Shown here piece by piece: positions 1 through 42,816 of a DNA stretch of 42,816 nt. Numbering within the stretch: the first letter of the stretch is position 1; the number at the start of each line of letters is the position of its first letter. Source of the stretch: Lutibacter sp. (GTDB lineage: Bacteria > Bacteroidota > Bacteroidia > Flavobacteriales > Flavobacteriaceae); the NCBI GenBank assembly GCA_030590985.1, contig JAUVBX010000003.1:1-42816 (forward strand), written 5' to 3'. The position numbers and the translations under genes were made by a program. A model generated the notes under the pieces. The model made no database searches. It was not told the DNA's origin and worked only from the letters and a program-made list of their open reading frames with translations.

Positions 1-1378
1 TAAGCATGATTACTATTATCTGATAGAGAAATGATTTATCTGCTGTAGGAATGATATCATCAAACATAATTCCTGACAATATTGGCACTAACAATCCTAT
101 TAAACTCCCTGCAAGTGCAGCTAATATCAAAAATTTAGTGTCCTTTTTTACACTTTGTGTTGCAAAAGAAAAAATCTTTCGTATAGAATCCATAACCACA
201 TCAAAACCATAAAAGAACATATAACTTATAGGCTCTAATTTTCCTGCTATATCATTTGTTACAATTTCTTCTTTTCCTGTTGTTACATCTTTTATTAAAT
301 AGGTTTTAGGTGTTCGTTGAATTAAAGCTACAGGTCTTTTGTCTTCTTTTAAAAATGCCAAAAGGTGGCCATTTTCTTCTTTCCACCAAGTTCCCCTAAG
401 AATGATTTTTCTCACTCTTACTTTTGATGTTTGAGCAATAGCAAACAATTGATTTGTTGTGCTACTATTGTAAGATTCCATAAATTTAGGAGCTCCAAAC
501 TCAAAACCTACTTTATCTCCTATTAGTTGACACGTTTTTAAAAGATTATTTGTAATACCTGTTTTTGTAGCAGAAATAGTATCTAATTCTTTTTTATCCA
601 TAACAACAGATCGAAATCTATCTAATGAAATACTCAAATTCTCTTTTTCTGATGCAACTTTGTCAGAAATTTGTTTTTTTTGTGCAGACCTTTGGTCTTC
701 ATCTTTCTTTACAAGTCTTTTGTATAAATTATCTTGAAACTCATTTAAAGAAGGTATGAAATTTTCATCATCTTGTAGAAATTCCCTAGTATTTTGAATT
801 TCTAATTCCGTATTATTTTCCAATGATTTTGCCCAATAATAACTTGATACTATAAATGGGAAATTGGTTTCTGATGCTTCATTTTGAGTGTTGACATCGA
901 TGTATTTTAATACTTTTCCTTTTTTAACTTTACACCATGCTATTCCTTTGTAAGGATAAATAATATCATCCTTTTTTAAGGAAATAGATTTTATGTTTTC
1001 TATTGATTTATAAACCCTCGGTGGATTTGTTTTATGTATTGCTTTTATTGTTTTAATAGACCATATCTCTATCATCCTTTTTAAATAAGTATGATCAAAA
1101 TCTAATAATTCATTTTTATCAATATGTAAAAGTTTTGCTCCAGCACTAACCACAACAAGTTTTAGACCTGTTTGTATTGATTCTGTTAATAAACTAAAGA
1201 GTAGTTCTCCTTTTTTTGCTCTATATAAATATTGTAAATTACTTATATAATTATTATTTTCATCTACATGTGTAAAATATATATCTACTTCACCATCAGT
1301 AATTAATAAAAACTTATTAGGATTATCTAGTAATAAGGATTTATTAACATCTAGTTTTATTTTTTTTTTGTTCGACAT
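1..1378 (-). CDS. NHLM bacteriocin system ABC transporter, second (non-peptidase) subunit with cNMP-binding-like N-terminal region; partial, 3' end outside window
   Basis: Not in ORF track. Manual minus-strand translation from ATG at 1378: MSNKKKIKLDVNKSLLLDNPNKFLLITDGEVDIYFTHVDENNN... to ...LVPILSGIMFDDIIPTADKSFLYQIIVIML at the edge; 9 bp downstream of the C39 ABC transporter and in the same orientation. Confidence 0.85.
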   Translation of the reverse strand, partial: MSNKKKIKLDVNKSLLLDNPNKFLLITDGEVDIYFTHVDENNNYISNLQYLYRAKKGELLFSLLTESIQTGLKLVVVSAGAKLLHIDKNELLDFDHTYLKRMIEIWSIKTIKAIHKTNPPRVYKSIENIKSISLKKDDIIYPYKGIAWCKVKKGKVLKYIDVNTQNEASETNFPFIVSSYYWAKSLENNTELEIQNTREFLQDDENFIPSLNEFQDNLYKRLVKKDEDQRSAQKKQISDKVASEKENLSISLDRFRSVVMDKKELDTISATKTGITNNLLKTCQLIGDKVGFEFGAPKFMESYNSSTTNQLFAIAQTSKVRVRKIILRGTWWKEENGHLLAFLKEDKRPVALIQRTPKTYLIKDVTTGKEEIVTNDIAGKLEPISYMFFYGFDVVMDSIRKIFSFATQSVKKDTKFLILAALAGSLIGLLVPILSGIMFDDIIPTADKSFLYQIIVIML

Positions 1379-1387
1379 AAGTATTCT

Positions 1388-3628
1388 TTATTTTGAATCA
1401 ATTAATTCAGCATACACTCCATCATTTGCTATTAATTCTTGATGAGATCCACGTTCTACAATTTTCCCATTATCCATTACAATGATTTCATCGCAATCGA
1501 GTATCGTGCTTAACCTATGCGCTACAATAAGACTGGTACATCCTCTTTTCTTTATATTATCCATCACTATTTTTTCTGATTTTGGATCTAAAGCACTTGT
1601 TGCTTCATCCATTACTAAAATAGAGGGGTTAAGCGCTAATGCCCTTGCAATTTCTAAACGTTGTCGTTGACCACCACTAAAATTGGCTCCCCTTTCAGAA
1701 ACCATATTATCATAAGCGCTAGTTCGTAATGCAATCGTTTCATGAATATCAGCATCATGTGCTGATTGAATAATATTGTGATCTGCTATATGCGTATCCC
1801 AAAATGAAATATTCTCTTTTACTGTTCCTTCAAACATTAACACTTCTTGATCTATGACTGCTACAGATTCGGTGATAATATGTCTAGGAATATCTTTTCT
1901 AACTATATTATCAAATAAAATTTCTCCTTCCCAAGGATTGTACAGACCAGCCACCAACCTTGCTACAGTTGACTTCCCACATCCAGAACCACCTACAAGA
2001 GCAACTCTTTTACCAGGGATAAGTTTTAGGTTAAAATCTTCAATTAATGCAGGCATTGTTGGGTTATACCCAAAGGTTACATTTTTTATTTCAAGATGTC
2101 CAGTTAATTTTCCAGTAAAGAACTCAGAAGTATCGGTTTCAATATCTTCTTGAGATGATTGATTGTCATTGTCATTTGGTGTATCATTTTCTACGGTCTC
2201 TTTGAAATCATCTGAAATTTCATAATTCAACACATCATCAATTCGTCCCATATCACCTTCAGTTTCTTGTAACAGTCCACCGACATTTACCAACTGATTT
2301 ACAGGACCTAAAAAATTACTCATTAAATATAAAAATGCAACTAACATCCCTAATGTCATATGCCCATCCATAACTCGCATTGCACCAACACCAAGAATAA
2401 TAGTTGATATAAATGACATAAGAAGTGGTGGTATTGTATTAACTCTAGCTGTTAACCAACCCAATTCCTGTTGTGCATTCGTCACTTTTGCTAAATAACC
2501 TACCCATGTAGTAAAAAAATCATTTTCTCTTCCTGATGCTTTTAATGTTTCAACCATGCTTATACCTGACGTGGTAGTTCCCATTAGTTTTCCATTTTCA
2601 TTTATCAAACGGCGGTTACCATCTTTACGTGCTCTAGAAACATATAGCATAGTAAAAGCATTAATTGCTGCCATTCCTATTCCAATTAACGTTAATACAA
2701 CATCATAAGTAAACATTAACATGGCATAGAAAACAACTACAATTACATTTAATATTGCATTAGCAAGTTCACCGCTTAATAATTTTGCAACTTTATCGTT
2801 TAGTGATACTCTACTGCCTATTTCACCACTATAACGTTGTGTGAAAAAAGATATGGGTAAATGAAAAACATGCCATAAAAACTTACTAGAAGATGTTAAT
2901 GCTAACTTTGTCTCTAATCTCAATAGGTAATACTGTTGCACATACACTAATACTGAATTTACAGCGAGCATTCCACCCATAATTAGTAATAAAGGCATTA
3001 CAAATCCAGAAATTCTGTTTATTAAATAATTATCAATAAAAATTTTAGTAAAAGAGGGGATTATTAAACCAGGAATAACTAAAAATAGACTCGCAATAAG
3101 TATATATGTTAATGCTGCTTTAGAGCCTTTTACTCTTGAGATTAAAGAATTTACCAATCCCTTTTTTTCATTCCCTTTTTCAAACTTTTCATTGGGCTCA
3201 AATGTCATAACAACACCTGTAAAAGCATCGTCAAATTCTTCATGACTGATATGGTATCTTCCCTGTGCAGGATCACTTAAAAATACTTTTTTCTTTGTAA
3301 AACCTTCAAGAACTAAAAAATGATTGAAATTCCAAAAAATTATTGCAGGCATTTGTAGTTGCATTAATTTTTCAATAGATTTAGCGTATCCTTTTGATTC
3401 AAGACCATATTTTCTAGCAGCTTTTAAAATATTTGTTGCTTTTAATCCATCTCTAGAAACACCTGTTTCTATTCTCAGTTTTTCTAATGGTACATATCTG
3501 CCATGATATCCTAAAATGATACCTAAAGCTGCTGCACCGCATTCTACACCTTCCATCTGTAAGATAGTTGGTGTTTTTACAGGTCTTGCTTGTTTCTCTA
3601 TATTTATATCTTTGGTTTTTTTAGCCAT
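1388..3628 (-). CDS. NHLM-type peptidase-containing ABC transporter (C39 peptidase + TM + ATPase)
   Basis: C39 motifs QMEGVECGAAAL, NFNHFLVLEG, LSDPAQG; Walker A GGSGCGKST; signature FSGGQRQR; Walker B ILVMDEATSALD. Confidence 0.95.
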   Translation of the reverse strand: MAKKTKDINIEKQARPVKTPTILQMEGVECGAAALGIILGYHGRYVPLEKLRIETGVSRDGLKATNILKAARKYGLESKGYAKSIEKLMQLQMPAIIFWNFNHFLVLEGFTKKKVFLSDPAQGRYHISHEEFDDAFTGVVMTFEPNEKFEKGNEKKGLVNSLISRVKGSKAALTYILIASLFLVIPGLIIPSFTKIFIDNYLINRISGFVMPLLLIMGGMLAVNSVLVYVQQYYLLRLETKLALTSSSKFLWHVFHLPISFFTQRYSGEIGSRVSLNDKVAKLLSGELANAILNVIVVVFYAMLMFTYDVVLTLIGIGMAAINAFTMLYVSRARKDGNRRLINENGKLMGTTTSGISMVETLKASGRENDFFTTWVGYLAKVTNAQQELGWLTARVNTIPPLLMSFISTIILGVGAMRVMDGHMTLGMLVAFLYLMSNFLGPVNQLVNVGGLLQETEGDMGRIDDVLNYEISDDFKETVENDTPNDNDNQSSQEDIETDTSEFFTGKLTGHLEIKNVTFGYNPTMPALIEDFNLKLIPGKRVALVGGSGCGKSTVARLVAGLYNPWEGEILFDNIVRKDIPRHIITESVAVIDQEVLMFEGTVKENISFWDTHIADHNIIQSAHDADIHETIALRTSAYDNMVSERGANFSGGQRQRLEIARALALNPSILVMDEATSALDPKSEKIVMDNIKKRGCTSLIVAHRLSTILDCDEIIVMDNGKIVERGSHQELIANDGVYAELIDSK

Positions 3629-3637
3629 GCTTAATAT

Positions 3638-4903
3638 TTAATATAATTCAAAGAATTTTTTCAATGCGGGAATAACTGTAGTTATTGGTCGTTCTGATTT
3701 AACAGTTATTTTCCCCATACATGAGGTACCTTCATTTATCAATATCTCAGGACCTCCTGCAGAAGTCCAAGTAAATCCACTAAAAGAATCTGGATCTTTT
3801 TCAAATTCGATATAAACTTCAAATAATGCTCCCATTTTTAGCAAGCCTTGAACTAATTGATCGTTTTTTACTGATGTCATCATACCTTTTTGAGTAATTG
3901 GAAAATCAGATACATAAGTAACTTTACCTTTCATATATCCATATTCTTGAGGCTGAACGGTGGAAGGAACAATCAAAGCTTCCATTCCTTCTTTTATTTT
4001 TTTTCCGTCTTTTGATTGGATATAAACAACACCTCTTAACCGATCACTATTATTAACTGTATTTAAGCTTTTCAATTTAAATAAAGGAGAACCTTGACTA
4101 ACCATAATACCTGCATCTGTTAGTATCTCCACTACTTGTCCCCTGTATTGACTTCGGATGTTTGTTTGGATTTCGTGGCGTTCTTCTAAATGCTCCAACC
4201 TTCTTTCTGTTTCTGCTATTCGTTGTCTTTGAATATTAATTTTTTGTTTTAAATCAAAACCAATATTTAAACTTTGCGAAGAAGATTGAACTAGTTGTGC
4301 TTTAAGATTTTCTATTGAATTCTTAGCATTTTCAATTTGTTGTTCTGTACTTGCAACTTGGTTCTTTGTAACCAATCCTTTTTGTAATAAATCATTTTCA
4401 GTATTTAATTTGTTATTTAAATAATTCAAATTCTTTTTATTAGTTTTAATCTTCAATTCAATACTTTTTTTCTGTTGTTGCACTAAATTTTCTTGTAAAC
4501 TTGAACCTTTATTACCGTAGGACAGAATTTGTTGCAAATCATGGTCTCGCTCTATTAATGAAGCTTTAGTTTCTTCAACTTTTTGAAATAGTTCTGGTTG
4601 TTCTATAACTGCAATAACATCCCCTTCCTGTATTTTGTCTCCAATGTTTACCTTTAAATCTATTAATTGCCCTTGTGAGGTTGAAACAACCTCATGTATT
4701 TCACCACCCAATAATACTCCAACTACATTTAGTTTTGTTTTTACTTTCCCAAAAAATGACCATCCAATACCAGTGCCTAAAGCAAGAAGTACGGTAAGTA
4801 ATACTATCCAAGCTCTTGGGTTAGTAACTTTTATTAATTGATCTAATTTTTCTGGTGTAGAAAGCTTTTCTAATGCTGCTTTTCTAAAAAAACCTGCGGC
4901 CAT
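3638..4903 (-). CDS. HlyD-family NHLM bacteriocin system secretion protein (periplasmic adaptor)
   Basis: N-terminus FFRKAALEKLSTPEKLDQLIKVTNPRAWIVLL resembles NHLM HlyD proteins; single TM, biotinyl-lipoyl-like region, long coiled coil. Confidence 0.93.
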   Translation of the reverse strand: MAAGFFRKAALEKLSTPEKLDQLIKVTNPRAWIVLLTVLLALGTGIGWSFFGKVKTKLNVVGVLLGGEIHEVVSTSQGQLIDLKVNIGDKIQEGDVIAVIEQPELFQKVEETKASLIERDHDLQQILSYGNKGSSLQENLVQQQKKSIELKIKTNKKNLNYLNNKLNTENDLLQKGLVTKNQVASTEQQIENAKNSIENLKAQLVQSSSQSLNIGFDLKQKINIQRQRIAETERRLEHLEERHEIQTNIRSQYRGQVVEILTDAGIMVSQGSPLFKLKSLNTVNNSDRLRGVVYIQSKDGKKIKEGMEALIVPSTVQPQEYGYMKGKVTYVSDFPITQKGMMTSVKNDQLVQGLLKMGALFEVYIEFEKDPDSFSGFTWTSAGGPEILINEGTSCMGKITVKSERPITTVIPALKKFFELY

Positions 4904-4919
4904 ATCTTTGTTTTTTAAA

Positions 4920-6491
4920 TTATTTAATTATTGGAAATTGGTAAAAAACATCATTTTTTGGTGTTACTATAAAATTGTCTTTTACTGTTAATAATGTTCC
5001 CGTTTCATATCTTAGATTTATTATTGCTATTGCAAATTGTTGTTGCGATCTTATATACTCTAATTGAGAATATGTCAAACGTTCTTGTAGCAGTAGTAGA
5101 TTTAACAATGTGGTCATCCCGTTGTGAAACTTTTCTTCTTCATTAGCAAAAACTTTTTTATACAGTTCTAGTGATTCACTTGCTTTTTCTAAAATCGATA
5201 CGCTATTTATTAAATTATGAAATGTGATATTGACATTAATGTTAGTGTTGTTTTTTAAGTTTTCATAAGATACTTGTTGCTCTGCTAAAGTTGTTTTTGA
5301 TTGCAGAAAAGATCCTTTTGCATATTTGTTGTTTAAAGATAATTGTAAATTTAATTTAAGACCTAAGAGATAATTACTCCCTTGTTTATTTGTAAAGGTG
5401 TTAAAAGTGTAATCAATTCCATTACCCATGTTCATGCCTCCATAATTGACAAAACCTGTAAGGTCTAACTGAGGTTTAAGATTATTCTTTGCACTCGCCA
5501 ATTGAAGTTCAAGACCCTCAAGTATTGTTTCATAGGATTTAATATCTGCTCTATTAGCTACTGCGGAACTCATGAGTTTTTCTATATTAATATCTTCATT
5601 AAAACTAGTGTCAAAAATTTCAGGAAATTCATTTTGAGGAATTCCAATTTTTTGACTTTCTTTTTCATCTAAACCTATAGTTCGTCCTAAATTCAACCTA
5701 GTGTTATGTAAACTCTGTTCAGCTTGTTTAGTTTGTCTTTCTTGACTGGCTAGATCAGCTTGTATTTGATAAAGATCACTTGCCGGCTTCTTGTCTGCTT
5801 TTACTAACTCTATGGTGTTTTGTAAAACATTCCTTACTCTTTGTTCATTTTCTTCATATATTATTAGACTTTTATAAGCTCCTAAATATTGCCAATAAGC
5901 AACACCCATTTGCAAAAATTCAATTGAATTTGTTGCTCTATAGTTATTTTCAGCACTTTCAAGATTTAAAATTGAAACTTTTTCTACTACAGCAACATTT
6001 TTTTCTCCCCTTCCTTTTAATAAGGGTTGTGTGAGTGATAGTGTTGTTGATACTTTATGATCTGAAACACCACTTCCTACTTCCTGATTAAACCTATTAA
6101 AAGGATAATTGTCTGAAGCTTGAGAATAATCCAAACTTAAGTTTGCGTATAAACCTGAGCGGAATTTTCGTTGTAACCCGATTGAAAAATCAGAATTAAA
6201 TGCTTCTAATTTCCCACTTAAAATGTCATTTCTTGGATCTACTTCAAAAAGATTCTCTTTGTTCTGACTTGCGGAAGCTGATGAAATTAGCTGATAATCA
6301 AATATGCTCCCTTGAACTATTGTGTTTGCTTTTGCCCTATCAATACTTAGTTCACCTCCTCTAATAGTTAAATTATTCTTTAATGTCAGTTCAGATAAGT
6401 TAAAAAGATTGCATTCAATGGATGATTGACTAAATGTAGTTGTAGAAAGGATTAGTAATATTCCTAATAAATATAAAGATTTATTAATCAT
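4920..6491 (-). CDS. TolC-family outer membrane factor
   Basis: Signal peptide, TolC-like repeat architecture, operonic with HlyD/ABC genes. Confidence 0.88.
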   Translation of the reverse strand: MINKSLYLLGILLILSTTTFSQSSIECNLFNLSELTLKNNLTIRGGELSIDRAKANTIVQGSIFDYQLISSASASQNKENLFEVDPRNDILSGKLEAFNSDFSIGLQRKFRSGLYANLSLDYSQASDNYPFNRFNQEVGSGVSDHKVSTTLSLTQPLLKGRGEKNVAVVEKVSILNLESAENNYRATNSIEFLQMGVAYWQYLGAYKSLIIYEENEQRVRNVLQNTIELVKADKKPASDLYQIQADLASQERQTKQAEQSLHNTRLNLGRTIGLDEKESQKIGIPQNEFPEIFDTSFNEDINIEKLMSSAVANRADIKSYETILEGLELQLASAKNNLKPQLDLTGFVNYGGMNMGNGIDYTFNTFTNKQGSNYLLGLKLNLQLSLNNKYAKGSFLQSKTTLAEQQVSYENLKNNTNINVNITFHNLINSVSILEKASESLELYKKVFANEEEKFHNGMTTLLNLLLLQERLTYSQLEYIRSQQQFAIAIINLRYETGTLLTVKDNFIVTPKNDVFYQFPIIK

Positions 6492-6515
6492 TGTAATAAT
6501 ATTAAATATGTGATA

Positions 6516-7037
6516 TTAGACTTCTGAAAATTTCTTCAATAATTCATTAAATCTTTCACCTGCCTGTGCTATTCCATCAAGAATATTCTCATCTACCATG
6601 TCAATTTCCTCAGGAGAGTCAAAACCTAATTGCTCAGTAGTTCTACGTAATCTATTAGAAAGGAACAATGCAATGGCATAATAAAAATTTGCTTTGAATG
6701 CTGTGTCAATATCAAATCTGTTTTGCATCATCTCGCGAGATACACTATACACAGAACTTGGTTCTTCAGCAACTACAGATACTGATGGTGGACGAGATTC
6801 AAGGAATGACATTTCACCCACAACCTCTCCAACTCCTATCTGTGCGATACTCTTACCATCATTTACTCCATCGACTACTGAGAAACTACCCGATAAAATT
6901 ATATACAGTTTTTCAATAGCTACCCCCTTGGTTATCAAGCTATCGTTTGTTGCAATATTTTCTTTTTTGCCATTATTTATCATCCACTCGACGTCTCTGT
7001 CTTTTAAGTGCCCGAGTAAAAAAAGTACTCTTTTCAT
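6516..7037 (-). CDS. Cyclic nucleotide-binding domain protein of the NHLM-associated type
   Basis: MKRVLFLLGHLKDRDVEWMINNGKKENI...LYIILSGSFSVVDG...VGEVVGEMSFLESRPPSVSVVA; no HTH seen; first gene of the minus-strand operon. Confidence 0.88.
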   Translation of the reverse strand: MKRVLFLLGHLKDRDVEWMINNGKKENIATNDSLITKGVAIEKLYIILSGSFSVVDGVNDGKSIAQIGVGEVVGEMSFLESRPPSVSVVAEEPSSVYSVSREMMQNRFDIDTAFKANFYYAIALFLSNRLRRTTEQLGFDSPEEIDMVDENILDGIAQAGERFNELLKKFSEV

Positions 7038-7193
7038 ACTAAAAAATTTAAATTAATTATTACTTTATTTGATAATGCTAATTTAGTGTGGACAGACTTT
7101 GTAAAACTGACAAAAAAACAGAAAGAACTGACGATAATCATTTTTAGCATTAAATATTCCTTTTTTTTCTAACTTAGCCAAAAATTACTATTT

Positions 7194-8735
7194 ATGCTCA
7201 CAAAAGTCTATGGATCTGCCGTTTTTGGTGTAGAAGCTACAACAATAACTGTCGAAGTTAATATTGATTCAGGTGTCGGTTACCATTTAGTTGGTTTACC
7301 AGATAATGCAATCAAAGAAAGCAACTATCGTATTGCAGCGGCACTTCAAAACAATGGTTTTAAAATTCCTGGAAAGAAAATTACCCTAAATATGGCACCT
7401 GCCAATATGCGTAAGGAAGGAAGTGCCTATGATTTGACGTTGGCAACTGGTATTTTAATTGCTTCCGGTCAAATAAAAGGGGAAGATAAAGTAGGTGATT
7501 ATATAATCATGGGTGAATTATCATTAGACGGTAGTTTACAACCCATTAGAGGAGCACTGCCAATTGCTGTCAAAGCTCGTGAAGAGGGTTTTAAAGGTTT
7601 TATACTGCCTGCGCAAAATGCTAAAGAAGCTGCAATAGTAAATGATTTAGAAGTTTATGGTATCGATCATATTAGCAAAGTAATTGATTTTTTTGATAAA
7701 AATATTCCTCTTGAGCCTACTGTTATCGATACTCGAAAAGAATTTTATGAAAGTCTGGAAAACCCTGAATTTGACTTTGCTGATGTTAAAGGCCAAGAAA
7801 CCATCAAACGCTGTATGGAAATTGCCGCTGCAGGTGGACACAATATTATTTTGATAGGGCCACCAGGAAGTGGAAAAACAATGTTAGCAAAAAGATTACC
7901 CTCCATCCTACCCCCTATGACCTTGTCTGAAGCTTTAGAAACCACCAAGATTCACTCAGTGGTAGGTCGTGTAAAAGAAAACTCTGGATTAATGAGTCAA
8001 AGACCTTTTAGAAGTCCACATCACACAATATCAGATGTTGCACTTGTCGGTGGCGGAACCTATCCGCAACCCGGAGAAATATCCATGTCACATAATGGAG
8101 TGCTTTTTCTTGATGAATTACCCGAGTTTAAACGTACAGTTTTAGAAGTGATGAGACAACCTTTAGAAGATAGAGAAGTTACCATTTCACGAGCAAAATT
8201 TACTGTAACTTATCCTTCTTCATTTATGTTAGTGGCGAGTATGAACCCTAGTCCAAGTGGTTATTTTAATAATCCTGATAGCCCTATGACTTCCTCTCCT
8301 GCTGAAATGCAACGCTATTTAGGAAAAGTATCTGGTCCTCTATTAGATCGTATAGATATACATATTGAAGTGACACCAGTACCTTTTGAAAAACTAGCTG
8401 AAGAACGCCGTGGAGAACCTAGTAAAATTATTAGAGAACGAGTAATCGCTGCACGTGAACTTCAAACCGATAGATTTTCTGACAGTGAAAAAGTGCATTA
8501 TAATGCGCAAATGGGTGTAAAACAAATACGGAAGTACTGCAAATTATCGGATGAATCTATGCAACTCCTAAAAATAGCTATGGAAAAACTCAATTTATCT
8601 GCACGTGCTTATGATCGTATTTTAAAAGTCTCGCGTACCATTGCTGATTTGAGTGCTATACAAGATATTTTACCTGAACATATTGCTGAAGCTATTCAAT
8701 ATAGAAGTTTGGATAGAGATGGATGGTTGGGATAG
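7194..8735 (+). CDS. YifB/ComM-family Mg-chelatase-like AAA+ ATPase
   Basis: MLTKVYGSAVFGVEA...VDIGVGYHLVGLPDNAIKES-type N-terminus, Walker A GPPGSGKT, HNGVLFLDELPEF. Confidence 0.95.
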   Translation: MLTKVYGSAVFGVEATTITVEVNIDSGVGYHLVGLPDNAIKESNYRIAAALQNNGFKIPGKKITLNMAPANMRKEGSAYDLTLATGILIASGQIKGEDKVGDYIIMGELSLDGSLQPIRGALPIAVKAREEGFKGFILPAQNAKEAAIVNDLEVYGIDHISKVIDFFDKNIPLEPTVIDTRKEFYESLENPEFDFADVKGQETIKRCMEIAAAGGHNIILIGPPGSGKTMLAKRLPSILPPMTLSEALETTKIHSVVGRVKENSGLMSQRPFRSPHHTISDVALVGGGTYPQPGEISMSHNGVLFLDELPEFKRTVLEVMRQPLEDREVTISRAKFTVTYPSSFMLVASMNPSPSGYFNNPDSPMTSSPAEMQRYLGKVSGPLLDRIDIHIEVTPVPFEKLAEERRGEPSKIIRERVIAARELQTDRFSDSEKVHYNAQMGVKQIRKYCKLSDESMQLLKIAMEKLNLSARAYDRILKVSRTIADLSAIQDILPEHIAEAIQYRSLDRDGWLG

Positions 8736-8875
8736 AGTGATTTACGATTTTTTTGATTGATTGATTGACGGTATTTTGTTTTTTTATAAATGAATGCAAT
8801 TATTTATATGAGATTTTTGATAGTATCTGGTAACGCGATATAAAACTTACTTTTAAATGATATTCGCTAGTAATG

Positions 8876-8905
8876 TAGTGATATTTCCTCTGTTTTTAGT
8901 GATAT
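8876..8905 (+). promoter_or_regulatory. Putative LytTR-type direct repeat (TAGTGATAT x2, 12-bp spacer)
   Basis: Exact TAGTGATAT at 8876-8884 and 8897-8905 (21-bp period) upstream of the kinase/LytTR operon. Confidence 0.4.
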
Positions 8906-8978
8906 AAATATATCCTAATATTTTGTTAATTTTGGTATAATATTTTTAACTTTATACACACATAATAAACCCTTTCTT

Positions 8979-10985
8979 ATGAAAAAGATGCTACTCTTTT
9001 TATTTCTTATTGTTTCTCTCTTTACATATAGTCAACAAGCTAAGATTGATAGTTTGAAACAACAATATAAACTGTTAAAAGGTCCCAAAGACAAATTAGA
9101 TGCCTTGAATCAATTATGTGACTTATTAAAAAGACAGAAGAATGATTCAGTGTCAATATTCTATTTTAATGAACTAATTGAAATGGGTAACAGGCATGAT
9201 AGTATAAAATACGTTCAAAAAGGATATGATTTATTAGCTATAGCTAATAAATTTATGGGTGATAGTTCTCAAGCAATTTATTACGGAAAAAAATCAATAG
9301 AAAAATGTGAAAAAATTGATGATATAAAAAGAAAGTTATATGCGTATAGCAATTTAAGTGCAATTTATAGTCATTTTAGAGAGTTTGAAAAAAGTAAGGA
9401 TATCCTTGGAGAAGCAATACAACTGAATAAGAATATAGTTAATGATCCTATTTCATCAGTGTTATATTCCAATTTAGGAATAGCATATGAAAGCTTAGGA
9501 GATAATGAAAAAGCAATAAAAAGCTATCTAATGGCTTCAAAAATAGCCGATGAACAAGGAAGTGTAAGAGCAAAAACAATGGCACTTTTTAATATTGGTT
9601 ATATTTATATGATTATTAAACAACCTGTAAAAGCAGAAGAATACTTGTTTAAAGCAATTAATGAGTCAAAAAAAGATAAACGTAATGAGGATTATGAATA
9701 TTACTCATATTATACCTTAGGTACAAACTTTGGAAATCAAGACAAGCATGAAATCGCAATTAAGTATTTTGAAATGGCACAATCCTATTTTGAAAAGACA
9801 AATAACTTACTATACTTATCTAATGTACTTAAAAATATAGGTTCAATATATGTTAATGTGGATAAACCAAAGAAAGCAATTTCTTATGCAAAAAAAGCTT
9901 TAAAAATTGCAAAAAAATTAGAAAATAAATACTTAATAGACGGTGCGAGAGCTACATTAATTTTGGCTTACATACATACAAAAAAGTTTAATGAAGCTGA
10001 AATTCTTTTGAATACTATAAAAGAAAAATCAATATCAGAGTTAGATATAGATAGTAAAATAGATTACTACAATAGTCATTATCTAATCAATATGAACAAG
10101 GGTTTATACCAAAAAGCACTTAATTATTATTTGCAATTAGATGACATTCAGGACTCTATAGCGATTTCAGAAAAAGACATGAATGTGAATGATATCGAAA
10201 CCAAATACCAAACTGAAAAAAAAGAAAAAGAAAACTTACAACTAAAAGCGGAACAAGTGGAGCAAACTTTAATTCTTGAAAAAGAAACCAAACAAAAATG
10301 GTATTTAAGCTTAGGTTTACTAGCTTCATTGTTTACATTAGGCGTTTTTGGTATTTATTATAACCGTAACAAAAAACAAAAAGGAGTTATTGAAAGCTTA
10401 CAAAAAGAACTACATCATCGTATTAAAAACAACCTGAGTATCATTGATACTTTTATTGAAATTGCCAAAGAAGAGTTTACTGACAAGAAATTTATCTCAA
10501 AACTTAATGAACTACAAAATAGAATAGAAAGCATAAATGAAGTTCATCAACAACTCTATCAAAACCAAGATGTCACTCAATTGAAATTAAAAAAATATAT
10601 TGATACAATTGCACAAAATGTACAGCAATCTATAAATAACTCAAATATTGAAATACAACAAAATATCCCTGATAGCGTGGGAATACGATCGGACAAATCA
10701 TTTCCTATTGGTTTGATTATCAATGAGTTTTTAACCAATTCGTTTAAGTATGCCTTTCCTTCAAATCAATTGGGAAGCATCAATATAAATTTTAAAACAA
10801 GTCAGAAACACTACCAACTTGAATTATCGGATAACGGGATAGGTTTGCCCGAAGATTTCAATATAGAAACAACCGAATCTTTTGGTATGCGCGTAATAAA
10901 ACTTTTAACAGAACAACTAAAAGGTACGTTTTTTCTCGAAAATATAAATGGTGTTCAACTTACAATTAAATTCCCAAAACAATAA
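8979..10985 (+). CDS. TPR-repeat sensor histidine kinase (HisKA_2/HWE-like)
   Basis: Signal peptide, multiple TPRs, one TM (WYLSLGLLASLFTLGVFGIYY), LQKELHHRIKNNLSIIDTFIEIA H-box, HATPase motifs. Confidence 0.92.
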   Translation: MKKMLLFLFLIVSLFTYSQQAKIDSLKQQYKLLKGPKDKLDALNQLCDLLKRQKNDSVSIFYFNELIEMGNRHDSIKYVQKGYDLLAIANKFMGDSSQAIYYGKKSIEKCEKIDDIKRKLYAYSNLSAIYSHFREFEKSKDILGEAIQLNKNIVNDPISSVLYSNLGIAYESLGDNEKAIKSYLMASKIADEQGSVRAKTMALFNIGYIYMIIKQPVKAEEYLFKAINESKKDKRNEDYEYYSYYTLGTNFGNQDKHEIAIKYFEMAQSYFEKTNNLLYLSNVLKNIGSIYVNVDKPKKAISYAKKALKIAKKLENKYLIDGARATLILAYIHTKKFNEAEILLNTIKEKSISELDIDSKIDYYNSHYLINMNKGLYQKALNYYLQLDDIQDSIAISEKDMNVNDIETKYQTEKKEKENLQLKAEQVEQTLILEKETKQKWYLSLGLLASLFTLGVFGIYYNRNKKQKGVIESLQKELHHRIKNNLSIIDTFIEIAKEEFTDKKFISKLNELQNRIESINEVHQQLYQNQDVTQLKLKKYIDTIAQNVQQSINNSNIEIQQNIPDSVGIRSDKSFPIGLIINEFLTNSFKYAFPSNQLGSININFKTSQKHYQLELSDNGIGLPEDFNIETTESFGMRVIKLLTEQLKGTFFLENINGVQLTIKFPKQ

Positions 10986-10988
10986 ATT

Positions 10989-11795
10989 ATGAAAGCACAC
11001 ATTCTAATTGTAGAAGACGAAGCCATTCTTTACGAACGTTTACGTAGAGTTTTAATTAAAGAAAACTATAGTATAGCAAAATATACACCAAGTGTGTTAG
11101 ATGCAATCTCACAAATCAAAACAAAACGACCAGATGTCGTTTTATTAGACATCCATTTAGAAGGAAAATTAACTGGATTAGATTTAGGAAATCAGCTTTC
11201 AACAACATATCACATTCCTTTTATCTATGTCACACAATTTGACGATAACGAAACCTTTTTTAAAGGATTACACACCAATCACGAGCATTTTATTGTAAAA
11301 ACTAAACCCAGACTAAATACAGGTGAAGTCTTACGAACTATTCAAACAGTTTTACACAAAAAGCAAACAAATAGTGAAATAATTATAAAAGATGGAGTTT
11401 TAGGCTTATTGGGTTATCTAAACGATATAAAAGAATATAGCAAAAATGAAGTAACCAAAATACCTGTAAATTATAAAGACATTGCTTTTTTTAGTATTGC
11501 TCCTTTTGTTAATAATAATGATAAAGAAGAAAAAATAAAAACCAATTATCTCTGGTTTTTAAACAAAGACAACCAACATTTCTTTTTAAAATCATCCTTA
11601 AAAGAACTAAATAAGCATCTACCAAACTACTTTGTACGGGTTAATGACTCTTATATCATAAACTTACTTCCCTTTTTTTTTGATGGAAGAATTAATGGCA
11701 AAAGACTATCCATTTTTAAACACAAAATCCTCATCAAAGAAACATACTCCCAAGAGTTAAAAAAACGTATTAAAGAATTGTATTATACTCCCTAG
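10989..11795 (+). CDS. LytTR-family response regulator
   Basis: Receiver ILIVEDEAI...PDVVLLDIHLEGKLTG; LytTR-like C-terminus (FVRVNDSYIINL); 3 bp after the kinase. Confidence 0.92.
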   Translation: MKAHILIVEDEAILYERLRRVLIKENYSIAKYTPSVLDAISQIKTKRPDVVLLDIHLEGKLTGLDLGNQLSTTYHIPFIYVTQFDDNETFFKGLHTNHEHFIVKTKPRLNTGEVLRTIQTVLHKKQTNSEIIIKDGVLGLLGYLNDIKEYSKNEVTKIPVNYKDIAFFSIAPFVNNNDKEEKIKTNYLWFLNKDNQHFFLKSSLKELNKHLPNYFVRVNDSYIINLLPFFFDGRINGKRLSIFKHKILIKETYSQELKKRIKELYYTP

Positions 11796-11813
11796 AGTAA
11801 TACAATCATACGT

Positions 11814-11853
11814 ATTCACTTAAATATCACTTAAAATCTTAGTATTCTCACTT
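11814..11853 (-). promoter_or_regulatory. Putative LytTR half-site cluster (minus-strand AAGTGA repeats)
   Basis: CACTT cores on + strand at 11817, 11828 and 11849 (spacings 11 and 21 bp), upstream of the 11962 gene. Confidence 0.3.
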
Positions 11854-11961
11854 TAAGTTGTACAAGTATTTTTATTGTTAGATTTTAGCTTTTTAAAACC
11901 CAAATATTTAACTTTAAACACACTCCTTTGGGTTTTGGGAGTGACTAAAATTTATTTAATA

Positions 11962-12519
11962 ATGAAAAAAATTCTTTTATTGACATTGATAGCTCTACTT
12001 TCACTATCAAACACCTACGCACAAAAATGTAAACCAGCCGTAAAGAAAACTGATGAATTCACGGAGCAAGAGGTTGTCGCTTGGGGTGGTAAACTAGGAA
12101 CAGGACGTAATATGTTTCAGGGGGTTAGCCAAATGCTCAAACTCCATATCGGTGAAGTAAATGAAAAATTACTCATTGATATGACCGTACAATACCAACA
12201 AAAAGGAAATGACGCTTCGGTTAATCAAATAGACATACCTAAAGGCTCTGAATTTATGCTAAAAACATCTGAAGGTATCATGACTTTTGTTTCGAGTAAC
12301 TCACAAAAGATTAAAAGAAAGGCTATGGGATATAATTTAACCTTAATAAGTCTCACGGCTGAAATTACTTTGGAACAAGTAAAGCAACTTTCAAATAATG
12401 CTATCACTATGTACAGAATTGTTCCATTGGAAACCGAAACGATTAAAGGTGATGTGAAAAAAGGTGCTGCAGTGAAACTACAAGCACAATTTAACTGTTT
12501 TTTGAAAACGAAAGAATAA
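11962..12519 (+). CDS. Secreted hypothetical protein
   Basis: Internal ATG at 11962 gives a signal peptide MKKILLLTLIALLSLSNTYAQ; preferred over the track start at 11875. Confidence 0.7.
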   Translation: MKKILLLTLIALLSLSNTYAQKCKPAVKKTDEFTEQEVVAWGGKLGTGRNMFQGVSQMLKLHIGEVNEKLLIDMTVQYQQKGNDASVNQIDIPKGSEFMLKTSEGIMTFVSSNSQKIKRKAMGYNLTLISLTAEITLEQVKQLSNNAITMYRIVPLETETIKGDVKKGAAVKLQAQFNCFLKTKE

Positions 12520-12538
12520 GCTTTTAAAACGTAACAAA

Positions 12539-12904
12539 ATGAAAAAAATAAAATATTTTATACTATTAATAATAGCAATACTGACCATAACATTAACATC
12601 GTGTGAAAAAGATGATGAGGGAGATACGTCAACAACTGCAACTTTAATTGTAAATACTACCGTTGATGGTTATGGTGCCATTGCTGGAGTGAATGTACAA
12701 TTAACGGAATCGGTAAGTGATGAAGATATACAAGAAAAAGTTACTGATTCAAATGGAAAAGTAACCTTTACGAATATATTACCTGGCACCTATGAGGTTT
12801 ATGGTGATTATATTCCTTCAATAGATGAAGAATACATTGGACATACTAGTAGCTTCCAATTAATTGAAGGGCAAACAAAAACAATAGGTTTAGCTCTTGA
12901 TTAA
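12539..12904 (+). CDS. Lipoprotein with carboxypeptidase-regulatory/Ig-like fold
   Basis: Lipobox ILTITLTSCEKD; GVNVQLTESVSDEDIQEKVTDSNGKVTFTNILPGTYEV. Confidence 0.75.
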   Translation: MKKIKYFILLIIAILTITLTSCEKDDEGDTSTTATLIVNTTVDGYGAIAGVNVQLTESVSDEDIQEKVTDSNGKVTFTNILPGTYEVYGDYIPSIDEEYIGHTSSFQLIEGQTKTIGLALD

Positions 12905-12968
12905 GTGAAAATTAATATTGAAACTTAATATATACAAGATTGTTATATATTTATATAAGCTATGAAAA

Positions 12969-12990
12969 AGGATAAGTACTTACTTATCCT
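12969..12990. repeat. Inverted repeat / hairpin
   Basis: AGGATAAGTACTTACTTATCCT, at least 8-bp stem. Confidence 0.6.
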
Positions 12991-13008
12991 AAAGGGGGTA
13001 AATAAGAG

Positions 13009-13037
13009 AACACCTATCATTTTATTTGATAGGTGTT
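13009..13037 (+). terminator. Rho-independent terminator
   Basis: AACACCTATCA / TGATAGGTGTT stem followed by a T run. Confidence 0.8.
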
Positions 13038-13105
13038 TTTTATTATACTTGATATTTTACAAGTAGCTTGTTTTTAGTATATTTACATTACCGAATGTTC
13101 TTATC

Positions 13106-14392
13106 ATGAAAAACTTACTATTTATCGTCATATTTTTAATCTCATTGATTAGTCAAGCTCAACAAAATAGTTTTGGCTTAGAGTTTAATACAAATTTCCA
13201 TTCTAAAACAAAAAATGAATACTTAAGTATAAAACATCTTATTCAAACAGATAAAGAATATCAATTTATCACAATTTCTGCCTACACTTTTAATAAGTCA
13301 GAGAATGCACATTTCTACTATCGTACTTCTATAAATGGAAACTGGTCTTCTTGGGATGAATTAACGGAAGATATTGAAAGTCAAACTCCCGACCGTAAAT
13401 CCTATCATTTTAAGCACATATATGACACAATTGACACTATTCAATTTAAAGCGAACAAACTTACAACCGAATCAATAAATTTCAGATTGTTTTTCTCTAT
13501 CGAAGATGAAACTAGCAATATTTTAAATCCAAAAGATATTTTAAATTGTGAATTACCAAACTATTGTGATAGATTGTGTTGGTGTCCTTCTGGTAACTGC
13601 CCACAACAAACTAACCCGACCTATACTAATCCTACCCATATTATTGTACACCATTCGGCTACTAATTACGGCTCTGGAACTAACTACGCACTTGTCGTTC
13701 AAAGTTATTGGGATTATCATGTAAATAATCATGGTTGGAGCGACATTGGCTATAATTGGCTTGTAGATCCAAATGGAATAATCTATGAAGGCAGAGGCGA
13801 CGGTGTACAAGGAGCCCACTTCAGTTGTATGAATAGTGGTACTATGGGGGTTTGTGTTATTGGAAATTTTGAATCAGCAACGCCCACCTATGAAACTATC
13901 AGCGCCTTAGAAAACTTAATCGCTTGGGAGGCTACTGACAAAGAAATTGATGTTGTTACTACTCACTATCATCAGGCTTCTCAATTAGATTTATATGGTA
14001 TCTCTGGTCACAGAGATTCTAATTCATCAACACAAGGTTGTCCTTCTGGGACAGTTTGTCCAGGTGCAAATCTATATAGCCTACTGCCAGATATAAGAAG
14101 TGATGTCTCTGACTTTCCTTGTTATGTTAGTGCAAATGTTATTGACAATTTAGATCTTTCTAATTTTTTGAAAGTATACCCAAACCCAACTTTTGATATT
14201 ACAAATATTGAAAACTCTGGGAATTCATCGATTAAAGAAGTTTCAATCTATAATAGTTTGGGAATAAAAATTAAAAAAATCTATCCTATCACAAATACTA
14301 TAAGTTTTACTAATTTTAGTTCTGGTTTATATTTTGTTAAAGTTTTAGATAGTGAAAATAGGACAGCGACAATAAAATTAGTTAAAGAATAG
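13106..14392 (+). CDS. Secreted PGRP-type N-acetylmuramoyl-L-alanine amidase with T9SS C-terminal sorting domain
   Basis: IIVHHSATNYGSG...GWSDIGYNWLVDPNGIIYEGRGD...GAHF...GVCVIGNFE; ISGHRD; C-terminal KVYPNPTFDITNI...SSGLYFVKVLDSENRTATIKLVKE. Confidence 0.92.
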   Translation: MKNLLFIVIFLISLISQAQQNSFGLEFNTNFHSKTKNEYLSIKHLIQTDKEYQFITISAYTFNKSENAHFYYRTSINGNWSSWDELTEDIESQTPDRKSYHFKHIYDTIDTIQFKANKLTTESINFRLFFSIEDETSNILNPKDILNCELPNYCDRLCWCPSGNCPQQTNPTYTNPTHIIVHHSATNYGSGTNYALVVQSYWDYHVNNHGWSDIGYNWLVDPNGIIYEGRGDGVQGAHFSCMNSGTMGVCVIGNFESATPTYETISALENLIAWEATDKEIDVVTTHYHQASQLDLYGISGHRDSNSSTQGCPSGTVCPGANLYSLLPDIRSDVSDFPCYVSANVIDNLDLSNFLKVYPNPTFDITNIENSGNSSIKEVSIYNSLGIKIKKIYPITNTISFTNFSSGLYFVKVLDSENRTATIKLVKE

Positions 14393-14494
14393 TATGTTAA
14401 TTATTCATTTAAGTTTATAGAAAAGTATCTTTTATTTTTAGTTTGTTTTCTATCTTTGAAAGAATAATAAACCCATATTAATAAATATAACTGG

Positions 14495-15580
14495 ATGAAA
14501 TATTATATTATTCTAGCTTTAAGCCTATTTCTAAGTTGTCAGCAACAAAATAGTAAAAAAGATATTGCATTATTTAACCCCACAAAGCTCAATATCGAAA
14601 TAGCTAATCAATTAATTGAATTGCCCTTACATTGTATCGAACAAGAGTACCCCAATAAGCTAGGCCAGGTTATTGCAGGAGAGGAAGATCTTCAAACACC
14701 AATAGAATTACATCCAACATTCTACGGATGTTTTGATTGGCATTCAGCCGTTCATGGTCATTGGTCATTAATAAAGCTCCTTAAAGAATTCCCTGCTATA
14801 GACAGAGCTGAAGATGTTAGAGCATTACTTAAAAAGCAACTTTCTCTAGAAAACATTTCACAAGAAATTGTTTACTTCGATAAAAAGTATAATAAATCAT
14901 TTGAAAGAAGCTACGGTTGGGCATGGTTGTTAAAACTTTCTACTGAATTGTATACTTGGGACAACCCTATGGCACAAGAATTATTTAATAATCTAGAACC
15001 TTTGAGTAATCTTATTGCAGAAAAATACATGAATTATTTACCAAAACTAAAATATCCTATAAGAGTTGGAACACATACCAACACAGCCTTTGGTCTGTCT
15101 TTTGCTTATGATTATGCTGTTATAACAAATAATGAGGTTTTTGCAACTTTAATTAAACAACGAGCAATAGATTTTTATATAAATGATGTAGGCTGTCCTA
15201 TTAGTTGGGAACCTAGTGGTTATGATTTTCTTTCACCATGCCTTGAAGAAATTGATATTATGAGAAAAGTTTTATCACAAGAAGAATTTAGCATTTGGAT
15301 TAAAGACTTTATGCCTGAAATAACAAAAAATAGTTTTACAATGACTGTGGGTGAGGTTTCGGATAGAACTGATGGGCACTTAGTACATCTTGATGGAGTT
15401 AACTTTAGTAGAGCTTGGTGCTTTTATGGATTAGCTAATCAATATGATGATTATAAATATCTGAAAATTATTGCTAATAATCATATTGAGTATTCTCTTA
15501 CCAATTTAGTTGGTGATGATTATGAAGGTGGACATTGGTTAGCTTCATTTGCCATTAATTCCTTAACAGAAATAAAATAA
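14495..15580 (+). CDS. DUF2891-like lipoprotein
   Basis: Lipobox LALSLFLSCQQ; ELHPTFYGCFDWHSAVHGHW motif. Confidence 0.85.
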   Translation: MKYYIILALSLFLSCQQQNSKKDIALFNPTKLNIEIANQLIELPLHCIEQEYPNKLGQVIAGEEDLQTPIELHPTFYGCFDWHSAVHGHWSLIKLLKEFPAIDRAEDVRALLKKQLSLENISQEIVYFDKKYNKSFERSYGWAWLLKLSTELYTWDNPMAQELFNNLEPLSNLIAEKYMNYLPKLKYPIRVGTHTNTAFGLSFAYDYAVITNNEVFATLIKQRAIDFYINDVGCPISWEPSGYDFLSPCLEEIDIMRKVLSQEEFSIWIKDFMPEITKNSFTMTVGEVSDRTDGHLVHLDGVNFSRAWCFYGLANQYDDYKYLKIIANNHIEYSLTNLVGDDYEGGHWLASFAINSLTEIK

Positions 15581-15845
15581 AAAATGGGCGTATGTAAAGT
15601 TACAAACAACCCATTTTTACTACTAACTAAATATATATTATTTAAAAATATTACTTTTTCAATACATGATAGACATAAATGGCTATCTTGTTGATTTGAC
15701 AAATAAAGAGATAAATTCAATAACAAATAGTAACTATTGTTACAATAATTATTCGTTTAGTTTTACTTAACTATTTTTTTTAAAACAAAAATAATCAATT
15801 AGTAAAAACATGTACATTTACCCAAAGCTTTAAAATCCAAAAATC

Positions 15846-16640
15846 ATGACTTATAGAACCAGTCGCAAGAGAACCGGTATTCCAATTAAATTAATTTTAG
15901 CTGCTGGTATTATTTTATTTTCATTATTTAAATATTGGTCAAATTCTGACACCAATGAATGGACAGGAAGAAAACAACACATTACACTAGATGCCAGTCA
16001 AGAAATTGCCATAGGACTTAGAAGTGCTCCACAAATGGCACAACAACATGGAGGTTTATACCCTGATCAAGAACTTCAAGCTAAAATTGATCAGGTAGGA
16101 CAACGATTGGTAAATACCAGCATCGCTCGTCAAACCCCTTATAGATATGATTTTCATCTTCTACGTGATCCCAATACAATCAATGCCTTTGCATTACCTG
16201 GAGGTCAAATTTTTATCACTTATGGACTTTTAAAACGTCTAGAGAATGAAGATCAACTAGCAGCTGTTTTAGGCCATGAAATTGGTCATATTGTCGGTCG
16301 ACATTCTGCGGAGCGTATTGCTAAACAAGATCTTACACAAGGAATTATAAATGGAGTATTAGTTGGTTCTGATGGAGCAGGAGGAGCAGCGCAAACTGCT
16401 GCCATGATTGGAAATCTAATAAACATGAAATACGGTCGTGATGACGAATTAGAAAGTGATAATCTTGGTGTTCGATTTATGATCGATGCAGGCTATCAAC
16501 CTGAACAAATATTAGGTGTAATGAAAATCCTTAAACAACCTGCCAGTGGACAACGAGTGCCAGAGTTTCAAAGTACACATCCTGATCCTGAAAACAGAAT
16601 GGAAAAGATTAAAGAAGCTATTCAAAAATACAATAAATAA
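15846..16640 (+). CDS. M48-family metalloprotease
   Basis: One TM, AAVLGHEIGHIVGRHSAERIAKQ (HExxH). Confidence 0.93.
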   Translation: MTYRTSRKRTGIPIKLILAAGIILFSLFKYWSNSDTNEWTGRKQHITLDASQEIAIGLRSAPQMAQQHGGLYPDQELQAKIDQVGQRLVNTSIARQTPYRYDFHLLRDPNTINAFALPGGQIFITYGLLKRLENEDQLAAVLGHEIGHIVGRHSAERIAKQDLTQGIINGVLVGSDGAGGAAQTAAMIGNLINMKYGRDDELESDNLGVRFMIDAGYQPEQILGVMKILKQPASGQRVPEFQSTHPDPENRMEKIKEAIQKYNK

Positions 16641-16844
16641 GTATTTCCATACTATCTTACTTGATACATTAGCAAAACTTGATTGTATACTAACATTCAA
16701 ATATATCCTATTAATAACTAGATAGAATAGGTGCTTAACAAATTTTTTAGAACCTGATAATTATCATTCATTACGCTCAATAGACATCCTATTTTTGCTT
16801 CGTAATAAATGTTACACATTAATAATAAACTAAATATTTAAAAT

Positions 16845-18206
16845 ATGAAAAATTTAATTAAACTTATTCTTTTATTTTTTACAACTGCTACATTTGCACA
16901 AGCAGGACATTTAATGGCTGGCGTAGGAAGCATAAATACCTCAATGGGTGGTGCCGCAACTGGTCAACCAATAGATATTAGTGGTGCTATGCAATGGAAT
17001 CCAGCATCTATTTCAAGTTTTGATAGTAAAATAATTAATCTTGATGTAGGTTTATTCTTTGCTTTACCAGAATTAAGTTCTACACTACCAGCAGGTATGA
17101 TGTTTACGGGTTCTCCAGAAGTTACTGGAATAACAGAAGACGATAAAGGAGCTTCTCCTATGCCAGCTTTAGCCATGGTTTGGGGAAAAGCAGACAGTAA
17201 ACATACTTTTGGAGCCTCTGTTTTTGGAGTAAGTGGTTTTGGAGTTGATTTTGCTGAAGAAACTAATTTACCTATGGATGGTGGTGGAAACCCCAATCCT
17301 AATTGGAATCCTAATGAATCGAATGTAATAAGTTATCCTCAAAATATGGGTGGATTTGGACATATTTCATCGAACTATATGTTATTGCAAATCGGAGTTA
17401 CTTATGCCTATAAGGTATCAGACCAATTCTCAGTAGGTGTACAACCAACTTTTAATTATGCTGCTTTAGAATTAGCTCCAAACCCTACATCATCTCCAAG
17501 TATGACACTTGGTTACCCTGTTGCTGACAATGCTAGTGCAACTGGTTTTGGTGCTCAATTTGGCTTATTTTATGATTCTGGTATAGGTTTTAAAGCGGGT
17601 GTATCTTATAAAACTACACAATACTTAAGTGACTTAGAGTTTAAAAACACCTACTTAGATGGTTCTGAAGCACCAGATACAAATTTTAATATGGACTTTC
17701 CTGCGATACTTTCATTTGGTTTAGGTTATTCTAATGATGCTATTGATTTTGCGGTAGATTATAGAATGGTAGACTATGAAAATACAGACGGTTTTGCCGA
17801 AAAAGGATGGACAAATACAGCCTCTGTAGCAGGTTTTGGATGGAAAAATATAAATATTATTTCTGCTGGTTTACAATATAAAGGGATTCCACAACTTCCT
17901 TTACGAGTAGGTTATACTTATAGCAGCAACCCTATTGATGAAGAATTAGCTTTCTTCTCAGTTTCTGCCCCAGCTATTATTAAAAATGCTTTCCAATTTG
18001 GTTTAGGTTATGAAATTAATGACAATTTCACTTTAAATGCTGTATATCATCATGGTGAAAGTGGCGATAAAACAGAAGGAGAAATGTTAAATCCTATGAT
18101 GATTACTGGAGAAAATCCTTATGGAGCAGTACCAGAAACAAAAGTAGGTTATGAAATGACTACAGATCTTGTTATGCTAGGTATTTCTTATACTTTTAGT
18201 AAATAA
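16845..18206 (+). CDS. OmpP1/FadL-family outer membrane protein
   Basis: Signal peptide, GHLMAGVGSINTSMGGAATGQP, beta-barrel pattern ending in Phe-Ser-Lys. Confidence 0.88.
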   Translation: MKNLIKLILLFFTTATFAQAGHLMAGVGSINTSMGGAATGQPIDISGAMQWNPASISSFDSKIINLDVGLFFALPELSSTLPAGMMFTGSPEVTGITEDDKGASPMPALAMVWGKADSKHTFGASVFGVSGFGVDFAEETNLPMDGGGNPNPNWNPNESNVISYPQNMGGFGHISSNYMLLQIGVTYAYKVSDQFSVGVQPTFNYAALELAPNPTSSPSMTLGYPVADNASATGFGAQFGLFYDSGIGFKAGVSYKTTQYLSDLEFKNTYLDGSEAPDTNFNMDFPAILSFGLGYSNDAIDFAVDYRMVDYENTDGFAEKGWTNTASVAGFGWKNINIISAGLQYKGIPQLPLRVGYTYSSNPIDEELAFFSVSAPAIIKNAFQFGLGYEINDNFTLNAVYHHGESGDKTEGEMLNPMMITGENPYGAVPETKVGYEMTTDLVMLGISYTFSK

Positions 18207-18232
18207 TACTTAATAAGTATCAATTTTTAAAT

Positions 18233-18265
18233 AAAAAAGCGACTTCATATTGGAGTCGCTTTTTT
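18233..18265. terminator. Rho-independent (bidirectional-looking) terminator
   Basis: AAAAAAGCGACT / AGTCGCTTTTTT 12-bp stem. Confidence 0.88.
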
Positions 18266-18294
18266 TATTAACATTATCTATTGAATTTAAAACC

Positions 18295-18651
18295 ATGTTT
18301 AATATTGAATCATTTAGAGACTATTGTTTAAGTAAAAAAGCTGTTACAGAATCTTTTCCATTTGATGAATCTACTTTAGTTTTTAAGGTAGTTGGTAAAA
18401 TGTTCGCTTTAACCTCTTTAGATAGTGTAGAATTTCGTGTAAATCTAAAATGTGATCCTGAACGTGCTCTAGAATTACGCGAAGAATACACGAATATCAT
18501 TCCTGGCTATCATATGAGTAAAAAACATTGGAATACCGTTATTGTAGACTATTCTTTAAATCAAGAATTATTTAAAGAACTCATCGATCATTCCTATGAT
18601 TTAATTGTGAAATCTTTGACGAAAAAAGCACAACAAGAGGCTGGATTATAA
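18295..18651 (+). CDS. MmcQ/YjbR-family protein
   Basis: MFNIESFRDYCLSKKAVTESFPFDESTLVFKVVGKMFAL; the track start at 18250 lies inside the terminator, so ATG 18295 is preferred. Confidence 0.88.
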   Translation: MFNIESFRDYCLSKKAVTESFPFDESTLVFKVVGKMFALTSLDSVEFRVNLKCDPERALELREEYTNIIPGYHMSKKHWNTVIVDYSLNQELFKELIDHSYDLIVKSLTKKAQQEAGL

Positions 18652-18655
18652 ACAA

Positions 18656-19897
18656 TTAAGATGCCGCACGTAATTTGTGCAAAGTCGTTTTAGTTAACTT
18701 TTGAGAAGCGTATTTTTTGGTTATTTCAAGTTTTTTAGAGTCATCACTTGGCATTTCAAACATGGCATCTGTAAGAATAGATTCACATAAAGATCGTAAA
18801 CCACGAGCCCCTAACTTATATTCAACTGCTCTTTCGACAATATAATCTAAAGCATCATTTGTAAAACTTAATTTGATACCATCTATGTCAAAAAGTTTTT
18901 GATATTGTTTGGTTATAGCATTTTTAGGTTCCGTAAGAATAGCCCGTAAAGTTTTAGCATCTAACGGATTCATATAACTCAATACGGGTAGACGACCAAT
19001 AATTTCTGGTATTAACCCAAATGCCTTTAAGTCTTTTGGAATAATGTACTGCAACATATTCTCTTTGTCGATTTGATCCCCACTTTTTAAAGCATGATAG
19101 CCAACAGCTTGCATATTTAAACGCTTACTAATAATTTTATCAATACCTGAAAAAGCGCCACCTGCAATAAATAATATATTAGTGGTATCTATTTCAACAA
19201 ATTTTTGTTCTGGGTGTTTACGTCCACCTTTTGGTGGTACATTAACCACAGTCCCTTCCAGTAATTTTAGTAAAGCTTGTTGTACACCTTCTCCACTTAC
19301 ATCACGTGTTATAGAGGGATTGTCACCTTTACGTGCAATTTTATCTATTTCATCAATAAAAACCACGCCCATCTCTGCTTTAGACACATCATAATCAGCT
19401 GATTGCAATAGTCGGGTTAAAATAGTTTCTACATCTTCTCCTACATAACCTGCTTGTGTTAGTACGGTAGCATCTACGATGGCAAATGGTACACTAAGCA
19501 TTCTGGCAATTGTACGTGCTATCAGGGTTTTTCCTGTACCTGTTTCACCTACTAATATAATATTTGACTTTTCAATTTCTACTTCATTTTCATCATCCTT
19601 TTCTTGTAAAAGACGTTTATAATGATTATAAACAGCCACAGCCATTGCCCTTTTGGTTGCTGTTTGTCCAATCATATATTGGTCCAAAAATTCCTTGATT
19701 TCTCTTGGTTTTTTTATATCAAAATCAACTTTTTGAATATCTCCTAATCCTTTTTCAGAGGATTCTTCTAATACTATTTGATGGGCTTGCTCAATACAAC
19801 GATCACAAATATGTGCGTCTAATCCTGCAATAAGCACATCTGTTTCAGCTTTATCCCGTCCACAAAAGGAACATTGTATGTTTTCTTTCTTTGACAT
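18656..19897 (-). CDS. clpX: ATP-dependent Clp protease ATP-binding subunit ClpX
   Basis: N-terminal zinc finger [10 protein letters not shown]...[33 protein letters not shown]. Confidence 0.98.
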
Positions 19898-19903
19898 AAA
19901 TAT

Positions 19904-20563
19904 TTATGAATGCATTAAAACTTCGTCAATCATTCCATATTTTTTAGCTTCTTCGGCTTTCATCCAATAATCTCTATCAGAATCCTCTGCCACTTTCTCT
20001 AATTTTTGACCGGAATGTTTTGAAATAATTTGATACAATTCATCCTTAAGCTTTAAAATTTCACGTGCAGTAATTTCAATATCGCTAGCTTGTCCTTGCG
20101 CACCCCCTAATGGTTGATGAATCATAATACGAGAATGAGGCAAAGCAGATCGTTTTCCTTTTGTTCCAGCTGCCATTAAAACGGCTCCCATAGAAGCAGC
20201 CATACCAGTACAAATAGTAGCAACATCGGGTTTAATAAATTGCATTGTATCATAAATACCCAAACCTGCATAAACACTTCCACCAGGTGTATTCATATAA
20301 ATAGAGATATCTTTACTAGAGTCAACACTTGACAAAAACAACAATTGTGCTTGAATAATATTAGCAACATGATCGTCAATTGCAGTTCCCAAAAATATAA
20401 TTCTATCCATCATCAAACGTGAAAACACATCCATTTGTGCTACGTTTAGTTGACGTTCTTCAATAATATAAGGAGTTACACTACTGATAATTTTATCATA
20501 GTGCATACTGCTTATTCCATGGTGTTTTGTTGCGAAATCTCTAAATTCCTTTCCGTAATTCAT
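19904..20563 (-). CDS. clpP: ATP-dependent Clp protease proteolytic subunit ClpP
   Basis: [14 protein letters not shown] (Ser), [16 protein letters not shown] (His). Confidence 0.98.
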
Positions 20564-20698
20564 AAGGTTTTATTATTTTGATATTGGACAAAGATACGAA
20601 GTATTATGGATTTATGATTTTTTGTTAAAACGAGTATTTACAGTCAATAAACTATACCTATAACTTTCTAGAAAAAACTATTTTGTTATAAGGTATTC

Positions 20699-21322
20699 TC
20701 ATGCGTCAGACACAGATAATTCCTCTTTTGGGAAAGCTTTCTTATTAAATAGAATTAATAAAAATACACCTATAGTTATAGCTGAATCAGCTACATTAAA
20801 AATTGCATTAAAAAAAGTAAACGTTTTACCTCCAATAAATGGTATCCAAGATGGTAATGTTGCATTTTCAATAATGGGGAAATAAAACATATCTACTACT
20901 TTTCCATGAAATAAACTTGCATAATTATTTTCAGCGAATAAAGTGGCTACTTGGTTGTGTTGTGGATCATCAAATAAGAGTCCGTAAAATAGTGAATCAA
21001 TAATGTTACCTATAGCACCAGCAATAATTAAAGAAATTGCAACTATAAGTATTTGATGTTTCTTGCTCTTTATAGAATCATACAACCAATAGGCAATACC
21101 TGTTACAGCAAACAATCTGAAAATAGTCAATAACAATTTCCCTGTTTTTCCACCAAACTCTGTTCCCCATGCCATACCATTATTTTGTACAAAATGAATT
21201 CTAAACCAACTCCAATCTTGTACATAGATAGTCTCACCCAACTCAAAATGAGTTTTGACATAAATCTTACTAATCTGATCTATCAGTAAAATTATAATGA
21301 TAATAAAAAATGCTTTTTTCAA
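20699..21322 (-). CDS. lspA: Lipoprotein signal peptidase (signal peptidase II)
   Basis: IAGAIGNIIDSL, VVDMFYFP, FNVADSAITIG. Confidence 0.95.
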   Translation of the reverse strand: MKKAFFIIIIILLIDQISKIYVKTHFELGETIYVQDWSWFRIHFVQNNGMAWGTEFGGKTGKLLLTIFRLFAVTGIAYWLYDSIKSKKHQILIVAISLIIAGAIGNIIDSLFYGLLFDDPQHNQVATLFAENNYASLFHGKVVDMFYFPIIENATLPSWIPFIGGKTFTFFNAIFNVADSAITIGVFLLILFNKKAFPKEELSVSDA

Positions 21323-21445
21323 ACTGCTAGTTTAATTTTTGGCGAATTTATAACTATTTACCGAAATAGATTAAAAAAATATATTTAGTATATGCAAATC
21401 TAAGTGTAAAATAGGAGAATAATTTATTTTATTTATTTTTGACAA

Positions 21446-22291
21446 ATGGTACATCAACTACTTACATATGCATTAAAAAAAGCCAAGAAGCTGCCTTTAC
21501 GTAAAGACACTAAATACATTTTATTTAGCGATTTGCACAAAGGAGATAATAGCTATGCTGATGACTTTGCGCACAATATGCGTATTTATAAGGAGGCGCT
21601 ACATCATTATTATAAAAACGATTTTACTTATATAGAATTAGGTGATGGTTTAGAACTTTGGGAAAACAGGAAAATAAAACCTATAATCAAAGCCCACCAA
21701 GTAATTTTTGATTTACTTAAAGATTTTCATGAACAAAATAGACTCTATTTATTATATGGAAACCACGATATGATTATGATGTATCCCTTTATGGTTAAAA
21801 AATTTCTAGGAACGGTATTTACCGATTTAAAGTATTATGAAAGCATCTTACTCCAAGCAGAAAATCCTAATCATAATTTATTATTAGTCCACGGACACCA
21901 AGCCGATTACATGAATTATCTCTTTTGGTGGTTTCATCGATTTTTAGTTCGATATGTATGGAAACCACTTCAATTAATTGGCATTAATGATCCTACGAGT
22001 CCAGCTAAAAATTATAAGGGACTTATTAAGGTCGAAAAACGTATGAAAAAATGGATTCTAAAGAATGACAATCAATCTGTTATCTTTGGACATACACATC
22101 GACCTCGATTTCCTAAAGCCATAGATATTCCTATGTTTAATACAGGAAGCTGTGTACATCCAGATTCTATAATCGGTATTGAAATTGAAAATATGCAGAT
22201 TAGTCTAATAAAATGGGAAGATGATGTCAATACTCAAAAAACAATAAAGGTAGTGCTAGAAGGACCAATAAATTTGGAGGGATATTGGTAA
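21446..22291 (+). CDS. Metallophosphoesterase family protein
   Basis: LFSDLHKGDN, LGDGLELW, YGNHD, LVHGHQAD, FGHTHRP. Confidence 0.93.
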   Translation: MVHQLLTYALKKAKKLPLRKDTKYILFSDLHKGDNSYADDFAHNMRIYKEALHHYYKNDFTYIELGDGLELWENRKIKPIIKAHQVIFDLLKDFHEQNRLYLLYGNHDMIMMYPFMVKKFLGTVFTDLKYYESILLQAENPNHNLLLVHGHQADYMNYLFWWFHRFLVRYVWKPLQLIGINDPTSPAKNYKGLIKVEKRMKKWILKNDNQSVIFGHTHRPRFPKAIDIPMFNTGSCVHPDSIIGIEIENMQISLIKWEDDVNTQKTIKVVLEGPINLEGYW

Positions 22292-22293
22292 TT

Positions 22294-22349
22294 GATAGTT
22301 GGTAGTTGACTAAGAATTAAGGACTAAAGACTGAGAACTAGAGACTACA
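22294..22349. repeat. Degenerate heptanucleotide array, 8 units (consensus GACTANN)
   Basis: gatagtt-ggtagtt-gactaag-aattaag-gactaaa-gactgag-aactaga-gactaca. Confidence 0.85.
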
Positions 22350-22704
22350 TAAAGCGTTCAGGCTTATTCATCATATAGCTAATAAGTTTTCCAACCTCAA
22401 TATTATTGTTTTCTAATTTCTTTCTAGTGTCTTTGGATATATAGTCACAGGCATATGCAAATTCTATCCAAACAAGTGTTTCAGAATTCTCAGCATTAGA
22501 ATCTGATAATTTACTAATAAAGTGTTTTGGGTATATTCTTTTTCGATACGATTCAGCAATGTTAGCACAAACGGAACGAGAAGACCTTCTTATTTGATCT
22601 GTTAATGAATAGGTTTCCTCTTTTGGGAAGGATTTAGATAATTCAAAAATTTCCATAGCTAATTTAAAACCTTTTTTATATGCAATTAATTTTCTAAATC
22701 CCAT
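22345..22704 (-). CDS. Four-helix-bundle protein (S23 rRNA intervening-sequence/IVP family)
   Basis: MGFRKLIAYKKGFKLAMEIFELSKSFPKEETYSLTDQIRRSSRSVCANIAESY. Confidence 0.93.
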   Translation of the reverse strand: MGFRKLIAYKKGFKLAMEIFELSKSFPKEETYSLTDQIRRSSRSVCANIAESYRKRIYPKHFISKLSDSNAENSETLVWIEFAYACDYISKDTRKKLENNNIEVGKLISYMMNKPERFM

Positions 22705-22750
22705 AATTATCTATATTTTTCTACAATTTATTAGTTTCAAATATTTTTTA

Positions 22751-22806
22751 GACTATACACCAAGAACTATAGACTATAGACTATAGACTATAGACTACAA
22801 ACTAGT
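22751..22806. repeat. Heptanucleotide array, 8 units (GACTATA-rich)
   Basis: gactata-caccaag-aactata-gactata-gactata-gactata-gactaca-aactagt. Confidence 0.9.
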
Positions 22807-23946
22807 TACCTCCTTCGCATGCAACAACCTCGTCAATTTAATAGATAAATCTAATAAAACAATTTTCGCATTGCCATTTCTTTGGATATGATAAATAGCC
22901 TCGCTAAGTTCGTCTGTTATTTCAATAATATTTCCATTGTGAATAAAAGGTGCAAAGTTTTCTAATTTAAAACCTTCTGTTTTGGGTTCAAAATAAACTA
23001 GATTATCTGCTTTGTAATTTAAAAGCATTGCTTGACGAAATACTTCTATACAATATTCTAAAAATTGTTTTTGAGTCTCTCGACCTTTACCCGCTATTTC
23101 ATTACTCCAACCGATTAAATCATTAATTATACTCGCATTTCCTTTAGCTCTAAAAGCTGCTCTAACCCAAGCTACAAACCATTGTTCGAAAATAATCTCG
23201 TCTGGATTTTCTCTTGTCAATTTTAAGGCTTTATTATAACTGCCATCCGCTTGATGTGCTAGTTTTTTTGCTTCTTTTAGATTAATATTCTCTCGTGAAA
23301 CTAAAGAATCAATTATTTCTTGTTCACTTAAATTACCAAAATGTAAAACTTGGCAACGAGAACGAATTGTACTTATAATTTGTTCTTCATCTTCCGTAAC
23401 TAATAAAAAAATGGTTTTTTCGGGAGGTTCCTCAATAAGTTTTAATAATTTGTTTGCTGCAGCTATGTTCATTTTTTCAGGCATCCAAATAATCATAACC
23501 TGATAGGTCCCTTCGTAAGGTTTTAACTTTAGAGCTTTAACAATTTCTTTGGCCTCATCTACCCCAATCTGACCTTGTTTATTTTCGATTCCAATATATT
23601 GATACCAATCAAATAAACTAGCGTATGGGTTTTCTAATAAAAATTCCCGCCATTCTGTTAGAAATAAATTACTAATAGGGTGTTTTTTTACTCTGTCATT
23701 TGCTGCAACAGGAAACGCAAAGTGTAAATCAGGATGTTGTAACTTTTCGCATTTCTGACTACAAACATCAGGATTTTTATGTATCGCACAAATCAGATAA
23801 GATGCATAAGAAATTGCCATAGGTAATGTACCAACTCCTTCTTTTCCAACAAATAACTGTGCATGAGACACACGTTTATTATCAACTGTCTGTTTTAGGT
23901 AATTAACTAAATAGGTTTGCCCTATGATTTGTTCAAAATTCAACAT
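22795..23946 (-). CDS. holB: DNA polymerase III subunit delta'
   Basis: IIGQTYLVNYLKQTVDNKRVSHAQLFVGKEGVGT; MNIAAANKLLKLIEEPPEKTIFLLVTE; STIRSRCQ. Confidence 0.93.
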   Translation of the reverse strand: MLNFEQIIGQTYLVNYLKQTVDNKRVSHAQLFVGKEGVGTLPMAISYASYLICAIHKNPDVCSQKCEKLQHPDLHFAFPVAANDRVKKHPISNLFLTEWREFLLENPYASLFDWYQYIGIENKQGQIGVDEAKEIVKALKLKPYEGTYQVMIIWMPEKMNIAAANKLLKLIEEPPEKTIFLLVTEDEEQIISTIRSRCQVLHFGNLSEQEIIDSLVSRENINLKEAKKLAHQADGSYNKALKLTRENPDEIIFEQWFVAWVRAAFRAKGNASIINDLIGWSNEIAGKGRETQKQFLEYCIEVFRQAMLLNYKADNLVYFEPKTEGFKLENFAPFIHNGNIIEITDELSEAIYHIQRNGNAKIVLLDLSIKLTRLLHAKEVTSL

Positions 23947-24056
23947 TATCTACGACTTCAATTTATGCAAAAGTAGGGAATAAAATTGTACTTTTGGTTC
24001 TCAGAATACCACACTAATGTGCGGCACTCTAACAGATATAAAAATAACTAAACGAT

Positions 24057-25250
24057 ATGCAAATTAAAGACCTATCAAGTATTGATTTTAACAACAAAAA
24101 AGCACTAATCAGAGTAGATTTTAACGTGCCTTTAAATGAAAGTTTTGAAATAACAGATGCTACGCGAATCCTATCTGCCAAACCGACTATTGACTATATT
24201 TTAAATCAAGGTGGTTCTGCTATTTTAATGTCACATTTAGGTCGTCCAAAAGGAAAAGATAATACCTTTTCACTAGGTCACATAGTAGATAATGTCAGCG
24301 AAATAATGAGTGTAGCTGTAAAATTTGTACCAGATTGCATTGGAGATAAAGTTCGTAATGCTGTTACAAATTTACAACCAGGTGAGGTTTTATTATTAGA
24401 AAATTTACGTTTTTATCCAGAAGAAAAAGCTGGTGATATTTCCTTTGCTAAACAATTAGCCGAATGGGGAGATATCTATGTAAATGATGCCTTTGGTACG
24501 GCACATAGAGCACATGCATCGACAGCGATTATTGCCCAATTTTTTGATACAAAAAAATGCATTGGGTTACTATTGGAAAAGGAACTTAAAAATATTGGAA
24601 AAGTATTGACTGACAGTAAAAAGCCTGTAACAGCTATTTTAGGTGGGGCAAAGATATCCTCTAAAATTGGAGTAATTGAAAACATCTTAGACAAAGTAGA
24701 TCATATTATTATTGGTGGTGGTATGTCCTTTACTTTTATTAAAGCACAAGGAGGCCAAATAGGTAATTCTCTTTGTGAAGATGATAAGATGGAATTAGCA
24801 CTAGAAATATTGGAAAAGGCAAAAACAAAAGGAGTCAAAATTCATTTACCACTAGACACTGTAATAGCAGATGAATTTAGCAATGATGCCAATACTCAAA
24901 TTGCTTCTATTGATGAAATTCCTGATGGTTGGATGGGCTTAGATATTGGACCAAAAACTGAAATAGCCTTTGCATTCATAGTTATGCAATCGAAAACTAT
25001 ATTATGGAACGGACCTATGGGTGTATTTGAAATGTCAAATTTTGCTATTGGAACTAAGGAATTAGGATATGCAATTGCTGACACTACCAGAGAAGGTGCC
25101 TTTAGTCTAGTAGGTGGTGGTGATAGTGTTGCAGCAGTTAAAAAATTTAGATTAGACAAAAAAGTTAGTTACGTATCAACAGGAGGTGGCGCCATGTTAG
25201 AAATGCTAGAGGGGAAAACCTTACCTGGTGTGGCGGCTATTTTGGAATAG
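24057..25250 (+). CDS. pgk: Phosphoglycerate kinase
   Basis: [47 protein letters not shown]. Confidence 0.98.
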
Positions 25251-25252
25251 GA

Positions 25253-25266
25253 GCTGTGGGCTGTAG
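25253..25266. repeat. Two-unit heptanucleotide repeat (GCTGTGG-GCTGTAG)
   Basis: Intergenic tandem heptamer immediately after pgk stop. Confidence 0.5.
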
Positions 25267-25290
25267 GTAAAATTAAACTATTTTCAAAAA

Positions 25291-26331
25291 ATGATTTATA
25301 CAACAATTCCTAATACAGATATCAAAGTCAGTAAAATTTGTTTAGGTACAATGACCTTTGGGGAACAAAATACCGAAACAGAAGCACACAAACAATTAGA
25401 CTATGCGTTAACTGAAGGTGTAAACTTTGTTGATACAGCAGAATTTTATGCAGTACCTGGTCGAACTGAAACACAGGGACTTACTGAAAAATATATTGGG
25501 AAATGGCTCCATAATTGTAAAAATAGAGATCAAATAATACTCGCAACAAAAATTACAGGTCCAGGTCGAAACATGGATTATATTCGTCCTAATTTAGGCT
25601 TTAGTAAAGAAGCTATCTACGAAGCCATTGATAATAGTCTGCGGAGATTACAAACTGATTATATAGACTTGTATCAACTACATTGGCCTGAAAGAAATAC
25701 TAATTTTTTTGGATCACGTGCTTATAACCATTCTGATAAAGAAACTTGGCAAGATAATTTTTCACAAGTTGTAAATACCCTCGATGAATTGGTAAAAGCT
25801 GGTAAAATACGCCATTATGGTTTGTCAAATGAAACCCCATGGGGTGTAATGCGACATCTTGAAGAATCAAAAGAACACAATTTAACTCGGTTAAAAACCA
25901 TTCAGAATCCTTATTCATTGTTAAACCGAACTTATGAAGTGGGACTAGCTGAGGTGACAATGCGAGAAAAGTTAGGATTGTTAGCATATTCACCCATGGC
26001 TTTTGGCATTTTATCTGGAAAATATTTATATGGTAAAAAACCAAAAAATACACGTATAACATTGTTTCCACAGATGTCACGTTATAACAATTCACAAGTT
26101 AATGCTGCTGTTGAAAGATACGCTGCTTTAGCAGAAAAATACAATATGAGTTTGGCACAATTTGCATTAGCATTTGTAAATCAACAAGCCTTTGTAACCA
26201 GTACAATTATCGGAGCTACGAACATGACACAATTGCAAGAAAACATCAAAAGCATCGAGTTAGTTTTGTCTGATAATATACTTAAAGAAATAGATGCTAT
26301 TCAAGAGTTACATCCAAATCCTGCACCTTAG
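25291..26331 (+). CDS. Aldo/keto reductase (Tas-like)
   Basis: NTDIKVSKICLGTMTFGEQNTE...VDTAEFYAVP...YIDLYQLHWPERNTNFFG. Confidence 0.95.
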   Translation: MIYTTIPNTDIKVSKICLGTMTFGEQNTETEAHKQLDYALTEGVNFVDTAEFYAVPGRTETQGLTEKYIGKWLHNCKNRDQIILATKITGPGRNMDYIRPNLGFSKEAIYEAIDNSLRRLQTDYIDLYQLHWPERNTNFFGSRAYNHSDKETWQDNFSQVVNTLDELVKAGKIRHYGLSNETPWGVMRHLEESKEHNLTRLKTIQNPYSLLNRTYEVGLAEVTMREKLGLLAYSPMAFGILSGKYLYGKKPKNTRITLFPQMSRYNNSQVNAAVERYAALAEKYNMSLAQFALAFVNQQAFVTSTIIGATNMTQLQENIKSIELVLSDNILKEIDAIQELHPNPAP

Positions 26332-26345
26332 ATTAGTTGTCTTTA

Positions 26346-27602
26346 TTAGCTTAGTTCACTTTTCACATACTGTATAATCTTTTGGGTAGCCCCAATATTA
26401 GTATGAATATATTTTAAGGCTATCGCTCCTGCCTTTTTTGTATGCTCTTTGTTATTATAAAATTCTTGTAATTGTTTGTTGAGACTATTTTGTGAATTAA
26501 TTTCAAAACAAGCATGACTTAGAATTAAATCATTTGCTTCTTTAAATTTTTGATAATTTGGAGCAATAATAATTGGGATTCCATAAGTTGCAGGTTCTAA
26601 TATATTGTGGATTCCTGCTCCAAATCCACCTCCAACATAGGCCACATTTGCATAACTGTATACACTGGTTAAAATACCGATTGAGTCAATAATAAGCACC
26701 TGAACATCTAAAATATTTTGTGTATTAGCTTTTGAAAATATAAGCGTTTTTTTATTTATTTTTTGTATCAGTTTGTCAATATCTGCACTATTTATATTAT
26801 GTGGAGCAACAATAAAACGCTCTTGGTCTGAGGCATATTTATTAATATACTCGACCAGTAATAATTCATCTTTTGGCCACGTACTTCCTGCCACTAGCGT
26901 ATGGTGTTCATTTACAAATTTAGATAGTAATGGAAGTTCAATTTTTTGTTCAATAAGATCAGATACACGATCAAAACGGGTATCTCCACTATGTGTAACA
27001 TTACTAAAACCGATAGTATCTAGAAGCTTTACTGAATCATCATTTTGCACAAAAAAATGACAGAATGTTTTTAAAGAATTTCGAAACCATTTTTTATTTT
27101 TCTTAAAAAAGACTTGATTCTTTCTAAAAATTCCAGAAATTAAAATTGTTTTAATATTTTTCTGTCGCAACTCTAATAAAATATTTGGCCAGAATTCATA
27201 CTTTACAAAAATCGCCAATGTAGGATGTATTGACTCGATAAATCGAATTGCATTTTTCCTTGTATCTAAAGGCAAGTAAACTACTACATCAGCATATTCA
27301 TAGTTCTTACGAATTTCATAACCAGAAGGAGAAAAAAAAGATAAAACCAATTTGTAATTTGGATATAGTAATTTGAGTTTTTCTAACACAGGTCTGCCTT
27401 GTTCGAATTCTCCCAAAGAAGCACAATGCATCCATATTGTTTGATCAGACGGAGTTAAATTCTCTTGAAGCATAGCAAAAATTTGCTTTCTTCCATTCAC
27501 AAAAAGTTTTATTTTTGGATTGAATAATGCAATCAGAGGTATAAAAGCATTTACCAAAAATAGGAGTATGTTATACAGATTTTGCATCTCACAAAGGTAC
27601 AA
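26346..27602 (-). CDS. waaA: 3-deoxy-D-manno-octulosonic acid transferase
   Basis: MHCASLGEFEQGRPVLEKL, AIFVKYEFWPN, AGSTWPKDE, YVGGGFGAGIHNILEPATYGIP. Start may be ATG at 27587. Confidence 0.94.
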   Translation of the reverse strand: MYLCEMQNLYNILLFLVNAFIPLIALFNPKIKLFVNGRKQIFAMLQENLTPSDQTIWMHCASLGEFEQGRPVLEKLKLLYPNYKLVLSFFSPSGYEIRKNYEYADVVVYLPLDTRKNAIRFIESIHPTLAIFVKYEFWPNILLELRQKNIKTILISGIFRKNQVFFKKNKKWFRNSLKTFCHFFVQNDDSVKLLDTIGFSNVTHSGDTRFDRVSDLIEQKIELPLLSKFVNEHHTLVAGSTWPKDELLLVEYINKYASDQERFIVAPHNINSADIDKLIQKINKKTLIFSKANTQNILDVQVLIIDSIGILTSVYSYANVAYVGGGFGAGIHNILEPATYGIPIIIAPNYQKFKEANDLILSHACFEINSQNSLNKQLQEFYNNKEHTKKAGAIALKYIHTNIGATQKIIQYVKSELS

Positions 27603-27662
27603 ACAAAAAAAGTAGCCTCATTGTAAACAACAGGGCTACTTTATATTGTAAAAATCAATCAA

Positions 27663-27923
27663 CTAAGCTTCTACTGGATCGATAGAAACATATGATCTAT
27701 TATCTCTTTTTTTTGTAAATACAACAATTCCATCTACTCTAGCATGTAATGTATGGTCTTTACCCATATATACATTTTCACCTGGATTGTGTTTAGTACC
27801 TCTTTGACGTACAATTATATTTCCAGCTAAGGCAGCTTGCCCTCCGAAAATTTTAACGCCTAATCGTTTCGATTCCGATTCTCTACCGTTCTTAGAACTA
27901 CCTACTCCTTTCTTATGAGCCAT
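27663..27923 (-). CDS. rpmA: 50S ribosomal protein L27
   Basis: [29 protein letters not shown]...[18 protein letters not shown]. Confidence 0.99.
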
Positions 27924-27956
27924 AATTATAAATTTTTAAAGTTACTATTCAGGTAT

Positions 27957-28670
27957 TTATTCAATACCTCCTTTAACGTTGTCTTGCCATTCTTTTAATT
28001 CATCCCATTTTCCATCAGCAGCCATTTTTGCTTGTTTTGGCCATGAATCAGGATTTTTAGATGCATATCGTGGTCCTGCTGCTGCCAATATCTTTTGTAA
28101 CTTTTCAACTTTAGCTTTTGCTAATTTAGCGAAAGTATCAATTCCTGCTTCAACAAACAAACCCGCAATTTTAGGTCCGACTCCTTCTACTTTTTTCAAA
28201 TCATCTGCTTTAGGTGTCGCTTTTTTAGGAGCAACTTTTTTAGCAGCTGGTTTTACAGCAGTTTTTGGGGATTCTTTTTTAACTACAGATTTCGATTTAG
28301 GTGTCGCTTTTTTTGCAACAGGCTTTGTAGTTTCTTTTTTAGCTTTAGCAGGCTTGTGACCTGTTACAGCAATACTAAGCACTTGAATTTCTGTAAAAGC
28401 TTGTCTATGGCCGTTTTTTACACGGTATCCTTTACGACGTTTTTTCTTAAAAACGATTACTTTGTCCCCTTTAAGGTGACTTAAAATTTTAGCCGTTACA
28501 GCGGCTCCTGCTATAGCTGGGGCGCCAATAGTCACTTTGCCATCGTCTAATAAAAGCACCTTATCAAAGGTTACTTTATCACCTTCTTTACCAGGTAAAC
28601 GATGAACAAAAACTTTTTGGTCTTTTGCAACTTTAAATTGCTGCCCTGCCATCTCTACGATTGCGTACAT
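27957..28670 (-). CDS. rplU: 50S ribosomal protein L21 with C-terminal basic linker and helix-hairpin-helix-like extension
   Basis: N-terminal L21 ([14 protein letters not shown]...[23 protein letters not shown]) then Lys/Ala/Pro linker and [38 protein letters not shown]. Confidence 0.97.
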
Positions 28671-28697
28671 AAGTTTTTGATTATAAATTTATTATAC

Positions 28698-28874
28698 TTA
28701 ATTATGCCTTAAATCATTCCAAGGCGGGCGCAAAGATACTATTTTAATTAAGAAAAAGAAATTTAGAATTAGGAAAAATATGAAAATAATAACCCATGCC
28801 AATATTACTATGTAGCTATATATATTAAAAAGTTGAATTTTTCCAACTTCCCATACCAAATTAGACATAGACAT
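28698..28874 (-). CDS. Possible small single-TM protein (58 aa)
   Basis: Manual translation: MSMSNLVWEVGKIQLFNIYSYIVILAWVIIFIFFLILNFFFLIKIVSLRPPWNDLRHN; below track cutoff, overlaps rplU promoter region. Confidence 0.2.
   Translation of the reverse strand: MSMSNLVWEVGKIQLFNIYSYIVILAWVIIFIFFLILNFFFLIKIVSLRPPWNDLRHN
28731..28738 (-). promoter_or_regulatory. Putative Bacteroidota -7 box (TATCTTTG) for rplU-rpmA
   Basis: Plus-strand CAAAGATA about 60 bp upstream of rplU start. Confidence 0.5.
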
Positions 28875-28880
28875 TACTTT

Positions 28881-29459
28881 CTAATGCACAAACAAACCTT
28901 GGATATTAAAAGCAAATAACTTAACAGCAATAGCTAAAAGAATAACTCCAAAAATTTTACGAATAACGGACAGGCCGCCTTTCCCAAATAAATTTTCTAA
29001 AAATCTAGATGATTTTAACACACCATATACAAATATGATATTTACGATAATAGCTATTAAAATATTAATGGTTTCAAATTCTGCTTTTATCGATAAAATT
29101 GTTGTCATACTACCCGCTCCAGCAATTAATGGAAATGCTAGAGGCACTACACTTGTTGTTTCAGGTGCATCATCTTTATAAAGTTTAATCCCCAAAATCA
29201 TTTCTAGTGCTAAAAAGAGTAATACAAATGATCCTGCTACTGCAAAAGAGTTTACATCAATACCAATAAGATTTAATAAACCTTCTCCAATAAATAAGAA
29301 AGCTACCATAATTAATGCTGAGACTATAGATGCTTTTTCTGATTGAATATGCCCCACTTTATTTCTTAAATCTATGATAATAGGAATACTTCCAATAATA
29401 TCTATTACTGCAAATAAAATCATCGTGGCAGTAATAATTTCTTTGATGCTAAAATTCAT
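28881..29459 (-). CDS. MarC-family integral membrane protein
   Basis: Polytopic; PLAFPLIAGAGSMTTILS. Confidence 0.93.
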   Translation of the reverse strand: MNFSIKEIITATMILFAVIDIIGSIPIIIDLRNKVGHIQSEKASIVSALIMVAFLFIGEGLLNLIGIDVNSFAVAGSFVLLFLALEMILGIKLYKDDAPETTSVVPLAFPLIAGAGSMTTILSIKAEFETINILIAIIVNIIFVYGVLKSSRFLENLFGKGGLSVIRKIFGVILLAIAVKLFAFNIQGLFVH

Positions 29460-29598
29460 TTTTCGTAATTATTAAGTAATTATATACTTGTTAATTCAAT
29501 TTAATTCGTTTTTTCGGCGGCAAAAGTAATTATTTAATAGAATTACACAAACAATATCAGGTAAATATAATGTAAAATATTTGGTTATTTTTGCGCTT

Positions 29599-30183
29599 AT
29601 GTTTCAAATAGGTAAAACGATCGTATCAGAAGAAATTTTAGATCGAGAATTTGTATGTAATCTGAGCGCTTGTAAAGGTGCTTGTTGTCTTGAAGGTGAG
29701 GCAGGGGCGCCAGTTACAAAAGAGGAGACTGAAATTTTAGAAGAAATTTATCCAATAGTAAAATCCTTTTTGAGAAAAGAAGGAATTGGTGCTATTGAAA
29801 AACAAGGTTTCTATACCACCAACCCTGTTGGTGATTTTGAAACTACTTTGGTAAATAAGAAAGAATGTGCCTATGCCATTTTCGATGATACGGGAATTGC
29901 AAAGTGTGGTATTGAAGCAGCATATAACGAAGGAATTGTTAGTTTTCGCAAACCAATTTCTTGTCATTTATATCCTATACGAATTCAGGAATACAGCACG
30001 TTAACAGCAGTAAATTATCACGCATGGCCAATTTGTGATGATGCCTGTACTTTAGGAACTGAACTCAAAGTACCTACTTATAGGTTTGTTAAAGAAGCTT
30101 TGGTGCGAAAATTTGGTATTGAATGGTATGAAGAGTTGGATATAGCTGCCCAAGAATACTATAAGCACTTAAAAAATAAATAG
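29599..30183 (+). CDS. DUF3109-family protein (Cys-rich)
   Basis: CNLSACKGACCLEGEAGAPV, CGIEAAYNEG, KPISCHLYPIR; ATG 29599 preferred over TTG 29581. Confidence 0.92.
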   Translation: MFQIGKTIVSEEILDREFVCNLSACKGACCLEGEAGAPVTKEETEILEEIYPIVKSFLRKEGIGAIEKQGFYTTNPVGDFETTLVNKKECAYAIFDDTGIAKCGIEAAYNEGIVSFRKPISCHLYPIRIQEYSTLTAVNYHAWPICDDACTLGTELKVPTYRFVKEALVRKFGIEWYEELDIAAQEYYKHLKNK

Positions 30184-30295
30184 TAGTATCGTATTTTATA
30201 TGCTTTATTTATAGCAAAAAACTAATAAATATCATTGTCAATGTGTAATAAAAACATAATATTGTGCAATTAAAAAATTCATTTTAGAAAAAAAT

Positions 30296-31909
30296 ATGAC
30301 CCTCAAAAGTATTAAACTATTTATTATTCCGCTTTTTTTCTTTTTTATTCAAGCAGAAGCCCAAAAAAATAAAAATAAAATAAATATTGATAGTCTTTAT
30401 AATGAGTTGAAAGACAAACTAAATTCTACCGAAAAAGTAGATGATTTAATTTATTTATATAAAAAATCATCTAGAACTAAGAATATTAGAACTGACATTT
30501 TAAATGAAGCCTTAGAAATTGCAAAAGAAATAATTTATATAAAAGGAATTGGAGTTTGTTACAATAGAAAAGGAATAACAGCTCGTTATGAGCAAGATTA
30601 TGCTCAGTCAGTTATTTATCATAAACGAGCACTTTCATTTTTTGAACAAACAACTGATACATTTAGTAAAGCCAAGTGTTTGACGAATCTAGCGGTAACC
30701 TACAGAAAGTTAAACCTAGAAAAAGAAGCTTTTGATAGTTATTTTAAAGCCTTAAAATTAGCTGAACAAATCAACAATAAAAAAGGAATTACCATTTCGT
30801 TAAATGGTATGGGAAATGTTTTTTTAAATACAGAACAATATGACAAAGCTTTGCATTATTTAAAAAAAGCCCTAACTATTGAAACAGAATTAGAAAATCC
30901 TAGAGGACAAGAATATGGTTTGGCAAATGTTGGAGAAGTTTTTTTGTTTAAAAAAGAATACGATTCTGCCTACTATTATTTCAATAAATCGCTGCTCCTT
31001 TCACTAAAAAATCCACGAAAAGAAAGTACGGCAATAAAGTATAATTTCTTTGGCTTACTCTACCAAAAGAAAAAAGAATATGCAAAATCAATTAATTTTT
31101 ACCAAAAGGCAATTCCAGATTTTGAAAAATATAAAAATAATCGTTATTTGAGTAATTCCTTGATCAATATTGGAATAAATCAACTAGAATTAAAACAATT
31201 CAAAAAAGCAAAAAATAACATTCAACTCGGTTTAGAAAAGGCAATACAAGTTAAATCTAAAGAAAATAGTACACTTGGATATAAAGCTCTAACCGATTAC
31301 TACAAACTCACAAAAGATTATAAAAACGCATTAATTACGCAACAATATGCCACTGTTTATCATGATAGTATTGTAAACGAAGCCTCCCAAAAAAACATCA
31401 TAAGTACACAAGTTGCTTATGAAACTTATAAAAAAGATGAGGAAATACAAGATTTAGCAAAATCAAAAAAAATAAGTGACGAAAAAGCAAAATCAAACTA
31501 TTGGCGATTTATCTATAGTGTGCTTTTTAGTGTTGTTATTATTGCCGGACTGCTATACTTAATTGTTTTATTAAGGAAAAATAGTGATTTAGAAATTCAA
31601 CAAAAAAACACAGAACTGCAAAACTATTTACTATATATCGATGAATTGGAGAGGAAATCAGCAGATAATACAAAAATTGAGAAACAAGAATTATCACACA
31701 AGTTTGATGAATATGAATTATCCAAAAGACAGATAGAGGTGCTTAAACATATTTCAAATGGTCTAAATAATACTGAAATAGCGGAAAAAATGTTTGTTTC
31801 GAACAACACTATTAAAACACATATTTCAAACATATATACCAAATTAGATGTTAAAAACAGAGTACAAGCTATTAAAAAAATAACATCTAACCATCGTTTT
31901 TTTTTATAA
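30296..31909 (+). CDS. TPR-repeat protein with C-terminal LuxR-type HTH
   Basis: Signal peptide, TPR array, one [54 protein letters not shown]. Confidence 0.92.
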
Positions 31910-32128
31910 TCATAATTCTTTTTCCTTGTTTCAATATACTTTGATTTTTTATGAGTTAAACCGATATTTAGAGTAATAATTCATTGTTTTTTTATTTATA
32001 GTTAAACTAGATAAAACATCACTTTGATATATTAATATATTTCTTTTTAAAAAACCATTTACAATTCTTTGTCTTGAACTAATCAAAGTTAGCATAACAA
32101 CCATGTTTAGTAACTTTTTTTACAAAAT

Positions 32129-32146
32129 ATCACCCTTTTGGGTGAT
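32129..32146. promoter_or_regulatory. Perfect palindrome ATCACCCTTTTGGGTGAT upstream of OmpA-domain gene
   Basis: 7-bp arms, 4-nt centre; about 95 bp upstream of 32241. Confidence 0.45.
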
Positions 32147-32240
32147 GTAATTCACCTAATATTATGAAGTAAAAAAAGGTCTATTTACCTATTTTTGCCC
32201 TCACATTTTATAAACAAAAAGAATAATTATTAAACAAACC

Positions 32241-33542
32241 ATGAAAAGATTTCTCAAAATTACAATTATTATCGTTGCATTTTTTATAGCACCACAACAA
32301 GCAGAAGCACAATTCCTAAAAAAGCTAGGTAAAAAAGCACAAGAAAAAATAGAACGTGAAGCAGAAAGACGTACAGAAAGACGTGTTAATAAAGGAATAG
32401 ACAAAGGTTATGACGGAATAGAAGATGAAATTGACGGCAAAAACAAAGACAAAAAGAAAAAAGGAGATAAAAAAAGTAAAGATAAAAAAGCATCTCAAAA
32501 TGAAAATGATTCACAAGAAAATGATTCAAATTCTGATGATAACAACAACTCAAACAAAGAAAATAAAAAGAAAATAAAACCAACTGTAGTTTGGAGTAAG
32601 TTTGATTTTATACCTGGCGATACGGTTATTTTTGAAGATATGCCAAGTACCGATGAAGAAAATGGCGAATTTCCTAGTCGTTGGGATTTATATAAAGGAA
32701 ATGCCGAAATTGGAAATGTAGATGGAAATAATGTAATTATGTTTTTACAAGGAGGATCTATAGTCCCCTATTTAAAAAATTCAAACGAAGATTATCTCCC
32801 AGAAATATTTACCATCGAATTTGATGTTTACTTTAAAGAAGATAACCCAGGAAGATATTGGTTGCATTTTTCAGATGATAAAAATCAATCTAGACTCTAT
32901 CCACCTTTAGAAATTTATGTAAATGGATTAGAGATAAGTGATTCAAATAAAAGATACCCAGGTACCGATGATTTAAACTGGAATGAAAACCATGAAGGAA
33001 AATGGCGTCACATCTCAGTTGCTTTTACAAAAGGGAAATTTAAAGGGTATATGGATGATACCAGACTGATTAATATTCCTCATTTTGAACACGAGCCTAC
33101 CGGTATTACTATTAGTGCAGAAAATAATAGTATTAATGAAAAATACCTCAAAAATATCCGTATCGCCAAAGGTGGTGTAAAATACTATGACCGAGTGCTT
33201 TCAGAAGGTAAAATAATTGTAAACGGTATCAAGTTTGACATTAACAAAGCTACTTTGAAACCTGAAAGCATGGGACCTATCAACAAAATATATAAGTTAA
33301 TGACAAAAAATACAGAACTCAACTTTAGTGTAGAAGGACATACTGATGCTGATGGTGGAGACGAAGCCAATATGACTTTATCTAAAGCAAGAGGAAAAGC
33401 CGTTATGAATAAACTTATTGCTATGGGTATTTCTAAAGATAGATTAAAATATAATGGTTTTGGAGAAAGCAAACCTTTAGATAATAACAGCACACCTGAA
33501 GGTAAAGCCAACAACCGTAGAGTAGAATTTGTAAAGTTTTAG
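32241..33542 (+). CDS. Secreted OmpA-domain protein with coiled-coil N-terminus and LamG-like middle region (paralog of 39301)
   Basis: Signal peptide; QFLKKLGKKAQEKIEREAERRTERRV; C-terminal FSVEGHTDADGGDEANMTLSKARGKAVMNKLIAMGI...NNRRVEFVKF. Confidence 0.9.
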   Translation: MKRFLKITIIIVAFFIAPQQAEAQFLKKLGKKAQEKIEREAERRTERRVNKGIDKGYDGIEDEIDGKNKDKKKKGDKKSKDKKASQNENDSQENDSNSDDNNNSNKENKKKIKPTVVWSKFDFIPGDTVIFEDMPSTDEENGEFPSRWDLYKGNAEIGNVDGNNVIMFLQGGSIVPYLKNSNEDYLPEIFTIEFDVYFKEDNPGRYWLHFSDDKNQSRLYPPLEIYVNGLEISDSNKRYPGTDDLNWNENHEGKWRHISVAFTKGKFKGYMDDTRLINIPHFEHEPTGITISAENNSINEKYLKNIRIAKGGVKYYDRVLSEGKIIVNGIKFDINKATLKPESMGPINKIYKLMTKNTELNFSVEGHTDADGGDEANMTLSKARGKAVMNKLIAMGISKDRLKYNGFGESKPLDNNSTPEGKANNRRVEFVKF

Positions 33543-33552
33543 ATTAACTAAC

Positions 33553-33616
33553 GTCACTGCGAGGCACGAAGCAGTCTCATGAAAAATTGAGAGTTTACTT
33601 TGTTCTTCGCAAAGAC
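33553..33616. repeat. REP-like palindromic element (GTCAcTGCGAGGcACGAAGCAgTCTC type)
   Basis: Left arm gtcactgcgaggcacgaagcagtctc; degenerate inverted right arm gagagtttactttgttcttcgcaaagac. Confidence 0.7.
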
Positions 33617-33671
33617 TTTATTTTATGGTTTATCAAGATTTGAATTAACTCTCATTAGAATATCTTATATA

Positions 33672-35177
33672 ATGAATGCTACAAAAAAATTATTTCTTAT
33701 TCTCATTTTACTTGTTTTTACAGGAATAAGTAATGCCCAATCAACTGCTATAGAAGGGGTCTGGAAACTTACAGAAATACATGATGGCGATCAAACCTAT
33801 CCCATGAACCTTTCTGTTAATTTTAAAGACGCTGGAAAAATTGAAATATCTGGAAGCAATGTTGGAAGTTGGTCTTTAGACAAGACAGAAAATACACTTA
33901 CTATCAGTAGTGATTATTTGATGGCTTTAGAAGGAGAAAATAAAATAGAGACACTAAGCAATACCGAATTAAAACTAGTTAATACTAAGGGTGACATCAA
34001 TAGTCTTACGCGAATGAGCCTTCCCAAAGGTGCCGAGCTTAACAATAAAGCAACAGGAGAATGGCTACTCAATAAGATTGAAAAACAAGGTGCAATTAAC
34101 TTTATTGGTCAACTTGTTGATTTTAATAAAAATGGAATCTTTTATGTACAAGAAATGGTATTTGGGACTTGGGATTATAATAAATCCAACCAAGTATTGA
34201 ATATTGATGCAGAAAGGATAACAGGAGATCATACTATTCTTAAAAATGATAACACGGAACTTATCCTAGAAAAAGAGGGAGAAAAACTGTATTTCAAAAA
34301 AACTAATAAACAAAAAATTCAATCAGAAAATAAGAAATCAGGTTTATTTGGGTCTTGGGAATTTGAGGAAGAAACCAATGCTGACCTAAAAAGATTTATA
34401 ACTTTTAAAGCACCTGACAATTTCACAGTTCTCGAAAAAGGAGAAGGCATGGAAAGCAAGTCTGGTGGTATGTGGATTTTTGATGAAAAAGATAAAACAC
34501 TTTTATTAATAGGACAAGTAGAAAACCTAAGAGGCTTAAGTAAAGTGATTGTCGTAACCAAAAAAGAATTTTCAGTAGAAAATAACGGGAAAATTTACAT
34601 CTTAAAAAAGGTAGTACAAGATGCCGTTAATATTCAAAGATTGAGTTTCTCAGAAGAAGATTTTTATGATGATAATGGCGATTATAAATACTATGATGAT
34701 GAACAAAAACTACCATGGCAAGATTCCTATCAAATGATTGCTGATTTATCGAAAGTTAAACATTTAGTATATAAATTTTCAACTTTAATTGAGAGTACAA
34801 AATCTTTTACCACCAAAATACTAACGGCAGATGTGATAGTTAATAAAGAAAAACAAACACTAAGTATTGACAATATTTTTAGTGGATATGACAAATATAA
34901 TTTGCCCGATGATACACAATTATCTCCTAACGAATTTGATTATTATAATAAATTATACCCATTAGAAGGTGATTCTTATAGAATTGTAGGTAAAGAAGAA
35001 GTCATCACACCAGTAGGAACTTTTATCTGTACAGTAATAGAAGCCACAGCGAGTTTTGATGAAAAAATAAAACTCTGGATGATTAATGACAAACCAGGGA
35101 TAATCGCAAAAATAATAAAAGATAGAGCAGGTGATTTAGGCTTTTATAAAGTCTATGAACTACAAGAAATAAATTAA
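33672..35177 (+). CDS. Secreted protein with three lipocalin-like repeats and a C-terminal DUF4412-like region
   Basis: ATG 33672 gives a signal peptide; recurrent VWKLTEI / GEWLLNKI / GSWEFEEE starts, each with W(S/D/I)xDK-like segments. Confidence 0.8.
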   Translation: MNATKKLFLILILLVFTGISNAQSTAIEGVWKLTEIHDGDQTYPMNLSVNFKDAGKIEISGSNVGSWSLDKTENTLTISSDYLMALEGENKIETLSNTELKLVNTKGDINSLTRMSLPKGAELNNKATGEWLLNKIEKQGAINFIGQLVDFNKNGIFYVQEMVFGTWDYNKSNQVLNIDAERITGDHTILKNDNTELILEKEGEKLYFKKTNKQKIQSENKKSGLFGSWEFEEETNADLKRFITFKAPDNFTVLEKGEGMESKSGGMWIFDEKDKTLLLIGQVENLRGLSKVIVVTKKEFSVENNGKIYILKKVVQDAVNIQRLSFSEEDFYDDNGDYKYYDDEQKLPWQDSYQMIADLSKVKHLVYKFSTLIESTKSFTTKILTADVIVNKEKQTLSIDNIFSGYDKYNLPDDTQLSPNEFDYYNKLYPLEGDSYRIVGKEEVITPVGTFICTVIEATASFDEKIKLWMINDKPGIIAKIIKDRAGDLGFYKVYELQEIN

Positions 35178-35187
35178 CATAACTAGC

Positions 35188-35832
35188 ATGAAAAAAATAT
35201 TTTTAATTAGCATTTTTATCTTTCCTTTGGTTTACACGATACAAGCCCAAGAAAATCCATCCACAGAAACACCATCAGCAGAAGAAGTACAAGAAGGTGT
35301 CAATGCATTACAAAACCAAGTAAAATCACTCTTTGAGTATTACGAAAAGTATGATGAAAATGCTTCTAAAAAAGATAAAAAGGATGCGCTAGACAAAACC
35401 ATTGATGATATGGCAGGCAAAGGAAACGTAAGTGAAAAAGATAAAGCAGATTCTTTTAAAATAATTGATGCGTATATCAAAGGAGATAAAGGAGAAAAAA
35501 TAGAAATCGATAAGCAGAAAAAGGAAGGGGTTGTAGACTTTCTTAATCAAATTAAAAACGGGGAACAAGATGCTTTAGCTATTTTTAAAGAGGCTACAAC
35601 AGATGCCAAAATGGACCAAATGACGACAAGTGCAGCAATAGAACTGTATAAAAATGGAGTGAGATATAAAGACGGGCATCCAACCTGGTTCACTTTCGAA
35701 GAATTTAAAGCTCTAATTTTAAAAGATACCTCAAAGAACCCACCTCCAACAGATGGAGAAATAAGAACATTATTTAACGCTTGGAATGAAAGCCTTAAAA
35801 AAGGAAATCCACGTTTTAGACCTAATAATTAG
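35188..35832 (+). CDS. Secreted hypothetical protein
   Basis: Signal peptide MKKIFLISIFIFPLVYTIQAQ; 11 bp after the previous gene. Confidence 0.8.
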   Translation: MKKIFLISIFIFPLVYTIQAQENPSTETPSAEEVQEGVNALQNQVKSLFEYYEKYDENASKKDKKDALDKTIDDMAGKGNVSEKDKADSFKIIDAYIKGDKGEKIEIDKQKKEGVVDFLNQIKNGEQDALAIFKEATTDAKMDQMTTSAAIELYKNGVRYKDGHPTWFTFEEFKALILKDTSKNPPPTDGEIRTLFNAWNESLKKGNPRFRPNN

Positions 35833-35873
35833 ATTATAAATACATTAAAATAATTAATATATAAACAAGTAAA

Positions 35874-36404
35874 ATGAAAAACACAATCAAATTTTTAGCC
35901 ATTTTAGTAATAATAAGCAGTTTTATGTCTTGTGAAGACTTAACCGATGTTACTTTTGACACCAGTATTACTGAACGCATTGATGTAAATATACCCAACA
36001 CATCGGGAGAATCTGCTGCATTTAGTGCCCAAAACATTATTAAATTAGAAAATGGTAGTGGACAAATTGATGACTATCTAAATTATATTAAAGATGTCGA
36101 AATTAAAAAATTAAGCTACAAAATAATTAATTTCTCTGGTGATGAAAATGGTGTTGTTACAGTTAGTTTTAACGTCAATGGAACATTATTAAAAGAACAT
36201 GTTGCAATGAATGTTAAAGCAGTAGCTGATAGCGGAGAAATATTTGAAGTTACTGATTTACAAGAATTAAATACCATAGCAACTGCTATGAAAAATAGTA
36301 AACAAGTTACTATAAGCTATAACGGAGATGCCATCACAAATGATACTTTAAATTTTAAAGTAGAAGTGACTCTCGAATTAGCTATCACAGCTGACCCTAT
36401 TTAA
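35874..36404 (+). CDS. Hypothetical lipoprotein
   Basis: Lipobox VIISSFMSCEDL. Confidence 0.8.
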   Translation: MKNTIKFLAILVIISSFMSCEDLTDVTFDTSITERIDVNIPNTSGESAAFSAQNIIKLENGSGQIDDYLNYIKDVEIKKLSYKIINFSGDENGVVTVSFNVNGTLLKEHVAMNVKAVADSGEIFEVTDLQELNTIATAMKNSKQVTISYNGDAITNDTLNFKVEVTLELAITADPI

Positions 36405-36412
36405 TAAACAAC

Positions 36413-36447
36413 AATTCATAAAAGTAAAGGGTGTGCTTTTATGAATT
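36413..36447 (+). terminator. Terminator-like hairpin, 12-bp perfect stem
   Basis: AATTCATAAAAG / CTTTTATGAATT, 11-nt loop. Confidence 0.7.
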
Positions 36448-36491
36448 ATAAAAAAAACACCCAAAACAATCATTAATTAAGAATCAAAATT

Positions 36492-36965
36492 ATGAAAAAA
36501 ATTATTTTAACATTAGTAATCGTCTTAGGAATTTCACAATTCGCAAAAGCACAAATTGACATAGGTGCTGGTATCGCTCTTTGGGGAGATATGGGTATAG
36601 AAGTAAAAGCAGATTTCCCAGTTACTGAAGAAATTTCAATCTCACCATCCATTGACTATTTCTTTGAAGATTATCCAGGAGCCTCCATTACAAGTTTGGT
36701 ATTTAATGTAGATGGACACTACAATTTTGAAGTTGGAGAAGGTTTTGTTGCCTATCCTATTCTTGGTATAAATTACTGGAATTACAGCATTAATTTTGAT
36801 GATGAGTTGTATGATGATTTTGGAGGAACTAGCGGTGGTGATGTTGGCTTGAATGCAGGCGGCGGTGCCACATACGCACTATCAGACAGCATGAAACTAT
36901 ATGCAGAAGTGAAGTTTATGAGAAGCGATGTAGGCTTATCTGCTGGAATTCTATTTGGACTATAA
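36492..36965 (+). CDS. Small outer membrane beta-barrel protein
   Basis: Signal peptide; alternating amphipathic strands; ends AGILFGL. Confidence 0.8.
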   Translation: MKKIILTLVIVLGISQFAKAQIDIGAGIALWGDMGIEVKADFPVTEEISISPSIDYFFEDYPGASITSLVFNVDGHYNFEVGEGFVAYPILGINYWNYSINFDDELYDDFGGTSGGDVGLNAGGGATYALSDSMKLYAEVKFMRSDVGLSAGILFGL

Positions 36966-36992
36966 CAAATTTAGTCTAATACAATAAAAACT

Positions 36993-37033
36993 AAGGTATG
37001 TAGGCGTTAAATGGTTTAATTCTTACATGCCTT
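36993..37033 (+). terminator. Rho-independent terminator
   Basis: AAGGTATGTA / TACATGCCTT stem followed by TTTT. Confidence 0.7.
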
Positions 37034-37073
37034 TTTTAGCTCTTTAACAAAATTAACAAATGATAAAAAACAA

Positions 37074-38051
37074 ATGAAAAAACTTATTAGATTATCAGTC
37101 ATGTTACTTCTTTTTGCAGCAATTTTTAACTCTTGTAAAAAAGATGACCCAGAACCAACAATTGAGTACAATTTAGATACTGAATATTTCACAGTTAAAG
37201 ATGCTGCATACGTACAAGACGAATTTCCAGAGGCTTCAAGTGGATCAGCACCTAGCATTGAAACTCTTAATGGGAATCCATCTGTAATTCCAGGTGGTAG
37301 CAATCCAATTGCTATCCAAACAGATGATGATATTGCCAAAATATTAATTGGCGTCAGCGATGTTGGAGGTTATTTCAGTTTACCAGCATCTGAAGCTAAA
37401 ACCACTGGAGATTACCTGTTTTATATATTGATGAATCAAACCTTAGCTGTAGAAACTTTTACTATTGTAATCGCTATACAAACTTCTGCTGGCGCAGTTA
37501 GTGAACACGAAACAATAGTGGTTTCTTTAGTACAAGTAGGTACAGGAAAATTACAAATTAGTTGTGCTTGGGATCAATTGAATGATGTAGATTTACATTT
37601 AGTAGAACCAAATGGTCAAGAAATATATTATGGTAGTAGCATATCAAATAATGGAGGTGAGTTAGACCTCGATTCTAATGCTGCATGTTATTTAGATTAT
37701 ATAAATAACGAAAATATAACTTATAGTGAAAATGCCATTGTTGAAAATGGTGAATATATAGTTCGCGTTGACTTTTGGTCAAATTGTGATATTACGGATA
37801 ACACCAATTACAGTGTAACAGCTTATTACGAAGGCGTACTATTAACACCTACCACAGGGACAAATCCTTACCAAGGAAGTTTCGCGCCAAACGAAGATGA
37901 TGCTGGTGGAATTGGTGATGGAGTTGAAGTGATGAAGTTTAGTATTTCAGGAGGTAAGTCAAATATTGAAACGCAATCTTTATTGAAATTTAATTATCCT
38001 TCCGATAAGAGAAGTACAAAAAATTTAAGTCCACAAAAAGGCAATATGTAA
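37074..38051 (+). CDS. Lipoprotein with YfaP/DUF2135-like domain
   Basis: Lipobox FAAIFNSCKK; LQISCAWDQLNDVDLHLVEPNGQEIYYGSSISNNGGELDLDSNAAC. Confidence 0.8.
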   Translation: MKKLIRLSVMLLLFAAIFNSCKKDDPEPTIEYNLDTEYFTVKDAAYVQDEFPEASSGSAPSIETLNGNPSVIPGGSNPIAIQTDDDIAKILIGVSDVGGYFSLPASEAKTTGDYLFYILMNQTLAVETFTIVIAIQTSAGAVSEHETIVVSLVQVGTGKLQISCAWDQLNDVDLHLVEPNGQEIYYGSSISNNGGELDLDSNAACYLDYINNENITYSENAIVENGEYIVRVDFWSNCDITDNTNYSVTAYYEGVLLTPTTGTNPYQGSFAPNEDDAGGIGDGVEVMKFSISGGKSNIETQSLLKFNYPSDKRSTKNLSPQKGNM

Positions 38052-38065
38052 AAAAGAAATATTTT

Positions 38066-38105
38066 TTCCAAATGTATTCAATGGATACGTTGAATACATT
38101 TGGAA
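38066..38105. terminator. Strong 16-bp perfect hairpin
   Basis: TTCCAAATGTATTCAA / TTGAATACATTTGGAA with 8-nt loop. Confidence 0.75.
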
Positions 38106-38130
38106 TTTCATAAATAATAACCTTAAACAA

Positions 38131-39030
38131 ATGAAAAAACTAAGCATTATCCTTTCTCTATTTATAGTAATAACTAGTTGTAAAGGAAACGAAAACAAAT
38201 CAGCAGATAGTTTGTCTGTAAAATCAGATAAACAAGAAAGTAAACTCAAACGCTACGAAGTAAAATCAGGAATCATACAATATAAATCCACAGTTTCTGG
38301 TAAAGTGATGGGTAGTGTAATTACAGGGTCTGGTACAGAAAGCATCTATTTTAAAGATTGGGGTGCCATTGAACTTCTAGAAGAACAATCAACTCAAACA
38401 ACCAAAACAAATATTTTTGGACGCAAAAATACCGAAACGACCAACACACACACCATGTCTAAACTTGACAATGGAGAAAGTTACCACGTCGATTTTGATA
38501 AAAAACAAATATTCTTACGTAGAGATATGGCAATGGATATGACCAAAGCCCTTCATCCAGATGCAGATGCTGGTGATGTCGGTAAAAATATGTTAGAAAG
38601 CATGGGGGGTAAAAAAATTGGTAATGAAACATATCTTGGTTATAATTGTGAAATATGGGATATAATGGGAGGTAAACAATGGATGTACAAAGGCACCGTT
38701 TTAAAACTAGAAATGACTATTATGGGTATTACAACCATTAAAGAAGCCACTAGCGCGAAATTTAATGTATCTGTATCAGATAAATACTTCCAACTACCTG
38801 ATTTTCCTATTCAAAAAGAAGAAGGATTTTTAGATAATGATGCGTTTGAAGACGATATGGAAGATATGAATGCCAATATGGATAAATTAGAAAAAATGTC
38901 TTTCGAAGAATGGAAAAAATTAGCTCTTGCAGATAAAGAAGATGAAGAAATGCAAAATATGAGTGACGAAGAATTACTTCAAACATATGATATGTTGCAA
39001 AAAATGATAAAAATGAGAAAGGGTAAATAA
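38131..39030 (+). CDS. DUF4412-like lipoprotein
   Basis: Lipobox FIVITSCKG; NETYLGYNCEIWDIMGGKQWMYKGTVLKLEM. Confidence 0.75.
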   Translation: MKKLSIILSLFIVITSCKGNENKSADSLSVKSDKQESKLKRYEVKSGIIQYKSTVSGKVMGSVITGSGTESIYFKDWGAIELLEEQSTQTTKTNIFGRKNTETTNTHTMSKLDNGESYHVDFDKKQIFLRRDMAMDMTKALHPDADAGDVGKNMLESMGGKKIGNETYLGYNCEIWDIMGGKQWMYKGTVLKLEMTIMGITTIKEATSAKFNVSVSDKYFQLPDFPIQKEEGFLDNDAFEDDMEDMNANMDKLEKMSFEEWKKLALADKEDEEMQNMSDEELLQTYDMLQKMIKMRKGK

Positions 39031-39086
39031 TCTTTTATTTATCTCAGAGTATTTGCAATTTTAAGTATTAAAAATATATATTCTTT

Positions 39087-39130
39087 AAAAAAGGGTGTTC
39101 GTTATCTATAATAAACGTACACCCTTTTTT
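39087..39130 (+). terminator. Rho-independent terminator
   Basis: AAAAAAGGGTGT / ACACCCTTTTTT 12-bp stem. Confidence 0.8.
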
Positions 39131-39239
39131 CTAGAGTCAGCATAACAATTATCAACAGCTTTTAACATAAGACTGCAGGCTTTGCGTTATGATAATAAAA
39201 ATTTATCAAAAATTACAGTAAAAATAATTATTGATTTTT

Positions 39240-39270
39240 TTTGTAATATATTGAGAATGAAGTACCTTTG
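39240..39270 (+). promoter_or_regulatory. Bacteroidota-type promoter (TTTG-N19-TACCTTTG)
   Basis: TTTG at 39240-39243, TACCTTTG at 39263-39270, ATG at 39301. Confidence 0.65.
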
Positions 39271-39300
39271 TGTTGTACTCACTCTAAAATAGATTTGCAA

Positions 39301-40533
39301 ATGAAAACATTTCTCAAAATCTTAGTAGTAGTCGCTGTATTCCTACTAACACCACAACAAGTTGAAGCACAGTTTTTAAAAAAATTAGCCAAAAAAGCTG
39401 AAGACAAAATTGAGCGTGAAGCTGAAAGACGTGCACAAAGACGAGTAGATAAAAAAATTGATGAAAAATATGATGAAATTGAAGATGAAATTGATGGAAA
39501 AAATAAAAAGAAAGAAGAAAAGAAAACAAATAAAAAATCTAAAAAAGAAAAGGATAAGAATATAGATAACAATAAGACTGACACAAAATTAATCATGGTT
39601 TGGAATAAATTTGATTTTATTCCTGGCGATAAAATAATTTTTGAAGACAACCTAATTGGAGAAGAGAATGGAGAGTTCCCTTCTAGGTGGGATTTACACG
39701 ATGGAAATGCTGAGAATGCAGTATTCGGAAATGAAAATGTAATTATGTTCAGAGATGGTGCCCCATCTATTGTCCCGTATCTTAAAAACTCAAAATCTGA
39801 CTATTTACCAGAAGTATTTACTGTTGAGTTTGATCTTTATCTTCCAAGTAATGATTTTACTGTTTATTTTTATGACAAGAAAAACCAAAGTCAACCAAAT
39901 GGATCAAGCTACCTAAGCATATCAACAAATGGAATGTTTTTTAGACCAGCGAGTAGTGAAATTCCTGGTAAGAAAACAATCAAAGAGACTTGGGCTCACA
40001 TTGCTATAGCCTATACAAATGGAAAATTAAAAGCTTATATTGATGAAACAAGATTGATAAATATACCACACCTTCCCTTCAATCCATCAGGAATAACGCT
40101 ACTTGGCTACCATGCAAGCAACAAACACCCTTATTTTATAAAAAATTTCCGAATAGCTGAAGGAGGCGTAAAATATTACGACCGATTCCTCCAAAACGGT
40201 AAAATTATTGCCAATGGTATTCGATTTGATATAAATAAAGCAACTCTACGACCCGAATCTATGGGCATAATTAATAAAATAGTTATTTTAATGAAAGATA
40301 ATCCTGATATAAATTTTAGTGTTGAAGGACATACCGATAGTGATGGTGATGATGCTTTTAATCTGAAACTTTCAGAAAATCGAGCAAAAACCGTAATGAA
40401 TACGATGATAAATATGGGAATAGCTTCCAACCGACTCGCTTTTAAAGGCATGGGAGAAAGTAAACCTATTGAAAGTAATGGAACTCCTGAAGGGAAAGCA
40501 AATAACCGTAGAGTAGAATTTGTGAAAATGTAA
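39301..40533 (+). CDS. Secreted OmpA-domain protein, paralog of 32241
   Basis: ATG 39301 gives a signal peptide; QFLKKLAKKAEDKIEREAERRAQRRVDKKID; C-terminal SVEGHTDSDGDDAFNLKLSENRAKTVMNTMINMGI...NNRRVEFVKM. Confidence 0.9.
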   Translation: MKTFLKILVVVAVFLLTPQQVEAQFLKKLAKKAEDKIEREAERRAQRRVDKKIDEKYDEIEDEIDGKNKKKEEKKTNKKSKKEKDKNIDNNKTDTKLIMVWNKFDFIPGDKIIFEDNLIGEENGEFPSRWDLHDGNAENAVFGNENVIMFRDGAPSIVPYLKNSKSDYLPEVFTVEFDLYLPSNDFTVYFYDKKNQSQPNGSSYLSISTNGMFFRPASSEIPGKKTIKETWAHIAIAYTNGKLKAYIDETRLINIPHLPFNPSGITLLGYHASNKHPYFIKNFRIAEGGVKYYDRFLQNGKIIANGIRFDINKATLRPESMGIINKIVILMKDNPDINFSVEGHTDSDGDDAFNLKLSENRAKTVMNTMINMGIASNRLAFKGMGESKPIESNGTPEGKANNRRVEFVKM

Positions 40534-40574
40534 AAACAATAGATAGTTATATTAATCAATAAAAGAGATACATC

Positions 40575-41138
40575 ATGAAAAAAGTAATCTTTTTATTTAT
40601 ATTTAGCTTATTAATCCTACCTCTATCAGCACAGTTCAAAGCAAAAATGGTATTTAATACCATGGATAAACAACGAGATTTTATCGTTTATTCAGCGGAT
40701 GATGGGTATCGTTATGAATTTAATGAAGACGGTCAGGAAGGTATTATTCTTGTAGAAAAGGGTTCACAGCAATTAATTATATTGATGCCTCAACAAAAAA
40801 TGGCGATGAAAAGTGCTGCTAGAAGTCCAATGAGCATGGCCAGTGATCCTTTACAATCCTATGAATACCATAAAGCTACGGGAATTCTTAAAGAAGTTGG
40901 TAAGGAAACACTAAATGACATTGAGTGTACAAAATTTGAGTTGTGGAATAAAGAAAATTCGAGTCAAAAAATGTACACTGTTTGGCTTTCAGATAAGTAT
41001 GAGTTTCCAATTAAAATGGTCAATCATATTGATGGCGTAGAAGGAACTGGTATGGAATTAAAAAATATTGAACCTTGGACACCTAACGCTGATAGTTTTT
41101 CAATTCCTGAATCTTATCAAGTTATTGTCGCGCCCTAA
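40575..41138 (+). CDS. DUF4412-like secreted protein
   Basis: Signal peptide; QLIILMPQQKMAMK; ECTKFELWNKENSSQKMYTVWLSDKYEFPIKM. Confidence 0.8.
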   Translation: MKKVIFLFIFSLLILPLSAQFKAKMVFNTMDKQRDFIVYSADDGYRYEFNEDGQEGIILVEKGSQQLIILMPQQKMAMKSAARSPMSMASDPLQSYEYHKATGILKEVGKETLNDIECTKFELWNKENSSQKMYTVWLSDKYEFPIKMVNHIDGVEGTGMELKNIEPWTPNADSFSIPESYQVIVAP

Positions 41139-41278
41139 TTATTGTGGGAGTGTATTATTAATTGTATTTTAAATGGTAATTGGTATAAATTATAATTACT
41201 TACTAAAGGACTACCACTGAATAGTTTTTTAGTTACTTCATTTTTTTGGGTAAGTTTCATCACCTGATGAAACCGAAG

Positions 41279-41303
41279 AAGAGCACCGCTAGTCGGTGCT
41301 CTT
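41279..41303 (+). terminator. Rho-independent terminator
   Basis: AAGAGCACCG / CGGTGCTCTT perfect 10-bp stem, 5-nt loop. Confidence 0.85.
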
Positions 41304-41346
41304 TATCTATCATCCTTTGATAAACATACAAAAGCCATAAATGTTA

Positions 41347-41363
41347 TTTACAAATATTGTAAA
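41347..41363. promoter_or_regulatory. Palindrome TTTACAA-ATA-TTGTAAA upstream of Crp/Fnr gene
   Basis: 7-3-7 perfect inverted repeat, overlapping TAAATTTG (41360-41367). Confidence 0.45.
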
Positions 41364-41405
41364 TTTGCAAACATTACTACTAATATCAAGTGAAATACTC
41401 GAATT

Positions 41406-42038
41406 ATGAAAGATAAATTAAAAGATTTTTTTGCATTACAATTTGAAGAAGAGTTAATTGACGAAATCGTTGAAGTTGGTGAAGTAAAGTTTTACAGAGA
41501 AGGTGAATTATTGTTAAATGTAGGTGATAAAGTTAACTTTTTCCCTTTTTTATTACGTGGTGTATTTAAAATTTTAAGTGAAGATAAGCACGGTAACGAA
41601 GTAGTAATGTATTTCTTAGAACGTGGAGATACCTGTGCTTGTGTATTTATTAATTCTTTAAATGCGGAAAAAAGCTGCATTAGAGCTGTAGCTGAAACTG
41701 ACTCAGAAGTTATATTAATAAATGTCAAACAATTTGATGATTGGTTGGTAAAATATAAAACCTTCCGTAACTATGTTCTTGAAAGTTATAATTTACGACT
41801 TAAAGAAATGATAGAAGCTATTGATACTTTGGCTTTTAAAAAAATGGATCAACGTTTATTAAAATATTTACACGATAAAGTGCAAGTGCTTCGAGTAACC
41901 ACACTAAATACTACACATCAAGAAATCGCCTATGACCTAAATACCTCACGTGTTGTAGTATCTCGATTACTGAAACAACTTGAAAACGAAGGAAAAATTA
42001 AGCTTAGACGTAATAAAATTGATATATTAAATCTATAA
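41406..42038 (+). CDS. Crp/Fnr-family transcriptional regulator
   Basis: cNMP-like domain plus C-terminal HTH TTHQEIAYDLNTSRVVVSRLLKQLENEGKIKLRRNKIDIL. Confidence 0.95.
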   Translation: MKDKLKDFFALQFEEELIDEIVEVGEVKFYREGELLLNVGDKVNFFPFLLRGVFKILSEDKHGNEVVMYFLERGDTCACVFINSLNAEKSCIRAVAETDSEVILINVKQFDDWLVKYKTFRNYVLESYNLRLKEMIEAIDTLAFKKMDQRLLKYLHDKVQVLRVTTLNTTHQEIAYDLNTSRVVVSRLLKQLENEGKIKLRRNKIDILNL

Positions 42039-42047
42039 TTTATCAAG

Positions 42048-42473
42048 TCAATAATTTGTAATGCGTAAAGTTGATGCATTAATGACTTGCACATGATATT
42101 CTCTCGCTTGATAAGGAACATCAGATGAACTACCATCTAAACTACTAAATGTGCTATTATCACAAGGACATTTAAAAAACAGGCCGTCAAAAGACATTCT
42201 AGAACACGCTGTTATTGTTAAGTGTGGACAAGCTCTTTCAAAAGCGACGTAGGAACTATTTCTATTAATTAAAAAGATTCCTTTAAAACCATATTCAGGA
42301 GTTATTGGTGTTTCAGACCAACCTCCTGGAATTTGTAAATCTACGTATATAGGAAGACTTAAATTAATCGTAACATCTACCACTCTATCGGGCAACAAAT
42401 CGTTATACTGCGTATCATCGCAAGATAAAAAGGCAAGTATAAATAGTAAAAAAAATAATTGTTTCATAATCAC
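42048..42473 (-). CDS. Rieske-like lipoprotein with altered second motif
   Basis: Lipobox FILAFLSCDD; ACPHL...CPCDNSTFSSLDG. Confidence 0.75.
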   Translation of the reverse strand: MIMKQLFFLLFILAFLSCDDTQYNDLLPDRVVDVTINLSLPIYVDLQIPGGWSETPITPEYGFKGIFLINRNSSYVAFERACPHLTITACSRMSFDGLFFKCPCDNSTFSSLDGSSSDVPYQAREYHVQVINASTLRITNY

Positions 42474-42522
42474 ATTTACATATTCTAGAAACGCAATTTA
42501 GTACTAATTCGTATAAATTATG

Positions 42523-42530
42523 TACATTTG
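42523..42530 (+). promoter_or_regulatory. Putative -7 box TACATTTG for greA
   Basis: TAnnTTTG consensus upstream of greA. Confidence 0.5.
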
Positions 42531-42655
42531 CAGTCTAAATCTCATCCTAAGCAATATCGGAATGGGATTTTTGTTATTATAGGAATCCAGAAAAATAAAG
42601 GTGTTTTGTAAATATCTATCTAAAAATTCCATGATAAGCCTATAAAATTAAGATT

Positions 42656-42816
42656 ATGAGTAAATTATCATATTATACCGAAGAAGGACTTCTTAAATTG
42701 AAAGAAGAACTCAACTATTTGGAACACACTAAGCGTCCTCAAGTATCGCAGGCTATTGCTGATGCAAGAGATAAAGGAGATTTAAGTGAAAATGCGGAAT
42801 ATCACGCTGCTAAAGA
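42656..42816 (+). CDS. greA: Transcription elongation factor GreA, partial (3' end outside window)
   Basis: Manual translation [53 protein letters not shown]. Confidence 0.96.

Follow-up and report, generated by a model that had tools for sequence, protein, structure and literature searches.

The DNA analyzed here (the window, 42.8 kb) was the whole of contig C34 from a Flavobacteriaceae MAG (1.43 Mb in 84 contigs, 56% complete), and base 1 of the window is the contig end. At this end, five ORFs, all on the minus strand and separated by intergenic gaps of 24, 16, 9 and 9 bp, formed one operon, and all five reading frames were open in the window sequence. The first gene (positions 6516-7037, minus strand) encodes a single-domain cNMP-binding-type protein of 173 aa (PF00027, 55.1 bits), which shared 48-66% identity with its positional counterparts in relatives. 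This protein scored 115.8 bits with TIGR03896, below the cut-off of 161, and covered only positions 140-317 of the 317 in that model; its assignment as a TIGR03896 bacteriocin-type transport-associated protein was not supported by this score. The second gene (4920-6491, minus strand) encodes a TolC-family outer-membrane channel of 523 aa, which gave 104.5 bits with PF02321 (OEP) and 56 bits, below the cut-off, with TIGR01844. It is followed by the gene for an NHLM-type HlyD membrane-fusion protein (3638-4903, minus strand, 421 aa, TIGR03794).

The fourth gene (1388-3628, minus strand, TIGR03796) encodes ABC1, a C39 peptidase-permease-ATPase of 746 aa that was 71-79% identical to most of its Bacteroidota relatives. 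Its Peptidase_C39 domain scored 132 bits. The residues Q24, C30, H103 and D120 of this domain were intact, as were the Walker A, signature, Walker B and H-loop motifs of the ATPase. The last gene (2-1378, minus strand, TIGR03797) encodes ABC2, the second NHLM ABC transporter, and only its 5' part is present at the contig edge: the frame is cut by the contig end after residue 459, and the Bacteroidota homologues, to which the fragment was 37-54% identical, are about 970 aa long. Residues 1-207 of ABC2 (758-1378, minus strand) form an N-terminal domain with a predicted tandem cyclic-nucleotide-binding (CNB) fold.

The ORFs, their spacing and the family models thus bore out the five-gene order, common strand and tight packing described in the first-pass annotation. 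The operon had also been called complete there, which does not hold, as ABC2 runs off the contig at base 1 after 459 codons. The operon is separated from the divergent comM gene by a 156-bp intergenic region (7038-7193), which contained neither a precursor ORF nor an AraC-type regulator, unlike most relatives. Scans for promoters and terminators found nothing above chance, and the base composition did not indicate a foreign island.

Assignment to the NHLM export family

Family membership was judged by the NCBIfam curated (equivalog) cut-offs. HlyD scored 309.8 bits with TIGR03794 (cut-off 156.2), and ABC1 scored 1040.1 bits with TIGR03796 (cut-off 853.3). The ABC2 fragment gave 138 bits with TIGR03797, of which only model positions 2-182 of 686 were present owing to the contig end; a full-length ABC2 homologue from Kordia (970 aa) scored 866.7 with the same model (cut-off 709.4). 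Because ABC1 and HlyD passed the curated cut-offs of their models, it was concluded that the operon encodes an NHLM exporter and not a generic type I secretion system.

The NHLM/NHLP export system proposed in the first-pass annotation was therefore supported. A generic type I protein secretion system, hits to which had been set against the proposal in that annotation, shares the architecture of an ABC protein, HlyD and TolC. However, the generic models stayed far below their cut-offs (390.8 against 725.6 for type_I_sec_HlyB, TIGR01846, and 53.4 against 208.7 for type_I_hlyD, TIGR01843), whereas the NHLM models passed, and the presence of two paired ABC subunits and of the cNMP gene are NHLM features. 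A generic system is thus extremely improbable at this locus. The expectation that the peptidase cleaves leaders, which had been derived from its Q/C, H and D motifs, is in agreement with the four intact C39 residues.

Related loci and the search for cargo

Genome contigs were scanned with the ABC2 fragment, which yielded 29 loci, of which 28 belonged to Bacteroidota; together with the locus of genome G116, 30 loci were compared. The gene order cNMP-TolC-HlyD-ABC1-ABC2 was kept in nearly all of them, and in most, DUF7005, a conserved HExxH protein, was encoded after ABC2. NHLP-like ORFs, 97 in total, were found in 26 of the 30 loci. Representative ORFs scored 57.1, 64.7, 49.9 and 48.5 with TIGR03793 (cut-off 50.9). 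A GG/GA-type site was recognisable in 84 of the 97, followed by variable tails of 9-40 residues.

Two layouts were distinguished. One, represented by Kordia, Aquimarina, Tenacibaculum and others, has the array on the downstream side of ABC2, grouped around two adenylate cyclases, and the first NHLP gene is found 2.3-4.4 kb after ABC2. In the other, represented by Flavobacterium limi, G116 and a Spirosoma plasmid, the array is upstream, together with a LanM-type protein. As the Spirosoma locus shows, a plasmid can carry an island of this type. In a tree of the concatenated exporter proteins, two sides were split at 100% bootstrap, and the window fell on the side of Kordia, Aquimarina and Tenacibaculum, where 13 of the 16 loci with sequence past ABC2 carried downstream NHLP genes. 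The exact place of the window within this half was weak (FastTree 0.85 with L021/L038; 46% bootstrap). In relatives, an AraC regulator and an NHLP gene usually precede the cNMP gene; both are missing at the window. Around locus L041, NHLP genes were absent over 4.3 kb on the upstream side and 8.5 kb on the downstream side, and at L022 the only NHLP gene was not accompanied by an array downstream; an exporter can therefore exist without an array nearby.

No NHLP ORF was found in any of the six frames of the 42.8-kb window, so the earlier statement that no precursor was in view was correct. The NHLP profile found none in the window's own 56%-complete assembly either; the sole match in this genome (E 0.09) lay inside a 754-aa frame and was rejected as chance. 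The search was considered to work since the same profile, used as a positive control, gave 6-10 matches in each of four exporter-bearing genomes, nearly all of them beside the exporter. The second-closest ABC2-like protein of the family, on contig C18 of genome G258, belonged to an NHLM-like exporter, but this genome lacked NHLP genes (zero matches to the NHLP profile), and the candidate was not retained. The Nif11 leader model (TIGR03798) had no match in the 56%-complete genome or in five relatives, and the suggestion of a Nif11-type cargo was thus left unsupported. DUF7005 was likewise not found in the 56%-complete assembly.

The missing cargo is most likely explained by the contig stopping within ABC2. 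In six of six relatives from the same genus, the nearest core gene ahead of comM is ppiD, with a few extra ORFs between them in genome G002. In the window, the export operon occupies the place of ppiD beside comM. Both ppiD and the 9-kb pth-to-ppiD block (pth-coaX included) were absent from the window's own assembly, except for a 43-base chance match. Because this left flank, the ppiD side, is unassembled, the lack of a precursor means little. As comM sits upstream of the operon, an array would be expected on the left, and the distances seen after ABC2 in the related loci support, as probable, the earlier proposal that the cargo lies left of the window. Neither the exporter nor NHLP genes occurred in the other six genomes from this genus, which makes acquisition of the operon by this lineage probable.

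A possible nucleotide signal in export

The ABC2 N-terminus gave no Pfam or sequence-profile match, and profile comparison detected no signal between it and the operon's own cNMP family. Its structure was predicted with AlphaFold2. The models of residues 1-459 and 1-207 (the latter with pLDDT 84 and pTM 0.78) both contained two beta-barrel domains with core pLDDT near 90, and the best Foldseek matches of both models in the PDB were uniformly the tandem CNB domains of PKA-R/PKG (probability 1.00, E about 2e-6 to 1e-7). The whole-length TM-scores were low (0.27-0.35), presumably due to a differing relative placement of the two domains; a single-domain match reached a TM-score of 0.47 on the target (5kjy). 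A tandem CNB fold is thus predicted for this region.

The islands of relatives encode two cyclases, one with GAF-GAF-PAS domains and one with TPR repeats. Both carry metal aspartates and a Lys/Asp pair, which we take to be those expected of adenylate cyclases; the last motif was missed by a simple pattern in four of the GAF-PAS copies. The window ORF at 8979-10985 was considered as a homologue of the TPR cyclase and rejected: only the TPR repeats are common to both, and the ORF is a histidine kinase accompanied by a LytTR regulator. At the position of the phosphate-cassette Arg of CRP, the cNMP protein of the window has Pro (SRPPSVSV), as does almost every copy among relatives, which would count against cAMP as the ligand.

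It may tentatively be proposed that a nucleotide second messenger gates the export of NHLP peptides in Bacteroidota, the signal being set by class III adenylate cyclases of the island and read by the cryptic PKA-R-like tandem CNB domain of ABC2 together with the cNMP protein; we consider this possible, though rather less likely than its absence. The nearest precedent for the CNB-like N-terminus of ABC2 would be HetC of Nostoc, a peptidase-containing ABC exporter whose N-terminal cNMP-type domain is needed for function and binds ppGpp, not cAMP (PMC10986499). In HetC, the cNMP-type domain is fused to the peptidase-bearing subunit, whereas that of ABC2 is tandem, lies on the subunit without a C39 match and is seen by structure prediction only.

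Cargo, rival explanations and significance

Taken together, the locus is very likely the 5' part of a marine-Flavobacteriia NHLM export operon, cut by the MAG contig end, with a cargo that most likely consists of one or more NHLP-leader (proteusin-type) peptides encoded a few kb to the left in unassembled DNA. An NHLP-leader cargo is considered the most likely class because 26 of the 30 related loci carry NHLP peptides. For this organism, we infer the identity of the cargo, its modification, export and regulation as follows. Recognition would act on the leader of the NHLP precursors, which would be about 110-125 aa long and some of which may be dehydrated by a lanthipeptide dehydratase. Within ABC1, the C39 domain would cleave after Gly-Gly, and ABC1/ABC2, HlyD and TolC would export the C-terminal part, a peptide about 15-40 aa long. 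Control of this export probably falls to the cNMP-type protein and to the CNB-like N-terminal domain of ABC2. By analogy, an uncharacterised RiPP in a Bacteroidota host, as the first-pass annotation had suggested, is plausible; the host part was borne out, the MAG being in the same family as Kordia periserrulae and Flavobacterium limi.

Possible modifications were judged from the related loci. Stand-alone DUF4135 proteins of 511-650 aa were encoded beside the arrays in Kordia, Flavobacterium, G116 and Spirosoma; they matched LanM only up to position 519 of 932, that is, without the cyclase half. Class I Lant_dehydr proteins were found in Tenacibaculum and G116. Lanthionine rings are unlikely for most of the relatives' peptides, since Cys is rare in the NHLP tails (0.8% of residues; any Cys in 14 of 84 tails). 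Judging from the sequences, these peptides would better fit a dehydration that is not followed by ring closure, or the absence of any modification.

Two other explanations of the locus were weighed. The exporter could be an orphan or a decaying system, gained or kept without cargo, with ABC2 or the rest lost past the contig end. This would agree with the absence of the system from all six genus relatives, with the missing upstream regulator and NHLP gene, and with the empty flanks of L041. However, the five open frames, the intact catalytic motifs and the high identity of ABC1 argue for selection, and NHLP genes are kept in the great majority of relatives; an orphan exporter is therefore considered unlikely. 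Alternatively, the exporter could serve short GG-leader, Cys-containing peptides (Bacteroid_pep, PF14406) that the same genome encodes on contig C65, where four ORFs (MKKLSNLKGAKxLN..GG) lie at positions 3017-4198; two of them, tested against PF14406, gave 25.5 and 23.7 bits (cut-off 25). But these ORFs directly adjoin a C39-ABC transporter, an HlyD and a VKOR/thioredoxin protein of their own, and their leader belongs to another family. The C65 transporter scored 466 with TIGR03796, below the cut-off of 853, and the C65 HlyD only 34 with TIGR03794. This explanation is very improbable.

The NHLP/NHLM precursor and export families (TIGR03793, TIGR03794, TIGR03796 and TIGR03797) were defined by Haft, Basu and Mitchell in 2010, and a Bacteroidota case, Microscilla marina, was already included in that paper (PMC2887384). 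The window shares with this system the HlyD, the C39-ABC protein with its motifs and, in the part present, the second ABC subunit, and the NHLP genes of its relatives adjoin the exporter. It differs in that no precursor was found in the assembly, ABC2 is truncated, the cNMP protein is single-domain and below the TIGR03896 cut-off, and TolC is inside the operon (PMC2887384). Among 2,680 Flavobacteriaceae genomes surveyed, a proteusin-like Kordia cluster, GCF 5558, was reported (PMC10734526). It comes from the family of the window, and the Kordia loci L014, L016 and L035, which may belong to this GCF, contain related exporters with NHLP arrays; the survey gives cluster types, whereas the window is a fragment and its sister genomes in the genus lack the system.

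Plasmid unnamed8 of Spirosoma oryzicola (NZ_CP089546.1, L083) has the same order cNMP-TolC-HlyD-ABC1-ABC2, with ABC1 72% identical, and its island has annotated NHLP precursors. It differs in having the precursors, the LanM-type dehydratase and the regulator upstream and DUF7005 downstream, in being plasmid-borne and in its place on the opposite side of the exporter tree. A characterised Flavobacteriia NHLP product is carnazolamide from the cca cluster of Chryseobacterium carnipullorum (PMC10676384). The NHLP leader and the DUF4135 dehydratase are common features, but cca has YcaO/azole chemistry and an S8 peptidase, and its dehydratase retains a (zinc-less) cyclase domain, which is lacking in the dehydratases of the window's relatives (PMC10676384).

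The window itself adds one further host, with a truncated operon, to a known export family. A limited literature search found no description of the cyclase-less LanM, of the HExxH protein DUF7005 or of a CNB-like module of ABC2 combined with cyclases encoded in the island. These elements, a CNB-like exporter, adenylate cyclases, an HExxH protein and cyclase-less LanM-type dehydratases, are joined with NHLP arrays in a conserved Bacteroidota island that occurs on chromosomes and on a plasmid. If the proposed gating is true, the secretion of a RiPP-like peptide, and not only its transcription, would be under the control of cAMP or a related nucleotide. The comparison thus outweighs the fragment, as it opens tests of a proteusin-like secretion switch and of the nature of the peptides.

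Junction between comM and ppiD

In most genomes of the genus, comM was found to be abutted by ppiD (loci L065-L070 were compared). At this position, additional ORFs were present in another genome of the genus, G002, and the export operon was present in the window. From this gene order, the comM-ppiD junction (window positions 7038-7193; L065-L070) looks like an insertion site. Window positions 8979-11795 encode a histidine kinase with TPR repeats (HisKA_2) and, after it, a response regulator with a LytTR domain; such a pair also adjoined comM in a further genome, G006.

A separate second peptide exporter was located in the window's own genome, on contig C65 (L061, G000:C65:1-12000) at 1271-7751. 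It comprised a VKOR/thioredoxin protein, four short Cys-containing peptides with GG leaders, a C39 peptidase-ABC transporter and HlyD. Two of the four peptides were tested, and both matched Bacteroid_pep (PF14406) around its cut-off.

NHLP proteins and LanM homologues in relatives

In several relatives' loci, a lone NHLP protein was encoded 70-530 bp 5' of the cNMP gene (for example, L025:3965-4303, L033:3764-4102, L021:3625-3855 and L038:3901-4158). Because its tail, DYxSLYDSL, was conserved across Flavobacterium and allies, and because some loci lacked the GG site or the whole tail, this protein is possibly not a precursor but a signal or an accessory protein.

LanM homologues in four loci (L073:12368-13906, L079:8437-9984, L081:15937-17889 and L083:5636-7171) stopped at position 519 of the 932-position model, which corresponds to a dehydratase without the cyclase domain. 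Cys-poor NHLP peptides adjoined these genes.

DUF7005 in NHLP islands

The Spirosoma oryzicola plasmid NZ_CP089546.1 (L083) carried a whole NHLP island, containing a cyclase, NHLP genes, a methyltransferase, LanM, a regulator, the exporter and DUF7005. DUF7005 (PF22541) lay directly 3' of ABC2, the second NHLM ABC transporter gene, in most loci having enough sequence (L014-L041; L083), as at L035:12929-14098 and L083:17100-18254. Across the island loci, its HExxH motif was invariant, and a DE(L/I)xAD-like motif further downstream was also kept. Judged by these motifs, DUF7005 may serve these islands as a zinc peptidase or as another kind of HExxH enzyme.
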